Positions 1 through 64,000 of a stretch of 64,000 nt of DNA are shown piece after piece. The position numbers and the translations under genes were made by a program. Origin of the DNA: Pseudomonas sp. Seg1 (GTDB taxonomy: Bacteria; Pseudomonadota; Gammaproteobacteria; Pseudomonadales; Pseudomonadaceae); NCBI RefSeq assembly GCF_018326005.1, contig NZ_AP021903.1:4187501-4251500 (forward strand), given 5' to 3'. Under the pieces are notes generated by a model. The model searched no databases, was not told the DNA's origin, and saw only the letters and a list, made by a program, of their open reading frames with translations. How positions within the stretch are numbered: position 1 is the stretch's first letter; each line of letters starts with the position of its first letter.

Positions 1-780
1 ATCGAGTTTGACGTCCACCGGGATCACGTCGTTTTTCGCCGCGGTCGGTGCGGCATCGACGCGTATGCCTTCAAAATAGCCGCTCGATTGCAGGTCGCGA
101 TTGAGTTCGGCGATCAGCTCGGAGTCGTAGGGCTCGCCTTCCTTGAACGGCACCATGCGTTGCAGCAGGTCTTCGTCGAACGGCGTGTCACCCTCGAATT
201 TGACTTTGCCCAGCGCATAGCGCGGGCCGCTTTCGTAGATCAATTCGACATCGGCGACGCCAGCGCGTGGGTCGACCAAAAGTTTTTGACTGGTGAAGTG
301 GCCGCTGAAATAACCGAAGCGCGAAGCCTGATTCTGGATCAGGCGTTTGGCGTCCTCGTAGCGACCATGGTTGAGCACCGCGCCGGATTTGAGCACGTCG
401 CTGTTCGGCACACGAAAGGATTTGAGGGAGGCAGCCGGGCCGTCGACGCGAATGGTGACGTTGCGCAGGCGAATCGGTTCGCCGGGATCGATTTTCAGAA
501 CAAGACGCGGTTTGTCCCCGCCCTTGACGTCGCTTTCGATCTGCGGCTGATAGTAGCCCAACGCCTGGGCCGCCTTGCGCGCCTGCTCTTCGGCACCGCG
601 ACTGAAGCGCAGCAAGGCTTCTTCGTCGCGATCGCCGAGGCTGCCGATATAGCCTTCTATATTGGCCTTGAGTTCATCGTTGGACGGTTTGATCCGCACA
701 TCCAATTCACTTTGCGCCAGTGCCGCACAGCTGGTTAACAGCATGAGCACGCCACTGGTAAATCTTCCTGGAAACTTCAT
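1..780 (-). CDS. tamA: TamA, translocation and assembly module outer-membrane protein (3' part cut by window edge)
   Basis: The minus strand opens with ATG at 780 and stays open to base 1, giving about 260 N-terminal residues. A signal peptide (residues 1 to about 22, ending in CAALAQ) is followed by POTRA-type sequence rich in GEP/GEPY turns, as in the BamA/TamA family. TamA is an outer-membrane barrel that works with the inner-membrane-anchored TamB in envelope biogenesis. The C-terminal barrel, and probably tamB, lie beyond the left edge. The neighbouring GNAT and xthA genes match the order I recall from other pseudomonads. Identification rests on the POTRA region only, because the barrel is not in the window. 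Confidence 0.88.
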   Translation of the reverse strand, partial: MKFPGRFTSGVLMLLTSCAALAQSELDVRIKPSNDELKANIEGYIGSLGDRDEEALLRFSRGAEEQARKAAQALGYYQPQIESDVKGGDKPRLVLKIDPGEPIRLRNVTIRVDGPAASLKSFRVPNSDVLKSGAVLNHGRYEDAKRLIQNQASRFGYFSGHFTSQKLLVDPRAGVADVELIYESGPRYALGKVKFEGDTPFDEDLLQRMVPFKEGEPYDSELIAELNRDLQSSGYFEGIRVDAAPTAAKNDVIPVDVKLD

Positions 781-845
781 AGGCGCGGATGCTATCACGA
801 GCTTGGGAGCGTGATAGAGCCTGGGGTGCCGGTAAAGTTCGACCT

Positions 846-1496
846 CTAAGCCGTTGCAGTTTGTAACACTTGTGGATTGGCGTGAAAAAATACGTGTTCT
901 CGCACTGGGCCGACGGCAACTTCGCCAATCTCCTCGTAACCCTGACGTTTATAAAATTCCAGGTAACGCGGGTTACCGGTGTCGAGCACCACGCCTTGTG
1001 AGGTTTCATCCACCGCGCACCAGTTGTGCACGGCGGTCAGCAGTTGCTCGCCGAAGTGTTTGCCCTGGAACTGCGGGTGTACACCAAGCAGCGGCAGCAT
1101 GTGCACCGAATCGCTGGGCACGCACGCGGCCACGGCATCGTGATATTCCAGATAGCGCCGGGTGCAGCGAAAACCGGTGCTGAGCACCATGCGCAAGCGC
1201 CACGCCCAACTTTCGGTGATGCCCAGCCGACGTTGCGGCGGTGCGATCAGGGCGATGCCGATCAAGCGGTCGTTGACCAGCAGACCGATGGCCGGCAAAT
1301 CCTGGAGGAAGTGTTGTTTGACCAACTCGCGCACCGTCGCCCGCACGCGCTGCTCGTAGCCGGGGCGCTCGGCCTCGAACAGGTAACCGAAGGTCGGCTC
1401 GTGGCGATAAGCCTGATACAGCAAGGATCGGGCTTCGCGGGAGTAACCGCGATCAAGCATATGTATGTCGGCGATGGCGGTCTGGGTTTCAGGCAT
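846..1496 (-). CDS. GNAT-family N-acetyltransferase
   Basis: A 216-residue protein with the GNAT fold. The acetyl-CoA-binding segment is visible as HPQFQGKHFGEQLL (about residues 150-165), a variant of the Q/RxxGxG/A loop. It is followed by the typical late strands with LDTGNPRYLEFYKRQGYE. The start at 1496 is preferred over an upstream start at 1595 because a GGGGAG Shine-Dalgarno lies about 10 bases before it and the upstream extension is low-complexity. The substrate cannot be told from sequence. It is a single gene, 65 bp from tamA and separated from xthA by a REP pair. Confidence 0.85.
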   Translation of the reverse strand: MPETQTAIADIHMLDRGYSREARSLLYQAYRHEPTFGYLFEAERPGYEQRVRATVRELVKQHFLQDLPAIGLLVNDRLIGIALIAPPQRRLGITESWAWRLRMVLSTGFRCTRRYLEYHDAVAACVPSDSVHMLPLLGVHPQFQGKHFGEQLLTAVHNWCAVDETSQGVVLDTGNPRYLEFYKRQGYEEIGEVAVGPVREHVFFHANPQVLQTATA

Positions 1497-1617
1497 GACG
1501 ATGATTCTCCCCGGGGCACGGCTCAATTGGCTGCGCTCTTGTTGGTACGAACCCTTTGGCGTTGGCACAGTTCCCCACAGGTATAGACCAACCATGGATC
1601 TTCATCGACTGGACTGG

Positions 1618-1717
1618 CCCCATCGCTGGCAAGCCAGCTCCCACATGGTCCGCGTCGTACACAACATTCCTGTACACCCGAGAAACTTGTGGGAGCTGGC
1701 TTGCCAGCGATGAGGCC
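1618..1717. repeat. REP pair (GCTGGCTTGCCAGC family)
   Basis: Two inverted copies of a 24-28 bp element with the core CGCTGGCAAGCCAGCTCCCAC face each other across about 45 bp, in the gap between the GNAT gene and xthA. Each copy is itself an imperfect palindrome. This is the usual arrangement of Pseudomonas REP doublets. Confidence 0.85.
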
Positions 1718-1818
1718 AAAACAGGCACCGCCCATCCCACAGACCAAAATGATTTCTCCCACACTGGCCCCCATCCCCCATGTCAGCTAGCATCGCCCTT
1801 TTGCCAGGACTGCCGACC

Positions 1819-2631
1819 ATGAAGATCGTTTCCTTCAACATCAACGGACTGCGCGCCCGTCCGCATCAGCTGGCAGCGCTGATCGAAAAACACCAGCCAG
1901 ACGTGATCGGCCTGCAAGAAACCAAAGTCCACGACGATCAGTTCCCGCTGGAAGAAGTCCGCGCCCTCGGCTACCACGTGTATTTCCACGGTCAGAAAGG
2001 TCATTACGGCGTTGCCCTGCTCTCGCGCCAGGAACCGATCGCGATCCACAAAGGTTTCGCCACTGACGAAGAAGACGCCCAGCGCCGCTTCATCTGGGGC
2101 ACTTTTGCCGACGCCAATGGTGTGCCGGTGACAATCATGAACGGCTATTTCCCACAGGGCGAAAGCCGCGACCACCCGACCAAATTCCCCGCCAAACAGC
2201 GCTTCTACAGCGACCTGCAAGCGCTGCTGGAAAGCCAGTTCCACAACGAACAGCCACTGGTGGTGATGGGCGATGTGAACATTTCTCCGGAAGACTGCGA
2301 CATCGGCATCGGCCCGGACAACATGAAGCGCTGGCTGAAAACCGGCAAATGCAGCTTCCTGCCGGAGGAGCGCGAGTGGATGGCCCGCCTGAAGAATTGG
2401 GGCCTGACCGACAGCTATCGTCACCTGAACCCGGACGTGACTGACATGTTCAGTTGGTTCGACTACCGCAGCCGTGGCTTTGAAGATGAGCCCAAGCGTG
2501 GACTGCGCATCGATGTGATTCTGGCGTCGCACGGTTTGTTGCCACGGGTGAAAGCGGCGGGCGTGGACTATGAACTGCGCGGCATGGAAAAGCCTTCGGA
2601 CCATGCGCCGATCTGGCTTGAACTGGCCTGA
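1819..2631 (+). CDS. xthA: Exodeoxyribonuclease III (AP endonuclease)
   Basis: A 270-residue protein of the EEP/ExoIII superfamily. Family landmarks are in order: FNINGLRAR at the N terminus, LQETK with the metal-binding Glu34, [11 protein letters not shown] in the middle, and SDHAPI near the C terminus. The enzyme cuts DNA 5' to abasic sites and degrades duplex DNA 3' to 5' during base-excision repair in the cytoplasm. The start at 1819 gives the canonical [11 protein letters not shown] terminus; an upstream in-frame start at 1780 adds residues not seen in the family. Length is normal for the family. Confidence 0.96.
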
Positions 2632-2686
2632 CCTTGAAGCCACCACAGAATCACATTTGACAATGAGGTTCTGTGGTCGGCTGACC

Positions 2687-2808
2687 TGTGGCGAGGGGAT
2701 TTATCCCCGATGGGGTGCGAAACGCCCCCAAAATTTTTCCTGTTAAACCGCATTCACGAGTTTTGGGTCGGCTTCGCCAACCATCGGGGATAAATCCCCT
2801 CGCCACAA
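2687..2808. repeat. REP pair (GGGGATTTATCCCC family)
   Basis: Inverted copies of a 28-bp element containing GTGGCGAGGGGATTTATCCC flank about 65 bp, just after xthA. The same family recurs near 10.8 and 47.9 kb. Confidence 0.85.
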
Positions 2809-2898
2809 AGGCTCCTCTACATTGAATGGCTGTCACGTTTTGGTCATACGCCTGACTTAATCTCCCCGGCAATCCCCTTGGCTTGATTCGGTGCCGGC

Positions 2899-4233
2899 AT
2901 GACCCTGCGTGTTCTGTGCGTTTTTCTATTCAGTGCATGGCTGTCGGTCTCTGCCGCGGCCCTGCCGATACCCGAAAACGGCCCGGCGCTGCGCATTCAG
3001 GGCTCCAACACGATTGGCGCGGAACTCGGCCCGGCGCTGGTCGAAGGCTTGCTGCAAGAGCAAGGCTTGCTGAAGGTCCATCGCGAAACCCCGGACACCG
3101 CCAACGAACTACGCGTCGTTGGGCAGACTGCCGACGGCAAACGCGTGGTCGTCGACGTCACCGCCCACGGTTCCAGCACCGGTTTCACCGCGTTGAAAAA
3201 CGCCAGCGCCGATGTGGCCGCCTCTTCCCGCGAGATCAAAGACAGCGAGTTGCTCGGCCTGCAAGCGCTCGGCGATCTGAAAAGTCCCAGCGCCGAGCAA
3301 GTCATCGCCATCGATGGACTGGCGATCATCCTTCACCCCGATAACCCATTGCAGCAACTGGATACCGAGCAACTGGCGCGGATCTTCAGCGGCGAGGTGA
3401 AGACCTGGGAAGACCTCGGTGCCCGTGGCGGGCCGATTCATTTATATGCCCGGGATGATCAGTCCGGCACGTACGACACGTTTAAGGAACTGGTCCTGAG
3501 TCGTCGTGGGAAAAGTCTGAGTACTTCAGCGAAAAGGTTCGAATCCAGTGAGCAATTGTCCGACGCCGTCGGCACCGATCCGCAAGGCATCGGTTTCATC
3601 GGTTTGCCCTACGTGCGTCAAGCCAAAGCCGTGGCGATTGCCGATGGCGCGTCGCAATCGATGCTGCCGCTCAACAGCCTGATCGCCACCGAAGACTATC
3701 CACTGTCGCGACGGCTGTTCTTCTATCTGCCACCGGACAGCAAGAACCCATGGGCCAAAGCGTTGGTGGCATTTGCGCAGAGCCCTCAGGGTCAGGCGAT
3801 TGTCGCGGCCAACGGTTTTATCAGCCAGACCGTGCAGGCCATGACGGTCGCACCGAATGCGCTGATGCCGGAGGGTTATCAATCCCTCAGCCGGCATGCC
3901 CAGCGTCTGACAGTGAATTTCCGTTTTGAAGAAGGCAGCGCGACCCTGGATAACAAGGCGCGCCAAGATCTGGCACGGGTACTCGACTATATAAAGCGCC
4001 ATGACAAGACCGAACGCGCAGTGACATTGGTCGGATTTGGCGATATCAAGGACGACCCGGCGCGGGCAGATTTGCTGTCGAAGCTGCGGGCGATGGCGGT
4101 GCGGCGCGAGTTGGTGAAGAACGGGGTGGTGTTGCGTGAGGTTCGCGGCTTTGGGGCGCTGATGCCGGTGGCGGCGAACAATGCGGATGAAGGGCGGATC
4201 AAGAATCGGCGGGTTGAGGTTTGGGTGTATTGA
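2899..4233 (+). CDS. Periplasmic phosphate-binding (PstS-like) and OmpA-like fusion protein
   Basis: A 444-residue exported protein. A signal peptide (residues 1 to about 21) precedes a type-2 periplasmic binding domain (about 30-300) with PstS-like features: RIQGSNTIG at the start and the anion-binding segment DDQSGTYDTFKELVL. Residues about 325-444 form an OmpA-like peptidoglycan-binding domain: VNFRFEEGSATLD, then a family-typical ending NRRVEVWVY. The likely role is a cell-wall-tethered phosphate or oxyanion binder rather than an ABC transporter subunit, because no permease or ATPase genes are adjacent. The ligand is inferred from family only. The start codon ATG is supported by the signal peptide immediately following. 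Confidence 0.85.
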   Translation: MTLRVLCVFLFSAWLSVSAAALPIPENGPALRIQGSNTIGAELGPALVEGLLQEQGLLKVHRETPDTANELRVVGQTADGKRVVVDVTAHGSSTGFTALKNASADVAASSREIKDSELLGLQALGDLKSPSAEQVIAIDGLAIILHPDNPLQQLDTEQLARIFSGEVKTWEDLGARGGPIHLYARDDQSGTYDTFKELVLSRRGKSLSTSAKRFESSEQLSDAVGTDPQGIGFIGLPYVRQAKAVAIADGASQSMLPLNSLIATEDYPLSRRLFFYLPPDSKNPWAKALVAFAQSPQGQAIVAANGFISQTVQAMTVAPNALMPEGYQSLSRHAQRLTVNFRFEEGSATLDNKARQDLARVLDYIKRHDKTERAVTLVGFGDIKDDPARADLLSKLRAMAVRRELVKNGVVLREVRGFGALMPVAANNADEGRIKNRRVEVWVY

Positions 4234-4240
4234 CTTGCGC

Positions 4241-4349
4241 CTGATCGTTCCCACGCAGAGCGTGGTAACGCCACCATGGACGCTCCGCGTCCGCTGTGAC
4301 GCGGAGCGTCACGGGATGCATTCCCACGCAGAGCGTGGGAACGATCAGG
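4241..4349. repeat. REP-like inverted repeat (CCCACGCAGAGCGTGG family)
   Basis: Outer arms reading GATCGTTCCCACGCAGAGCG and its complement enclose a second palindrome (GACGCTCCGCGTC facing GACGCGGAGCGTC). It lies between two convergent genes, so transcripts from both could end in it. The motif is a familiar Pseudomonas intergenic repeat. Confidence 0.8.
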
Positions 4350-4363
4350 GGTGAAGTTCTGGC

Positions 4364-5593
4364 TCAGCGCTCGCTACGCAACATTTCCTTCGGCACATAC
4401 TTGCCGATCTCGAACTTGCCGATCGCCGCACGGTGCACTTCGTCCGGGCCATCAGCCAGGCGCAGGGTGCGTTGCATGGCGTACATGTAGGCCAGTGGGA
4501 AATCGTTGGAAACCCCTGCCCCGCCATGGATCTGGATCGCCCGATCGATCACGCGCAGCGCAACATTTGGCGCAACGACTTTGATCTGCGCAATCTCGCT
4601 CTTCGCCACCTTGTTACCCACGGTGTCCATCATGTATGCCGCTTTCAGCGTCAGCAGGCGCGCCATATCGATTTCCATCCGCGAGTCGGCGATCTTGTCG
4701 ACGTTACCGCCCAAACGCGCCAGCGGTTTGCCGAACGCGGTTCGGCTCACCGAGCGTTTGCACATCAGTTCCAGTGCTCGCTCGGCCATGCCGATCGAAC
4801 GCATGCAGTGGTGAATCCGCCCTGGGCCAAGGCGACCCTGCGCGATCTCGAAGCCGCGTCCTTCACCCAACAGGACGTTTTCGTAAGGCACCCGCACATT
4901 GTCGAACAGCACTTCGGCGTGACCGTGCGGCGCGTCGTCGTAGCCGAACACCGGCAGCGGACGGACGATTTTCACCCCGGGGGTATCAACCGGCACGAGG
5001 ATCATCGAGTGCTGGGCGTGACGGGGCGCATCAGGATTGCTCAGGCCCATGAAGATGAGGATTTTGCAGCGCGGGTCGCAGGCGCCGGAAGTCCACCACT
5101 TCTTGCCGTTGATCACCCACTCGTCACCATCGCGCACGGCACGGGCGGCCATGTTGGTGGCGTCGGATGAGGCCACGTCCGGCTCGGTCATGGCGAAAGC
5201 CGAACGGATCTCACCGCGCAACAACGGTTCGAGCCAGTGCTGTTTCTGTTCTTCATTAGCGTAGCGCACCAGCACTTCCATGTTGCCGGTGTCCGGTGCC
5301 GAGCAGTTGAACGGCTCAGGGCCGAGCAGCGAGCGACCCATGATTTCCGCCAGTGGCGCGTATTCGAGGTTGGTCAGGCCGGCACCGAGTTCCGACTCAG
5401 GCAGAAACAAATTCCACAAACCCTCGGCCTTGGCCTTGGCTTTGAGCTCTTCCATGATCGCTGTCGGCTGCCAGCGATCGCCTTCGGCAACCTGGCGTTC
5501 GAACACCGCTTCAGCCGGATAAACGTAAGTGTCCATGAACGCGGTTACGCGCTCACGCAGTTCTTGCACCTTGGGCGAATAAGCGAAATCCAT
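4364..5593 (-). CDS. Acyl-CoA dehydrogenase family protein
   Basis: A 409-residue flavoprotein of the acyl-CoA dehydrogenase superfamily. Visible landmarks are [14 protein letters not shown] (FAD/substrate loop), [11 protein letters not shown], and the C-terminal [17 protein letters not shown]. It is slightly longer than the short-chain enzymes (about 380-390), resembling the ACAD10/11-like group. It would oxidise an acyl-CoA to the 2-enoyl-CoA using ETF as acceptor; chain length cannot be read here. A divergent LysR gene 182 bp away is its probable regulator. Confidence 0.88.
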
Positions 5594-5775
5594 GAGCAGC
5601 TCCCGATGGTTGGCAGTTCTTCAGCAGAGGTTGTTTAAGGCATGCAATCGATGCTAGAACAGCGCTGATAATTTACCTAGCCTATTCTCGGCGTGTATAA
5701 ACATTCATCACCGATATATGATCCAGTGATCGTCAGCCCCTAAACATCGCCCTGAATAACAAGAGAAGCCGCGTT

Positions 5776-6705
5776 ATGAATCTGAGCAAGGTCGACCTCA
5801 ACCTTTTCATCGTCTTTGACGCGATCTATACCGAAGCCAACCTGACCCGCGCCGGGCAGATCGTCGGGATCACTCAGCCAGCGGTGTCCAACGCACTGGC
5901 GCGGCTGCGCGAAACGTTCAACGACCCGCTGTTCGTGCGCACCGCCCAGGGCATGGTGCCGACACCGATGGCGCAGAACATCATTGGCCCGGTGCGCAAC
6001 GCGCTATCACTGTTGCGCGTATCGGTTCAGGAAAGCCGGATTTTCAATCCGGCGCAGGCGGTCAAGACCTACCGCATCAGCATGACCGACCTCACCGAAG
6101 CGGTGATTTTGCCGCCGCTGTTCCAGCGTCTGCGCCGCCTGGCGCCAACTGTAATCATCGAAAGCTTTCTGTCGAAACGCCGCGAGACCACCAAGGAACT
6201 GGCGGCCGGGCGTCTGGATTTTGCCGTGGATGCGCCGCTCAACACTGACCCGCAGGTGCGCCACGTCAAGCTGATGGAAGATCGCTACGTGTGTGCGATG
6301 CGCAAGGGCCATCCGATGGCGGGCAAGGAAAAACTGTCGCTTGATGATTATCTGTCGCTGACTCACATCCACATTTCCAGCCGCCGCAGTGGTCTGGGTT
6401 ATGTCGATCTGGCGCTGGGCAAAATGGGCATTCAGCGCAAGATCGCCCTGCGCTCGCAGCACTACCTGATGGCGTCGCAGGTGATGCAGCAAACCGATAT
6501 GGTCATGACCGTGCCGGAGCGCTTTGCCCGACGACATGAACTGCATGCATTCAATCTGCCGGTCAACGATGTACCGCCGGTGGAGACGCATTTGTACTGG
6601 CATGAAAGCACCGACCAGGACCCGGCGAATCGCTGGATGCGCGAGCAGATGATCGAGTTGTGCCAGCAGGTGACGGCGCATGAGAAGAAGCTGGATAAGG
6701 TGTAA
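5776..6705 (+). CDS. LysR-family transcriptional regulator
   Basis: A 309-residue LTTR. The N-terminal winged helix-turn-helix (about residues 5-65) shows the family signature NLTRAGQIVGITQPAVSNAL. The remainder is the effector-binding domain. It is divergent from the acyl-CoA dehydrogenase gene, which fits control of that gene from the shared intergenic region. The inducer is unknown. Confidence 0.9.
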   Translation: MNLSKVDLNLFIVFDAIYTEANLTRAGQIVGITQPAVSNALARLRETFNDPLFVRTAQGMVPTPMAQNIIGPVRNALSLLRVSVQESRIFNPAQAVKTYRISMTDLTEAVILPPLFQRLRRLAPTVIIESFLSKRRETTKELAAGRLDFAVDAPLNTDPQVRHVKLMEDRYVCAMRKGHPMAGKEKLSLDDYLSLTHIHISSRRSGLGYVDLALGKMGIQRKIALRSQHYLMASQVMQQTDMVMTVPERFARRHELHAFNLPVNDVPPVETHLYWHESTDQDPANRWMREQMIELCQQVTAHEKKLDKV

Positions 6706-6724
6706 GACTTTAAACCGAGGCGCG

Positions 6725-6815
6725 CCCATCGCGAGCAGGCTCACTCCTACAGTTGACCGTGTTTCATCTGAAGAAATGCAACCAATTGTAGGAGTGAGCC
6801 TGCTCGCGATGAGGC
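6725..6815. repeat. REP pair (CGCGAGCAGGCTCACTCC family)
   Basis: Two inverted copies of ATCGCGAGCAGGCTCACTCC enclose about 35 bp, between the LysR gene and liuR. The same family occurs near 49 kb. Confidence 0.85.
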
Positions 6816-6842
6816 CAGCATGAACACCACAGATCATCCTTC

Positions 6843-6858
6843 TTGACGTAAACGTCAA
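6843..6858. promoter_or_regulatory. Candidate LiuR operator upstream of liuR
   Basis: The 16-bp imperfect palindrome TTGACGTAAACGTCAA lies 44 bp before the liuR start and closely resembles two sites before liuA (TTGACGTTAACGTAAA and CTTACGTTAACGTAAA). Its TTGACG half could double as a -35 element, which would allow autoregulation. The link to LiuR is inferred from the shared motif and gene context. Confidence 0.75.
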
Positions 6859-6901
6859 CCTGCCATTAGCTTAGCGCCAAGACCTTTTTTCGAGCGCTTT
6901 C

Positions 6902-7303
6902 ATGAGCAGCCAGACTTACAGCATTTCCGACCTCGCCCGCGAGCTCGACATCACCACCCGGGCGATCCGTTTTTATGAAGAACAAGGCCTGCTCAGCCCC
7001 GAGCGTCGTGGCCAGGAACGCATCTATTCGCCACGCGACAAGGTCAGCCTGAAGCTGATCCTGCGCGGCAAGCGCATCGGTTTTTCACTGGCCGAATGCC
7101 GCGAACTGATCGAGCTCTACGACCCGTCGAGCGGTAACACCAAACAACTCAACAGCATGCTGGCGAAAATCAGCGAACGTCGCGAACAGCTGGAGCAGCA
7201 GTTGCTCGACATCGAGCAGATGAAACTGGAACTCGACACCGCCGAAGAGCGCTGTGTGCAGGCGCTGGAGCAGACGCTTAAAAGCCAGCAAGCGGCGCAG
7301 TAA
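6902..7303 (+). CDS. liuR: MerR-family regulator of leucine/isovalerate catabolism (LiuR)
   Basis: A 133-residue MerR-type protein. An N-terminal winged helix (about 6-75) contains RAIRFYEEQGLL, and a dimerising coiled coil (about 80-125) follows. It lacks the C-terminal metal-binding cysteines of metal-sensing MerR proteins. It sits directly before the HMG-CoA lyase gene and near liuABCD, as liuR does in other pseudomonads. The known role of LiuR is repression of branched-chain amino acid degradation genes, relieved by pathway CoA intermediates. Confidence 0.88.
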   Translation: MSSQTYSISDLARELDITTRAIRFYEEQGLLSPERRGQERIYSPRDKVSLKLILRGKRIGFSLAECRELIELYDPSSGNTKQLNSMLAKISERREQLEQQLLDIEQMKLELDTAEERCVQALEQTLKSQQAAQ

Positions 7304-7308
7304 TCAAA

Positions 7309-7406
7309 CCCCTGTGGGAGCGGGCTTGCCCGCGATGAGGCCGGCACCTCCAGCAAATATGCTGACTGACCCGACGCCATCGCGGGCAAGCCCGCTCCCA
7401 CAGGGG
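7309..7406. repeat. REP pair (GTGGGAGCGGGCTTGCCCGC family)
   Basis: Two inverted copies of GTGGGAGCGGGCTTGCCCGC surround about 40 bp between liuR and the lyase gene. Members of the same family occur at 27.9 and 46.1 kb. Confidence 0.85.
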
Positions 7407-7441
7407 ACCTCATGTATTTCAGAAAATGAGCAGGTCAGCCT

Positions 7442-8341
7442 ATGTCCCTCCCCTCCCAAGTACGCCTGATCGAAGTCGGCCCACGCGATGGCCTGCAGAA
7501 CGAAGCTCAACCGATCAGCGTTGCCGACAAGGTGCAATTGGTCGACGCCTTGAGCGCCGCCGGTCTTGGCTATATAGAAGTCGGCAGTTTCGTTTCACCG
7601 AAATGGGTGCCGCAAATGGCCGGTTCCGCCGAAGTGTTCGCGCAGATCCAGCGCAAACCCGGCGTCACCTACGGTGCACTGGCGCCGAACCTGCGTGGCT
7701 TTGAAGATGCGATTTCTGCCGGTGTGAAGGAAGTCGCGGTGTTCGCCGCCGCGTCCGAAGCCTTCTCGCAGCGCAACATCAACTGCTCGATCAGCGAAAG
7801 CCTGGCGCGCTTTGCGCCGATCATGGAAGCGGCGCAACAGCATGGCGTTACCGTGCGCGGTTACGTGTCTTGCGTGCTCGGCTGCCCTTATGAAGGCACG
7901 GTCGCGCCGGAGCAGGTGGCAATGGTCGCGCGCGAGTTGTACGCGATGGGCTGCTACGAGGTTTCGCTGGGCGACACCATCGGCACCGGCACCGCTGGCG
8001 CCACCCGCCGGCTGTTTGAAGTGGTGTCGGCGCAAGTACCACGCGACAAGCTCGCCGGGCATTTCCACGACACCTATGGCCAGGCGATGGCCAATATCTA
8101 CGCCAGCCTGCTCGAAGGCATTTCCGTGTTCGACAGCTCTATCGCGGGGCTTGGCGGCTGCCCGTACGCAAAAGGTGCGAGCGGTAACGTCGCCACCGAA
8201 GACGTTGTGTACCTGCTCAATGGCCTGGGAATCGACACCGGTATCGACCTGGACGCCTTGATTACCGCGGGTCAGCAGATCAGCGCGGTGCTCGGTCGGC
8301 CGAGCGGTTCGCGCGTGGCCAAGGCTCGCAGCGCACAGTGA
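7442..8341 (+). CDS. liuE: Hydroxymethylglutaryl-CoA lyase
   Basis: A 299-residue HMG-CoA lyase (also named mvaB) of the DRE-TIM metallolyase family. The N-terminal EVGPRDGLQNE carries the catalytic Arg-Asp pair. VSCVLGCPYEG follows in the middle, and the active-site Cys loop GLGGCPYAKGASGNVATED lies near residues 237-255. The enzyme splits HMG-CoA into acetoacetate and acetyl-CoA, the last step of leucine degradation. Here the gene is separated from liuABCD and placed next to liuR, and the CrcY-like sRNA starts about 160 bp downstream. Confidence 0.95.
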   Translation: MSLPSQVRLIEVGPRDGLQNEAQPISVADKVQLVDALSAAGLGYIEVGSFVSPKWVPQMAGSAEVFAQIQRKPGVTYGALAPNLRGFEDAISAGVKEVAVFAAASEAFSQRNINCSISESLARFAPIMEAAQQHGVTVRGYVSCVLGCPYEGTVAPEQVAMVARELYAMGCYEVSLGDTIGTGTAGATRRLFEVVSAQVPRDKLAGHFHDTYGQAMANIYASLLEGISVFDSSIAGLGGCPYAKGASGNVATEDVVYLLNGLGIDTGIDLDALITAGQQISAVLGRPSGSRVAKARSAQ

Positions 8342-8351
8342 GGGACCACGG

Positions 8352-8392
8352 TGTTACCGCGGAGTCGAAAACGTGGGCATAAGCGAGTAACA
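8352..8392 (+). promoter_or_regulatory. Candidate CbrB upstream activator site for crcY
   Basis: Inverted half-sites TGTTAC (8352-8357) and GTAACA (8387-8392) lie 108-148 bp before the predicted sRNA start, a normal distance for a sigma-54 activator. From memory, CbrB of Pseudomonas recognises TGTTAC/GTAACA half-sites before crcZ and crcY. The 29-bp spacing here is wider than the one I recall, so the exact site architecture is uncertain. Confidence 0.6.
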
Positions 8393-8472
8393 CGGAAACA
8401 AATTGTCTGGCTTTACCGAAGCGAAAAATCCCAACAAATCATATCTTCTTGATTTATAAGGTTTTTTAAAAG

Positions 8473-8489
8473 TTGGCACGCGTTCTGCT
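8473..8489 (+). promoter_or_regulatory. Sigma-54 (RpoN) promoter of crcY
   Basis: TTGGCACG (8473-8480), four bases, then CTGCT (8485-8489) matches the -24/-12 consensus TGGCACG-N4-TTGCW with a single mismatch. It predicts transcription starting near 8500. Confidence 0.8.
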
Positions 8490-8499
8490 ATCTCTATGG

Positions 8500-8876
8500 C
8501 ATAACAAGAATAAAAAGCAGCAAACCACAATAAAAATAAGACGTACCGACTCTGACATAACAAAAACAACACGGCAGAGACGCAGCTAACAGATTTTTTT
8601 GGAGAAGGTGTGCTTTTCAGGGTGCTCTCAGGAGTGACCCGCAACCGGGCAGAGAACAATAAAACTACCTTCAGGTAGCTCCCGAATCGGTTGGATCGTT
8701 TAACGAGAAAGCAGATCAGCGCTCAAAAAAATACGTTTGCTCTTGACCCCGGATGGGGGTCGCCAAAAACAGCGGTAAAGGGCCACGGTTGCCAAAAACA
8801 ACAACAGACCGACCCTCAATAATAAAAAAGAGCACGCGACGACAAAATTAAAGGGGAGCCTCGGCTCCCCTTTGTG
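8500..8876 (+). ncRNA. crcY: CrcY-like small RNA (sponge for Hfq/Crc)
   Basis: An approximately 375-nt transcript is predicted from the sigma-54 promoter to a GC-rich terminator. It holds at least five A-rich CA motifs (for example 8503-8516, 8526-8540, 8555-8572, 8653-8665, 8791-8806) of the AAnAAnAA type that bind Hfq with Crc. CrcZ/CrcY RNAs titrate Hfq/Crc and so lift carbon catabolite repression when CbrAB is active. I recall that in P. putida crcY also follows an HMG-CoA lyase gene, which supports CrcY rather than CrcZ. No protein-coding ORF is convincing on either strand. Confidence 0.85.
8853..8876 (+). terminator. Rho-independent terminator of crcY
   Basis: The 8-bp perfect stem GGGGAGCC/GGCTCCCC with a TC loop is followed by TTTGTG on the plus strand, preceded by an A-rich tract. 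Confidence 0.85.
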
Positions 8877-8905
8877 CTTTCTGTGATTCCTGAATCCCCT
8901 CAAAT

Positions 8906-9015
8906 CCCTGTGGGAGCTGCGGTGCGACGATTCGACTTGCCAGCGATTGCGGTAGATCATTCAACATTGATGCTGGCTGATTCGACGCCATCGCTGGCAA
9001 GCCAGCTCCCACAGT
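8906..9015. repeat. REP pair, left copy with loop insertion
   Basis: The right copy is the ordinary ATCGCTGGCAAGCCAGCTCC element. The left copy has GGC of the usual AGCTGGCTTGCC replaced by a segment containing CGGTGCGACGATTCGACT. The pair lies between crcY and the convergent acyl-CoA synthetase gene. Confidence 0.8.
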
Positions 9016-9023
9016 GTTTGTGT

Positions 9024-10721
9024 TCACCGCTTGATTGTTTTCAGCTCTTCGATGCTCATTTCCCGCATCCTGAACTTCTGAATCTTGCCCGTCACCGTCA
9101 TCGGAAACTCTTCGACGAACTTGAAGTGCCGTGGCGTCTTGAAGTGCGCGATGCGCTCCTTGCACCAGGTTTGCAGCTCCAGCTCGGAAGCGTGGTGGCC
9201 GGGGTGAAACTTGATCCAGGCGACGATCTCTTCACCGTAACGCGAACACGGAATGCCGATCACCTGCACGTCCGCTACCGCCGGGTGAGTGAAGAAGAAT
9301 TCTTCCAGCTCACGCGGATAAATGTTCTCGCCGCCACGGATGATCATGTCCTTGTTGCGCCCGGCGATGTTGACGTAACCCTCTTCATTCATGCTCGCCA
9401 GATCGCCGGTGTGCATCCAGCCCGCCTCATCGATAGCCTCTGCCGTGGCTTGCGGATTGCTCCAGTAACCGAGCATCACGCTGTAACCGCGAGTGCACAG
9501 CTCGCCGATGGTGCCGCGTGGTACCGGGTTGCCGGTTTCGTCGATGATCTTGCTTTCCAGTTGCGGCTGAGTGCGGCCGACGGTGGTCACACGCAATTCA
9601 AGCTCGTCATTCGGGCCGGTTTGCAACGACACCGGGCTCGTTTCAGTCATGCCGTAAGCGATCTGCACTTCGTTCATGTGCATCTCGCTGATGACCCGGC
9701 GCATCACTTCGATCGGGCAGGTAGCGCCAGCCATGATCCCGGTGCGCAGGCTCGACAGATCGAGTTCGGCGCGTTGCGGCTGATCGAGCATGGCAATGAA
9801 CATGGTTGGCACGCCATACAACCCGGTGGCCTTTTCCTCGGCGACGGTTTGCAGGGTCAGCAACGGATCGAAGGCATCGTTGGGGTAAACCATCGTGCTG
9901 CCGTGGGTAATGCAACCAAGGTTGCCCATGACCATGCCGAAGCAGTGATACAGCGGCACCGGGATCACCAGGCGATCAGTCGGGGTCAGGCCAATGCTTT
10001 CGCCGACCATGTAACCGTTGTTGAGGATGTTGTAGTGACTGAGGGTCGCGCCCTTGGGGAAACCGGTTGTGCCGGAGGTGTACTGGATGTTCACGGGTTG
10101 ATCAAAGTGCAGGCTGTTGCTGCGTTCACGTAATTGCTCTGGGGAGGCATTGATGGCCAGATCGGCCAATTGTGACCATGGCAGGAAACCTGACGGCGGC
10201 TGTTTGTCGAGACTGATCACTCCGCGCAAATCCGGCAGACGCTCGCTCCGCAACTGACCGATGGATTGCTCGGCCAGCTCCGGCACCAGGCCCTGCAACA
10301 TGCCGTGATAGTCGGAAGACTTGAACGCCCCCGCACAGACCAGCCACTGACAGCCGGACTGCTTGAGCACGTATTCCAGTTCGGAGCTGCGGTAAGCCGG
10401 ATTGATGTTGACCAGGATCACGCCGATTTTCGCCGTGGCGATTTGCGTGATGCACCACTGCGCGCAATTCGGTGCCCAGATGCCGAGCCGGTCGCCAGCC
10501 TGCAAACCCAATGCGAGCAAGGCTCTGGCATGCACATCCACGGCGTCGGCCAGTTGTCGCCATGAGTAGCGCAACTGCTGATGGCGCACCACCAGCGCCT
10601 CGCCGTCCGCGTACTGCGTGACGGTCTCGTCGAACTTCTGCCCGATGGTCATCGCCAGCAAGGCCTTGTCCTGAGAACCGCGGCTATAGCTGCGCTGCGG
10701 GTTTGCACTGGGTTGATCCAT
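9024..10721 (-). CDS. AMP-binding fatty-acyl-CoA synthetase
   Basis: A 565-residue acyl-CoA synthetase of the ANL superfamily. The P-loop [12 protein letters not shown] lies at about 214-225. GMTETSP, TGDLAS and the C-terminal catalytic-lysine motif GKIQKF are all present. The enzyme would activate a fatty or branched acid with ATP and CoA via an acyl-AMP. Its place between liuE/crcY and liuABCD suggests activation of isovalerate or a related acyclic terpenoid/branched acid, but this is inference. An internal ATG at residue 24 is an alternative start. Confidence 0.9.
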
Positions 10722-10778
10722 GACGACCCCTATTGTCTTTATTTATGGGTTGCCGACAGTCACTTGCAGGATTGAGCT

Positions 10779-10907
10779 TTGTGGCGAGAGGATTTATCCC
10801 CGATCGGCTGCGAAGCAGACGAGTACCCGGCGAATGCGTTTTTAACGCGATCACAGGTTTCAGGGCCGCTACGCGCCCCATCGGGGATAAATCCCCTCAC
10901 CACAAAG
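10779..10907. repeat. REP pair (GGGGATTTATCCCC family)
   Basis: Inverted copies of the GTGGCGAGGGGATTTATCCC element (left copy with one G-to-A change) enclose about 75 bp, upstream of the acyl-CoA synthetase gene and before the liuA control region. Confidence 0.8.
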
Positions 10908-10966
10908 GCTCAGTCCTACAGAACCGGTCCGCTTTCAATCTTGAACTACCCCTACTCTCGCTCAAG

Positions 10967-10982
10967 TTGACGTTAACGTAAA
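10967..10982. promoter_or_regulatory. Candidate LiuR operator, distal copy before liuA
   Basis: TTGACGTTAACGTAAA shares 14 of 16 positions with the site before liuR. It lies 43 bp upstream of the second copy, about four helical turns, so both could be bound from the same face. Confidence 0.75.
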
Positions 10983-10988
10983 GGGTGA

Positions 10989-11025
10989 TTGACAGCCATT
11001 CGCCACAGGCTTACGTTAACGTAAA
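10989..11025 (+). promoter_or_regulatory. Candidate liuA promoter overlapping proximal LiuR operator
   Basis: TTGACA (10989-10994), a 17-bp spacer, and TACGTT (11012-11017) form a plausible sigma-70 promoter. The -10 falls inside the second palindrome CTTACGTTAACGTAAA (11010-11025), so a bound LiuR would block RNA polymerase. The transcription start would be near 11024. Confidence 0.6.
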
Positions 11026-11080
11026 GGTGAGAACTGAAACGCCACTCTCCCCACCCTACAAAAAAGCCAAAAGGTGCCTC

Positions 11081-12244
11081 ATGAGCTATCCATCCCTGAA
11101 TTTCGCCCTCGGTGAAACCATCGACATGCTGCGCGATCAGGTTCAGTCCTTCGTCGCTAAGGAGATCGCTCCGCGTGCGGCGCAGATCGACAGTGACAAC
11201 CTGTTCCCCGCCGACATGTGGCGCAAATTCGGTGACATGGGCCTGCTCGGCATCACCGTGCCGGAAGAGTACGGCGGTGCTGGCCTGGGTTACCTGGCGC
11301 ACGTGGTGGCGATGGAAGAAATCAGTCGCGGCTCGGCGTCGGTGGCGTTGTCCTACGGCGCGCACTCCAACCTCTGCGTCAACCAGATCAACCGCAACGG
11401 CAACCACGAACAGAAAAGCAAATACCTGCCGAAGCTGATCAGCGGCGAACACGTCGGCGCCCTCGCGATGAGCGAGCCTAACGCCGGCTCCGACGTGGTT
11501 TCGATGAAACTGCGCGCCGACAGACGCGGTGATCGCTTTGTCCTCAACGGCAGCAAGACCTGGATCACCAACGGCCCCGACGCCAACACCTACGTGATCT
11601 ACGCCAAGACCGATCTGGAAAAAGGCCCGCACGGCATCACCGCATTCATCGTCGAGCGCGACTGGAAAGGCTTCAGCCGCAGCAACAAGTTCGACAAGCT
11701 CGGCATGCGCGGCTCAAACACTTGCGAGCTGTTTTTCGACGACGTTGAAGTGCCGGAAGAGAACATTCTCGGCGTGCTCAACGGCGGCGTAAAAGTCTTG
11801 ATGAGCGGCCTCGATTACGAGCGCGTTGTTCTTTCAGGTGGCCCGACCGGGATCATGCAGTCGTGCATGGACCTGATCGTGCCGTACATTCACGACCGCA
11901 AACAGTTCGGCCAGAGCATCGGCGAATTCCAGCTGATCCAGGGCAAAGTTGCTGACATGTACACCCAGCTCAACGCCAGCCGCGCCTATCTCTACGCCGT
12001 CGCCCAGGCCTGCGAGCGCGGCGAAACCACGCGCAAGGACGCCGCCGGCGTGATCCTCTACACCGCCGAGCGCGCCACACAAATGGCCCTCGACGCGATC
12101 CAGATTCTTGGCGGCAACGGCTACATCAACGAGTTCCCGGCCGGGCGTCTGTTGCGTGACGCCAAGCTGTACGAAATCGGCGCCGGCACCAGTGAGATCC
12201 GTCGCATGCTGATCGGTCGCGAACTGTTCAACGAAACCCGCTAA
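11081..12244 (+). CDS. liuA: Isovaleryl-CoA dehydrogenase
   Basis: A 387-residue acyl-CoA dehydrogenase. [12 protein letters not shown] and [11 protein letters not shown] bind FAD and substrate. The catalytic base is Glu247 in LDYERVV, the alpha-G-helix position that distinguishes isovaleryl-CoA dehydrogenases from the others. The enzyme converts isovaleryl-CoA to 3-methylcrotonyl-CoA. The start at 11081 gives MSYPSLNF; a longer reading from 10985 would run through the LiuR operator and promoter. It is the first gene of a tight operon, 13 bp before liuB. Confidence 0.95.
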
Positions 12245-12257
12245 AACGGAGCTGGCC

Positions 12258-13865
12258 ATGGCTATTTTGCACACTCAGCTCAATCCTCGATCAGCGGAGT
12301 TCGCCGCCAACAGCGCAGCGATGCTCAAGCAAGTCGACGCCTTGCATACCCTGCTTGCCCAAGTGGCGCAGGGTGGCGGCGCAAAGGCTCAGGAACGCCA
12401 CACCTCACGGGGCAAACTGCTGCCGCGTGAGCGCATCAATCGCTTGCTCGATCCGGGCTCGCCGTTTCTGGAAATCAGTCAGTTGGCCGCGCACGCCGTT
12501 TATGGCGAAGACGTGCCCGCCGCTGGCGTGATTGCCGGGATCGGTCGGGTTGAAGGCGTCGAATGCATGATCGTCGCCAACGACGCGACCGTGAAAGGTG
12601 GCTCGTATTATCCGCTGACCGTGAAGAAACACCTGCGCGCGCAGACCATCGCCCAGCAAAACCGCCTGCCGTGCATTTATCTGGTGGACTCCGGCGGCGC
12701 CAACCTGCCGCGTCAGGATGAAGTGTTCCCGGATCGCGAGCACTTCGGCCGGATCTTTTTCAACCAGGCCAACATGAGCGCCATGGGCATCCCGCAGATC
12801 GCCGTGGTCATGGGCTCGTGCACCGCTGGTGGTGCGTACGTGCCAGCGATGGCTGACGAAGCGATCATGGTGCGCAATCAGGCAACCATTTTCCTCGCTG
12901 GCCCGCCGTTGGTGAAAGCCGCGACCGGAGAAGTGGTCAGCGCCGAGGACCTTGGTGGCGCCGATGTGCACTGCAAGATTTCCGGGGTGGCCGACCATTA
13001 TGCCGAGAGCGACGAGCACGCCCTCGCCCTCGCCCGCCGCAGCGTTGCCAACCTCAACTGGCGCAAGCTCGGCGAAGTGCAGCAGCGCGCGCCGATTGCA
13101 CCGCTGTACGCCAGTGACGAGCTATATGGCGTGGTCTCGGCCGACGCCAAGCAACCGTTCGATGTGCACGAAGTGATTGCGCGACTGGTCGACGGATCGG
13201 TGTTCGATGAGTTCAAAGCGCTGTTCGGTACCACGCTGGTGTGCGGTTTTGCTCATCTGCACGGCTATCCGATTGCGATCCTCGCCAACAACGGCATCCT
13301 CTTCGCTGAAGCCGCGCAGAAAGGCGCGCACTTCATCGAACTGGCCTGCCAGCGTGGCATTCCATTGCTGTTCCTGCAGAACATTACCGGCTTCATGGTC
13401 GGGCAGAAATACGAGGCCGGCGGCATCGCCAAGCACGGCGCGAAACTGGTGACCGCCGTGGCCTGTGCCAAGGTGCCGAAATTCACCGTGATCATCGGCG
13501 GCAGCTTCGGCGCCGGTAACTACGGCATGTGCGGCCGGGCCTACGATCCGCGTTTTCTGTGGATGTGGCCGAACGCGCGAATTGGCGTGATGGGCGCCGA
13601 ACAGGCAGCGGGTGTACTGGTGCAGGTCAAACGCGAACAGGCCGAGCGTAGCGGCCAGCACTTCAGTGCCGAGCAGGAAGCCGACATCAAGCAGCCGATC
13701 CTCGACCAATACGAAGAACAGGGGCATCCCTACTATTCCAGTGCGCGGCTGTGGGACGACGGCGTCATCGACCCGGCGCAGACCCGCGATGTGCTGGCCC
13801 TGGCCTTGTCCGCGTCGCTGAACGCGCCAATCGAACCGAGCCGCTTCGGCGTGTTCCGGATGTGA
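12258..13865 (+). CDS. liuB: Methylcrotonyl-CoA carboxylase, carboxyltransferase (beta) subunit
   Basis: A 535-residue carboxyltransferase with the two crotonase-like halves of biotin-dependent acyl-CoA carboxylases. The oxyanion loops [13 protein letters not shown] (first half) and [18 protein letters not shown] (second half) are intact. It transfers carboxyl from biotin on LiuD to 3-methylcrotonyl-CoA, giving 3-methylglutaconyl-CoA. It is translated 13 bp after liuA and 13 bp before liuC. Length fits the MCC beta family. Confidence 0.96.
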
Positions 13866-13878
13866 TCGGGAGAATCTC

Positions 13879-14694
13879 ATGAGCGATTTCAACACCCTTG
13901 AACTGCAGACTGACCCACGCGGTTTCGCCACGCTGTGGCTCAACCGCGCCGAAAAGAACAACGCGTTCAATGCCGAGATGATCCGCGAGCTGATCCTCGC
14001 CCTCGACAAGGTGGCCAGCGACGCCAGTCTGCGTTTCCTCCTGGTGCGCGGGCGCGGCAAACATTTCAGCGCCGGTGCCGATCTGGCCTGGATGCAGCAA
14101 TCGGCCGAACTTGATTACCACACCAACCTCGACGACGCCCGCGAACTGGCAGAGTTGATGTACAACCTCGCCAAGCTGAAAATCCCGACCCTGGCCGTGG
14201 TCCAGGGCGCGGCGTTCGGCGGCGCACTGGGCCTGATCAGTTGCTGCGACATGGCGATTGGTGCGGATGACGCGCAGTTCTGCCTGTCGGAAGTGCGCAT
14301 CGGTTTGGCACCTGCGGTGATCAGCCCGTTCGTGGTGCAGGCCATCGGCGAACGTGCCGCACGTCGATATGCCCTGACCGCCGAACGCTTTGGTGGCCAG
14401 CGTGCTCGGGAAATCGGTTTGTTGTCCGAGAGCTATCCGGCGACCGAACTTGATGGGCAAGTTGAACAGTGGATCGACAACCTGCTGCTCAACAGCCCCG
14501 CTGCCATGCGAGCCAGCAAAGACTTGCTGCGCGAGGTCGGCAACGGTGCACTGACCCCGGCGCTGCGTCGCTACACCGAAAACGCCATCGCGCGCATCCG
14601 CGTCAGCCCCGAAGGCCAGGAAGGCTTGCGCGCCTTTCTGCAAAAACGCCCACCGGGCTGGCAAGCCGCAACCACCACCAAGGAGCCGCGTTGA
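13879..14694 (+). CDS. liuC: Methylglutaconyl-CoA hydratase (LiuC)
   Basis: A 271-residue crotonase-fold protein with the CoA/oxyanion loop FSAGADLAWM (about residues 55-65) and GAAFGGALGLISCCDMAI. It hydrates 3-methylglutaconyl-CoA to HMG-CoA. Its stop codon overlaps the liuD start in TGATG, indicating translational coupling. Assignment to LiuC rather than a generic enoyl-CoA hydratase rests on operon position. Confidence 0.93.
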   Translation: MSDFNTLELQTDPRGFATLWLNRAEKNNAFNAEMIRELILALDKVASDASLRFLLVRGRGKHFSAGADLAWMQQSAELDYHTNLDDARELAELMYNLAKLKIPTLAVVQGAAFGGALGLISCCDMAIGADDAQFCLSEVRIGLAPAVISPFVVQAIGERAARRYALTAERFGGQRAREIGLLSESYPATELDGQVEQWIDNLLLNSPAAMRASKDLLREVGNGALTPALRRYTENAIARIRVSPEGQEGLRAFLQKRPPGWQAATTTKEPR

Positions 14695-16643
14695 TGAGCG
14701 CACCTGTTCTCACCACCCTGCTGGTGGCCAACCGTGGCGAAATCGCTTGCCGCGTGATGCGCACCGCCAAGGCTCTGGGCCTGACCACCGTCGCTGTGCA
14801 CAGCGCCACCGACCGCGACGCGCGGCACAGCCGTGAAGCGGATATCCGCGTTGATCTCGGTGGCAGCAAAGCCGCCGACAGCTATCTGCAAATCGACAAA
14901 CTGATCGCTGCAGCGAAAGCCAGCGGCGCGCAGGCGATTCACCCGGGTTATGGCTTTCTCTCCGAGAACGCCGGGTTTGCTCGCGCCATTGAAGTGGCGG
15001 GCCTGATTTTCCTCGGCCCACCCGCCTCGGCCATCGACGCCATGGGCAGCAAATCCGCCGCCAAGGCGTTGATGGAAACGGCTGGCGTGCCGCTGGTGCC
15101 GGGTTATCACGGCGAAGCCCAGGATCTGGATACCTTTCGTGATGCCTGTGAGCGGATTGGTTATCCAGTGTTGCTCAAGGCCACTGCCGGTGGCGGCGGC
15201 AAGGGCATGAAAGTCGTCGAGGACGTCAGTCAATTGGCCGAAGCGCTGGCCTCGGCTCAGCGTGAGGCGCAGTCGTCGTTCGGTGATTCGCGGATGCTGG
15301 TGGAGAAATACCTGCTCAAGCCGCGCCATGTGGAGATCCAGGTGTTTGCCGACCAGCATGGCAATTGCCTTTACCTCAACGAGCGTGACTGCTCGATTCA
15401 GCGCCGCCACCAGAAAGTCGTCGAGGAAGCACCGGCACCTGGCCTGACACCGGAACTGCGTCGCGCCATGGGCGAGGCAGCGGTTCGTTCGGCGCAGGCG
15501 ATCGGCTATGTCGGCGCCGGCACCGTGGAGTTCTTGCTGGATGCACGCGGCGAGTTCTTCTTCATGGAGATGAATACGCGGCTGCAGGTCGAGCATCCAG
15601 TCACCGAAGCCATCACCGGACTGGATCTGGTGGCGTGGCAGATTCGCGTGGCCCGTGGGGAAGCGCTGCCGATCACACAAGCGCAAGTGCCGCTCAACGG
15701 ACATGCAATTGAAGTGCGGCTGTATGCCGAAGATCCGTCGAACGATTTCCTGCCAGCCACCGGGCGTCTGGAGTTATATCGCGAATCGGCTGAGGGGCCG
15801 GGACGGCGGGTGGATAGCGGCGTTGCAGAAGGTGACGAGATTTCGCCATTCTACGACCCGATGCTCGGCAAGCTGATTGCTTGGGGCGAGGATCGTGAAC
15901 AGGCGCGACTGCGGTTGTTGGGCATGCTCGATGAATTCGCGATTGGCGGACTGAAGACCAACATCAATTTTCTGCGCCGAATCATCGCGCATCCGGCGTT
16001 TGCCGCAGCGGAACTGGATACCGGGTTTATTCCGCGTTATCAGGAGCAACTGTTGCCGGTTCCGGGCGAGTTGAGTGATGCGTTCTGGAATGCCGGGGCG
16101 CAAGCGTTCGTGCAGACTTTGCCGGCGCTTGCGCGCAAGGATGACCCGAGTTCGCCATGGGCAATGAACAGTGGTTTGCGTGCAGGTCTGCCGCAGGAAA
16201 TCACTGTGCATTTGAGTTGCGAAGGCCAGGATCGAGCGCTGACCTTGGGCGCCAGTGGCGACGCGAAACTTTCCGGTGAAGCGCTGGTTGTCGAACACGA
16301 CGGCGTGCGTCGTTCCTTGCGCGCGATTCGCCAGGGCGATTCGTTGTTTCTGCAATGGGAGGGTGAGTTGCGGCGTATTCAGGCCTTTGACCCGATCAGC
16401 GCCGTAGAAGCCAGCCATAGTCATCAGGGTGGCCTGACTGCGCCCATGAACGGCAGCATCGTGCGTGTTCTGGTCGAGGCCGGGCAATCAGTAGAGGCCG
16501 GTGCGCAACTGGTGGTGCTGGAAGCCATGAAGATGGAACACAGTATCCGCGCGCCGCATGCCGGGGTGATCAAAGCGCTGTATTGCCAGGAAGGTGAAAT
16601 GGTTGGCGAAGGCAGCGCTCTGGTTGAATTGGAAGAAGTGTAA
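14694..16643 (+). CDS. liuD: Methylcrotonyl-CoA carboxylase, biotin carboxylase/biotin carrier (alpha) subunit
   Basis: A 649-residue protein with a biotin carboxylase N-terminal domain (LVANRGEIACRV at 10-21), an ATP-grasp domain (the glycine loop KATAGGGGKGMK, then EMNTRLQVEHPVTE), and a C-terminal biotinyl domain. The biotinylated lysine is Lys613 in LEAMKMEHS. It carboxylates its own biotin with bicarbonate and ATP. The start at 14694 overlaps the liuC stop by one base. A longer in-frame reading from 14469 is just the liuC shadow. Confidence 0.96.
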   Translation: MSAPVLTTLLVANRGEIACRVMRTAKALGLTTVAVHSATDRDARHSREADIRVDLGGSKAADSYLQIDKLIAAAKASGAQAIHPGYGFLSENAGFARAIEVAGLIFLGPPASAIDAMGSKSAAKALMETAGVPLVPGYHGEAQDLDTFRDACERIGYPVLLKATAGGGGKGMKVVEDVSQLAEALASAQREAQSSFGDSRMLVEKYLLKPRHVEIQVFADQHGNCLYLNERDCSIQRRHQKVVEEAPAPGLTPELRRAMGEAAVRSAQAIGYVGAGTVEFLLDARGEFFFMEMNTRLQVEHPVTEAITGLDLVAWQIRVARGEALPITQAQVPLNGHAIEVRLYAEDPSNDFLPATGRLELYRESAEGPGRRVDSGVAEGDEISPFYDPMLGKLIAWGEDREQARLRLLGMLDEFAIGGLKTNINFLRRIIAHPAFAAAELDTGFIPRYQEQLLPVPGELSDAFWNAGAQAFVQTLPALARKDDPSSPWAMNSGLRAGLPQEITVHLSCEGQDRALTLGASGDAKLSGEALVVEHDGVRRSLRAIRQGDSLFLQWEGELRRIQAFDPISAVEASHSHQGGLTAPMNGSIVRVLVEAGQSVEAGAQLVVLEAMKMEHSIRAPHAGVIKALYCQEGEMVGEGSALVELEEV

Positions 16644-16684
16644 ATGACGAAGATCGATCCTACGCCAAGCGAGGATCGATCTGA

Positions 16685-17344
16685 CTAGTAACGCGCCGTT
16701 GCCTGAACCACTACGCCGATGATTCGACAGTCATCGGTAAACAAGGCTTTCGGCCAGGTCGGATTGAGCGGCACCAGGTAACGCTGGCCGCCCTCTTCGT
16801 CCAGCTTGCGGAAGATCGCCTCTTCGCTGTCGGCCCACCGCGCAATCACCAGTTTGCCAGGCACCGCTTCCGCCTCCGGATCCACCAGGATCAGCATGCC
16901 TTCGGCAATGCTCGGGCCGCGGGGTGCGGTCATCGAGTCTCCAGCCACCGTCAGCCAGAACGCCGCCCCTCGGGCATGGTAGTCCGTCAGTTGGAAAACC
17001 TGCTTGTCTGTCGACGAGACGTAGGCCGGCTGACCGTTTTCGCGCACTTCGCACGGTGTTCGCCAATCGCTGACCGGGTAGCGGAAGTACGGGTTGTACT
17101 TCTGCGCCAGCGGCATGTCGTCGTCCGGCGTGACTTGCGGTTCGCGAATCACCAGGACCACTTCAAGGAAGTCCATGCCCAGTGCCTGCAGCACGCGGTT
17201 CATTTGCGTGATACCAGGCTCCCGGCGTTTGTTCAGCCAATGGCCGATCCCGCCCTGGGACATGCCGACGCGCTCTCCGAGCTCTGTTTGAGTGATTTTG
17301 AGTTCACTCATCTTGGCCTTGACCAACTCAATCCATTTATCCAT
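16685..17344 (-). CDS. XRE/S24 CI-like transcriptional repressor
   Basis: A 219-residue protein with an N-terminal helix-turn-helix (about 12-60, TQTELGERVGMSQGGIGHWL) and a C-terminal S24 LexA-like domain. The Ser/Lys dyad is visible as Ser137 (GDSMTAP) and Lys164 (PGKLVIAR). No Ala-Gly or Cys-Gly cleavage site is evident in the linker, so RecA-stimulated self-cleavage is doubtful. The ATG at 17344 follows an AAGGTG ribosome site and gives MDKWIEL, typical of the family. It is divergent from the gene at 17474 and may control it. Confidence 0.85.
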   Translation of the reverse strand: MDKWIELVKAKMSELKITQTELGERVGMSQGGIGHWLNKRREPGITQMNRVLQALGMDFLEVVLVIREPQVTPDDDMPLAQKYNPYFRYPVSDWRTPCEVRENGQPAYVSSTDKQVFQLTDYHARGAAFWLTVAGDSMTAPRGPSIAEGMLILVDPEAEAVPGKLVIARWADSEEAIFRKLDEEGGQRYLVPLNPTWPKALFTDDCRIIGVVVQATARY

Positions 17345-17473
17345 GTGCGGCACCTTACGCTGACGCCTTCGGCCGACAAAACACATATTGTAGTATTTAA
17401 ATTCTAGTCACAACTACGCATCGTACTATTCTGAAGCCACGGATTTTCAATCGAACAAGGAGTGGCCCTTATC

Positions 17474-17812
17474 ATGAATATCAGCAGCAAAGACTTGCCA
17501 GATCTGCAAATGGACACCACGTTCACCTCTCCCCAAGGCAACGCAGCGGCACAGCGTGCCCTGGACTATTACTTGAAACCTGCTGTATCAGAACCCGAAG
17601 TCGATGAACGATTTTTCGACGTCAGACGCCATCTCAGTGGCGAAGAGGCCCTGGTGCACGCCTCGGATTTGCTGCGATGTGCGGCGGCGACCGCCTTCAA
17701 GGCAGCGGAAAATTTGCAAGGCGCGAGTCGCGACCTGGCCTTTTCGGTGGTGCACATGGTGGATATGGCGCGGGCGATGGTCGACCATTCACTCGATAGC
17801 GAGGAAGTCTGA
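17474..17812 (+). CDS. Small Pseudomonas protein of unknown function (DUF6124/DUF3077-like)
   Basis: A 112-residue acidic, mostly helical protein with no signal peptide or membrane segment. The pattern of ERALDYYLxP near the N terminus (here QRALDYYLKPA) and a C-terminal helical pair resembles a small family I recall from many pseudomonads, probably DUF6124. Its function is unknown. The start at 17474 has AAGGAG 12 bases before it. A GTG at 17462 abuts that same site and is less likely. The divergent CI-like repressor suggests it is the regulated partner. Confidence 0.75.
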   Translation: MNISSKDLPDLQMDTTFTSPQGNAAAQRALDYYLKPAVSEPEVDERFFDVRRHLSGEEALVHASDLLRCAAATAFKAAENLQGASRDLAFSVVHMVDMARAMVDHSLDSEEV

Positions 17813-17867
17813 GGAACGGAATTGGGACGGACAGGAAAGAATTTTCCAATCGCGCAGATAAAAACAT

Positions 17868-17900
17868 TTGACTTGCAAATGATAATGATTATTATTGCAA
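17868..17900 (+). promoter_or_regulatory. Fur-regulated promoter of the PrrF-like sRNA
   Basis: TTGACT (17868-17873), 16 bp, and TATTAT (17890-17895) form a sigma-70 promoter. The Fur box AATGATAATGATTATTATT (17878-17896) matches the GATAATGATAATCATTATC consensus closely and covers the spacer and -10. Fe-loaded Fur would repress it. Confidence 0.88.
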
Positions 17901-17901
17901 G

Positions 17902-18015
17902 CAGCTGGTCGCGAGATCAGTCGATGGACCAGAGACCTTAGGTCGGTCTTCTGGACTATCTCCTCATCAGGCTAATCACGGTTTTTGACCCGGCTTTTTG
18001 CCGGGTCTTTTTTTT
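17902..18015 (+). ncRNA. prrF: PrrF iron-responsive small RNA
   Basis: An approximately 112-nt RNA begins with the stem CTGGTCGCGAGATCAG. It contains the conserved segment around CAGGCTAATCACGGTTTTTG and ends in a terminator, all as I recall for PrrF1/PrrF2. PrrF RNAs are made under iron starvation and repress mRNAs of iron-using proteins by base pairing with Hfq. Only one copy lies here; whether a second exists elsewhere cannot be seen. Confidence 0.9.
17987..18015 (+). terminator. Rho-independent terminator of prrF
   Basis: The perfect 8-bp stem GACCCGGC/GCCGGGTC with a TTTTT loop is followed by eight T residues. A second small hairpin, GCCCG/CGGGC, follows at once. Confidence 0.92.
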
Positions 18016-18292
18016 GCCCGTTTTTCGGGCTTGTGGCTTCAGGCTAATGAAGTCTTTATGTGCTGCAAATTCGATGGCGCGGATAATATCAAAAGAATAT
18101 CGGTTGGCAAGCCAGGCCCGGCCACATTGGGCCAAACTAATAGCAATTAGCACTTGAGAATCAATCGCATAGCCCCTAAGCTGCGTCCGCGTCATGGAAG
18201 ACGCCCCCCGCCACACCCCGCAATTTCCCTCGGTTTCACCGCTGTCTTGCGTGTAAAGTAGCCGCCATAAAAATCATATTCAGGAACCGATT
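18016..18292. other. Intergenic region between prrF and the carboxypeptidase gene
   Basis: I see no gene or clear regulatory element here beyond a weak Fur-like half-site at about 18153-18168 (TGAGAATCAAT). The 86-codon reading frame on the minus strand lies partly antisense to prrF and has no family resemblance. Confidence 0.5.
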
Positions 18293-19444
18293 ATGACCGT
18301 GGCCAAATCTTCGTTCGACATCAGCGCCAACTTCGACAGCGGCAACATCCAAGTCATCGACATCAGTAATCCGCTCAACCCGGTTCTGGCTATTCGCCCA
18401 GACACCCGCAGCGCGCATTTCCAGTGGTTCCACTTCAAGGCCAGCGGCCTGCATGTCCATCAGGAACACTGGTTTCGCCTGGTCAACGCCAGCCAGTCCT
18501 CCTACAACAAAGCCTGGACCGGCTACCAGGCCGTTGCGTCCTACGACCACGTCAACTGGTTCCGCATACCCACCCAATTCGAAGGTGACAGCCTGCGCTT
18601 CTGCCTCGAAGCCGAGCAGACCCACGCCTGGTTCGCCTACTTCGAACCCTATAGCCGTGGCCGCCACGACTGGCTGATCGAGCAGGCACTGACCAAGGCC
18701 GGCACCGAGTTGCTGGCGACCGGCAAGAGCGTCGAGGGCCGCGACATTCAACTGCTGCGCAAAGGCAGTGGCGCCGAAGGCCAGCGCAAAGTCTGGATCA
18801 TCGCCCAACAGCATCCGGGCGAGCACATGGCCGAATGGTTCATGGAAGGCGTGATCGAGCGTCTGGAAAAACACGACGATCCGGTCTTGAACAAACTGCT
18901 CGCCAGCGCCGACCTTTACCTTGTACCGAACATGAACCCGGACGGCGCTTTCCATGGTCATCTGCGCACCAATGCAATGGGGCAGGATCTGAACCGCGCC
19001 TGGCAGAATGCCAGCCAGGAAGTCAGCCCCGAAGTACTGTTCGTCCAGCAGCAGATGGAAAAGTACGGCGTCGATCTGTTCCTTGACGTACACGGCGATG
19101 AAGAAATCCCTCACGTATTCACCGCTGGTTGCGAGGGCAATCCGGGTTACACGCCACGGATCGAGAAACTCGAAGAGCATTTCCGCAGCCACCTCAAGCG
19201 CACCACCAAGGACTTCCAGACCCAGTACGGCTACACCCGCGACGAACCGGGCCAGGCCAACATGACCCTAGCGTGCAATAGCGTCGGCCAGAAGTATGAC
19301 TGCCTGTCGCTGACCCTGGAAATGCCGTTCAAGGATCACGACGACGCGCCGAACCCGCAAACCGGCTGGTCGGGCAAACGCTCGAAACAACTGGGCAAGG
19401 ACGTGCTGACCACAATCGCCGATATGGTCGATACCCTGCGCTGA
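18293..19444 (+). CDS. M14-family cytosolic carboxypeptidase
   Basis: A 383-residue zinc carboxypeptidase of the M14D (cytosolic carboxypeptidase-like) group. An N-terminal beta domain (1 to about 120) precedes the catalytic domain. Zinc ligands are seen in QQHPGEHMAEW (His and Glu) and FLDVHGDEE (His). A late LTLEMPF supplies the catalytic Glu. There is no signal peptide, so it acts in the cytoplasm. Eukaryotic relatives remove C-terminal glutamates; bacterial substrates are not known to me. A bidirectional hairpin follows the stop. Confidence 0.88.
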   Translation: MTVAKSSFDISANFDSGNIQVIDISNPLNPVLAIRPDTRSAHFQWFHFKASGLHVHQEHWFRLVNASQSSYNKAWTGYQAVASYDHVNWFRIPTQFEGDSLRFCLEAEQTHAWFAYFEPYSRGRHDWLIEQALTKAGTELLATGKSVEGRDIQLLRKGSGAEGQRKVWIIAQQHPGEHMAEWFMEGVIERLEKHDDPVLNKLLASADLYLVPNMNPDGAFHGHLRTNAMGQDLNRAWQNASQEVSPEVLFVQQQMEKYGVDLFLDVHGDEEIPHVFTAGCEGNPGYTPRIEKLEEHFRSHLKRTTKDFQTQYGYTRDEPGQANMTLACNSVGQKYDCLSLTLEMPFKDHDDAPNPQTGWSGKRSKQLGKDVLTTIADMVDTLR

Positions 19445-19462
19445 TCCGCTCCCCTCGCGCCT

Positions 19463-19495
19463 GCAAAAGATCGCAGCTTGTCTGCGATCTTTTGC
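19463..19495. terminator. Hairpin terminator after the carboxypeptidase gene
   Basis: GCAAAAGATCGCA and TGCGATCTTTTGC form a 13-bp stem around a 7-nt loop, with T-rich sequence on both sides. The arms belong to a common Pseudomonas repeat (compare 57085-57156). Confidence 0.75.
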
Positions 19496-19524
19496 TTTGT
19501 GTGGTCCACGGATTCGATTAATCA

Positions 19525-19578
19525 GGTTGCAAAGTGAAACCAAATTACCTACCGTGATTCTGGTTTTAATTTGAAACC
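19525..19578. promoter_or_regulatory. Two operator-like repeats before the MFS gene
   Basis: GGTTGCAAAGTGAAACC (19525-19541) and GGTTTTAATTTGAAACC (19562-19578) are 17-bp imperfect palindromes with the same GGTT...GAAACC frame, 37 bp apart. They lie just before the ribosome site of the MFS gene and look like binding sites of an unlinked repressor. Confidence 0.45.
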
Positions 19579-19594
19579 TAAAAAGGATCCGGGT

Positions 19595-20809
19595 ATGAAA
19601 CCTCAATCACTCAGTAGCAGCGTGGTGCTGCTCTTCGCCGTGGCCTGTGGTCTGGCAGTGGGCAATGTGTATTACGCGCAGCCACTGCTGGATGCCATGG
19701 CCGACGCATTCGCTTTGTCGCCGGCAACCATCGGTATCGTTATCACCCTGACACAGGTGGGTTACGGCGTCGGATTGGTGCTGCTGGTGCCACTCGGCGA
19801 TTTGCTCAACCGACGGCGGTTGATCGTCAGCCAGACGCTGCTATCCGCCGTGGCCCTGTTAATGATCGGACTGGCCCCCAACAGCGTCTGGTTGCTGCTG
19901 GGCATGACACTGACCGGTTTACTCGCCGTGGTGACGCAAGTGCTGGTGGCCTATGCCGCGACCCTGGCGATCCCGGCACAACGGGGACGAGTGGTGGGTG
20001 TGGTCACCAGCGGCATCGTCGTCGGCATCCTGCTGGCGCGTACCGTTGCAGGAGGAATGGCTGATCTGGCCGGATGGCGCGCAATCTATTGGCTGTCGGC
20101 GGGCCTGACGTTGTTGATGGCGTTGCTGTTGCTTCGCGTATTGCCCAAGCATGAAGACCCACAACCGGCGTCGACCTATCGCGCATTGATCACCTCGGTA
20201 TTCGTCCTGTTCAAGGAAGAACCGGTTCTGCGCCAACGCGCGCTGCTCGCCCTGCTGACATTCGCCAGCGCCATGGTGCTGTGGACGCCGATGGTCCTGC
20301 CGCTCGCAGCGCCACCGCTCTCGCTGTCGCACAGCGAAATCGGCCTGTTTGGCCTTGCCGGTGCAGCCGGTGCACTGGCTGCGGCGCGCGCCGGGCACCT
20401 GGCTGATCGTGGTCTGGGCCAATGGGTCAGCGGACTGTCGTTGTTGCTGATGCTCGGTTCGTGGCTGCCGATCGCCCTCACCCAGTCTTCGCTATGGGCG
20501 CTGCTGCTCGGCGTGATCACCCTCGATCTGGGCCTGCAAGCCGTTCACGTGACCAGTCAAAGCATGATCTACAGCGTGCGCCCCGAAGCGCAAAGCCGCC
20601 TCACCGCCGGATATATGCTGTTCTACTCGATCGGTAGCGCCCTGGGCTCAATCGGCTCGACCGCCATGTATGCGTGGGCCGGCTGGACCGCCGTGTGCCT
20701 GCTCGGTGCCGCAATCAACACCGTCGCCCTGCTCTACTGGTGGAAAACCCTGGCGCCACAACCTCGTGGCGAGGGAGCTTGCTCCCTGACCACAGAGGCC
20801 CGGCGTTAA
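19595..20809 (+). CDS. MFS transporter (drug/metabolite efflux type)
   Basis: A 404-residue MFS protein with 12 predicted membrane segments. The N-terminal NVYYAQPLLDAMA and the loop GDLLNRRRLIV (MFS motif A) place it with proton-driven exporters of the YgaY/Bcr-like kind. The start at 19595 follows AAGGAT by 6 bases; the TTG at 19571 overlaps the second operator-like repeat. The last 15 or so codons run through a half REP element (20763-20800), so the natural C terminus may have been altered by REP insertion. Confidence 0.87.
   Translation: MKPQSLSSSVVLLFAVACGLAVGNVYYAQPLLDAMADAFALSPATIGIVITLTQVGYGVGLVLLVPLGDLLNRRRLIVSQTLLSAVALLMIGLAPNSVWLLLGMTLTGLLAVVTQVLVAYAATLAIPAQRGRVVGVVTSGIVVGILLARTVAGGMADLAGWRAIYWLSAGLTLLMALLLLRVLPKHEDPQPASTYRALITSVFVLFKEEPVLRQRALLALLTFASAMVLWTPMVLPLAAPPLSLSHSEIGLFGLAGAAGALAAARAGHLADRGLGQWVSGLSLLLMLGSWLPIALTQSSLWALLLGVITLDLGLQAVHVTSQSMIYSVRPEAQSRLTAGYMLFYSIGSALGSIGSTAMYAWAGWTAVCLLGAAINTVALLYWWKTLAPQPRGEGACSLTTEARR
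20763..20800. repeat. Single REP-like element inside the MFS 3' end
   Basis: CGTGGCGAGGGAGCTTGCTC is the left arm of the family also seen at 31.4 and 37.4 kb. Here it is translated as the last residues of the MFS protein. Confidence 0.7.
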
Positions 20810-21351
20810 TCGCGATCACGCCCGCGCAACATGCTGTCGAGCACTTCGTCGCGGCGCACCCAGCCGTGAAACAGCGCCGCCGCCAAGTGCAGCAGCACCG
20901 TCAGGAACAACAGGTAGGCCAGATAACCATGAGCCTTGCGCAGCAGCGCAAACAGCTGCGCATCCGCCGGCACAATCGACGGCAATTGCAGCGAACTGCT
21001 GAGCATGACGGGCTCGCCCGACGCGCTGATCATCGCCCAGCCGAGCAACGGCAGCGCCAGCATCAGCGCGTACAGCAAGACGTGCGAAGCCTTCGCCGCC
21101 AGTACCTGCCAGTCCGGCAGGTCTGCCGGCAGCGGTGGCTGGCGAGTCGAGAAACGCACCAGCAGGCGCACGATCACCAGCGCAAGAATCGCAATCCCCA
21201 ACGGCTTGTGCAGGTGGATCAGCCATTCATGCCGTTCTGACACCGAGGTGACCATTCCGGCCCCGATAAACAGCATCGCAATGATCATCAGCGCCATCAG
21301 CCAGTGCAGCAACCGCGCCAGCAGCGCGAAATGAGTCGGTTGAGTTCTCAT
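20806..21351 (-). CDS. Cytochrome b561
   Basis: A 181-residue, four-helix di-heme membrane protein of the bacterial b561 type. Histidines in LARLLHWLMA, IHLHKPLG and the later helices can bind b haemes. It would move electrons from the quinone pool across the inner membrane. Its start overlaps the catalase stop by ATGA (21348-21351), so the two are translationally coupled and likely form one redox unit. Confidence 0.9.
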   Translation of the reverse strand: MRTQPTHFALLARLLHWLMALMIIAMLFIGAGMVTSVSERHEWLIHLHKPLGIAILALVIVRLLVRFSTRQPPLPADLPDWQVLAAKASHVLLYALMLALPLLGWAMISASGEPVMLSSSLQLPSIVPADAQLFALLRKAHGYLAYLLFLTVLLHLAAALFHGWVRRDEVLDSMLRGRDRD

Positions 21352-22454
21352 TGACGAGCCTCCTGTTTGGCGGCGGGCAACTGGCTGACTTCGCTGGTAC
21401 GGCGCAGATAGGAATCGGCGTAGCCGGCCGAACGCGCGGCTAGCAACGGGTCGTCGGTACCTTGAATCCCGGCTGGCAGCACCAGCGGGTCATAGTTGAT
21501 GTCGCGGCACTCGCCACTGAGTTGCGGCTGGGTCTTTTCCAGCACCAACGTGCCGGCGTTCAACACCTTGCGCCCGGCGGGCCAGGTTTTGCTGGCATCG
21601 TTTACCGGGTCATCGGCGTCCGCCAGGGTGATGTTCAGCTGAAAACGCAGCGGCGCAGCGGCCAAGCGTTGCACCAAGTCTTTTTCCAGAAAATCTGCGC
21701 CCTCAGGTGCACTGGCACCGGCCGCGTCTTGCGCCAACGGCGTCATGCTCCAGCGCACCGCCTGCTTTTTGCCGCTGGCGTCGACCAGGTAGAACGCGTT
21801 GACGCTGTTATAGGTTTCGGTGGCATAACTGGCGGACGGTTTTGCAGTCTTGACCCACGTCAGAAACGGCACGGCTTCCGGGTGAGAGGCGAAGAACGCC
21901 GGAACCTTCGCCGGGTCAGGCTTACCCGTGGCCGGATCCGGCGACTGCGCCTGCTGCAATTGATAGAACGCCTCAGGCGTGCCAACCGGGAACACCGGCA
22001 TGCTGTTCATCCCGGTGCGCCATTGCTGCCCATTGGCCTGGGTAAATCGCAGCGCCAGACTGCGGATCGGCACGCTGCTGTCCGGCGCATAAGGATTGCC
22101 CGCCGGCAACGCAAAACGCCCGACCACCGGAGTGCGTGGCTCGTTGAACACCTGCGCGGTGGAGAACACCCGCGCCTCGCCACTGCTCTCGAAATGCCCG
22201 ATCACGCACACACCTTTGGCGTGATTGCGGCGAAAGCCCGGGTGGACGCCGTTGTTCTTTTCCAGTACATCGACCAGCGCCTTGGGCGTCAGACGCTGTG
22301 GGTCAAAGTTACCGTGAACGTAGGCAAACGCTCCGGCCACCGCAGCGACTACCACAGCAATGCCGCCCAGACGCAGAATCAGGCTCGCCGCACTCAATGG
22401 CGGGCGTTGCGGCCCGCCGGGCCTCTTGATATCGGGTGAGATGCGATCAACCAT
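21348..22454 (-). CDS. Catalase-family (SrpA-like) haem peroxidase, membrane-anchored
   Basis: A 368-residue catalase-fold protein of the small SrpA type. An N-terminal membrane anchor (about 30-50) exports the haem domain to the periplasm. The distal His lies in FRRNHAKG. A proximal RxxxY motif is visible as RSAGY near the C terminus. The start at 22454 has GGAG seven bases upstream; a start at 22472 is less likely. The coupled cytochrome b561 suggests peroxide reduction with electrons from the membrane. An ECF-type promoter lies just upstream. Confidence 0.88.
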   Translation of the reverse strand: MVDRISPDIKRPGGPQRPPLSAASLILRLGGIAVVVAAVAGAFAYVHGNFDPQRLTPKALVDVLEKNNGVHPGFRRNHAKGVCVIGHFESSGEARVFSTAQVFNEPRTPVVGRFALPAGNPYAPDSSVPIRSLALRFTQANGQQWRTGMNSMPVFPVGTPEAFYQLQQAQSPDPATGKPDPAKVPAFFASHPEAVPFLTWVKTAKPSASYATETYNSVNAFYLVDASGKKQAVRWSMTPLAQDAAGASAPEGADFLEKDLVQRLAAAPLRFQLNITLADADDPVNDASKTWPAGRKVLNAGTLVLEKTQPQLSGECRDINYDPLVLPAGIQGTDDPLLAARSAGYADSYLRRTSEVSQLPAAKQEARQ

Positions 22455-22495
22455 GAAAGACTCCAGGGCCAATGGCCATAGGGAAAGGTGCTATG

Positions 22496-22522
22496 AGACG
22501 CACGCCTCGTAGGTTTATTCCC
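22496..22522 (-). promoter_or_regulatory. ECF-sigma promoter of the catalase/cytochrome b561 operon
   Basis: On the minus strand GGAAT (22521-22517), 16 bp, then CGTCT (22500-22496) has the same sequence and spacing as the element before the ECF sigma gene at 26507-26532; the -35 continues as GGAATAA in both. It predicts a start near 22490 and a 5' leader of about 36 nt. Confidence 0.75.
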
Positions 22523-22575
22523 TTTGAACTGTAGTTTCTTTCACCGCACTACGTGTGACGCTGCGTTTGAGTAAT

Positions 22576-23346
22576 TTAAACATGCTCGAATCGGGGTTCA
22601 CGCTTCTCCAGAAACGCCTGCATTCCCTCTTTCTGCCCGGGGGTGGCAAACAAGCCATGAAATACCCGACGCTCAAACAATATGCCTTCGCGCAGTGCTA
22701 ATTCCTGCGCACGATCTACCGCTTCGCGGGCAGCCGCCGTCGCCGCGCCTGAAAATCCGGCAATCCGCTGCGCAACCGCCAGTGCCTGTTCGAGCAATTG
22801 ATCGGTGGCCGTTACACGCGACACCAGTCCCGCCTGTTCGGCCTCCCTGGCGTTGATAGAACGTCCGGTGAGAATCATGTCCATGGCTTTTGCCCGACCT
22901 ATTGCGCGCGTCAACCGTTGAGTTCCGCCCATGCCCGGCATTACACCCAGGGTAATTTCCGGCAACGCAAACTTCGCCGATTCAGCCGCGATGATCACAT
23001 CACACATCATCGCCAACTCACAGCCACCGCCATAGGCAAAACCCGCGACGGCTGCCACCTTCGGCGTCCGGAATCCGGTGAAAGCATCCCAGCCGGCAAA
23101 GTAATCCTCCTGGATCATTTCCACGCAGGATTTCGCATACATTTCCTTGATATCGGCGCCCGCGGCAAAGTACTCCTTCGTACCGGTAATCACGAAACAA
23201 CCCACATCCGGATCAGCATCCAGCCCACGAAGCGTATCCAACAGCTCCTGCATCATCTGCGTACTCAGGGCATTTCGGGCTTGCGGGCGATTCAGCCGGA
23301 TCAGCACAACCCGGCCCAGTCGTTCAATCAGTAGATTCATGTTCAT
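22576..23346 (-). CDS. Enoyl-CoA hydratase/isomerase family protein
   Basis: A 256-residue crotonase. Both catalytic glutamates of true hydratases are present, in GGGCELAMMCD and in ALPEITLGVMPG; the oxyanion loop is FAAGADIKEM. Length is that of FadB1/PaaF-type enzymes. It lies 46 bp after the flavoreductase gene and is probably the last gene of the adenylation operon, so its natural substrate may be unrelated to beta-oxidation. A second ATG two codons in is an alternative start. Confidence 0.88.
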   Translation of the reverse strand: MNMNLLIERLGRVVLIRLNRPQARNALSTQMMQELLDTLRGLDADPDVGCFVITGTKEYFAAGADIKEMYAKSCVEMIQEDYFAGWDAFTGFRTPKVAAVAGFAYGGGCELAMMCDVIIAAESAKFALPEITLGVMPGMGGTQRLTRAIGRAKAMDMILTGRSINAREAEQAGLVSRVTATDQLLEQALAVAQRIAGFSGAATAAAREAVDRAQELALREGILFERRVFHGLFATPGQKEGMQAFLEKREPRFEHV

Positions 23347-23392
23347 CTCATTTCTTGAAAATAGTGCCTGTCAGAAAAACTTCGCAGCCTTG

Positions 23393-24727
23393 TCAGGAAT
23401 CCCAGATAGCGCCGTAGGCCGGTATGCCCCGAGCTTCCATTTCCTCGACCACGCGCTCAGTCAATGTCTGATTGGAGATGCAAATGACCGCTTCAGCGCC
23501 GAACGACTGTACGGCGGTATAAGCCAGGGTCACCAGATCGGGTTTTCCCCGCACGTCCGTGTCCCAGATCAGGGCGTCAGGCTGGGCTTCGAGGATTTCG
23601 TCCACCAGCGGATCGCCGTAGGTGGCTCTCGGACTGCGAGTCGACCAGATCAAGCGTATGGGCACTTGTCTGGCCAACAGATGTGGCAGCACCGGCCCGA
23701 TACCGCTGCCGGTGGCGATATACACCACCGATTTGAACAGCGTTTCAATGTGCGCCACGCCGGCGGTGGTAATGCCCTTGACCCAAACATGCGTTGGCGC
23801 CTGCTCGATAAAAGCACCGGTCCAGTCGCCGGCACGGGAAATAATCAGTCGGAAACCGTCCTGCCCCGGCGCAGGAATATTGGCGAAGGAATGCCATTCC
23901 CACAGCGGATTACGGCTGATGGCCGTCGCGGACCCGGCAAACGGTGTGTGGTGACTGAAGTGGGCAATCACTGCATGTGACGAAGGCCGAACCAGACTGA
24001 CCGGCACTTTTCGCAAATGCAGCCAGGGCAACGCGATGCTGAACGTCACCAGCAGCAACACCCAGAACGAGGCAGACACAGAAAGAACGTCCATCATCGC
24101 CGCCGTCGGATTCTGCTCTCGGGTAGACACCAGCGTCATCGCCCAGAACATCGCGAGCGCAGCCCATCCGGCAAAACGGTGAGTTCGTTCGAATGCATTG
24201 TGGAATCGCCCGCGAATGGCCGGCATGGCCATGATTGCCACCAGCAACATTAACCCTAGCAGCCCGCCATTCAGTCCGATCAAGGTCAGCGAAACACCGC
24301 CCGGCCCCTGAAAGCGCTGCCAGAGCATCGAACCGAACAACAACGCAAACCACGCAATCGCAGCCATCGCCCCACCGCTGTGCAGCCCGCCGAAGTGGAA
24401 GACCTTGGCCAGCGTTCGCCGAATCGCCAGCGGCCAGCTGGTGGGCGCCCGGGTAGCCAGCCAGAACAACAGATTGATGAGGTACTGCTGACGAATCAGT
24501 ATGGCCAACGACAGGTTAGCCACCACCAGCCCGGACAGCGTCTGCAAATCCGCACCGGCGGTCGCCCACCATTGTCCGACCTTGATGCCGTAAACCAGCA
24601 CGGCGATGTTGCAGGCCAGCACCAGCACCACCAGACGATTGTAATGCGAGAACATCGGCAGCGTTCCCAGGCGCCGCCAGAGCACCCGTCGAGCAGGTAA
24701 AACGATGTTCAAATCAGGCCCGCTCAT
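23393..24727 (-). CDS. Membrane flavoreductase (ferric-reductase/TmpA-like)
   Basis: A 444-residue integral membrane protein. About six membrane helices (25-260) carry histidines in VFHFGGLHSGG and FERTHRFAG that could bind haem. A cytoplasmic ferredoxin-reductase-like domain (about 270-444) contains EWHSFANIPAP (FAD region) and ATGSGIGPVL (nucleotide-binding glycine loop). I recall resemblance to fungal TmpA-type flavoproteins that pair with NRPS-like adenylation enzymes. The start at 24727 overlaps the adenylation-gene stop by four bases (ATGA). The electron acceptor is unknown. Confidence 0.75.
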   Translation of the reverse strand: MSGPDLNIVLPARRVLWRRLGTLPMFSHYNRLVVLVLACNIAVLVYGIKVGQWWATAGADLQTLSGLVVANLSLAILIRQQYLINLLFWLATRAPTSWPLAIRRTLAKVFHFGGLHSGGAMAAIAWFALLFGSMLWQRFQGPGGVSLTLIGLNGGLLGLMLLVAIMAMPAIRGRFHNAFERTHRFAGWAALAMFWAMTLVSTREQNPTAAMMDVLSVSASFWVLLLVTFSIALPWLHLRKVPVSLVRPSSHAVIAHFSHHTPFAGSATAISRNPLWEWHSFANIPAPGQDGFRLIISRAGDWTGAFIEQAPTHVWVKGITTAGVAHIETLFKSVVYIATGSGIGPVLPHLLARQVPIRLIWSTRSPRATYGDPLVDEILEAQPDALIWDTDVRGKPDLVTLAYTAVQSFGAEAVICISNQTLTERVVEEMEARGIPAYGAIWDS

Positions 24728-26319
24728 GCCTTCACCTGAGCATCGACGCCCGCATTTGACGCCTGATGCGCCACAGCCCACTCGAGTAGTAATCGCTTGT
24801 CGATTTTGCCCCGGGACGTCAGCGGAATCTCATCCACAGCGAGAATCAGCGAGGGCACACAATAATAGGCAAGCCGTGCTTCACAGCAGACTCGCGCCGC
24901 ATCGACGTCAGTTCTGGCGGGATAGACGAAGGCTACCAGTTGACGATTATCGAGCTTCAGTGTGACCGCGCGTTCACAGTTCGGCGCAGACTCCAGGACC
25001 GCAGACACCGAGTCGAGCTCAACCCGAAAGCCCCTGACCTTTACCTGATCATCGACACGTCCCAGGTGCTCAAGCTCACCGTCTGCCGTCCAGCGCCCCA
25101 GATCGCGGGTCCGGAACATCACGCGCCCCTGGCCCAGAAATGGGTCGGGCCGATAACGCTCACGGGTCAGTTGAGCATTGCCCAGATAACCCGCCGTCAC
25201 GCAATCGCCGCCCGCCCACATCTCGCCCTGCTCACCCGGCTCGCAAAGTTGCCCTGCTTCATCGAGCACATACACCGTGTTGTTGGGCGTCGGCTTGCCA
25301 ATCGTCAGTGCTCCCGAGCCCCGATAGTGCTGCATGGTATTGACGATCGTGGTTTCCGTCGGCCCACACGCATTGTAAAACGTGCAAATCGCTGCCCAGC
25401 GATCCGCCAACGGCTGTGGGCAAGGCTCACCCGCCAAAGCGACCACTTTCACTTGGCCACAACGAGCGGGGTCAAGCGTGGCAAGAATCGACGGAGTCGC
25501 GATTAACACGTCACACTGTTCAGCGGTCTGCGCGATGTCTTTGCCTCGGATCATGAGCGTCGCACCGTGAGCCAGACACCCCAGCACTTCCCAGGCCGCC
25601 ATATCGAACGCGATGTTGAGGATCTGACCGACTTTCAACCCCGGTCGCATGCCGAGATTGCCGGGCTCGGTCAGCAGAATGTTGCAGACGTTGCGCTGAG
25701 TCACACGTACGCCATTGGGCAGTCCGGTGGTGCCCGACGTAAACAATACAAAACACAGTGAGTCAGCTGATGATGTTGCGCCAAAAGTATTCAGTTCGTC
25801 CGCGGCGACACTGGCGACACGGATGAATTCATCCAGGTGGATGCAGTGTTGTGCCGCGGCCAGCGGAATCGCCGGCGCCAGTTCGGATAGCGTCAGGACT
25901 ACCCGCACCTGGGCGACGTCCATGATGTGGCGTAATTGCGCAGCGGGGGTAATACCCACATGCTGCGGAATATAGGCGGCCCCGACTTTCAGCGTGGCCA
26001 GCATGCCCACCAGCATCGGAATCGACCTTTCGACGAACAGTCCCAAATGGTCGCCCGGTAACACGCCTTGTTTGAGCAAAACTGCGGCGAGTCGATTAGC
26101 CTGGCGGTTCAGTTCGCCGTAGGTGATGGAATGGCCCTGATGCCGAGCGGCGACAGCCTGAGGCCGGGCAAGGGCTTGTGCTTCGATTGCGCGATGAATC
26201 AACCTCGCGTCAGGCTCGACTTTTGGGCCGCAGCCAAAGCGCTGCCATGGGTTGGACTGAACTTTCAACCGGGAATCGAAGCCCCGTGTCGACCGGTTAG
26301 TTATCGCGAACGCATTCAT
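24724..26319 (-). CDS. Stand-alone NRPS-type adenylation enzyme
   Basis: A 531-residue adenylation enzyme with the core motifs of NRPS A domains in order: TSGTTGLPNGV (A3, with Asn for the usual Lys), NIAFDMAAWE (A4), NACGPTETT (A5), GDCVTAGYLG (A6), RTRDLGRW (A7), GRVDDQVKVRGFRVEL (A8) and SRGKIDK with the A10 lysine. The Asp and Trp of FDMAAW match the amino-acid-binding Asp235/Trp239 positions of GrsA, so an alpha-amino acid is the likely substrate. No carrier domain follows; the protein ends about 25 residues after A10. It is coupled to the flavoreductase gene by an ATGA overlap. Confidence 0.85.
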   Translation of the reverse strand: MNAFAITNRSTRGFDSRLKVQSNPWQRFGCGPKVEPDARLIHRAIEAQALARPQAVAARHQGHSITYGELNRQANRLAAVLLKQGVLPGDHLGLFVERSIPMLVGMLATLKVGAAYIPQHVGITPAAQLRHIMDVAQVRVVLTLSELAPAIPLAAAQHCIHLDEFIRVASVAADELNTFGATSSADSLCFVLFTSGTTGLPNGVRVTQRNVCNILLTEPGNLGMRPGLKVGQILNIAFDMAAWEVLGCLAHGATLMIRGKDIAQTAEQCDVLIATPSILATLDPARCGQVKVVALAGEPCPQPLADRWAAICTFYNACGPTETTIVNTMQHYRGSGALTIGKPTPNNTVYVLDEAGQLCEPGEQGEMWAGGDCVTAGYLGNAQLTRERYRPDPFLGQGRVMFRTRDLGRWTADGELEHLGRVDDQVKVRGFRVELDSVSAVLESAPNCERAVTLKLDNRQLVAFVYPARTDVDAARVCCEARLAYYCVPSLILAVDEIPLTSRGKIDKRLLLEWAVAHQASNAGVDAQVKA

Positions 26320-26506
26320 TGGAAATTCCCTTTTCTGATTTCAACCATTTTCTGGTCACGTCCGTCATCGGTGGCCTTGGCTGCACCGGTAGAAAAACGC
26401 GCCTTTCAAATGTGTTGAGCAGGGAAATTGAAATCCATTACATGGACTACAACTCGCGGAGAGCCGTCATACAAAACGAAGGATAAAAACTTACAGCTAC
26501 GAGGAT

Positions 26507-26532
26507 GGAATAAGCTTCGCTGAGGGGCGTCT
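26507..26532 (+). promoter_or_regulatory. Autoregulatory ECF-type promoter of the sigma/anti-sigma operon
   Basis: GGAAT (26507-26511), 16 bp, CGTCT (26528-26532) duplicates the promoter before the catalase operon. ECF sigma genes commonly transcribe themselves from such a promoter. The predicted start is near 26539, giving a leader of about 50 nt. Confidence 0.72.
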
Positions 26533-26588
26533 TCCTTCTCAACACTGTCTTTCTGGCTCAGGGTATTGCCTTCGATGAAAACCTCGGC

Positions 26589-27095
26589 ATGAACGCACTC
26601 GATGAACAACTGCGTGAGCTGATCCCCAGATTGCGCCGCTTTGCCGTGTCACTGACACGCAACAGCAGCAGCGCCGACGATCTGGTGCAGGCGAGTCTGG
26701 AGCGCGCCCTGTCGGGTTGGGGCGACAAGCGCGCCGACGGCGATTTGCGTGCATGGCTGTTCGCGATCCTGTACCGCCAGTTTCTCGATGCCCATCGTCG
26801 TTCGCGCCGCTATGCGCGGATGCTCGAATTCTTCACCGGTCGCGACGATGCCGAACCTTCGGTGGAGCGCACCGTCATCGCCCAGTCGACCCTGCAAGCC
26901 TTCGACCGACTGCCCACCGAGCAGCGTGCCCTGCTGCTGATGGTCTCGGTCGAAGGCCTTTCCTACAAAGAGGTCGCCGAGATCCTTGGCGCCCCGATCG
27001 GCACCGTGATGTCGCGCCTGTCCCGCGCCCGCCAGGCCTTGCGCCAACTCAGCGACGGCGAAATCAGCAGTCCTTCTTTGCGGATACTCAAATGA
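26589..27095 (+). CDS. ECF-type RNA polymerase sigma factor
   Basis: A 168-residue sigma-70-family protein with region 2 (about 8-75, DDLVQASLERAL and AWLFAILYRQFLDAHR) and region 4 (about 105-158, LSYKEVAEILGAPIGTVMSRLSRAR), and none of regions 1 or 3. It overlaps the anti-sigma gene by ATGA. From its promoter match it probably controls the catalase/b561 operon 4 kb away. No strong Shine-Dalgarno precedes the start at 26589. Confidence 0.93.
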   Translation: MNALDEQLRELIPRLRRFAVSLTRNSSSADDLVQASLERALSGWGDKRADGDLRAWLFAILYRQFLDAHRRSRRYARMLEFFTGRDDAEPSVERTVIAQSTLQAFDRLPTEQRALLLMVSVEGLSYKEVAEILGAPIGTVMSRLSRARQALRQLSDGEISSPSLRILK

Positions 27096-27838
27096 TCAGC
27101 CTGCCTCCCAACGAGCGTGACCTGCACGCTTATGTCGACCACCAGCTCAGCGATGCCGATCGGCGTGTGCTGGAGACCTGGCTGGCCAGCCACCCGGATG
27201 ACGCCGCGCAGGTTCGCGCCTGGCAACAGGATGCCCAGCAACTGCGCGCGGCGTTGAGTGGCGCGTTGCAGCAACCGATGAATCCAGCGCTTGATCCGGC
27301 GATGATTCGCCAGCGCCAGAAACGTCAGTCACGCCGTCATCTGGCCAGCGCCGCGGTGTTGCTGATCGCGGTGAGCGTCGGCGGTTTCAGCGGTTGGCAG
27401 GCTCGGGAAATGACCTTGGTGCGCTCCTCTGTATTACCCATGACCGACGCCTTGCAGGCTTATCGACTGATTGCTCAGCAAGGCATGCTGCCGGCGGATT
27501 ACCAAATGGCAGGCGATGGCGATATGCAGCGCTGGCTCGACCGCTATTTCACGCAGGCCCGTCGTTTGCCGGATCTGACGGCGGCCGGGTTCCAACCGGT
27601 CAGCGGACGTCTGCTCAGCACCGATGAGGGGCCAGCGGCGATGGTGATGTATGAGGATGCGAGTGGGCACAAGGTGAGCTTTTACGTTCGCCCACCCGGC
27701 CCGAAAAACACCTTTTTGCCGCGTGGCACCCGCAGTGACGGGGATCTGCAGGCCGAATACTGGTCGGGTGGTGGCTACAACTATGCGATGGTCAGCCCGG
27801 TTGATACACCGGCTGCCCCCCTGCTGAAACAGTTTTGA
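27092..27838 (+). CDS. Membrane anti-sigma factor
   Basis: A 248-residue protein. An N-terminal cytosolic helical domain opens with ERDLHAYVDHQLSDADR, typical of anti-sigma factors that clamp ECF sigmas. A single membrane helix (about 83-103) and a periplasmic domain follow. No zinc HxxxCxxC motif is seen, so it is not a ZAS-type sensor. It is coupled to the sigma gene by a four-base overlap and would hold the sigma factor inactive until an envelope or oxidative signal arrives. Confidence 0.9.
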   Translation: MISLPPNERDLHAYVDHQLSDADRRVLETWLASHPDDAAQVRAWQQDAQQLRAALSGALQQPMNPALDPAMIRQRQKRQSRRHLASAAVLLIAVSVGGFSGWQAREMTLVRSSVLPMTDALQAYRLIAQQGMLPADYQMAGDGDMQRWLDRYFTQARRLPDLTAAGFQPVSGRLLSTDEGPAAMVMYEDASGHKVSFYVRPPGPKNTFLPRGTRSDGDLQAEYWSGGGYNYAMVSPVDTPAAPLLKQF

Positions 27839-27850
27839 AACACTGCATGA

Positions 27851-27948
27851 CCCTGTGGGAGCGGGCTTGCCCGCGAAGGCGTCGTGTCAGGCGATATTTA
27901 TATTGGCTGACACTCCGCTTTCGCGGGCAAGCCCGCTCCCACTAGGGG
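27851..27948. repeat. REP pair (GTGGGAGCGGGCTTGCCCGC family)
   Basis: Inverted copies of the element enclose about 40 bp between the convergent anti-sigma and pilus tip genes, where they could also stop transcription from both sides. Confidence 0.85.
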
Positions 27949-27960
27949 TCGGCGCAAGGT

Positions 27961-28932
27961 TCAGAACCCCACATCCAGCACCACGTTGTCCAGATACGTC
28001 CCTGCCGGCGGTGTGGTCTGGTCGGTGTAGATCTTCGCGTTGTAATTGAAAATCTGGCTGCCAGTCCCGAGTCCATTGCCCGGATTGACCTCGGCATCGG
28101 TACTCGCCCGACGTGCCGCCCCGACACTGCCCCAGCGCGTCGTGCCGGCACTTTTGAAAATGTCATAGGCCAGATAGTTGCTCCCGGAAATCATCCGTCG
28201 TCGCCCACCCGCGCTGACCGGGTTTTGCCCGTCGCTCAGGCCCACGGTGTAGGCGCTGCCCTTGGTGCAGGCCAGGTTGATGGTCTGCCCGGTGACCGGT
28301 GTGAAGGCGCTGACCACCGGTGCGCTGCCGAACGCGATGTTTGGCGCCGTGATCGTGCAGTCGTTGGAGACGGTCAGGTTCACGGTCAACGTGGTAGTGC
28401 CGCTGTTGATGTCGCGCCCAAGGCAAATGGCGCCGATGCCGATACCCGAACAGTAATTCCAGTTCCAGAAGATGCTCAGGGTTTCGGTATACACCCCCGC
28501 TGCGACGTTGCTGCCGATGGTCGTCCCCAGGTAGAGCGGCACGGTTTTCGGCGTCGTACCGCCCAGCAGTCCCAAGGCATCGATGATGCCATTGCGGGCG
28601 AAGTCATACGCCGTGCCGCGAGTCAGCGGGTAACTGGTGCTGTTGTTGGCGTAGACCGTGTAACTGATGACATCGCCAGTGGGCCCGAGCAGTCCGCTCT
28701 GGGTCGACGAAACGGTGCCCCAGAAGTGGTCATTGCTGGTGAGCAGTGACAGCAAAGAGCCGGTGCAACTCAGCCCGCCATTGAGCGTGGAGCTGGGTTG
28801 CGATGTAGTGCGAACGGCAATTGAACTGAGCGTTCCGAAGGCCGCCGGCGTGGTACTGACCACCGAGCAAGCGGCCTGCGCCGCCCCCGGCGACAACAGC
28901 GCCAACCACAACAGCCAGCGTGCGCCGATCAT
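27961..28932 (-). CDS. Spore-coat-U domain pilus tip protein (CsuE-like)
   Basis: A 323-residue exported protein: signal peptide (1 to about 22, GAAQAAC) and two SCPU-like domains. The second (about 185-323) has the family ending (TPPAGTYLDNVVLDVGF). The two-domain size and last position after the usher match tip adhesins of archaic chaperone-usher pili such as CsuE. The start at 28932 overlaps the usher stop by ATGA; longer upstream readings are the usher shadow. Confidence 0.85.
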   Translation of the reverse strand: MIGARWLLWLALLSPGAAQAACSVVSTTPAAFGTLSSIAVRTTSQPSSTLNGGLSCTGSLLSLLTSNDHFWGTVSSTQSGLLGPTGDVISYTVYANNSTSYPLTRGTAYDFARNGIIDALGLLGGTTPKTVPLYLGTTIGSNVAAGVYTETLSIFWNWNYCSGIGIGAICLGRDINSGTTTLTVNLTVSNDCTITAPNIAFGSAPVVSAFTPVTGQTINLACTKGSAYTVGLSDGQNPVSAGGRRRMISGSNYLAYDIFKSAGTTRWGSVGAARRASTDAEVNPGNGLGTGSQIFNYNAKIYTDQTTPPAGTYLDNVVLDVGF

Positions 28933-31286
28933 TGGCACACCAGCGGGCCGATCAGCGGCACCTGATTCTGGTTCATGTCGACATTGAACTGCGCCTTGCA
29001 GGTTTTGCCATCCGCCAGCGTTACTTGTAGCGAGTTTTGCGCTTGCAGGTTTTCCAGATAGACCAGGCCATCCCAACCGACCACGGTGCGTGCGCCGCTC
29101 TCTTCATGCAGCACGCCTGCGCCCAACGGCAGCTCACGTTGCTGCGCATCGACCAGGACGATACTCGCGGCAATGATTTTGCTCAGCGGAAATTCCAGCA
29201 GATAACCGCTACCACGGCGTACCGCGATGCGCTGTTCAACATTGGGGCTGCGCACATTCGGCGGCAGGTTCAGCGGATCGATTTCGTACTTGCCACGGTA
29301 GTAAGCGCTGCTCCACGGCACCAGGAGATGACCGTTTTTATCGGTCTGGCCCACCTGCTGGTTTTCGTAACGCACCGGAATGTCGGCAAAACCATCGGTG
29401 CTGACCACCACAAAGGCATCGTCGATGCGGTTGGCGGCAAACACCTGCCGGTCCATCCACACCAGCGATCCACTGGCATCGGCCCAACGGGTTTCGGCGT
29501 CGGACGTGCCATACACACCGGCCTGCAACTGCACCGATTGCAGGCGCCAGGTCACGTCGGCCTGGCGATAATCGGCGCCATCACCCTTGGCGTACCCCAG
29601 ATTGAAGCCGACCCCGCCCTCGGTCGGCACCGAGCGACTGTAGTTGACGCGCTGCTGGGTTTGCCCGGTCTTGCTGCGCTCGCTGCTGATCGCCAGGCTG
29701 CCACGCAGATCGAACGGGATCACCAGTTGCGCCTGCACAGCCCAGTTGCTGTCGCCGATCTCGCGGTTGGCCGACAGATAAAAACTGCTGTTGCGCCACA
29801 ACGGTTTGCTCCAGCTCAGGTTGAGCAGGCGCGTACGGGAATCGTCGGCGGCACGCACATCGAAATACCCGGCACCGAGGCTGCCCCAGCGATCCAGGTT
29901 GAGGCTCAGCGTGGCCTGTTCGCTGCGGCGGCTGAGGCTGATATAGGGGCTGTCGACCACGGTCAGGTCAGCGTATTGATCGTGGCGTTGCAGGCGCTGG
30001 TAAGAAAAGCTGAAACGCTGATTGCTGTACTGATAACCGAGGCTCAATTGCTCGCCGCCGTCTCCGTCGAAACGGCTCTGACTGATGGCACTGTTGAGCA
30101 CGCCGAAATTGCCCAGGCGCAGGTTACCGCCGAGCCCGCCGAGGGTCAGGTTTTGCGCGGCTTCAGCATGGCTTTCCAGGGTAAAACTGTCGCTGACGCC
30201 GTAACGCAGGCTGCCGGAAGTGACGCCCGGCCCATAGTTGAAATCCTTCAGCGCGTAGTCGCGACGCAAGGTACCGGCCGCCACAGAAAAGTCGCTCAGG
30301 CCCTTTTGCAGCAAACTGCTGGTCACATAAAACGGCACAGTGGTCGACACCTGCCGCCCCAGTGCATCCGTGGTCACCACCACCGCTTCGCCGGCACCGT
30401 TGATGAACGGAATGTTGGTCAGCGTATACGGCCCCGGTTGCAGCTCCGCGCTGCTGGATTTGTAGCCATTGATGAACAGATCCACCGAGGATGGCACCGC
30501 CGCCTCGCCGGCAAACTGTGGCAGCGGATAGGTCACCAGATCCGGGCGCACGGCAAAGTCGCGGGAGAATTGCACGCCCCCCAGGCGCACCGAACTGCTC
30601 CAGGGCAGCGCGCCGCTGATCACGTCGCCCGCCTCGTAGGTGAGCATTCGCTCGTCATCGGAGTAACGCCATGTGGTGTCGTAACGCAGGTAGCCGTTGT
30701 TCATCGTATTGAGCGAATCACCGGACAAGGTGCGCCGGTATTGCCCGGTATTGGACAACGTGCCCCAGCTGTCGAACAGCCGCACCTCGTTCCACGCCGC
30801 CAGATAGGTGCCGGCATCGTCGGTGTCGTTGAGGTACAGGTCATAGTTGAACAGCGCGCCGAAACTGCTCAGTGCCGGCGTGCGCGGGTAGTTCTGACGA
30901 TTGCCGATGAACTGCTCCGGCAACCACTCCGGTGGCACATCCAGCAGCAGGCGCTGGCCGACACTGTCGTAATCGCTGTGCAGCCCCGGCAGGCTGTCGA
31001 GGTCGACTTCGGCGCCAACACCGTCGGGCAGTTTCATGCCGGTTTCGCGTAACGCCGTGCTCGGCAGAAACAGCCGCCCGTCGCGCTGATCCACCGCCAC
31101 CACACGTCCGGTATTCATCTGGTTGACCACCAGTTCGAGAAACAGCTGTGCATCGCTGACGGCCTCCATGCCGCTGGGAGGCGGCGGCAGTTCACCGCCC
31201 CCGGATGGTTGAACGAACACCAGGCAACACGCGCCGGTCATGAGCCACAACGGACGCTGAATACGGCGAGCCCATCCTGGGCTCAT
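28929..31286 (-). CDS. Outer-membrane usher of an archaic chaperone-usher pilus
   Basis: A 785-residue fimbrial usher of the FimD/PapC-like family, CsuD type. A leader is followed by an N-terminal domain (LFLELVVNQMNTGRVV), a long beta-barrel region with a plug (DLFINGYKSSSAELQPGPYTL), and C-terminal domains ending in GPLVCQ. It forms the pore through which chaperone-bound subunits are assembled. It is coupled to the tip gene (four-base overlap) but separated from the chaperone gene by 245 bp holding a REP pair. Confidence 0.92.
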   Translation of the reverse strand: MSPGWARRIQRPLWLMTGACCLVFVQPSGGGELPPPPSGMEAVSDAQLFLELVVNQMNTGRVVAVDQRDGRLFLPSTALRETGMKLPDGVGAEVDLDSLPGLHSDYDSVGQRLLLDVPPEWLPEQFIGNRQNYPRTPALSSFGALFNYDLYLNDTDDAGTYLAAWNEVRLFDSWGTLSNTGQYRRTLSGDSLNTMNNGYLRYDTTWRYSDDERMLTYEAGDVISGALPWSSSVRLGGVQFSRDFAVRPDLVTYPLPQFAGEAAVPSSVDLFINGYKSSSAELQPGPYTLTNIPFINGAGEAVVVTTDALGRQVSTTVPFYVTSSLLQKGLSDFSVAAGTLRRDYALKDFNYGPGVTSGSLRYGVSDSFTLESHAEAAQNLTLGGLGGNLRLGNFGVLNSAISQSRFDGDGGEQLSLGYQYSNQRFSFSYQRLQRHDQYADLTVVDSPYISLSRRSEQATLSLNLDRWGSLGAGYFDVRAADDSRTRLLNLSWSKPLWRNSSFYLSANREIGDSNWAVQAQLVIPFDLRGSLAISSERSKTGQTQQRVNYSRSVPTEGGVGFNLGYAKGDGADYRQADVTWRLQSVQLQAGVYGTSDAETRWADASGSLVWMDRQVFAANRIDDAFVVVSTDGFADIPVRYENQQVGQTDKNGHLLVPWSSAYYRGKYEIDPLNLPPNVRSPNVEQRIAVRRGSGYLLEFPLSKIIAASIVLVDAQQRELPLGAGVLHEESGARTVVGWDGLVYLENLQAQNSLQVTLADGKTCKAQFNVDMNQNQVPLIGPLVCQ

Positions 31287-31369
31287 ACGCGCTTTACGTC
31301 CGTCAATGGACTGATTCCTCCTGATACTTCCCTAGCCAGACTCATATCTCAGTGACACTACCCAACCCA

Positions 31370-31504
31370 TGTGGCGAGGGAGCTTGCTCCCGCTCGGCGG
31401 CGCAGCCGTCGTAAAACCAGTCACCCAAATTTAATTGAGACACTGCAGTCATCTGTTTTGGGGCTGCTTCGCAGCCCAGCGGGAGCAAGCTCCCTCACCA
31501 CAAA
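31370..31504. repeat. REP pair inside the pilus operon
   Basis: Inverted copies of GTGGCGAGGGAGCTTGCTCC lie between the chaperone and usher genes, about 80 bp apart. REP hairpins at this place could lower or stabilise usher expression relative to the subunits. Confidence 0.82.
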
Positions 31505-31531
31505 AAGCACAGCTAAAAAATCTTCGTCCGG

Positions 31532-32320
31532 CTACCGTGCCGGGCTGATGCTCTGCACCTGCGGCGCCCCATTGACCCGTACCTGCAACGCCGAATCAGC
31601 CGCCGCAGCACCTGGCGCCGGCCAGCGCATCACCGCGCCCGGCAACACGTAACCGAGCAGTCCCTCGGCCAATGGCTTGCTCTGCCCGCCCTGCTTGATC
31701 GCCACGTCGGTCAATCGCGCATGCACCGCGCCCTGATTGCGCACCTCTACATATGGCCGCCCCTCCACGGCCACCGTGCGCCAGCTCAATTGCGGCAGGC
31801 CGATGCCTTTGGGATCTCGCGGGCGAGTGCTGTCCTCCTTGCTCCACAGCCCCGCGCCGTAGGCAAACAGCGGCACCGAATAGCGCATCTGGAAGCGGAT
31901 GGCAGCGGCGGTCTTGCCGCCGTCAGCGGAGGCCGGTTGTGCGGACGGGATTTCGTCGATGATGATTCGATAAGCCAGTTCCTGCCCCGGCGGCACGTCT
32001 TTGGTGCGGGTCAGGCGCACCAGTTGTTTTTGCCCCGGCTCGATCTTTGCCACCGGCGGACTGCCGATCACGTCGCGTTGATTCTGGTATTGCTCCTCGA
32101 ACCCGCTCTGGGTCCAACTGAACACGCGAATCTGCAGATTGGCGGTTTCGTTGCCGCGGTTCTCCAGCCATAACGCACTGGCCTGCTGATCGGCCTCCAG
32201 CACCGGGTCAATCGGCCAGATCAATACCGAACTGGCCGCTAGCGCGTTGCCGGTCCCAAGCATGACCAGCGCCAACATCGCGCACTGAACCAACGAAAGC
32301 CGTGATGTAACTGACCCCAT
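31532..32320 (-). CDS. Periplasmic pilus chaperone (CsuC-like)
   Basis: A 262-residue PapD-like chaperone. A signal peptide (1 to about 33, ending NALAAS) and two immunoglobulin-like domains are visible, with KQLVRLTRTK and AYRIIIDEIP in the first domain. It donates a strand to SCPU subunits in the periplasm. The start at 32320 has AAGGAG eight bases before it; longer readings are out of context with the upstream subunit gene. Confidence 0.9.
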   Translation of the reverse strand: MGSVTSRLSLVQCAMLALVMLGTGNALAASSVLIWPIDPVLEADQQASALWLENRGNETANLQIRVFSWTQSGFEEQYQNQRDVIGSPPVAKIEPGQKQLVRLTRTKDVPPGQELAYRIIIDEIPSAQPASADGGKTAAAIRFQMRYSVPLFAYGAGLWSKEDSTRPRDPKGIGLPQLSWRTVAVEGRPYVEVRNQGAVHARLTDVAIKQGGQSKPLAEGLLGYVLPGAVMRWPAPGAAAADSALQVRVNGAPQVQSISPAR

Positions 32321-32354
32321 AGACCTGCTCCTTGTCGGCAATCCAGCCTTCGCC

Positions 32355-32855
32355 TCACCACGACAGTTGCACCTGCAACACGTCGCTGTACGTCCCCCCA
32401 GGCTGATTGCCCGGCAATTGCACCTGACCGTAAATCGGCAGGCTGATGTTGTTCGCATCGCTATAGGCCACCGCCACGCTCTGGCCGATGCCCAGGCTCT
32501 GGCTGTACGCCGCATCGCGAAACAGCGTATACGCCACCCGCGCGCTGCCACTGTTGATCTGCATGTGCCGGCCGCTGCTGTTGTACTGACCGCCATCGAC
32601 GCTCATGTTCAGTGTCACCCCCGGTGTGCATTGCAATTGCACACCGCCGGTCAGCGCGACCTGCACCGTGCCGGTGGCCAGGGCCGAACGTGAACCGAAA
32701 TTCAGCCCGCCATAGTTCGACACCCCACCGACCACCAGACACCCCGCCGTGACCGTGGCGCTGACCTGAAAGCTCTGACTGGTCGCAGCGGTCAGCGGCA
32801 GCGGCGCACTGCCCGCACAAAGCAGGAGCAGCGCGATGCAGCCTTGACGGCGCAT
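32355..32855 (-). CDS. Spore-coat-U domain pilus subunit
   Basis: A 166-residue exported SCPU protein: signal peptide (1 to about 23, LTAATS) then one domain with an early Cys (VTAGCLV), a mid Cys (LQCTPGV) and the ending GGTYSDVLQVQLSW typical of the family. It starts four bases after the stop of the frameshifted subunit gene. It is probably a minor subunit such as CsuB. Confidence 0.88.
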   Translation of the reverse strand: MRRQGCIALLLLCAGSAPLPLTAATSQSFQVSATVTAGCLVVGGVSNYGGLNFGSRSALATGTVQVALTGGVQLQCTPGVTLNMSVDGGQYNSSGRHMQINSGSARVAYTLFRDAAYSQSLGIGQSVAVAYSDANNISLPIYGQVQLPGNQPGGTYSDVLQVQLSW

Positions 32856-32859
32856 GGCA

Positions 32860-33395
32860 TCAGAACGTCAGTTCAACAGCGACAGTGTCGGTGTAGGTCC
32901 CTGCCGGCAAACCGGCCTTGCCCACCGCTTGACCGTAGATATTCACCGTTTGCGCCACGCCGGTGCTGGCGGCCAGATTGATCGTGCCGTCAATCGCCAA
33001 CAGCTGCGAATGCCCGGCGTCGGTGTACAAGTCGTACGGCACATAATTGGCGACGCCGTCGTACAGCGCGCGCGTCCCCCCGGTGACATGCCGTCATGGG
33101 AGCCCGCCCGGACCTTGACCGTCGGTGTGGTGCCACTGGAGCAGAGAATCGACAACGCCCCGCCACCACCGCCCAGCACTTGCCCGGTGGCCGTGGTGAA
33201 CAGGCTGTTGGCGGTGCCGAAGTTCAACGCACCGAAGTTCAGACCGGTGGAGCCTCCGGCGCCGTTGACCTGACAGCTGCTGGTCAGGATCAGGCTCGAG
33301 GTGATCTGGCCGGTGACAGTGGTGGCGGCATGGGCACTGGAAACCAGTGCCAGACCAAGCAACGACAAACCTATCCTTGATGCATACATACGCAT
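32860..33395 (-). pseudogene. Frameshifted spore-coat-U pilus subunit
   Basis: Two overlapping frames together make one SCPU protein. The first (from 33395) gives a signal peptide and the N-terminal half (LNFGALNFGT, LCSSGTTPTVKV). The second (ending 32860) gives the C-terminal half (VPYDLYTDAGHSQ, LPAGTYTDTVAVELTF). The frame changes near a run of six C on the plus strand (33076-33081); one extra base would restore a 178-residue protein, the size of its paralogues. It may be a true mutation, a slippery phase-variable tract, or a sequencing error. Confidence 0.85.
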
Positions 33396-33415
33396 GGTTT
33401 CCGTCCTCTACGGGG

Positions 33416-33949
33416 TTACCAGTCGAGCGTCACCGTCAGGGTGTCGGTATAGACACCTGCCGGGACCGCGCGGGTATTCGCCACCACCGAGCCAAATACC
33501 GGGATCGGTATCTGCGCACCGCTGGTGACAGCGAAATTGTGTTGTTGACCGATGCTGTAGCTCTGACTGCCGGAGGCATCGAGAAACAACTGATAGGGAA
33601 TGGTCTGGCGGCCGTTGCTCAGGCGCCGGGTGTTGCCGTCACCATGGGCGCCACCGTCGATGCTGACGGTGAAACCGGTGACCGAAGGGTTGCAGGCGAC
33701 ATTCAGTCTGCCACTGCTGTCACCATCGAGGCTGGCCTTGATCGGTGCGTTCCAGGTCGGGCCCTGAAGTCCGAAGTCAAGCTTGCCCAGATCGCTGACC
33801 GGGCTGGCGGGGTCGCTGGTGTTGGTCACTTCGCAGCCGGCAATGAGGATCAGCCGCGCATGAATCTGCCCGCTCACCGCCGCTTGTGCGTCGTCAGCGA
33901 GTAACGCGAGCGTACCTGCCGCCACGACCATCCAGTACTTGCCTGTCAT
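33416..33949 (-). CDS. Spore-coat-U domain pilus subunit
   Basis: A 177-residue SCPU protein with a signal peptide (1 to about 23, DDAQAAV), paired cysteines (AGCEV and VACNP), and the ending PAGVYTDTLTVTLDW. It could be the major structural subunit. The next gene follows 20 bp downstream. Confidence 0.88.
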   Translation of the reverse strand: MTGKYWMVVAAGTLALLADDAQAAVSGQIHARLILIAGCEVTNTSDPASPVSDLGKLDFGLQGPTWNAPIKASLDGDSSGRLNVACNPSVTGFTVSIDGGAHGDGNTRRLSNGRQTIPYQLFLDASGSQSYSIGQQHNFAVTSGAQIPIPVFGSVVANTRAVPAGVYTDTLTVTLDW

Positions 33950-34055
33950 TGTGTCCGTCCCTGCTCCTTGAGGAATGGCTCAACCACCACGTTCATTGCT
34001 GAACACCTTCCTTGCACAATCCGCATCCGGCGGATTGCCAATCACAACCTGGCGA

Positions 34056-34577
34056 TCACCAGGTCACCGTCACCTTGACCAGGTCCGAATAACGACTGAC
34101 CTTCGGAACCTCCGCCAGGCGCTCGATCCGCGCATACAACGGCAGCTCCACGGTGCCCGTGTCCGGCACTCGACCGCTGACGGGTACATCCACCACCAGT
34201 GGCATACGACGCGCGGCGTCCTGATACAAGCGGTACGGAATCGGCTTGCTGTCAGCCGCCCCGGCCATGTAACGGACTTCCCCGACACCGCCGTGCAAAC
34301 CGCCATCGACGCGCAACTGATAAGGCGTGTCCGGGTTGCATTCCAGGCGCGGCAGCCGTTGATTGGTCAAGGCCGCTCCGAGTGGCCCGGCCGGGTCGTC
34401 GAGGCGCGCGGTACTGCCGAAATCAAGCACGCCGAGCTGCTCGATACCGGCCTCGCGCTGCTGGCCGATCAACTGGCAGCCACGCTGCACGTCGACACGT
34501 ACCTCGACCTGAAGATCCGCCGCGTACACGGGTGCAACACACGCACCCAGCAGGCCCATGACCACCCGTAGATTCAC
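34056..34577 (-). CDS. Spore-coat-U domain pilus subunit, first gene of the operon
   Basis: A 173-residue exported SCPU protein: signal peptide (1 to about 19, APVYAAD), cysteines in QRGCQL and LECNPD, and the C-terminal strand SRYSDLVKVTVTW. It heads a seven-gene minus-strand operon (four subunits, chaperone, usher, tip). It is divergent from the zapE-like gene 285 bp away. Confidence 0.87.
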   Translation of the reverse strand: MNLRVVMGLLGACVAPVYAADLQVEVRVDVQRGCQLIGQQREAGIEQLGVLDFGSTARLDDPAGPLGAALTNQRLPRLECNPDTPYQLRVDGGLHGGVGEVRYMAGAADSKPIPYRLYQDAARRMPLVVDVPVSGRVPDTGTVELPLYARIERLAEVPKVSRYSDLVKVTVTW

Positions 34578-34862
34578 TACCCGGTTCCTTGTCAGCGATC
34601 GCTTGCGTTGTCGTTACTGTGTTTCAGGTTAGCAACGGACGGCGATTGCGCCAGTCAATTGGATCCATGGACAGAACGGGATATGTTTCGAAAGATTGGC
34701 CACAGGCGGAATTATCTCGCTGAAAATAGCTGTACGCGCCGCACAATATTGTTCACTGACCGCCCACTTTCCAGCGACGGCACTGGAGCGTCCGTTGCAC
34801 GTCTGGTTACACTGTGCCGCCGCGCTCCCGGGCGCCGGATTGATGACTCGGAGTGACGCAGC

Positions 34863-36002
34863 GTGCCCGCCCAACCGCCGAAACGATCACCACTGACCCA
34901 GCGCTGGCCGGCGTTGCGCCGCCTGTTCGGCAGAGGCCTGCCCGCCAGCGCGGGGCATGACGCCAGTGCGCAGTCGATCCGCGATTACTTCGGCAACAAG
35001 GCTCGCAGCCAGGGCTACACCCTCAGCCATGCCCAGCAGCGAGTGATCGATTGCATGGCGCAGCAGGCCAGCCTGCTGTTCGGCGCGTCAACGCACACCC
35101 CGCCGAGCCTTTATCTGCACGGAGCGGTCGGACGCGGCAAGAGCTGGTTACTGGATGGCTTTTTTCAGGCACTGCCGATCACGCAGAAGCGGCGCCTGCA
35201 TTTCCATGAATTCTTTGCGCAACTGCATCAGGGCATGTTCCGCCATCGCCGGGAGGACGATGCCTTGGCCATCACCCTCGACGAGCTGTTGCAGGACTGT
35301 CGGGTGCTGTGTTTCGACGAGTTTCACGTGCATGACATTGGCGATGCGATGCTCATCACGCGGTTGTTCAAGGCGTTGTTCCAGCGCGGCATTCTGCTGT
35401 TGCTGACCTCCAACTATCCGCCTCAAGGCTTGCTGCCCAATCCGCTCTATCACGCGCGTTTCAAACCGGTGATCGAGCTGATCAACGCGCGCATGCAGGT
35501 CATGGAAGTGGGCGGCCCGCACGACTACCGCACTCTGGCGCACAACCATGCGCATCAACTGTTCACTCAGGGCCAGTACGTGTGGCCAGCCACGTCAGCG
35601 CAGCGTCAGGCCTTGAGTCTGCCAGCAGAGAATGCGCCAGCCATTTCGTTAGTGGTCGGCAATCGGCCGTTTCAGGCGCGGCTGCATGACGATCGACGTG
35701 TGGTTTTTACCTTCGCCGATCTGTGCGAACAGCCGACGGCCGTGATGGATTATCTGGAGTTGTGTCGGCGTTTCGACCACTGGATCATCGACCACCTGCC
35801 GCTACTGGACGGGTGCTCGATCGCCACACAACAACGCTTCATCAACCTGATCGACGTGCTGTACGACCAGGACAAACACCTGACATTGCTGAGTCGACTG
35901 CCGTTGCATGAAAGCCTGGCGGGCGACGCCATCGACCTGGCCCGCACCCGCAGCCGACTGGGCCAGTTGCAGCACCTGACAACCACCGCACACTACTTGT
36001 AG
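34863..36002 (+). CDS. ZapE/AFG1-family ATPase
   Basis: A 379-residue AFG1-like ATPase. Walker A is HGAVGRGKSW (about residue 86), Walker B CFDEFHVHD, and a sensor region LLLTSNYPP is visible. ZapE associates with FtsZ at the division site; this may be a second copy, because the usual zapE lies near other genes in pseudomonads and this one has the LRR kinase downstream. The start is GTG at 34863; no stronger in-frame ATG precedes the conserved region. Confidence 0.85.
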   Translation: MPAQPPKRSPLTQRWPALRRLFGRGLPASAGHDASAQSIRDYFGNKARSQGYTLSHAQQRVIDCMAQQASLLFGASTHTPPSLYLHGAVGRGKSWLLDGFFQALPITQKRRLHFHEFFAQLHQGMFRHRREDDALAITLDELLQDCRVLCFDEFHVHDIGDAMLITRLFKALFQRGILLLLTSNYPPQGLLPNPLYHARFKPVIELINARMQVMEVGGPHDYRTLAHNHAHQLFTQGQYVWPATSAQRQALSLPAENAPAISLVVGNRPFQARLHDDRRVVFTFADLCEQPTAVMDYLELCRRFDHWIIDHLPLLDGCSIATQQRFINLIDVLYDQDKHLTLLSRLPLHESLAGDAIDLARTRSRLGQLQHLTTTAHYL

Positions 36003-36098
36003 GGTTTCAGCGCAGTTTCGCACTCGGGTCTGCGCCGGGCAGGCATCTGCCGTTATCATGTCGCCCATTCTCAGCGACCCTCTATTGCGAATACCTTC

Positions 36099-37412
36099 AT
36101 GCATACCCTTGCTCAATTGCGCGCCGGCGAATTGTCGGGCATTACACGGCTGGATCTGGCCTGTGGCCTGACCGAGTTCCCGTCGCAGATCTTCGACCTG
36201 GCCGACACCCTTGAGGTGCTCAATCTCAGCGGCAACGCCTTGAGCAGCCTGCCGGATGATCTGCACCGCCTGACCCGGCTGCGTGTGCTGTTCTGCTCCG
36301 ACAACCAGTTCACCGAACTGCCAGCCTGCCTCGGCCAATGCGCTGCGCTGAGCATGATCGGCTTCAAGGCCAACCGCATCGTCGAGGTGCCCGGCGCAGC
36401 GCTGCCGCCCTTACTGCGCTGGCTGATCCTCACCGACAACTGCATCGAAACCCTGCCGGACGAACTCGGCGAGCGCCCTTACCTGCAAAAACTCATGCTG
36501 GCGGGCAATCGCCTGCAATCGCTGCCCGCATCTTTAAGCGGTTGTCATCGCCTGGAACTGATCCGCATCGCCGCCAACCGCCTCACCGAGTTGCCCCCGG
36601 CGCTGCTGACATTGCCGAGCCTGACGTGGCTGGCCTACGCGGGTAATCCGCTGGAAACCGAGGCCGATGCCGCCGCCCTTGAAGCCACACCGCTGATCGA
36701 CTGGTCGGCGCTGCGTCTGGAGCAACAACTGGGCGAAGGCGCCTCTGGGGTGATTTCCCGGGCGATCTGGCAACGCGCCGACGTCTCGCAGCAGCCGGTC
36801 GCGGTGAAACTGTACAAAGGCGAGATGACCAGCGACGGCTCACCGCTGTATGAAATGAACGCCTGCATCACCGCAGGATTGCACCCGAATCTGATTCGCG
36901 TGGAAGGTCGTATTCATGGCCATCCCGACGGCCAACAGGGTCTGGTGATGCAACTGATTGATCCGAGCTTTCGCAACCTCGCGGCATTGCCGAGCCTGGC
37001 GTCATGCTCGCGGGATGTCTATGCCGAGGATTGCCGCTTCACCGCCGAGGTGGCGCTGAGCATTGCCAAGGGCATCGCTGCGGCGGCCGAGCATCTGCAT
37101 CAGCAAGGCATCACCCACGGCGATCTCTATGGACACAACATTCTGTTGAACGATCAGGGTGAGTGTTTACTGGGGGATTTCGGCGCGGCGTCGTTTCATG
37201 CCACCACGGATAACCTCGAAACGCGTGCGCTGCAACGCATCGAAGTAAGGGCGTTCGGGGTTTTGCTTGGGGAACTGCTGGCGCGGATCGACTCAGGGCT
37301 GAGCGATGAGCGGCGTGCGGTGCTGGAAGTACTGGAGCAGCGCTGCTGTCAGGCGGATGTGCTGGCGCGGCCGGGGTTCAGTGAGGTCGTGCAGCAATTG
37401 CAAAATCTCTGA
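36099..37412 (+). CDS. Leucine-rich-repeat serine/threonine protein kinase
   Basis: A 437-residue cytosolic protein. Residues about 35-195 hold six or so leucine-rich repeats (LEVLNLSGNALSSLPDDL and similar). Residues about 205-437 form a eukaryotic-type kinase: glycine loop LGEGASGVI, VAVKLYK lysine, HGDLYGHNIL catalytic loop and GDFGAAS. The Arg before the catalytic Asp is Gly (non-RD kinase). No membrane segment is seen. LRR-kinase fusions are uncommon in bacteria. The substrate is unknown. Confidence 0.85.
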   Translation: MHTLAQLRAGELSGITRLDLACGLTEFPSQIFDLADTLEVLNLSGNALSSLPDDLHRLTRLRVLFCSDNQFTELPACLGQCAALSMIGFKANRIVEVPGAALPPLLRWLILTDNCIETLPDELGERPYLQKLMLAGNRLQSLPASLSGCHRLELIRIAANRLTELPPALLTLPSLTWLAYAGNPLETEADAAALEATPLIDWSALRLEQQLGEGASGVISRAIWQRADVSQQPVAVKLYKGEMTSDGSPLYEMNACITAGLHPNLIRVEGRIHGHPDGQQGLVMQLIDPSFRNLAALPSLASCSRDVYAEDCRFTAEVALSIAKGIAAAAEHLHQQGITHGDLYGHNILLNDQGECLLGDFGAASFHATTDNLETRALQRIEVRAFGVLLGELLARIDSGLSDERRAVLEVLEQRCCQADVLARPGFSEVVQQLQNL

Positions 37413-37422
37413 TTAATACAAA

Positions 37423-37519
37423 CCCTGTGGCGAGGGAGCTTGCTCCCGCTCGGCTGCGCAGCAGTCGTCGCTTTGGGACGGCTTCGCCACCCAGCGGGAG
37501 CAAGCTCCCTCGCCACAGG
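37423..37519. repeat. REP pair (GGGAGCTTGCTCCC family)
   Basis: Inverted copies of TGTGGCGAGGGAGCTTGCTC lie between the convergent LRR kinase and YebC-like genes. Confidence 0.85.
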
Positions 37520-37535
37520 TCAGTTTTGAAACAAA

Positions 37536-38240
37536 TCAGCCAGCCAGACCGACGAACATATCCTGCACGTCGTCATGGTTGTCGAGGCCTTCAAGGAACG
37601 CTTCAACTTCAGCCATCTGCTCATCGCTCAAGCCGCTGACCGGGTTCTTCGGCTGGTAGCCCAGCTTGGCCGACAGCACGGTGAAACCTTGTTCCGGCAG
37701 GGCTTTCTGCACCGAATCGAGGTCGGTCGGATCGGTCAGGAACAGGGTCGCGCCCTCTTCACCGGGTTCAAAATCCTGGGCACCGGCTTCGATCGCGGCC
37801 ATTTCCGGATCGGCGTCCGGGGTGTCCGGCGACGCTTCGATCATGCCCACATGGTTGAAGTCCCAGGCCACCGAGCCCGAAGCCCCCAACTGGCCCTTGC
37901 GGAACGCCACGCGGATTTCCGCGACGGTGCGGTTGATGTTGTCGGTCACGCACTCGACGATCAGCGGCACCTGGTGCGGGGCAAAACCTTCGTAGGTCAC
38001 GCGATGGTATTGCACGGTTTCGCCCAACAGACCGGCGCCTTTCTTGATGGCGCGATCCAGGGTTTCCTTCGGCATCGAGGCTTTCTTGGCCTGTTCGACC
38101 ACCAGACGCAGGTGTGCGTTGGTGGTGGTATCGGCACCGTTGCGGGCAGCAATGGTGATTTCTTTCACCAGTTTGCCGAAGATTTTGCCCTTGGCGTTGG
38201 CTGCCGCTTCTTTGTGTTTAACCTTCCACTGTGCGCCCAT
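37536..38240 (-). CDS. YebC/PmpR-family protein (YeeN-type paralogue)
   Basis: A 234-residue TACO1-like protein. The N terminus [18 protein letters not shown] differs from the MAGHSKWANIKH of the ruvC-linked YebC and matches the YeeN-type branch. The rest shows [19 protein letters not shown] and [16 protein letters not shown]. Family members have been described as regulators and, more recently, as translation factors for difficult peptide runs. No operon partners. Confidence 0.92.
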
Positions 38241-38461
38241 TACTCACTCTCTTGATCTGTGGCGCCGAGACATCTATTGGCCGACGCGTGCCGGCCAGTT
38301 TATACGGCCTAAAGTCGGCAATCGACCAAAAAAATCCGATGTGGAATCGACTTCTTCACCAGAGCTTGTAGGGCGATTCTGAAAAACCCCTTTGACATAA
38401 CCATTCCGCGCTGGGGTTTCGTACCCTCTGAGACCCGTATTGCCTGACAGAGCCTGTGCGA

Positions 38462-39862
38462 ATGCTCAATGACAAGGAAAGTCCGTTCACCCTCACCCTG
38501 ACTGATAGCGGATTGTGCCTGCCGGTATTGCGCTTTCACGGCGAGGAAGCGCTCAACCAGCCCTATCGCTTCGACATCGAACTGATTGGCCTGGCGCCCG
38601 CCGTGACGCCGGGCGCATTGTTGCAGCAACCCGTGTTTCTGCGCCTGGACGACCAGCATGGGATTCACGGCGTGGTCCACAGTGCCAGCTGCGAACACCG
38701 CGGTACTCACCGGATCGGCTACCGACTTGTTGTGGTGCCAGCCCTGCAAAAGTTGGCGCAACCGAGCAAACGGCGTGTGTTCGTGCAACTGAGCGTGCCG
38801 CAGATCCTGCAGCAGTTGCTCGATGAAAATACCCTGCCTGACGATGGCTATCGGATTGAAATGACCGTGGGCCACTACCCGGCACGGCCGTTCTGCATCC
38901 AGTTCGACGAAAGCGATCTGGCGCTGCTGCACAGGCTTTGCGAAGAGGAAGGCATCCACTATCACTTTGAACACCGGGCGGACAGTCACATTGTCGTGTT
39001 CGCCGATGACAGCTTGAGCCTGCCGCAGGAACCGGCGCTGCTGCCGTTCACCGATGATGCGCAAGTGCCGTTGCCCAGTGTCAGCGCGCTGTACCAGCAT
39101 CACCACGCCGCGCCCATTGCGACGCTGCATGCCGTGCGCAATAGAGGGCCGCAGGCAAGCAGAGAAGCGGCCGCCAATCAGACCCCGGCCAATGCGCAAG
39201 CAACCCTGCCGTCACTGGAACAACGCCACAGTGAACAACGCAGTCGTCGCCACCTGGAGCGCCAACGTTGTCAGCACCGTTCGATCAATGGTCGCAGCGA
39301 CTGCATCGGTTTACTCAGCGGACATTTGCTGCAGGTGACGGAGCACCCGATCAACAGCTTCAACGAACAATGGCGGATCACCTCCATCCGCCACCAGGGT
39401 CAGCACCCATCGATTCTTGACCCGCGTCCGAGCGAACATCGCTATCACAACGACTTCACCGCTCAACCCTGGTCAAGCGACTTCCGCCCGCCGCTCAAAC
39501 AACCGCGCCCCGGCATCGCCGGCTACCATCTGGCGCAAGTGCTTGGCGCAACGGGGCAACCGGCACGACTCGATGAACAAGGGCGCGTCGCCGTCAGATT
39601 GTGGCCTGCGCAACCATCGTTAACCGCCGATAGCGATGCAATCTGGCTACCTGTCGCCATGACCCGAGCCAACGGCCGAGTCGCGCCCGATGACTTGCCT
39701 TGTGCAGGCAGTGAGGTATGGGTGAGTTTTCTTGATGGCGATCCGGACCGACCGATTCTATGCCTGGGCACCCAGCGCAATCCGCCGCCGCACAAAACAC
39801 CGCCCCTGCACGACGACAGCTTGTTGCTCGACTGGCTGCTCAATCAGCCGCACTCCCTGTAG
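38462..39862 (+). CDS. Type VI secretion VgrG-type spike protein, short orphan
   Basis: A 466-residue VgrG. The gp27-like part (1 to about 330) contains YHFEHRADSHIVVFAD and FNEQWRITSIRHQGQ, and is followed by the gp5-like OB fold (about 355-440, GRVAVRLWPAQP and GSEVWVSFLDGDPDRPILCLGT). It ends soon after the OB fold, so the DUF2345 needle and any effector extension of 600-700-residue VgrGs are missing. A GTG two codons upstream (38456) is an alternative start. No other T6SS gene, effector or adaptor lies nearby. Confidence 0.87.
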   Translation: MLNDKESPFTLTLTDSGLCLPVLRFHGEEALNQPYRFDIELIGLAPAVTPGALLQQPVFLRLDDQHGIHGVVHSASCEHRGTHRIGYRLVVVPALQKLAQPSKRRVFVQLSVPQILQQLLDENTLPDDGYRIEMTVGHYPARPFCIQFDESDLALLHRLCEEEGIHYHFEHRADSHIVVFADDSLSLPQEPALLPFTDDAQVPLPSVSALYQHHHAAPIATLHAVRNRGPQASREAAANQTPANAQATLPSLEQRHSEQRSRRHLERQRCQHRSINGRSDCIGLLSGHLLQVTEHPINSFNEQWRITSIRHQGQHPSILDPRPSEHRYHNDFTAQPWSSDFRPPLKQPRPGIAGYHLAQVLGATGQPARLDEQGRVAVRLWPAQPSLTADSDAIWLPVAMTRANGRVAPDDLPCAGSEVWVSFLDGDPDRPILCLGTQRNPPPHKTPPLHDDSLLLDWLLNQPHSL

Positions 39863-39868
39863 GCGCCG

Positions 39869-41260
39869 TCAGCCCTTGTCGGCCTTGCCCGCCGCCGCTG
39901 CAAATTTCGCCAGGCGTACGTCCAGATGCCGGGGGCGCCGGCCATGATCTTCGGCGCGCTCCTTGCGGCGGATGGCGTTGCGCACCATCAGCGAGCCGAG
40001 GTAACGGATCGGCTCCGGCGGAAAATACCCCAGCGGCCCGTTGACCAGTGGCGAGCGGGTCCACGGGTTATCCAGGCCCTGCACCAGCGACGCGAGAATC
40101 TGCCCGCCCATGTGACACGGGCCGACACCGCTGCCGGAGTAACCAAAGCCGTAAAACACATTGCCGCTATTGCTCATCTGGCCAAAGAACGGCAAACCGG
40201 TGACCGAGCGATCCGAGGGCCCATTCCACGTCGCATCGATTTTTACTTCGGCAAACGCCGGGAAAAAGTCGCCGAGACTGCGCTTGAGCAAGCCCGCATA
40301 CGGCGATGGCTGATCGAACACCGGCAGCATTCGCCCGCCATAGGCAAAGGTGTTGCCGCCCTTGCCGAGCATGATCCGGCCGTCAGCGGTGTTGTGGTAG
40401 TAGTGCACGAAAATCCGCGAGTCGAGCACGGTGACGCCACTGGTCAAACCGATGTCCTGCAACAGATCCGGACGCGGTTCGGTGATCAGCATGTCGCTGG
40501 AGACAATCGCCACACTGCGTTCGAACTGTGGAAAGGCACGGGCCATCCACGCGTTCATCGCCAGCACCACACGGTCGGCGATGACGTTGCCGTTCGCCGT
40601 CTGGATCCGCGCCGGGCGCCCTTCTTCGAGGCCGGTCATCGCCGTGTTTTCGTGGATTTTTACCCCCAATTGCAACGCCACCCGGCGCAATCCGCGCACC
40701 AGTTTGCCCGGTTGCACACTGGCCGCCGCTGGCGAAAACCAGCCTTCCAGATGCTTGCTCGACCCGGCCATGCGCTGCACATCGGCGACCGGACGTTGGC
40801 TGAACGAGTTGATGCCGTTGCGCTCAAGCGCCGCGATCACTGCATCTGTCGAGCCGACCTGCGCCTGATTGGTCGCGGTGTACAAGGTGCCGTCGAGACG
40901 GTATTCGGCATCGACGCCGTACTGCTCGCAGAACTCGCCGATGGCGTGAATGCTGCGCTCGGACTCCTTGACCAGGCGCACTGCTTCCTCGACACCGAAC
41001 AAGCGCTCGAGGGTGAAATACTTGGCCGACCACGACAGCGCACAGCCGCCATTGCGGCCACTGGCGCCGGCGCCGCAGATGTCGGCCTCGATCAACAGCA
41101 CATCGAGTTCGGGGTTCTGTTGCTTGAGCATGATTGCCGTCCACAATCCGGTGTAACCACCGCCGACGATGCACACATCGGTGCGGACTTCGCCTTGCAG
41201 AGGTGGGCAAGTCGCCGACGTATCGGCCTGCAAGGCCTGCTCCAGCCAAAACGGTCTCAT
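39869..41260 (-). CDS. FAD-dependent oxidoreductase (DAO family) of the aminoethylphosphonate cluster
   Basis: A 463-residue glycine-oxidase-like flavoenzyme with the Rossmann loop IVGGGYTGLWTAI (about 30-42) and a C-terminal GFGYSGSGVGPCHMGG. Family members oxidise secondary or primary amines; homologues beside phnW/phnX in other pseudomonads have been linked to N-methylated or hydroxylated aminoethylphosphonate breakdown. The start at 41260 gives MRPFWLEQAL. It lies 72 bp after the MFS gene in the same direction. Confidence 0.82.
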   Translation of the reverse strand: MRPFWLEQALQADTSATCPPLQGEVRTDVCIVGGGYTGLWTAIMLKQQNPELDVLLIEADICGAGASGRNGGCALSWSAKYFTLERLFGVEEAVRLVKESERSIHAIGEFCEQYGVDAEYRLDGTLYTATNQAQVGSTDAVIAALERNGINSFSQRPVADVQRMAGSSKHLEGWFSPAAASVQPGKLVRGLRRVALQLGVKIHENTAMTGLEEGRPARIQTANGNVIADRVVLAMNAWMARAFPQFERSVAIVSSDMLITEPRPDLLQDIGLTSGVTVLDSRIFVHYYHNTADGRIMLGKGGNTFAYGGRMLPVFDQPSPYAGLLKRSLGDFFPAFAEVKIDATWNGPSDRSVTGLPFFGQMSNSGNVFYGFGYSGSGVGPCHMGGQILASLVQGLDNPWTRSPLVNGPLGYFPPEPIRYLGSLMVRNAIRRKERAEDHGRRPRHLDVRLAKFAAAAGKADKG

Positions 41261-41332
41261 GGGTTTTCTCCAGTCAGTGGGCCACGGCACAGCCTGCCGC
41301 GAACGCCGCAGCAGGCCACGAGGCAAGGGTTT

Positions 41333-42658
41333 TCAGGTACGCAGCGGTTTGATCGTCAGCCGGCAATTGGGAATTGAGGCGCGCGGCTCCATCAGGCCAA
41401 CCGGGCGGCTGTTCCAGTGTGGAATCAGCACCAGCGCCGAGAACAGCGCGCATCCGGCGAAGACGATGAACACCGTCACCGAATCGAAGTACCCAGGCAG
41501 CAAGCCACCGAGCACCGCGCCGACCGAGCCGCAGCCGTTGACGAATCCGGCCGCCGTGGCGCCCGCCTTGGCTTTTCCGAAGTCGATGGCGGCCGCGCCG
41601 CTGATCATCGAGTCCGGGCCGTAGAGGGTCAGGCCCATGACAAACAGCAGCGCCACCACCAGCAACACGCTGCCGGTGTGTAACGCGCCCATGAACAACG
41701 CCAGCGTCACGGTCAGTGCCAACAGACTCAGCACGCAGGCCGGCATGCGCCGGGCGCCGAAAAGTTTGTCCGAAGCCAGACCGATCATGATTGGCCCGAG
41801 CAACCCGGCCAGTTCAAAAGACGTGGGAATGATCGCCGCGCCAACCTTGCCGACGCTGGGCATTTGCTCGAAAACGATCACAGGCCCCCACAACAGAATC
41901 GCGTAACGCGCCGGTTTCAGCATGAAATACGCAAGACCGAGCACCAGCACCGTGCGGTTGCGCAGGATCTCCTTCAACGGCTCCCACACACTGAGTTTAC
42001 TGTTGGCTTCGGCCTCTTCAGCAGTCAGTTCCGGCTCCGGTTCCACCGCTGGCAGGCCGACGTCTTCCGGTTTGTCGCGCTGGAAGATAAAGAACAGAAC
42101 AGCCACCACCGCCACCACCACCGCGCTGGAGATAAACGCCGCGTGCCAGGTACCGACCAGCGTGTACGCCCACCAACCGGCGAATGGCGACGCCACCAGA
42201 CCGCCAAAGGCGTAGCAGGAACTCCACAACCCGAGCACGCGCCCGCGCTGCTCGGAAGGGAAAAAACTGCCCAGGTTTTTACACAAGCCCGACCATCCGG
42301 TGGACTGCGCCAACCCCTGGATCAACATGCAGGTGGCGAAAATCGGCAACGTCGCAAAACTGCCCATCACCAGCGCCGCCGCCGCGGAGATCAGCAAGCC
42401 ACCGAGCACCACGACCCGTGGGCCAAAGCGGTCGGCGAGCATGCCCCAGGTGAATTGGCCGATGGCGTATGCCGCCAGATAGATCGCATCGAGGTTGGCC
42501 ATGGCCATCTTGTCGAGCATGAACGTCGGGTCTTCGCCGATGCCCAGTTTGGCCACCGAGAACGCTTTGCGAGTGAAGTAGAAAGCGGCGTATGCAAGCC
42601 AGGTGATCGCGAAAATCTGCATGCGCCAACGCGCAATGGTGCCGATGTGCTTGTTCAT
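41333..42658 (-). CDS. MFS carrier of the organophosphate:phosphate antiporter (OPA) type
   Basis: A 441-residue membrane protein with about 12 helices and GlpT/UhpT-like features: AFYFTRKAFSVAK near the N terminus and a central charged loop with many Glu. In this cluster the likely cargo is 2-aminoethylphosphonate or a related phosphonate, inferred from neighbours. The start at 42658 (MNKHIG) fits the family; a longer reading to 42808 crosses the intergenic region. Confidence 0.87.
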   Translation of the reverse strand: MNKHIGTIARWRMQIFAITWLAYAAFYFTRKAFSVAKLGIGEDPTFMLDKMAMANLDAIYLAAYAIGQFTWGMLADRFGPRVVVLGGLLISAAAALVMGSFATLPIFATCMLIQGLAQSTGWSGLCKNLGSFFPSEQRGRVLGLWSSCYAFGGLVASPFAGWWAYTLVGTWHAAFISSAVVVAVVAVLFFIFQRDKPEDVGLPAVEPEPELTAEEAEANSKLSVWEPLKEILRNRTVLVLGLAYFMLKPARYAILLWGPVIVFEQMPSVGKVGAAIIPTSFELAGLLGPIMIGLASDKLFGARRMPACVLSLLALTVTLALFMGALHTGSVLLVVALLFVMGLTLYGPDSMISGAAAIDFGKAKAGATAAGFVNGCGSVGAVLGGLLPGYFDSVTVFIVFAGCALFSALVLIPHWNSRPVGLMEPRASIPNCRLTIKPLRT

Positions 42659-42940
42659 GGTGGTTCTGACCTCAGGGTGTGAGTGTGCCGGCAGAATCGT
42701 TGAGTAAACGCCTGTGTTTTTTATTGTTGAGCACTGCGATATCACCCCATCCCTATGGCGATACCGGTCAGATGAGTCCTGCTTTTGCACACGCAGGCTC
42801 ATCGCCAACCCTGCTGTCCGAGCGGGCAGTCAGCGATGGCGTGAGCGGATCAAAGCAATTACTGTTTAATAAATAAAATCGATTTATCGTATTTCACACA
42901 TAAGCTCAGCTTGTTACTGACCGTTTAATCAGGAGCCACC

Positions 42941-43813
42941 ATGTCTGTCTCCCACGCTCAGCTCAAAGCGTTTCATGCCGTGGCCGTACACGGAAGCTTC
43001 ACCAAAGCCGCCGAGCGGCTTTTCCTCACGCAACCGGCGATTTCCGACCAGGTGCGCAAACTGGAAGAACGCTTCGGCGTTCTGCTGTTTCATCGCAATA
43101 AACGTTCGGTACGCCTGACGGATCTGGGCGAGCGCTTGCTGGCGATTACCCAGCGCCTGTTTGTGATTGAAGCCGAAGCACAGGAATTGTTGCAGGAGTC
43201 CCAGGCCTTGCAGACCGGCAGCCTGATTCTGGCGGTGGATGCGCCGGTGCATGTGCTGCCGCAGATCGCGCGATTTTGCGAGCGCTATCCGGGGATCAGC
43301 GTGAAGATCGAGACCGGCAACACCGATGAATCACTGTTTCGGCTGTTCAACTATCAGGCCGATCTGGCGCTGCTGGGCCGCGATGTCAGTGATGAGCGCT
43401 TGCTCTGCGTGCCACTGCGCAACGATCCGATGGTGGCGTTCGTGTCGCGCAATCATCCGTGGGCCGAACGCGAGTCGATCTGTCTGGCGGACCTCGACGA
43501 CACGCCGCTGGTGTTGCGCGAACATGGTTCGGTGACGCGGCAGACGCTGGAAGAGGAAATGGCCCGGGCCGGATTTCGCATACGCCCGGCCATTCAGGTC
43601 GAAGGCCGGGAAGCGGCACGCGAGGCGGTGGTGGTGGGGATTGGTGTCGGGGTGGTGTCGGCGGCGGAGTTTGGTGCGGATTCGCGGGTGTGCGCATTGC
43701 CGATCATCGATTGCACCCGGCGCTTGACCGAGACACTGGTGTGTTTGCGCGAGCAGAGCTCGCGGCGGGTGGTGGCGACTTTCCTGGAGATGGTCCGGGA
43801 GAGTCTTGTGTAA
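42941..43813 (+). CDS. LysR-family regulator, probably of the phosphonate transport genes
   Basis: A 290-residue LTTR with an N-terminal helix-turn-helix (SFTKAAERLFLTQPAISDQV). It diverges from the MFS/oxidoreductase pair across 282 bp, so it is the likely regulator of that pair. It is paralogous to the LysR at 44006. Confidence 0.88.
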   Translation: MSVSHAQLKAFHAVAVHGSFTKAAERLFLTQPAISDQVRKLEERFGVLLFHRNKRSVRLTDLGERLLAITQRLFVIEAEAQELLQESQALQTGSLILAVDAPVHVLPQIARFCERYPGISVKIETGNTDESLFRLFNYQADLALLGRDVSDERLLCVPLRNDPMVAFVSRNHPWAERESICLADLDDTPLVLREHGSVTRQTLEEEMARAGFRIRPAIQVEGREAAREAVVVGIGVGVVSAAEFGADSRVCALPIIDCTRRLTETLVCLREQSSRRVVATFLEMVRESLV

Positions 43814-43825
43814 TCAGGACCTGCC

Positions 43826-43990
43826 CCATCGCTGGCAAGCCAGCTCCCACAGGGATTCAGCCGTTCACACATTTTGTGTACACCAGAAAAACCTGTAGGA
43901 GCTGGCTTACCAGCCCCCACAGGGATTCAGCCCGTTCACACATTTTGTGTACACCAGAAAAACCTGTAGGAGCTGGCTTGCCAGCGATGA
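43826..43990. repeat. REP elements with tandem duplication
   Basis: Two 70-71 bp units (43841-43910 and 43911-43981) are nearly identical: each starts CAGCYCCCACAGGGATTCAG and carries the same spacer and half REP. A left ATCGCTGGCAAGCCAGC arm precedes them. It appears that a REP pair lost and regained an arm by tandem duplication. Confidence 0.8.
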
Positions 43991-44005
43991 ATGCGCCACG
44001 GTGTA

Positions 44006-44866
44006 TCAGACTGGTGCGAGACCAAAAAACGCCTGAATCAAGCGCAACTCCCGTCGCCGCTCCATGCAGCCGATCATGTGCCGATTGACCAATCCCTCGC
44101 CAATAATCGGAATCGCTACCACTCGCGGGTCATGGCTGACTTCCACCGAGGACACCACGCCCACCCCCAGTTCCGCCGCCACCGCTTCCGTTACTGCCTC
44201 GCGGCTGTCCAGTTCCAGCAACACCCGCGGCTGGATCGACGCCTGCGTACAGGCCTGGTCAAACGTGCGCCGGGTAATCGAACTCGGCTCACGCAGCACC
44301 ATGATCACTTGATCCAGCTCTTTGAGTTTCACGTCTAAAGCGCGCGCCGCCCACGGATGCCCTGCCGGCACCAACGCGCAAATCCGCGACTCGCTCAGCG
44401 CCTGCAAATGCAAGCCTTTACGCGGTTCGACTTCGGTCAGCACGGCTACGTCGGCGTGTTCGGATAACAGCGCCGTCAGGGTTTCCTGCGCATTGCCCAA
44501 GCGCAGATTGACCGTGATCCCCGGATAGCGCGCACGCAGACTGGCGAGCATCGGCATCACCATGTGCGGGCCATCCGCCGCCACTTCCAGCCGCCCGGTG
44601 AGCAATTGCCGGTTGGCTTCGAGCATCGTCTGCGCTTCTTCCGCCAGCCCGAACATCGCCCGGGTAATGGCCGCCAGTTTGGTGCCCTCCTCCGTCAGTT
44701 CCACCCGTCGCGCAGTGCGTCGCAGCAAGGTGATCTGGTAGTGCTCCTCCAGCGCCTTGATGTGTCCGGTGACCGCCGGTTGGCTGATAAACAGGCGCGC
44801 GGCGGCACGGGTGAAGCTGCCCTCACGGGCCACGGCATCAAAGGCGCGGAGCTGGAACAGATTCAT
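44006..44866 (-). CDS. LysR-family regulator divergent from phnW
   Basis: A 286-residue LTTR with the N-terminal helix-turn-helix SFTRAAARLFISQPAVTGHI. Its divergent placement 112 bp from phnW matches regulators of 2-aminoethylphosphonate use described in other bacteria. A palindrome lies in the gap. The inducer would be the phosphonate or phosphonoacetaldehyde, by inference. Confidence 0.88.
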   Translation of the reverse strand: MNLFQLRAFDAVAREGSFTRAAARLFISQPAVTGHIKALEEHYQITLLRRTARRVELTEEGTKLAAITRAMFGLAEEAQTMLEANRQLLTGRLEVAADGPHMVMPMLASLRARYPGITVNLRLGNAQETLTALLSEHADVAVLTEVEPRKGLHLQALSESRICALVPAGHPWAARALDVKLKELDQVIMVLREPSSITRRTFDQACTQASIQPRVLLELDSREAVTEAVAAELGVGVVSSVEVSHDPRVVAIPIIGEGLVNRHMIGCMERRRELRLIQAFFGLAPV

Positions 44867-44913
44867 GAATAACTCTCACTGATGGCTGGCATAACAACAA
44901 ACAATTTGATTGA

Positions 44914-44930
44914 TGCAACGGCGAATTGCA
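44914..44930. promoter_or_regulatory. Candidate LysR operator before phnW
   Basis: TGCAA (44914-44918) and TTGCA (44926-44930) form a perfect five-base inverted repeat with 7-bp spacing, in the divergent gap between the LysR gene and phnW. Confidence 0.5.
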
Positions 44931-44978
44931 ACGTATGCCCCGTAGCTTCATCCCCCAGCGCAATCCGAGGACACACGA

Positions 44979-46088
44979 ATGAGTATCGCCGAACCCATCC
45001 TGCTCACTCCCGGCCCGTTGACCACTTCGGCCCGCACCCGCCAGGCGATGATGGTCGACTGGGGGTCATGGGATGACCGCTTCAATCAACTGACCGCCAG
45101 CCTTTGCGAACAACTGCTGGCGATCCTCAATGGCGCCGCGACCCATGAATGCGTGCCCCTGCAAGGCAGCGGCACCTTCGCGGTTGAAGCGGCCATCGGC
45201 ACACTGGTGCCACGCGACGGCAAAGTGCTGGTGCTGATCAACGGCGCTTATGGCAAGCGTCTGGCGAAGATCTGCGAAGTGCTCGGCCGATCTTTCAGTA
45301 CCTTCGAAACCGCTGAAGACGAACCGACTACCGCTGCTGACGTCGATCGTCTGCTGCGCGCCGACGTCTCCATCACCCACGTCGCCTTGATTCACTGCGA
45401 AACCAGCACCGGCATCCTCAATCCGTTGCCAGAGATCGCCCAGGTTGTTCAGCAACACGGCAAACGTCTGATCATCGATGCCATGAGTTCCTTCGGCGCA
45501 CTGCCGGTGGATGCGCAGCACGTGCCGTTCGATGCGCTGATCGCCGCGTCCGGCAAATGCCTGGAAGGCGTGCCGGGGATGGGTTTTGTTTTCGCTCGCA
45601 AAGAGTCGCTGGCTGCGGCGGCCGGCAATTCGCATTCGCTGGCGATGGACCTGTTCGACCAGCACGCCTACATGAAAAAAACCGGCCAGTGGCGCTTCAC
45701 CCCGCCGACCCACGTGGTCGCGGCGCTGCACGAAGCCTTGCTGCAATACAACGAAGAAGGCGGCCTGCCGGCACGGCACGCGCGCTACGTCGCCAACTGT
45801 CAGGCCCTGATGGAAGAGATGGGCAAGCTGGGTTTGCGCAGCTTCCTGCCGGCGGCCATTCAGGCGCCGATCATCGCCACGTTTCATGCGCCGAAAGATC
45901 CGCGTTACCAGTTCAAGGATTTCTACGAACGGGTCAAGGCCAAGGGTTACATCCTCTACCCCGGCAAACTGACCCAGGTCGAAACCTTCCGCGTTGGCTG
46001 CATTGGTCACGTCAGCCCGGACGAAATGCGCCAGGCCGTCGCGGCCGTGGGCGAAGTACTGCGCGAGATGGAAGTCCTCGAAATCTGA
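44979..46088 (+). CDS. phnW: 2-aminoethylphosphonate:pyruvate aminotransferase
   Basis: A 369-residue class V PLP enzyme. The PLP lysine is visible in [11 protein letters not shown] (about residue 194). LTPGPLTTS at the N terminus and [19 protein letters not shown] near the C terminus are PhnW hallmarks. It converts 2-aminoethylphosphonate and pyruvate to phosphonoacetaldehyde and alanine. phnX follows 151 bp downstream, with a REP pair between. Confidence 0.95.
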
Positions 46089-46098
46089 TCCGACTTGA

Positions 46099-46195
46099 TC
46101 CCTGTGGGAGCGGGCTTGCCCGCGATAGCGGTATGACATTCAGCATAAATGTCGACTGAAAGTGCCCCATCGCGGGCAAGCCCGCTCCCACAGGA
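46099..46195. repeat. REP pair between phnW and phnX
   Basis: Inverted copies of GTGGGAGCGGGCTTGCCCGC enclose about 35 bp inside the phnWX gene pair. Confidence 0.85.
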
Positions 46196-46239
46196 TCGCC
46201 GAACCTTTTGAATAGCTTGTTCTCATAGGAATCTTTGCC

Positions 46240-47067
46240 ATGAACTACACCAACCCAACCCAGCTGCAAGCCGCCATCCTCGACTGGGCCGGCACCGTGG
46301 TCGATTTCGGCTCGTTCGCACCCACGCAGATTTTCGTCGAAGCCTTTGCCGAGTTCGACGTCCAAGTCTCCATCGAAGAAGCCCGCGGGCCAATGGGCAT
46401 GGGCAAGTGGGATCACATCCGCACTCTGTGCGATCAGCCACAAGTCGCCGAGCGTTATCGCAAAGCGTTCGGCCGCACCCCGACCGACGATGACGTCACC
46501 GCCATCTACAACCGCTTCATGCCCCTGCAAATCGAGAAAATCGCCGAGCACTCGGCGCTGATTCCCGGCGCGCTGGAGACCATTGCCAACCTGCGCCAAC
46601 AGGGCATCAAGATCGGTTCCTGCTCCGGCTACCCGAAACAGGTGATGGACAAAGTCGTGGCGCTGGCCGCCAGCAACGGCTACGTCGCCGATCACGTAGT
46701 CGCCACCGACGAAGTACCCAATGGTCGCCCATGGCCGGCGCAGGCACTGGCCAACGTGATTGCCCTGGGTATTGACGATGTCGCCGCTTGCGTGAAGATC
46801 GACGACACCGTACCGGGCATCCTCGAAGGCCGTCGCGCCGGGATGTGGACCGTGGCGCTGATCTGTTCCGGCAACGCGCTTGGGCTTGATTACGCCGGTT
46901 TCCGTGCGCTGGGCAGCGACGAACTGGCCAGCGAGCGCAAGCGCATCCACGCGTTGTTCGAAAGTTCGCGCCCGCATTACATGATCGACACCATCAGCGA
47001 TCTGCCGGAAGTAATCGCTGACATCAACAAGCGCCTGGCCAATGGCGAGATGCCGCAATCGAGTTGA
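46240..47067 (+). CDS. phnX: Phosphonoacetaldehyde hydrolase (phosphonatase)
   Basis: A 275-residue HAD-superfamily phosphonatase. [15 protein letters not shown] carries the aspartate nucleophile (Asp12) and [11 protein letters not shown] the Schiff-base lysine (Lys53 region) that distinguish PhnX from phosphatases. It cleaves phosphonoacetaldehyde to acetaldehyde and phosphate. Length is standard. Confidence 0.95.
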
Positions 47068-47090
47068 TCACCGTCTGAGCTCAAAGCCAA

Positions 47091-47124
47091 AACGCCAGTG
47101 TCTGCCCGACACTGGCGTTTTTTT
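47091..47124 (+). terminator. Rho-independent terminator after phnX
   Basis: AACGCCAGTGT and ACACTGGCGTT form an 11-bp stem around CTGCCCG, followed by seven T residues. Confidence 0.88.
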
Positions 47125-47258
47125 ATTGTCCATCCCCCTGACCCAGCGCATTGAAAGGCCGATCAGTCTCAAGCAAATCCGCCAAAGCGAATTACAGTTA
47201 AGACATGCCGTCGCGCAAGAACGGCCGTTTTCGACGCTGATCTGTGAGGAAACACCGT

Positions 47259-47807
47259 ATGCCGTGGACAAGCTCCGAATCTCGCTACAGCACCGTATCG
47301 GTTCTGCTGCACTGGCTGATGCTGGTGTTGTTGGTGCTGGTGTACGCCAGCATGGAATTGCGCGGCCTGTTCCCCAAGGGCAGTGGAGGGCGCACGCTCA
47401 TCAAGGAAGCCCACTACATGCTCGGCCTGACCGTGTTCGTGCTGGTGTGGTTTCGCCTGCTGGCCCGCAGCGTCGGCCCCGCCCCGCAGATTTTTCCTGC
47501 TTCGCCGCAATGGCAAACCGTGCTGGCTCGGCTGATGCACTGGGCGCTGTACCTGTTCATGATCAGCATGCCGATTCTCGGCTGGTTGATCACCAGCGCC
47601 GAAGGGCATCAGGTGATGTTCTACGGGTTTGATCTGCCGTTGCTGGTGGGTGAGGACAAAGCGTTCGCCAAACAAGTGGAAGGCTGGCACGTGCTGATCG
47701 CCACTATCGGTTACTGGCTGATCGGGCTGCACGCGCTGGCGGGGATCTATCACCATTACGTGGTGAGGGATAACACGATGTTGCGGATGATGCCCAAACG
47801 CGGCTGA
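47259..47807 (+). CDS. Cytochrome b561
   Basis: A 182-residue four-helix b-type cytochrome of the YodB/CybB kind. Haem-binding histidines lie in LLHWLM, IKEAHYML, LMHWAL and GLHALAG/YHHY. It is a membrane electron carrier between quinol and an unknown acceptor. The start at 47259 has GAGGAA eight bases before it. No partner gene is adjacent. Confidence 0.88.
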   Translation: MPWTSSESRYSTVSVLLHWLMLVLLVLVYASMELRGLFPKGSGGRTLIKEAHYMLGLTVFVLVWFRLLARSVGPAPQIFPASPQWQTVLARLMHWALYLFMISMPILGWLITSAEGHQVMFYGFDLPLLVGEDKAFAKQVEGWHVLIATIGYWLIGLHALAGIYHHYVVRDNTMLRMMPKRG

Positions 47808-47832
47808 AACGCTTTTGGAACATGCTGGATTC

Positions 47833-48000
47833 CCTGTGGTGAGGGGATTTATCCCCGATGGGCTGCGCAGCGGCCCCAATTCAGCCACCACTGGTCGTCC
47901 TGATTTACCGCATATTGAAGTTTTGGGGCCGCTTCGCAGCCCATCGGGGCGGTGCGACGTTTCGCTAAATCCCCTCGCCACAATAAATCCCCTCATGACA
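47833..48000. repeat. REP pair with loop insertion, plus extra half-arm
   Basis: The left copy is the normal GAGGGGATTTATCCCCGATG element. In the right copy the AT between CGGGG and AAATCCCC is replaced by CGGTGCGACGTTTCGCT. An extra partial arm follows. Confidence 0.8.
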
Positions 48001-48014
48001 GAGATACGCTGCAA

Positions 48015-48941
48015 TCAGGGGACGCGGTCGAATCCCCGTCGCCCCTGCAATCCGCCGGTATGCACGAAAATCAGCCGAGTGCCGCTGGCAAATCTACCCG
48101 CCTCGACGTGGCTCTTTAGCGCCAGCAACGCCTTGCCGGTGTAAAGCGGCTCCAGCAGCATACCGCTCGCCTGCTGGCTACGGTCGATAAACTCAAGCAG
48201 CCCAGCATCGACCCTGGCAAAACCGCCACGACTGGCATCAATCAATTCATACCCTGTATTGGCCATTCCAGCTTCGTGGAGGACTGCCTTGATCTGAGGC
48301 GCCACCCCATGATCCTCCGGCACCGCCAGCGCGCCATACACCGGATGCGCACCCGCCTCCGCCAGCACCAGCCCCGCCAAAGTGGTTCCGGTGCCACATG
48401 CGAGCCACCATCCGTGGTAATCGCTCCAGCCGAGATTCGCCAATTGCGCGTCCACCTGAACCTTCAGCGCCGCGCAACCCAACGCCCCAGGCAATCCACC
48501 GCCGCCCTCTGGCACCGCAAACAGCGTCGGATATTGCGCCTGCCACGGTGCCCAGAACCCCGGTTCATGCCGCGCCCGATAACCGCCGTAACCCAGCCAA
48601 TGCAGCTGCATGCCGAACGCCTGCAAATCCCTCGCCGTGGGCGTTTCCTGCGCATGCCCACGCAATAGCCCGACCGTTTTGAAGCCTAGCCGTTTGCCCG
48701 CCGCCGCTAGCGCATGCAGATGATTGGAATGTGCGCCGCCGAGGCTGATGATGCCTTCGGCACCGGCCCGTTCGGCGGCCTTGAGATGTTCGGTAAGCTT
48801 GAACCACTTGTTGCCGCTGATCAGCGGATCGATCTGATCCAGGCGCAGGATCGCCACTTCAACATTGGCGGCAGTGAGCCAGTGGAGTTGAAGTGGTTCG
48901 AGAGGGGCTTGGGGTGGCCAATCGGAGGGAGGCAAAAACAT
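48015..48941 (-). CDS. PLP-dependent ACC deaminase/D-cysteine desulfhydrase family enzyme
   Basis: A 308-residue fold-type II PLP enzyme. SGNKWFKL holds the PLP lysine (about residue 43), and SLGGAHSNHLHALAA and ACGTGTTLAGL bind phosphate and substrate. It is more likely a D-cysteine desulfhydrase than a true ACC deaminase, because those are longer; the distinction is not secure from sequence. REP pairs flank it. Confidence 0.85.
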   Translation of the reverse strand: MFLPPSDWPPQAPLEPLQLHWLTAANVEVAILRLDQIDPLISGNKWFKLTEHLKAAERAGAEGIISLGGAHSNHLHALAAAGKRLGFKTVGLLRGHAQETPTARDLQAFGMQLHWLGYGGYRARHEPGFWAPWQAQYPTLFAVPEGGGGLPGALGCAALKVQVDAQLANLGWSDYHGWWLACGTGTTLAGLVLAEAGAHPVYGALAVPEDHGVAPQIKAVLHEAGMANTGYELIDASRGGFARVDAGLLEFIDRSQQASGMLLEPLYTGKALLALKSHVEAGRFASGTRLIFVHTGGLQGRRGFDRVP

Positions 48942-48990
48942 GAGCGGCGATTCGATCTGGACAGAGCCAGCATTCTAGTCGCTCATAAGC

Positions 48991-49063
48991 AGCCATCGCG
49001 AGCAGGCTCACTCCTGCATTTGAAATGCGTCCACCTGTAGGAGTGAGCCTGCTCGCGATAGCC
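48991..49063. repeat. REP pair (CGCGAGCAGGCTCACTCC family)
   Basis: Two inverted copies of ATCGCGAGCAGGCTCACTCC with only about 25 bp between them, same family as at 6.7 kb. Confidence 0.85.
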
Positions 49064-49086
49064 ATTGGCACGCTAGGCCTGGGAAA

Positions 49087-51147
<2,061 letters not shown>

Positions 51148-51334
51148 TCACGGAAAAATTGCGGGAGCTCTACGTCCCCCGTCAGTCATGTTCGACAGAC
51201 TAAGAGTCGCATCGCTGTCACTCAATGACCGTAACTGACAAGTTAATGATCAAAATGCGCAGCGCCCCTTGGCAACCAGCGCCATGGGCCCTACCCTAGT
51301 CGCCACACCCTGTACCCGGCTGTTGTTGGTTTTC

Positions 51335-52462
51335 ATGCGCAAACTTCTGTACCTGTTTTTCTCCATGGCCATCGTGGCCACCCTGACCACCTACGCCATG
51401 TGGGCGGCAGACCGGCCGGCGGGACATTACCTGTCGGACTTGCGCATCAAACTGGCGGTCGACCAAGGCACACCGGCCGACCGTGGCAATCTGCTAGGCA
51501 TTCAGCCCGAACTGTTCCCTACCGATTATCAGAGCCCCGAGCGCCTGCACCGCAAACTCGCGGCCTATCTGCAGCAAGCGCAGGATCAGGGCCTGTTGAA
51601 CGACAAAACTGTGGTGGTGTTGCCGGAACACATCGGCACCTGGCTGATGATCAGCGGCGAGAAAGATGAGTTGTATCAGGCGCCAAGTCTCGCCGAAGCG
51701 ATGAACTGGCTGGCGGCGAGCAATCCACTGTTATTCGCCCGCGCCTGGCTCAGCGCCAAGGGCAGCGACCGCGTCAACGACGCGCACCTGCGCATGAAGT
51801 CGCGATCCATGGCCAAGGATTACCAGGCCCTGTTCGGTGGTCTGGCCAAGGAATTTCACGTGACGCTGGTAGCCGGCTCGATCGTGCTGCCCGAGCCCAG
51901 CATCCGTGATGGTCAGCTCAAACCCGGCAGCGGTGCGCTCTACAACAGCAGCGTGGTATTCGGTCGCGACGGTGCGCCCCTCGGCCAGCCGCAACGGCAG
52001 ATGCATTCGGTGTTCGATCAGCGTGATGTCATCCAGGCCGGTGAACAGACAATCAACGTCGTCGACACCCCGGCCGGGCGCCTCGGCGTGTTGATCGGCA
52101 GCGACAGCTGGTATCCGGACAACTATCGCAAACTCGACGAGCAAGGCGCGCAATTGGTTGCGGTGCCGGCGCAGGTGTTCGGCCATGGCACGTGGGACAA
52201 GCCGTGGCGTGGCTATAAGGGGTCGAGCACACCGAGTTCGGTCAGCCTCAAGCCCGGTGAGGTCAGTGAAGGTCAGGCATGGCATCGCCTGACCCTGACT
52301 GCGCAACCGCCCAGCAGCCGCGCGATTGCCGGCATGAGCGTGTTTCTGCGCGGGCAGTTCTGGGACCTGTCGAGCTCCGGTCAAAGTTTTCTCAGCAGCA
52401 ACGGTCAGCAGTTCGCCGATGGCGAAGCCCGTGGCGCCCGTTTGCTGAATATCTGGTTGTAA
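51335..52462 (+). CDS. Membrane-anchored nitrilase-fold protein, probably catalytically inactive
   Basis: A 375-residue protein with an N-terminal membrane anchor (about 2-22) and a carbon-nitrogen hydrolase-like domain. The Glu of the Glu-Lys-Cys triad is present (VLPEHIGTW), but the Cys motif reads GVLIGSDSWYPD (Gly for Cys) and the Lys motif QRQMHSVFD (Gln for Lys). It is therefore likely a non-catalytic relative, or the alignment is unusual. Its stop abuts the AraC start (TAA then ATG), indicating coupling; the divergent fadH neighbour matches the order I recall in P. aeruginosa. Confidence 0.75.
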   Translation: MRKLLYLFFSMAIVATLTTYAMWAADRPAGHYLSDLRIKLAVDQGTPADRGNLLGIQPELFPTDYQSPERLHRKLAAYLQQAQDQGLLNDKTVVVLPEHIGTWLMISGEKDELYQAPSLAEAMNWLAASNPLLFARAWLSAKGSDRVNDAHLRMKSRSMAKDYQALFGGLAKEFHVTLVAGSIVLPEPSIRDGQLKPGSGALYNSSVVFGRDGAPLGQPQRQMHSVFDQRDVIQAGEQTINVVDTPAGRLGVLIGSDSWYPDNYRKLDEQGAQLVAVPAQVFGHGTWDKPWRGYKGSSTPSSVSLKPGEVSEGQAWHRLTLTAQPPSSRAIAGMSVFLRGQFWDLSSSGQSFLSSNGQQFADGEARGARLLNIWL

Positions 52463-53506
52463 ATGATGAAGCCGCTACCGATGCGTCTCGGGGATCTGTC
52501 GGTAGGTTTCGTGCATAGCCTCGTCGATGCCGTGCGCAGTCATGGCGCCGATCCCCAGCCGCTGCTTGAGCAATACGGTCTGGATGCCGCTCGTTTGGCC
52601 GAGGCCGGAGCACGGCTGTCGATTCCGCGTTATATGCGTCTGGGCCATAGCGCGATTCAACTGACGGAAGATCCGGCATTAGGCCTGCGCATGGGCCAGC
52701 TCAGCCGATTGAGCCAGGCGGGACTGGCCGGTGTGACCGCCGCGCAGGCGCCGACGGTGCGTGAAGCGGCCCGCTGCCTGATCCGTTTCGAGCCGTTGTA
52801 CGGTTCCAATTATCGCGGCCAGTCGAGTTTCCACGAAGACGCCAACGGTGCTTGGTTGCGCTTCTATTCGATCAGCCCGTACAACGCCTACAACCGCTTT
52901 GTGGTGGACTCGATCATCGCTGGCTGGCTGCACCAGTTATCCAGCGTCGGTCGCGAACCATTGCGCGCCGAGCGCATCGACATCGAATTCGATGAACCGG
53001 ATTATCGCGATGCCTATGCAACCCTGGGAGATAACCCGATTCAGTTCGGCGCCGAACGCAACCAATTACGCCTGAGCCTGAGCAGCCTCGCCCAGCGCAA
53101 CCCCGAACACTGCCCGAGTACCTGGCGGCACTTGCTGCAACTGTGTGAACGGGAACTGGAACAACTGACCCGCACCCGCAGCCTGCGCGAACGCATCACG
53201 CAATTGCTCGGTCCGTTGCTCAACGGTGGGCGGGAACCGGATCTGGAGGAAGTGGCGGCGCGCCTGAAGCTGCCGACCTGGACCTTGCGGCGCAAACTGG
53301 CCGAAGAAGGCACGCAGTTTCGCGCGATCCTCAATGACACTCGCCGTGATCTGGCGATGACCTACATCCGCGACACGGAACTGGCGTTTGGCGAGATCGC
53401 TTACCTGCTGGGGTTTGCTTCAGCCGAAGCGTTCCAGCGAGCATTCAAGCGCTGGAGCAGCCAGACGCCTGGCGAATTCCGCCGCAGTCATCGCAAAACA
53501 GCCTGA
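52463..53506 (+). CDS. AraC-family transcriptional regulator
   Basis: A 347-residue regulator with an N-terminal Arabinose_bd-like domain (about 15-200) and a C-terminal AraC DNA-binding domain (about 245-340, WTLRRKLAEEGTQFRAILND and IAYLLGFASAEAFQRAFKRW). It starts at the base after the nitrilase-like stop, so both are probably made from one mRNA. It may control fadH or itself. Confidence 0.9.
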   Translation: MMKPLPMRLGDLSVGFVHSLVDAVRSHGADPQPLLEQYGLDAARLAEAGARLSIPRYMRLGHSAIQLTEDPALGLRMGQLSRLSQAGLAGVTAAQAPTVREAARCLIRFEPLYGSNYRGQSSFHEDANGAWLRFYSISPYNAYNRFVVDSIIAGWLHQLSSVGREPLRAERIDIEFDEPDYRDAYATLGDNPIQFGAERNQLRLSLSSLAQRNPEHCPSTWRHLLQLCERELEQLTRTRSLRERITQLLGPLLNGGREPDLEEVAARLKLPTWTLRRKLAEEGTQFRAILNDTRRDLAMTYIRDTELAFGEIAYLLGFASAEAFQRAFKRWSSQTPGEFRRSHRKTA

Positions 53507-53510
53507 AACC

Positions 53511-53597
53511 TCAAAGCTCGGTCGCGTCTTCCGCAGGCTCTGGCGGATCCAGCTCAAAGGCCTGGTATTCGAGCAGTTCTTCTTGATAGTCGTCCAT
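53511..53597 (-). CDS. Very small acidic protein (28 residues), unknown function
   Basis: On the minus strand ATG at 53597 opens a 28-codon frame, MDDYQEELLEYQAFELDPPE and eight further residues (ending DATEL), closed at 53511. A good ribosome site (AGGGGA) sits 7 to 8 bases before the ATG. Ten of 28 residues are Asp or Glu. The stop lies four bases from the convergent AraC stop. I do not recognise a family; a similar short peptide may be annotated in other Pseudomonas genomes. Confidence 0.6.
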   Translation of the reverse strand: MDDYQEELLEYQAFELDPPEPAEDATEL

Positions 53598-53739
53598 TGT
53601 GTATTCCCCTACTGCTCTCTTCGTTTGTGTCCCGAGCATATCTTGCCCGTATGAAGGAATAGTGAAACGCGACCTTCATGGATAAAACGTAGCAGGCGGT
53701 CAGGAATTTATCATGGGATTTTTCAAGAAGGCCTGAAAC

Positions 53740-53832
53740 CACTGTGGGAGCAAGCTTGTTCGCGAAAGCGTCGGCACATCCGACATCGATGTGACTGATC
53801 AACCGCTTTCGCGAGCAAGCCCGCTCCCACAG
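53740..53832. repeat. REP pair (CTTTCGCGAGCAAGC family)
   Basis: Inverted copies of GTGGGAGCAAGCTTGTTCGC and its partner face each other across about 35 bp, between the small ORF and the DUF2242 gene. Confidence 0.82.
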
Positions 53833-53851
53833 AAGGGTGCCCGGCGTTGGC

Positions 53852-54697
53852 TTATTGGCCGTTGGCAGGCAACGCCGGAATCGGCTCGGACGGCGGTGGG
53901 ATGTTCGTCGGATTAGCCGGTGGCGTGATGGTTTCCGTGGTCGGCGCAGGTTCTGCGCTTGGTGCCGGAGTGATCGGCGTAGCGTCCACTGGCGGCGCAA
54001 CCGGTTCGGAACTGACCGGGGCGGTCTCGACGGGAGCTGGTGCGGTCACGGCCGGGGCTGCCGGTGCAGGAGCGGTTTCAGCAGCCGGCGCCAGATTCGC
54101 CGGAGCCGCTTTCGGCTCAGGTACGCCCAGGTCGGTCTTGGGTTTCTCTTCGATGTGCGCCGCTTTCTTCGTCTCTGCCGGCAAGAACTGCTCGACCAGG
54201 GTAAAGAAGCGCTCATAGAACTTCTGCGCCGTCACCGTTTCACTGGCGACCTTGACCATCGAATCGTCCGACGAGCCGATCGGCATCGACACCGAGCCGA
54301 GCACACCGACACCCAGACTGGCCGAATTGTTGGTCTTCTTCAGTGCGTAGCGATCCTGCAGGGCGTTGGCGAACACCGTGGCGTGATGCTTGCCACTGGC
54401 ATCTTCGGCACAGACCACGTTGAAACTGATTTCCAGGTGCGTTTCGCCGGTCTGCTGGAAGCTCTTGTGGCCGCTGACCAGTTTAGGGTCGCTGCTGGTG
54501 ATGATGTAGCCCTGACTGAGCAACGCCCGGCGTGCCGCTTCGCAACTGGCGGTGTCGGTCACCGGATAATTGCGCGAGAACGTACCGGAATCATCGAAGT
54601 TTTCATGCTCATACATCGGCTTGTCTTTCGAACAGCCGGCAACAGCGGTCAACAACAGCGCCAACCCGACAACACGCATGGGAGTGGAAATCAACAT
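53852..54697 (-). CDS. DUF2242 family lipoprotein with Pro/Ala-rich tail
   Basis: A 281-residue lipoprotein: the lipobox LTAVAGC puts the acylated Cys at about residue 22. The body (about 25-165) matches DUF2242 as I recall it, with a YEHENFDDSGTFSRNYP opening. The last 100 residues are a Pro/Ala/Thr-rich low-complexity tail, probably a periplasmic spacer. Function is unknown. An ATG at residue 7 would give a shorter signal peptide. Confidence 0.82.
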   Translation of the reverse strand: MLISTPMRVVGLALLLTAVAGCSKDKPMYEHENFDDSGTFSRNYPVTDTASCEAARRALLSQGYIITSSDPKLVSGHKSFQQTGETHLEISFNVVCAEDASGKHHATVFANALQDRYALKKTNNSASLGVGVLGSVSMPIGSSDDSMVKVASETVTAQKFYERFFTLVEQFLPAETKKAAHIEEKPKTDLGVPEPKAAPANLAPAAETAPAPAAPAVTAPAPVETAPVSSEPVAPPVDATPITPAPSAEPAPTTETITPPANPTNIPPPSEPIPALPANGQ

Positions 54698-54789
54698 TGA
54701 ACATCCTGAGGGAAAACAGTCCGGGGCGTATTGTGCAACAGATCGTGACCCCGCGGCGTATGGATTAGTGTCTTAAAACGGTTACAACT

Positions 54790-55689
54790 CTATCGACCTT
54801 CGGCGTCGGGAAAAAGTCGCCTCGATAAATGATCGATGAAAACCCGCAATTTGGCGGTGGCATGGCGGCTCGACGGCCACAAGACCCAAAACTGCCCGGT
54901 GTGCTCCAGATACGCGTCCAGCACCCGCTGCAGGCGTCCCTGCGCGACCGCTTCAAGGGTCATGAAATCCGGCAGGCAGGCAATGCCCATGCCGGCGAAT
55001 GCCGCGTGGGCAACGGCCTCAATGGACGTGCTGACCAGCCGCGCCGGCAATATCGGCTCTGCGGTGAAGGGTTCTCTACGCAAGGGCCACGGCTCCAGTT
55101 TGCCGGTGGCATGGAAGGTGTGGCGTAAACACGCGTGAGTCGCCAGCTCGGTGGGGGTTTGTGGCACACCGCGTTGCTGCAAATAAGCCGGGCTGGCCAC
55201 CAACACCATATGAAATTCGCCCAACGGTCGTGCCATCAGCCGTGAATCACGCGGTTTGCCGGTACGGATGACAGCATCGAAACCCTCCTCCACCACGTCG
55301 ACCATGCGATCAGTCAGATCCAGATCCAGTTCGATCTGTGGATACTGCGTCATGAATTCGTTCATGACCGGCATCACCAGCCCATGCACCTGCGGCAGGC
55401 TGATCCGCAACTTGCCGTGGGGTTGCGAAGCGGCATCGCACAGCTCGAACTCAGCCGCCTCGACCTCGGCGAGGATCTTGCGGCAACGCTCGAGAAACAG
55501 TGCGCCCTCGCTGGTCAGCGTGACACTGCGTGTGGTGCGATGAAACAGCCGTACGTTCAGCCGCGCCTCAAGTCGCGCAATGCTTTTACCCACCGCCGAA
55601 GACGACACCCCTTGCAACCGGCCAGCCTCAGTAAAACTGCGCGTTTCGGCGACCTGAACAAACACCGAAATACTGCCCAGGCTATCCAT
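54790..55689 (-). CDS. LysR-family regulator
   Basis: A 299-residue LTTR of the short-HTH CrgA/PtxR-like kind: SFTEAGRLQGVSSSAVGKSI near the N terminus and LNVRLFHRTTRSVTLT. It is divergent from the MFS gene at 55808, a common arrangement in which the LTTR controls the exporter. Confidence 0.9.
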   Translation of the reverse strand: MDSLGSISVFVQVAETRSFTEAGRLQGVSSSAVGKSIARLEARLNVRLFHRTTRSVTLTSEGALFLERCRKILAEVEAAEFELCDAASQPHGKLRISLPQVHGLVMPVMNEFMTQYPQIELDLDLTDRMVDVVEEGFDAVIRTGKPRDSRLMARPLGEFHMVLVASPAYLQQRGVPQTPTELATHACLRHTFHATGKLEPWPLRREPFTAEPILPARLVSTSIEAVAHAAFAGMGIACLPDFMTLEAVAQGRLQRVLDAYLEHTGQFWVLWPSSRHATAKLRVFIDHLSRRLFPDAEGR

Positions 55690-55807
55690 ACCAACCCTCC
55701 ATTGACGACATCCATGTCCGATATGTTCGGAACCATAACCTGTTTTTCGCCAATGCGCAGCGCTCTACCCTGTGTCCCTCGTCAACTCTGCACAGGGATG
55801 CTGGCTC

Positions 55808-57013
55808 ATGAACGACGCACCACTCACCTGCACTACGCTCGATAATCCACCCGCAACCGCCGAACGCTTACCGCTCGCCGCGTTACTGGCGCTGGCGACC
55901 GCCGGTTTCATCACAGTAATGACCGAAGCCATGCCGGCCGGCCTGTTGCCACAAATGAGCAGTGGCCTGAATGTCTCTCAAGCGCTGATCGGGCAACTGG
56001 TCACGCTCTACGCCATCGGCTCGATCGTCGCCGCCATACCGCTGACCATCGCCACTCGCGGCTGGCGTCGCCGACCACTGCTGCTGTCCGCCATCGGCGG
56101 CTTTGCCATTGCCAACAGCATTACCGCCGTGTCTGAGCTGTACTGGCTGACCCTGACTGCACGGTTCATCGCCGGCGTGTTTGCCGGCCTGCTCTGGGCC
56201 CTGCTCGCCGGATTCGCAAGCCGAATGGTCGCCCCACACCTGCAAGGTCGCGCGATCACCGTGGCCATGCTCGGCGCACCGATTGCACTGTCCCTGGGAA
56301 TCCCCGCCGGCACCCTGCTCGGCACCCTGATTGGCTGGCGTCTGAGCTTCGCAATCATGACCGCATTGACCGTGCTGCTGGTGATCTGGGTACGCTGGCA
56401 AGTGCCAGACTTCCCAGGCGAGCGTGCCGGCAAACGCCTGCCACTGCGTCAGGTCTTCACCCTGCCAGGCGTGCGACCGGTGCTGTTCGTAACCCTGTCC
56501 TACGTGGTTGCACACAATCTTCTGTACACCTACATCGCGCCATTCCTGCAACTGTCAGGATTGGGCGGTGAAATCGACCGGGTGTTGCTGGCATTCGGCG
56601 TGGCGTCAGTACTGAGCCTGTGGATCGTTGGCAGCCTGATCGACCGCTGGCTGCGCGAATTGGTGCTGATCAGCGCAATCCTCTTCATGTTTGCAGCCAT
56701 CGCCCTGGGCATCTGGCGCGAATCGCCAAGCGTGGTCTACATCGCCACAGCCGTGTGGGGACTGGCATTCGGCGCCATGCCCTCGCTGCTGCAAACCGCT
56801 TCAGCGAAAGCCGCGAAGGACGCCGCCGACACCGCCCAGTCGATGCTGGTCACGCTGTGGAATGTCGGCATAGCCGGAGGGGGACTGGCGGGTGGACTGC
56901 TGCTGGACAGCGTGGGGGTCGAGCACTTTCCGTGGATCGTCGCGGTGCTGCTGGTCACGACCTTCTATGCCGCTACCAATGCTCGACACCATGGATTTCC
57001 ACGAGCGGCATAA
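55808..57013 (+). CDS. MFS transporter (sugar-efflux/DHA1 type)
   Basis: A 401-residue MFS protein with 12 predicted helices; LLPQMSSGLNVSQALIGQLV near the N terminus resembles arabinose/sugar efflux (SotB-like) exporters. The start at 55808 (MNDAPL) is preferred; a longer frame from 55772 lies in the promoter region. The export substrate is unknown. Confidence 0.88.
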   Translation: MNDAPLTCTTLDNPPATAERLPLAALLALATAGFITVMTEAMPAGLLPQMSSGLNVSQALIGQLVTLYAIGSIVAAIPLTIATRGWRRRPLLLSAIGGFAIANSITAVSELYWLTLTARFIAGVFAGLLWALLAGFASRMVAPHLQGRAITVAMLGAPIALSLGIPAGTLLGTLIGWRLSFAIMTALTVLLVIWVRWQVPDFPGERAGKRLPLRQVFTLPGVRPVLFVTLSYVVAHNLLYTYIAPFLQLSGLGGEIDRVLLAFGVASVLSLWIVGSLIDRWLRELVLISAILFMFAAIALGIWRESPSVVYIATAVWGLAFGAMPSLLQTASAKAAKDAADTAQSMLVTLWNVGIAGGGLAGGLLLDSVGVEHFPWIVAVLLVTTFYAATNARHHGFPRAA

Positions 57014-57084
57014 TGCTCAATGGTTTAAATACCCTCGCAACACCCGACCGGATATCCCCCGGCGATGCCGAGATTCCCTGTGTA

Positions 57085-57156
57085 GGGCTGCCGCAGGCCA
57101 CGATCTTTTGATCATCACAACGTCAAAGTCAAAAGATCGCAGCCTTCGGCAGCTCC
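57085..57156. repeat. Inverted repeat (GCTGCCG...AAAAGATCGC family)
   Basis: The left arm GCTGCCGCAGGCCACGATCT and a right arm complementary to it (CAAAAGATCGCAGCCTTCGG) enclose 19 bp. It is the same family as the hairpin at 19463. Confidence 0.75.
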
Positions 57157-57339
57157 TAGAGAGCATGAGAATACCCGCCAGAAATTAGTGGCCGTAACAC
57201 TGCCTTCGGAAGCAAGCCCCCCTCCCACAGTTTGAAACAGGTTCACCAGCCAGAGATTGGTCGGCTGTCAGCCCGCCATCGCTGGCAAGCCAGCTCCCAC
57301 AAAGAAATGCGTAGACCCCAAACGCGGCGCATGCCGCCC

Positions 57340-57420
57340 CACTCAACACAATGAGCGTTAGCTCGAGTACCGCCTTTGACCTTCACCACTCAACACAATG
57401 AGCGTTAGCTCGAGTACCGC
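57340..57420. repeat. 34-bp direct repeat, period 47
   Basis: Copies at 57340-57373 and 57387-57420 are identical over 34 bp, opening CACTCAACACAATGAGCG and closing GCTCGAGTACCGC. The 13-bp linkers differ. Confidence 0.85.
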
Positions 57421-57456
57421 TCTTGATCTAAATCGCCCGTCGGAAGGCTGAGCGGA

Positions 57457-57640
57457 GGGGTTCATCCGGGGAGGACATCGAGAGGAGGTGCAGCGAAGCA
57501 AACCGGAGGCGATGCCCCGGATGAACCCCGGAGCGAAGGAACCCGAGCCACAGCGAGGGCCGTACGTCAGGGTAAAGCCTTTTTGGTTACTTTTTCGGCG
57601 TCTGGAAAAAGTGACCCGCCGTAAGGGCGGAACCCTAATC
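57457..57640. repeat. Dispersed Pseudomonas repeat with 15-bp inverted arms
   Basis: GGGGTTCATCCGGGG (57457-57471) and its exact complement (57515-57529) are followed by sequence including GGTTACTTTTTCGGCG that I recognise as a common intergenic repeat in this genus. Confidence 0.65.
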
Positions 57641-57690
57641 AGCCACACCCACAGCAACGGATCCACCAACAATCACCCGCCCAATAAAAA

Positions 57691-57716
57691 AGCCCCGACC
57701 AATCGGCCGGGGCTCC
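57691..57716. terminator. Hairpin terminator after ppiD
   Basis: AGCCCCG and CGGGGCT form a 7-bp stem over a 10-nt loop, with A-rich sequence on the left, so on the minus strand a U-tract follows the stem. Confidence 0.8.
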
Positions 57717-57738
57717 CTTATCAAATCTCAGTCAAACA

Positions 57739-59610
57739 TCAGAACTTCTTGATGTCAGCCTGACTCTCCAACTGCTTGCGATACGCCGCAAAGTCCTGCT
57801 GACCTTCACGCGACGCCAGGAAGCGACGGTACTGGACCTTCTCTTCATCAGTCGGCGCAGCCGCTTCGTTAACGCCATTCAGACGCACGATCATCAGACT
57901 GCCATCCGGCAACGTCACGCTGCTGAACGTCGGTTTGTCCTTGGCAGCCGGTTTCGGCATACGGAACAGCGCTTGCAACACAGCAGGATCAACCCCTTCC
58001 TGACCACGAGTGGCCGCTTCAGTGGTTTTCCAGTTCTGCCCTTCAACAGCCTTGTCCAGCGGCGCCTTGCCATCGCGCAGATCGGCGATCAGCTTCTCGG
58101 CCTTGGTCTTGGCAGCAGCGCTGGCCTGCTCTTTGGTCAGCTGGGTGCGAATCGCCGCACTCACGCTTTCCAGAGGCAGTTGCGCAGGCTTCAGATGCTC
58201 CTTGGAGCGCAGCACAATCACAGTTTCCGGATCCAGTTCGATGGCGGTGCTGTTGGCACCTTCATCAATCACTTCAGTGCTGAATGCGGCAGTGACCACG
58301 GCACGGTTAGCGGCAACACCTTCACCGCCTTCACGGCCAAACGGCTTGGAGGTGTGCACGGTCAGCTTCAGATCCGCCGCTGGCTGAGCCAGGTCAGATG
58401 CTTCGAACGCGGAGTCTTCCAGTTGCTTGGTCGCTTCGACGAAACGTTGCTCAACCTGCGCTGCTTTCAACTCGCGGGTCAGCTTGTCTTTCAGGCTGGC
58501 CAGCGTTGGCACTTCAGGCGCTTCCACACCCAACAGTTTGATCAAGTGGTAACCGAAGTCGGTGCGCACCGGCTCCGACACCTGATCTTTGGCCAAAGAG
58601 TACAAAGCTTTTTCGAAGGCAGGGTCATAGACGCCAGGACCGGCATAACCGAGGTCGCCACCATTGTTGGCCGAACCCGGGTCCTGCGAGAACTCCTTGG
58701 CCAGCGCTTCGAACTTCTCGCCCTTGGCCAGACGCGCCTGGACTTCTTCGATCTTCGCTTTGGCCTGAGCTTCGGTGATCTTGTCGTTCACTTCGATCAG
58801 AATGTGCGCGGCACGACGCTGCTCCGACAGGTTGGCGATCTCTTTTTGATACGCCGCCTGCAGGTCTTCGTCCTTGACGGCGACCTGATCGAAGAACGAA
58901 GACTTCTTCAGCTCTACATAGTCGATGATCACCTGATCCGGAGTCATGAACTCCTTGGCGTGTTCATCGTAGTAAGCCTTGACTTCGTCGTCGGTCAGTT
59001 TGACCGCAGCCGGGTCAGCCTTGATGTTCAGCGTAGCGAAATCACGGGTCTGTTTTTCCAGACGGGCGAATGCCATCACTTCGGCGTCAGTGACAAAACC
59101 GCTGCCCGCCACACCGGCGCGCAGTTGGCCGATCAGCATTTCCTGAGCCAGCATCTGGCGGAACTGCATACGGCTGTAACCCAGTTGACGGATCACCTGG
59201 TCGAAACGCTCGGAGCTGAACTTGCCGTCGACCTGGAATTCAGGTGTCTGCAGGATCACTTGATCCAGCGCGCCTTCGGAGAAAGCGAATTTCGATTGTT
59301 CTGCGCCTTGCAGCAGCAGCTTGCGATCGATCAGTCCCTTGAGGGCCGATTCGCGGAGCATTTTCTCGTCAAGCAAAGAAGCATCGAAGTCCTTGCCCAA
59401 CTGTTGCATCAGCTGACGGCGTTGCATATCAACCGCCTGGCTCAGCTCGTTCTGGCTGATTTCTTCACCGTTGACCTTGGCCGCCTCATTCTTGTGAGTG
59501 GCGGCCTGGAAAATGGCGTCGAAACCGGTCAACGCCATCAGCAAAATGATGGCTCCGATAATGGTCTTGGCAATCCAGCCTTGTGAATTGTCCCTGATAT
59601 TCTGCAGCAT
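57739..59610 (-). CDS. ppiD: Periplasmic peptidyl-prolyl isomerase/chaperone PpiD
   Basis: A 623-residue inner-membrane-anchored protein. An N-terminal membrane helix (about 12-34) is followed by a SurA-N-like chaperone region (about 35-170) and a parvulin domain (about 265-365) with AHILIEVND, GGDLGYAGPG and SEPVRTDFGYHLIKL. A long C-terminal region follows. It assists folding of exported proteins near the translocon. hupB and lon lie upstream, as in many gamma-proteobacteria. Confidence 0.95.
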   Translation of the reverse strand: MLQNIRDNSQGWIAKTIIGAIILLMALTGFDAIFQAATHKNEAAKVNGEEISQNELSQAVDMQRRQLMQQLGKDFDASLLDEKMLRESALKGLIDRKLLLQGAEQSKFAFSEGALDQVILQTPEFQVDGKFSSERFDQVIRQLGYSRMQFRQMLAQEMLIGQLRAGVAGSGFVTDAEVMAFARLEKQTRDFATLNIKADPAAVKLTDDEVKAYYDEHAKEFMTPDQVIIDYVELKKSSFFDQVAVKDEDLQAAYQKEIANLSEQRRAAHILIEVNDKITEAQAKAKIEEVQARLAKGEKFEALAKEFSQDPGSANNGGDLGYAGPGVYDPAFEKALYSLAKDQVSEPVRTDFGYHLIKLLGVEAPEVPTLASLKDKLTRELKAAQVEQRFVEATKQLEDSAFEASDLAQPAADLKLTVHTSKPFGREGGEGVAANRAVVTAAFSTEVIDEGANSTAIELDPETVIVLRSKEHLKPAQLPLESVSAAIRTQLTKEQASAAAKTKAEKLIADLRDGKAPLDKAVEGQNWKTTEAATRGQEGVDPAVLQALFRMPKPAAKDKPTFSSVTLPDGSLMIVRLNGVNEAAAPTDEEKVQYRRFLASREGQQDFAAYRKQLESQADIKKF

Positions 59611-59680
59611 GCGTCCCCCAGAAACGGTTGAACTTCAAAATTAGGCAACCGTGGAGCGTGGGTAGAATCCGGATAGAAGA

Positions 59681-59704
59681 AAGGCGCATCCGAGGATGCG
59701 CCTT
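59681..59704 (-). terminator. Rho-independent terminator after the tRNA-like gene
   Basis: On the minus strand AAGGCGCATC and GATGCGCCTT form a 10-bp perfect stem around CTCG, followed by TCTTC. It closes the hupB/tRNA-like transcript. Confidence 0.82.
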
Positions 59705-59712
59705 CTCGTAAC

Positions 59713-59788
59713 TGGCGGAGCGGACAGGGCTCGAACCCTCGATCCCGGCGTTACAGGCAGCTGTTTCAGCGACCTGCGCTACCGCTCC
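59713..59788 (-). pseudogene. tRNA-Asp-derived, degenerate tRNA-like gene with encoded CCA
   Basis: Exactly 76 bases on the minus strand begin GGAGCGGTAG and end TCCGCTCCGCCA. The seven-base acceptor stem is perfect and the T loop TTCGAGC is canonical. Over the whole length it resembles bacterial tRNA-Asp, but the anticodon triplet is GTA (59754-59752; Tyr type) instead of GTC. The D stem cannot form, two anticodon-stem pairs and one T-stem pair are broken. An alternative hairpin pairs CAGGTCGCTG with CAGCTGCCTG over an AAA loop. A strong terminator follows, so it is probably transcribed. Confidence 0.7.
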
Positions 59789-59837
59789 GCTGCCAAGTCA
59801 GGCATGACCCCGACCCGGATGGGTAAAAACCTGAAAC

Positions 59838-60110
59838 TTAGTTAACAGCTTCTTTCAATGCTTTACCGGCTTTGAAACCTGGCTTCTTGGCAGCCGGGAT
59901 TTCCAGAGTCTTGCCGGTCTGAGGGTTACGACCGGTACGAGCCGGACGGTCAGTCACGGAGAAAGTACCGAAACCAACCAGAACAACGGAGTCGCCAGCC
60001 TTCAGAGCGCCAGTGACGGATTCGATTACAGCGTCCAGCGCACGGCCAGCAGCAGCTTTCGGGATATCAGCGGATGCAGCGATAGCATCAATCAGTTCCG
60101 ACTTGTTCAC
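59838..60110 (-). CDS. hupB: DNA-binding protein HU-beta
   Basis: A 90-residue histone-like HU protein. [20 protein letters not shown] starts it, and the DNA-binding arm [21 protein letters not shown] is complete. It is a nucleoid protein that bends DNA. The lon gene precedes it by 148 bp in the same direction, the usual Pseudomonas order. Confidence 0.97.
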
Positions 60111-60195
60111 TCTAAGTCCCCTTATATCTATTTTGAGATGATTCTAAGTTTTTTGGTGAAAGCAAAAACGAGTGCTGAATGGCCTACAGACACTT

Positions 60196-60221
60196 AAGAG
60201 CCGCTTTATAACAAGGGCTCT
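60196..60221 (-). terminator. Possible terminator after lon
   Basis: AGAGCC and GGCTCT (six-base arms, 13-nt loop) lie about 40 bp downstream of lon on the minus strand, followed by TTAAG. The U-tract is weak. Confidence 0.45.
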
Positions 60222-60258
60222 AAAAAGCTGTCAAGGAAGCCACCCAGGCAAAAACGTA

Positions 60259-62655
60259 TTAATGCGTGCTAATTCTTTCCTTAGAGTCAGACTCGCGTTT
60301 TTCGTCCTTGGCAACTATCTCCGGAGCCACATCCGGCAAGGGCTCCGGCGCGTATTGCAGCGCAATTTGCAGGACCTCGTCAATCCATTTAACCGGTTTA
60401 ATCTGCAGATCCTGCTTGATATTGTCAGGAATCTCCTTCAGATCGCGCACGTTCTCTTCCGGAATAATCACAATCTTGATTCCACCGCGGTGGGCCGCCA
60501 GCAGTTTTTCCTTCAAACCACCAATTGCCAGCACCTGACCACGCAGAGTGATTTCACCGGTCATGGCAACATCGGCGCGCACCGGGATGCCGGTCAATGC
60601 CGACACCAGCGCCGTGCACATGCCCACACCGGCGCTAGGACCGTCTTTCGGCGTCGCCCCTTCCGGCATGTGAATGTGCGTGTCGCGCTTCTCGTGGAAG
60701 TCCAGAGGAATGCCCAGGCTCTTCGCACGGCTGCGCACCACTGTCAGGGCCGCAGTGATCGATTCGACCATCACATCACCCAGCGAACCGGTCTTGATCA
60801 ACTGTCCCTTGCCCGGTACGACCGCCGCTTCGATGGTCAGCAGTTCGCCGCCAACCTGAGTCCAGGCAAGCCCGGTCACCTGACCGATCTGATCTTGCTG
60901 CTCAGCCAGACCGTAGCGGAATTTGCGCACACCGAGGAAATGCTCCAGCAGATCAGCTGTCACTTTCACCGAGAAGCGTTTTTCCAGCGCGTGCTCTTTC
61001 ACAGCCTTGCGGCAGACCTTGGCGATCTGACGTTCAAGGCCACGCACACCCGCTTCACGGGTGTAGTAACGAATGATGTCGCGGATCGCTTCTGCGTCGA
61101 ATTCCAGCTCGCCCTTCTTCAGACCATTGGCGGCAATCTGTTTGGGCGACAGGTATTTGACTGCGATGTTGATCTTCTCGTCTTCGGTGTAGCCCGGCAG
61201 ACGGATCACTTCCATCCGGTCGAGCAGCGCCGGCGGGATGTTCATCGAGTTCGAGGTGCAGAGGAACATCACATCCGACAGGTCGTAATCGACTTCAAGA
61301 TAGTGATCGTTGAAGTTGTGGTTTTGCTCGGGATCGAGCACTTCCAGCAACGCCGACGCCGGATCGCCACGCATGTCGCTACCCATCTTGTCGATTTCAT
61401 CGAGCAGGAACAGCGGGTTGCGTACGCCAACCTTTGTCATCTTTTGAATCAATCTTCCCGGCATCGAACCGATGTAAGTCCGGCGATGACCACGAATTTC
61501 CGCTTCATCACGTACGCCACCCAAGGCCATGCGCACGAATTTACGGTTGGTGGCGTGGGCAATCGACTCTGCCAGCGAGGTTTTACCCACGCCCGGAGGA
61601 CCGACCAGGCACAACACCGGACCACGGATTTTCTTCACGCGTTTTTGTACGGCGAGGTATTCAAGGATACGTTCCTTGACCTCTTCGAGGCCGTAGTGAT
61701 CGGCATCGAGAATGTCTTCAGCGCGCGCCAGGTCCAGACGTACCTTGCTCTGGGCCTTCCAAGGCACCTGCACCAGCCAGTCGATGTACGAGCGCACCAC
61801 GGTGGCCTCAGCGGACATCGGCGACATTTGCTTGAGCTTGTTCAGCTCGGCAGTGGCCTTGGCCAACGCGTCTTTCGGCAGACCGGCAGCGTCGATACGC
61901 TTTTTCAGGTCTTCGATTTCGTTGTGGCCTTCGTCGCTGTCGCCGAGTTCTTTCTGAATGGCCTTCATCTGCTCGTTCAGGTAGTACTCGCGCTGACTGC
62001 GCTCCATTTGTTTTTTGACGCGACCACGAATACGTTTTTCGACTTGCAGCAGATCGATCTCGGCATCCAGCAACGCCAGAACGTGCTCGACCCGGGCAGA
62101 CAAATCGATGATTTCGAGGATTTCCTGCTTCTGCTCGATCTTCAACGCCATGTGCGCAGCCATGGTGTCGACCAGGCGGCCCGGCTCATCGATGCTGTTG
62201 AGCGAAGACAGGACTTCAGCCGGGACTTTCTTGCCCAACTGTACATATTGTTCGAACTGCGACAGCAGCGTGCGCACGAACACTTCGGATTCGCGCTCGG
62301 CGGCGTCGACTTCTTCGATCAGCGAGACCTCGGCACGGCAGTGGCCGTCGACTTCGCTGAAGCGCTCGACGGTGCCGCGCTGCTCACCCTCGACCAGAAC
62401 CTTGACGGTGCCGTCAGGCAGCTTGAGCAGCTGTAGAACAGTGGCGATGGTACCTACGCGATAGAGAGCGTCTTCACCGGGATCATCGTCAGCCGGGTTT
62501 CTCTGGGCCAGCAGCAGGATCTGCTTGTCGCCCGTCATCGCTGCCTCGAGGGCTTCGATGGATTTCTCGCGCCCCACGAACAGCGGGATAACCATGTGCG
62601 GATAAACCACGACATCACGCAATGGCAGGAGAGGCAATTCGATGGTTGTCTTCAT
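60259..62655 (-). CDS. lon: ATP-dependent protease Lon
   Basis: A 798-residue Lon protease: an N-terminal LON domain (about 10-210), an AAA+ module with Walker [13 protein letters not shown] and Walker [11 protein letters not shown], and a C-terminal serine protease domain with the Ser in [11 protein letters not shown]. It degrades misfolded and regulatory proteins. A heat-shock-like promoter and clpX lie upstream. Confidence 0.97.
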
Positions 62656-62713
62656 GATTTCGCCTCTACGGCGGCCATATGGCCGTAATCAGATGGAATT
62701 AAGCTTGAAACCA

Positions 62714-62742
62714 AGATGGGGGCTGCCTTGAAAAAAAACAAG
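62714..62742 (-). promoter_or_regulatory. Candidate sigma-32 heat-shock promoter of lon
   Basis: On the minus strand CTTGTTT (62742-62736) is followed after about 14 bases by CCCCATCT (62721-62714), resembling the sigma-32 consensus CTTGAAA and CCCCATNT. An inverted repeat TACGG/CCGTA around GGCCATATGGCC lies between it and the lon start. Confidence 0.55.
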
Positions 62743-62774
62743 CGCAAAGCGGATGTAAAAAACGACATAAAAAA

Positions 62775-62798
62775 AAAGAGGCCCGAAGGCCCCTTCTT
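62775..62798 (-). terminator. Terminator after clpX
   Basis: On the minus strand AAGGGGCC and GGCCTCTT form a stem over TTCG, followed by seven or more T residues. It ends the clpX transcript before lon. Confidence 0.78.
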
Positions 62799-62818
62799 TG
62801 TTGCGACGCGGTGGACGC

Positions 62819-64000
62819 TTACGCGTCCGGCGCTGCCTTGGCCGTCGGCTCACTGTTTTCGTAGATATACAGTGGCTTGGACTTGCCTTCGATCACACTC
62901 TCGTCGATCACGACTTTACTCACCTCGGACTGCGAGGGGATTTCGTACATCGTGTCGAGTAGCACACCTTCGAGAATCGAGCGCAACCCACGGGCACCGG
63001 TTTTACGTTCCAGGGCACGTTTGGCGACAGATTTCAGCGCGTCGGAACGGAATTCCAGATCCACGCCTTCCATCTCGAACAGCTTGGCATACTGTTTGGT
63101 CAGAGCATTTTTCGGCTCGGTGAGGATCTGCATCAACGCAGCCTCATCCAGCTCGTCCAGCGTCGCGAGGACTGGCAGACGACCGACAAACTCAGGGATC
63201 AGACCGAACTTGACCAGATCGTCAGGCTCGACTTCACGCAGGGATTCGCCGACTTTCTTGCCTTCTTCCTTGCTGCGCACTTCCGCGTTGAAACCGATGC
63301 CACCTTTGGTGGAACGGTTCTGGATAACCTTCTCGAGACCCGAGAAAGCACCACCGCAGATGAACAGGATGTTACGAGTGTCGACCTGCAGGAATTCCTG
63401 CTGCGGATGCTTGCGGCCACCTTGCGGCGGAACGGAAGCGACCGTGCCTTCGATCAACTTGAGCAAGGCCTGCTGCACGCCTTCACCGGAAACATCGCGG
63501 GTGATCGACGGGTTGTCGGACTTGCGGGAAATCTTGTCGATTTCGTCGATGTAGACAATACCCATCTGGGCTTTTTCTACGTCGTAATCGCACTTCTGCA
63601 GCAGTTTCTGAATGATGTTCTCGACATCTTCACCTACGTACCCCGCCTCGGTGAGGGTGGTTGCGTCAGCGATGGTGAACGGAACGTTCAGCAGGCGGGC
63701 CAGTGTTTCGGCCAGCAGGGTTTTACCGGAGCCTGTCGGGCCGATCAGCAGGATGTTGCTCTTGCCGAGTTCGACGTCGTCAGCCTTTTTGTCACGCTGG
63801 TTCAGGCGCTTGTAGTGGTTGTACACCGCTACGGCCAAAACCTTTTTCGCACGCTCCTGACCAATCACATACTGATCAAGGATGCCGCTGATTTCTTTAG
63901 GCGAAGGCAATTTATGCGCGCTGCTTTCGGCCTGGGCTTCCTGCACCTCCTCGCGGATGATGTCATTGCACAGGTCGACGCACTCGTCGCAGATAAAGAC
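62819..64000 (-). CDS. clpX: ATP-dependent protease ATPase subunit ClpX (5' end beyond window)
   Basis: The minus strand is open from the right edge to the stop at 62819, 393 codons. The first visible residues [18 protein letters not shown] are the zinc-finger end; the missing N terminus is about 34 residues. The AAA+ domain shows [17 protein letters not shown] (Walker A) and YIDEIDKIS (Walker B). ClpX unfolds substrates for ClpP. The following lon gene fits the usual clpX-lon-hupB order. Confidence 0.96.

What the first reader, a model, noticed from the sequence alone, without database searches (positions are those of the whole stretch)
22576..26319. Amino-acid adenylation enzyme paired with a membrane flavoreductase and no carrier protein
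A complete NRPS-type A domain with an amino-acid-binding Asp is translationally coupled (ATGA) to a TmpA/ferric-reductase-like membrane flavoprotein, and an enoyl-CoA hydratase follows. There is no carrier, condensation or phosphopantetheinyl transferase gene. Adenylate reduction or transfer by a membrane redox partner would be an unusual use of an A domain. The fungal TmpA/NRPS-like pairing is the nearest parallel I recall.
Basis: partly seen in the sequence, partly recalled or inferred. Interest (0 to 1): 0.78.

Follow-up and report, generated by a model that had tools for sequence, protein, structure and literature searches.

The report
Split bacterial relative of fungal TmpL
A Pseudomonas carries, as separate coupled genes, the two halves of a puzzling fungal enzyme (an amino-acid activator, probably for alanine, and a membrane redox protein) plus a crotonase, which makes the unknown job of that enzyme easier to test.

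Summary
In detail: a stand-alone NRPS-type A protein, a membrane flavoreductase overlapping it by ATGA, and an enoyl-CoA hydratase, with no carrier, condensation or PPTase match in the window. In 45 of 45 chromosomal TM loci examined A adjoins TM; ECH is present in 40. Three plasmid relatives lack A. Natural A-TM fusions exist in bacteria. Fungal NPS12/TmpL-type proteins are homologues: A 39-49%, TM 38-46% identity, with a matching pocket code except mainly at one position. The window code DMWIAAAIVK equals that of Salinispora Sare0718, which also has an enoyl-CoA hydratase gene nearby and adenylates L-alanine (PMC3360062). The TM model has the NADPH-oxidase fold but lacks the outer heme histidines. 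In Pseudomonas the cassette lies between divergent ECF-type sites of a sigma/catalase locus, so the catalase neighbour looks like a landing site. Reduction of alanyl-AMP is plausible but unproven; loading of a distant carrier remains open. Verdict: a split bacterial variant of the fungal TmpL/NPS12 system.

The parts
24724..26319 (-). Stand-alone NRPS-type adenylation protein (531 aa); pocket code DMWIAAAIVK; Cys at PheA positions 305 and 323
   Evidence: PheA ruler recalled; code identical to the one printed for Sare0718 in PMC3360062
23393..24727 (-). NOX-fold six-TM FAD/NAD(P)H-type membrane oxidoreductase (444 aa); relatives bear the precomputed Pfam label PF26733
24724..24727 (-). ATGA overlap of the A stop and the TM start (translational coupling inferred)
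   Evidence: present at 35 of 45 junctions
22576..23346 (-). Enoyl-CoA hydratase/crotonase (256 aa) with both catalytic Glu motifs (GGGCE, PE; motif meaning recalled)
22496..22521 (-). ECF-type site GGAATAA-N-CGTCT upstream of the catalase-domain gene; border of the insertion
26507..26532 (+). ECF-type site upstream of the sigma gene; border of the insertion
26589..27095 (+). ECF sigma factor (host locus, not part of the cassette)
21348..22472 (-). Catalase-domain protein (host locus, not part of the cassette)
20806..21351 (-). Cytochrome b561 (host locus, not part of the cassette)

Best explanation
This is a bacterial, split-gene version of the fungal TmpL/TmpB (NPS12) enzyme, usually with a crotonase attached, acting as one small pathway on an activated small amino acid, most likely L-alanine. 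The A protein makes L-alanyl-AMP (inferred from a homologue with the identical pocket code). Without a carrier of its own it hands this to its membrane partner, which draws electrons from NAD(P)H through FAD, and probably one inner-side heme, on the cytosolic face (inferred from fold and motifs). The most likely use of those electrons is to reduce the activated alanine, or a product made from it, for example to alaninal. The crotonase processes or supplies a CoA-linked partner. The output would be a small, probably diffusible, alanine-derived metabolite. Shown here: the gene set, its conservation, homology to the fungal proteins, the code and the predicted fold. Inferred: substrate, direction of electron flow, the crotonase step and the product. 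The confidence is for family, alanine-type substrate and joint pathway; for 'reduction of alanyl-AMP' itself I would give about 0.3.
Against: Nothing was assayed here, and the Sare0718 sequence was not held, so that link rests on the printed code and gene neighbours. TM relatives also occur without A: 3 of 3 fetched plasmid loci (Pantoea about 50% and two Calothrix about 29% identical) and a group fused to a cNMP-binding domain instead. ECH is absent or truncated in 5 of 45 loci and in L076; its copies do not form one clade (p-AU 0.027), and non-cassette ECHs reach 64-65% identity to it, so it is not clearly specific. H183, a presumed heme ligand, is missing in 6 of 41 bacterial TM sequences. 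Fungal rows differ from the window code at position 322 (S or C for A). Codes predict substrates poorly: Sare0718 was predicted to take Val.
Confidence: 0.75

Rival explanations
1. The A protein loads a carrier in trans: it charges a carrier domain elsewhere in the genome, and the membrane reductase and crotonase modify the tethered alanine.
For: The own genome has 25 PF00550 matches outside the window. All 9 other cassette genomes searched have such matches, G395 and G430 four each. Sare0718 has a PPTase gene beside it (PMC3360062, passage).
Against: None of the PF00550 matches listed (a truncated list) lies beside a cassette. None of the 120 listed longer homologues (534 more were found but not listed) and none of the 47 longest bears a PF00550 or PF00668 label, although A and TM themselves are fused repeatedly.
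Confidence: 0.2
2. The A protein works as an aminoacyl-CoA ligase: alanyl-AMP goes to CoA, and the crotonase and flavoprotein act on the CoA ester.
For: A crotonase is the usual third gene (40 of 45) and keeps both catalytic Glu motifs. Of the three annotated plasmid relatives fetched (six fetched in all), two sit beside mmsB of valine catabolism.
Against: The best fold matches of the TM protein are NOX and FNR-type reductases; acyl-CoA dehydrogenases were not compared. ECH is missing from some loci that keep A and TM. In the parts of PMC3360062 that I saw, CoA was not tested.
Confidence: 0.2
3. The membrane protein is a superoxide- or peroxide-making NADPH oxidase, and the locus is an oxidative-stress operon with the ECF sigma factor and catalase.
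For: NOX fold. Catalase, cytochrome b561 and ECF sigma adjoin the cassette. Fungal tmpL mutants are hypersensitive to oxidative stress (PMC2766074, abstract).
Against: No His at the expected outer-heme positions 130 and 196 in 41 of 41 bacterial sequences, though 4 have one at 197. The motifs HSFAN and GIGP do not fit the NOX filter of PMC5676040 (passage). The cassette lies between two divergent ECF-type sites, with no exact third site before A. In all 16 module-free regions seen, sigma and catalase stand side by side. Outside Pseudomonas no catalase match was seen within the flanks held (1.5-8 kb), except one of 26% identity 4.8 kb away in L054. A. nidulans tmpB mutants are not H2O2-sensitive (PMC4804170 section 18).
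Confidence: 0.07
4. A decayed NRPS remnant kept by chance beside an unrelated reductase.
For: Patchy presence: 24 strong matches among 298 Pseudomonas genomes. Damaged copies occur (L017, L027, L034).
Against: Code and motifs conserved from bacteria to fungi, fusions and a conserved overlap.
Confidence: 0.02

Closest known systems
Fungal TmpL / TmpB / NPS12 (A domain + six TM + FAD/NAD(P) domain)
   Same: Both halves homologous (A 39-49%, TM 38-46% identity in the 44 fungal proteins compared), closely matching pocket code, no carrier, and an enoyl-CoA hydratase/isomerase gene beside tmpB (PMC4804170 section 15)
   Different: Two genes here instead of one protein; position 322 of the code is A, not S or C; crotonase directly after TM
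Bacterial single A domains nested in the ChNPS12 clade (PMC2823734, section 21)
   Same: Stand-alone bacterial A proteins related to NPS12 were already reported there
   Different: The section does not mention a separate membrane partner gene or an enoyl-CoA hydratase; identity with the present family was not tested
Sare0718 of Salinispora arenicola (L-Ala-activating stand-alone A protein)
   Same: Identical printed code DMWIAAAIVK; nearest genes include a hypothetical protein and an enoyl-CoA hydratase/isomerase
   Different: PPTase gene adjacent; in the parts seen, the hypothetical gene is not characterised and TmpL is not mentioned
Bacterial NADPH oxidase SpNOX and human NOX2
   Different: Expected outer heme His absent, FAD and NADPH motifs differ, partner A protein present
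Carboxylic acid reductases and alpha-aminoadipate reductase (A-T-R; recalled)
   Same: Adenylation followed by reduction would be the shared idea
   Different: No T or R domain here; the reductase would be a membrane flavoprotein

Membership tests
TmpL/TmpB/NPS12 | NRPS-type A domain without thiolation or condensation domain | tested here: met
TmpL/TmpB/NPS12 | Six TM helices followed by an FAD/NAD(P)-type domain, homologous in sequence | tested here: met
TmpL/TmpB/NPS12 | A and TM parts on one polypeptide | tested here: not met
   two genes with ATGA overlap; hence filed as a split variant, not a plain member
TmpL/TmpB/NPS12 | Flavin bound by the purified domain | not testable with these tools
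   reported for TmpL in PMC2766074 (abstract and passages)
Sare0718-type L-Ala-activating A protein | Pocket code DMWIAAAIVK | tested here: met
   against the code printed in PMC3360062
Sare0718-type L-Ala-activating A protein | Direct sequence orthology | not tested
   Sare0718 sequence was not among the fetched records
Sare0718-type L-Ala-activating A protein | ATP-dependent activation of L-Ala | not testable with these tools
   needs an assay
NADPH oxidase (NOX) | Four His for two hemes | tested here: not met
   0 of 41 His at positions 130 and 196; presumed inner pair H116 in 40 of 41, H183 in 35 of 41; positions by spacing, not by residue-level superposition
[quoted passage not shown]
   HSFAN and GIGPV in the window protein
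Complete NRPS module | Carrier and condensation domains with the A domain | tested here: not met
Enoyl-CoA hydratase (crotonase) | ECH_1 domain and two catalytic Glu | tested here: met

The most novel reading that the evidence does not exclude
A carrier-free amino-acid reductase system shared by bacteria and fungi: a dedicated A protein makes L-alanyl-AMP, and a NOX-fold membrane flavoprotein with at most one heme reduces it directly to alaninal, which feeds a diffusible signal (self-condensation of alaninal to a pyrazine would be one route). The Cys at PheA positions 305 and 323, near the nucleotide pocket by recalled PheA structure, might serve as a redox switch or acyl acceptor.
Probability: 0.2. 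Interest if true: 0.85.

Novelty: new variant of a known kind. Interest (0 to 1): 0.66.

Why it matters
TmpL was described as present only in filamentous fungi, and its biochemical function was left open (PMC2766074, passages). Bacterial split genes offer separate, tractable proteins, and the code shared with Sare0718 suggests L-alanine as the first substrate to test, for the fungal family as well. If the electron transfer acts on an aminoacyl adenylate, it would be an unusual use of an A domain.

Tried and rejected
Oxidative-stress operon with catalase: set aside as the main reading after the module-free loci and the ECF-type site geometry; only exact matches of one pattern were tested for a site before A. 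Superoxide-making NOX: fold met, heme and motif criteria not met.

One origin of the cassette ECH: the first tree was muddied by long paralogues; the smaller tree rejects one clade (p-AU 0.027), and 21 cassette ECHs without L030/L031 stand together only weakly (75/67). L030 and L031 ECHs are 57% and 51% identical to the window's, no more than the own paralogue (56%).

A cassette genome without carriers: none among 9, so trans-loading stays open. A-TM interface from a natural fusion: pLDDT 87 but pTM 0.56, so none is claimed. Profile search of A3 against PDB sequences was captured by cNMP-binding domains. ECH in viral contigs: none confirmed. PF26733 is shown by the protein database but is not in the local Pfam library. 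The promoter/terminator scan found no more than its shuffles.

Dropped before counts: marginal TM matches (4 of 28; L032 and L033); three strong Pseudomonas matches without a fetched locus (G191, G140, G065); plasmid relatives, told separately.

Papers: PMC2766074, PMC11564096 and PMC5676040 seen as passages (with the abstract of the first two among them); PMC2823734 as passages and section 21; PMC4804170 as passages and sections 15 and 18; PMC3360062 as abstract, outline, section 8 and passages. Other papers were seen only in listings. Nine paper searches showed me no report of a bacterial A-plus-TM TmpL pair; the listed papers were mostly not opened, and most subscription papers are not held.
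Full report
Observation. The three genes lie in one direction. The A gene (24724-26319, minus) matches AMP-binding and the amino-acid adenylation model above its cut-off. The TM gene starts at the ATG inside the ATGA that ends the A gene, so it is 23393-24727 and 444 aa, like its nearest public relatives. The ECH gene follows after 46 bp. Pfam and NCBIfam scans at 0.001 found nothing for the TM protein, but the protein database labels its relatives PF26733. Whole-genome searches place no PF00550, PF00668 or PF01648 match inside the window.

Distribution. In Pseudomonas 28 of 298 genomes matched the TM protein, 24 strongly and 4 marginally. In the phylum sample 6 of 398 matched: the own genome, three strong and two marginal. 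A scan of genome contigs gave 23 loci: 12 Pseudomonas, 10 Micromonospora and one Allorhizocola. I compared 45 strong loci besides the own (19, 26; four pairs have identical ECHs and may be one strain held twice). All 45 have A next to TM. ECH is present in 40 and absent or truncated in L025, L027, L029, L034 and L054. Three of the 24 strong Pseudomonas matches were not looked at. The junction shows ATGA or GTGA in 35 of 45 (33 scored at -4, plus L044 and L055 read from the printed letters); six overlap by 8, one by 1, one has a gap of 24, and two could not be read. TM relatives without A also exist: of five plasmid hits I fetched three, one Pantoea and two Calothrix, and none has an A match.

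Fusions and fungi. A search limited to longer proteins found 654 homologues of the TM part. The 120 listed include many of about 1000 aa with PF00501 plus PF26733, some named from Fulvivirgaceae, Aquimarina and Pantoea, and a second group with a cNMP-binding domain instead of an A domain. A search for still longer proteins gave 47, of which 44 (P0241-P0284) carry names of fungi, several 'nonribosomal peptide synthetase 12'. Against the window proteins their A parts (42 of 44 have one) are 39-49% identical and their TM parts 38-46%, with one partial match at 52%. None of the 120 listed and none of the 47 carries a carrier or condensation label. Some fungal proteins go on into an alpha/beta hydrolase or an SDR domain. 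In the TM tree the fungal rows form one clade (100/100), while split and fused bacterial rows interleave; starred branches force at least two changes. The A tree agrees and sets the family apart from 8 NRPS A domains, 7 of the own genome and recalled PheA (100/100).

Substrate. The window code is DMWIAAAIVK. With position 278 in a gap, 42 of 45 cassette rows and 79 of 87 fused bacterial rows read DMW-AA[A/S/C/G]I[V/I]K; 36 of 42 fungal rows read DMW[I/V]AA[S/C]IVK, so they differ from the window at position 322. Cys at PheA position 323 stands in 43 of 45 cassette rows (one gap, one Tyr), 87 of 87 fused and 40 of 42 fungal rows (one gap, one Tyr), where all 7 own NRPS domains compared have Tyr. 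Cys at 305 stands in 44 of 45 (one gap), 87 of 87 and 32 of 42 fungal rows; none of the 7 own NRPS domains has it. Xia and colleagues print the code DMWIAAAIVK for Sare0718 of Salinispora arenicola, name a hypothetical protein, an enoyl-CoA hydratase/isomerase and a PPTase as the nearest genes, and found L-Ala the only one of 20 amino acids that gave clear activity (PMC3360062). They caution that the in vivo substrate may differ. My note records the window code before I met that paper.

Crotonase. All cassette ECHs printed keep the Glu motifs. Micromonospora cassette ECHs are about 60-67% identical to the window's, the own paralogue 56%, but non-cassette plasmid ECHs also reach 64-65%, so identity alone does not mark a cassette type. 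One clade of all cassette ECHs is rejected (p-AU 0.027): similar ECHs may have been taken up more than once. Together with the enoyl-CoA hydratase/isomerase gene beside tmpB in Aspergilli (PMC4804170 section 15) this argues for a working link, without proving it.

Site. I fetched 18 regions out of the 83 genomes with a catalase match. Two carry the module; in the other 16 the ECF sigma and catalase genes stand side by side and divergent. The site GGAATAA-N12..17-CGTCT occurs twice in the window (0.01 expected), before catalase and before sigma. In 15 of the 16 module-free loci two such sites lie 28 bp apart in opposite directions, and one locus has a single exact match; in the window they lie 3985 bp apart with the cassette between. 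No exact third site lies before the A gene. The catalase neighbourhood is best read as a landing site in Pseudomonas; this lowers, but does not remove, a link to oxidative stress.

Prior work. Stand-alone bacterial A domains nested in the ChNPS12 clade were already reported (PMC2823734 section 21), while PMC2766074 calls TmpL specific to filamentous fungi. The two-gene bacterial set with its membrane partner and crotonase, and the link to Sare0718, are what I add.

Mechanism and verdict. I commit to a joint pathway on activated alanine in which the membrane flavoprotein performs a redox step without a dedicated carrier. Direct reduction of alanyl-AMP is its most interesting form, held at about 0.3. 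Trans-loading of a distant carrier and formation of alanyl-CoA remain open. The finding is a new (split, bacterial) variant of a known but unexplained fungal kind. On re-checking I corrected several counts and added the TM relatives without A and the near ECH relatives; the odds did not need to change.

Noticed in passing
window 22496-22521 and 26507-26532: Paired divergent ECF-type sites of a sigma - catalase - cytochrome b561 locus, kept in Pseudomonas loci with and without the cassette
   Followed up: yes
P0200, P0205, P0210, P0217 and others: TM proteins with an N-terminal cNMP-binding domain instead of an A domain; their partner and role are unknown
   Followed up: partly
L027, L017, L034: Damaged copies: A match in two pieces, one in-frame TGA in TM, truncated ECH
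   Followed up: no
L058 7959-10710 and L059 6475-9078: Calothrix plasmids hold a distant TM relative (about 29%) followed by an HlyD-type protein
   Followed up: partly
P0267, P0277: Fungal homologues extended by an alpha/beta hydrolase, or by DUF3237 and SDR domains; possible hints to the product
   Followed up: partly
window 28929-33949(-): Proteins that look like a chaperone-usher fimbrial cluster, by eye from the translations only
   Followed up: no
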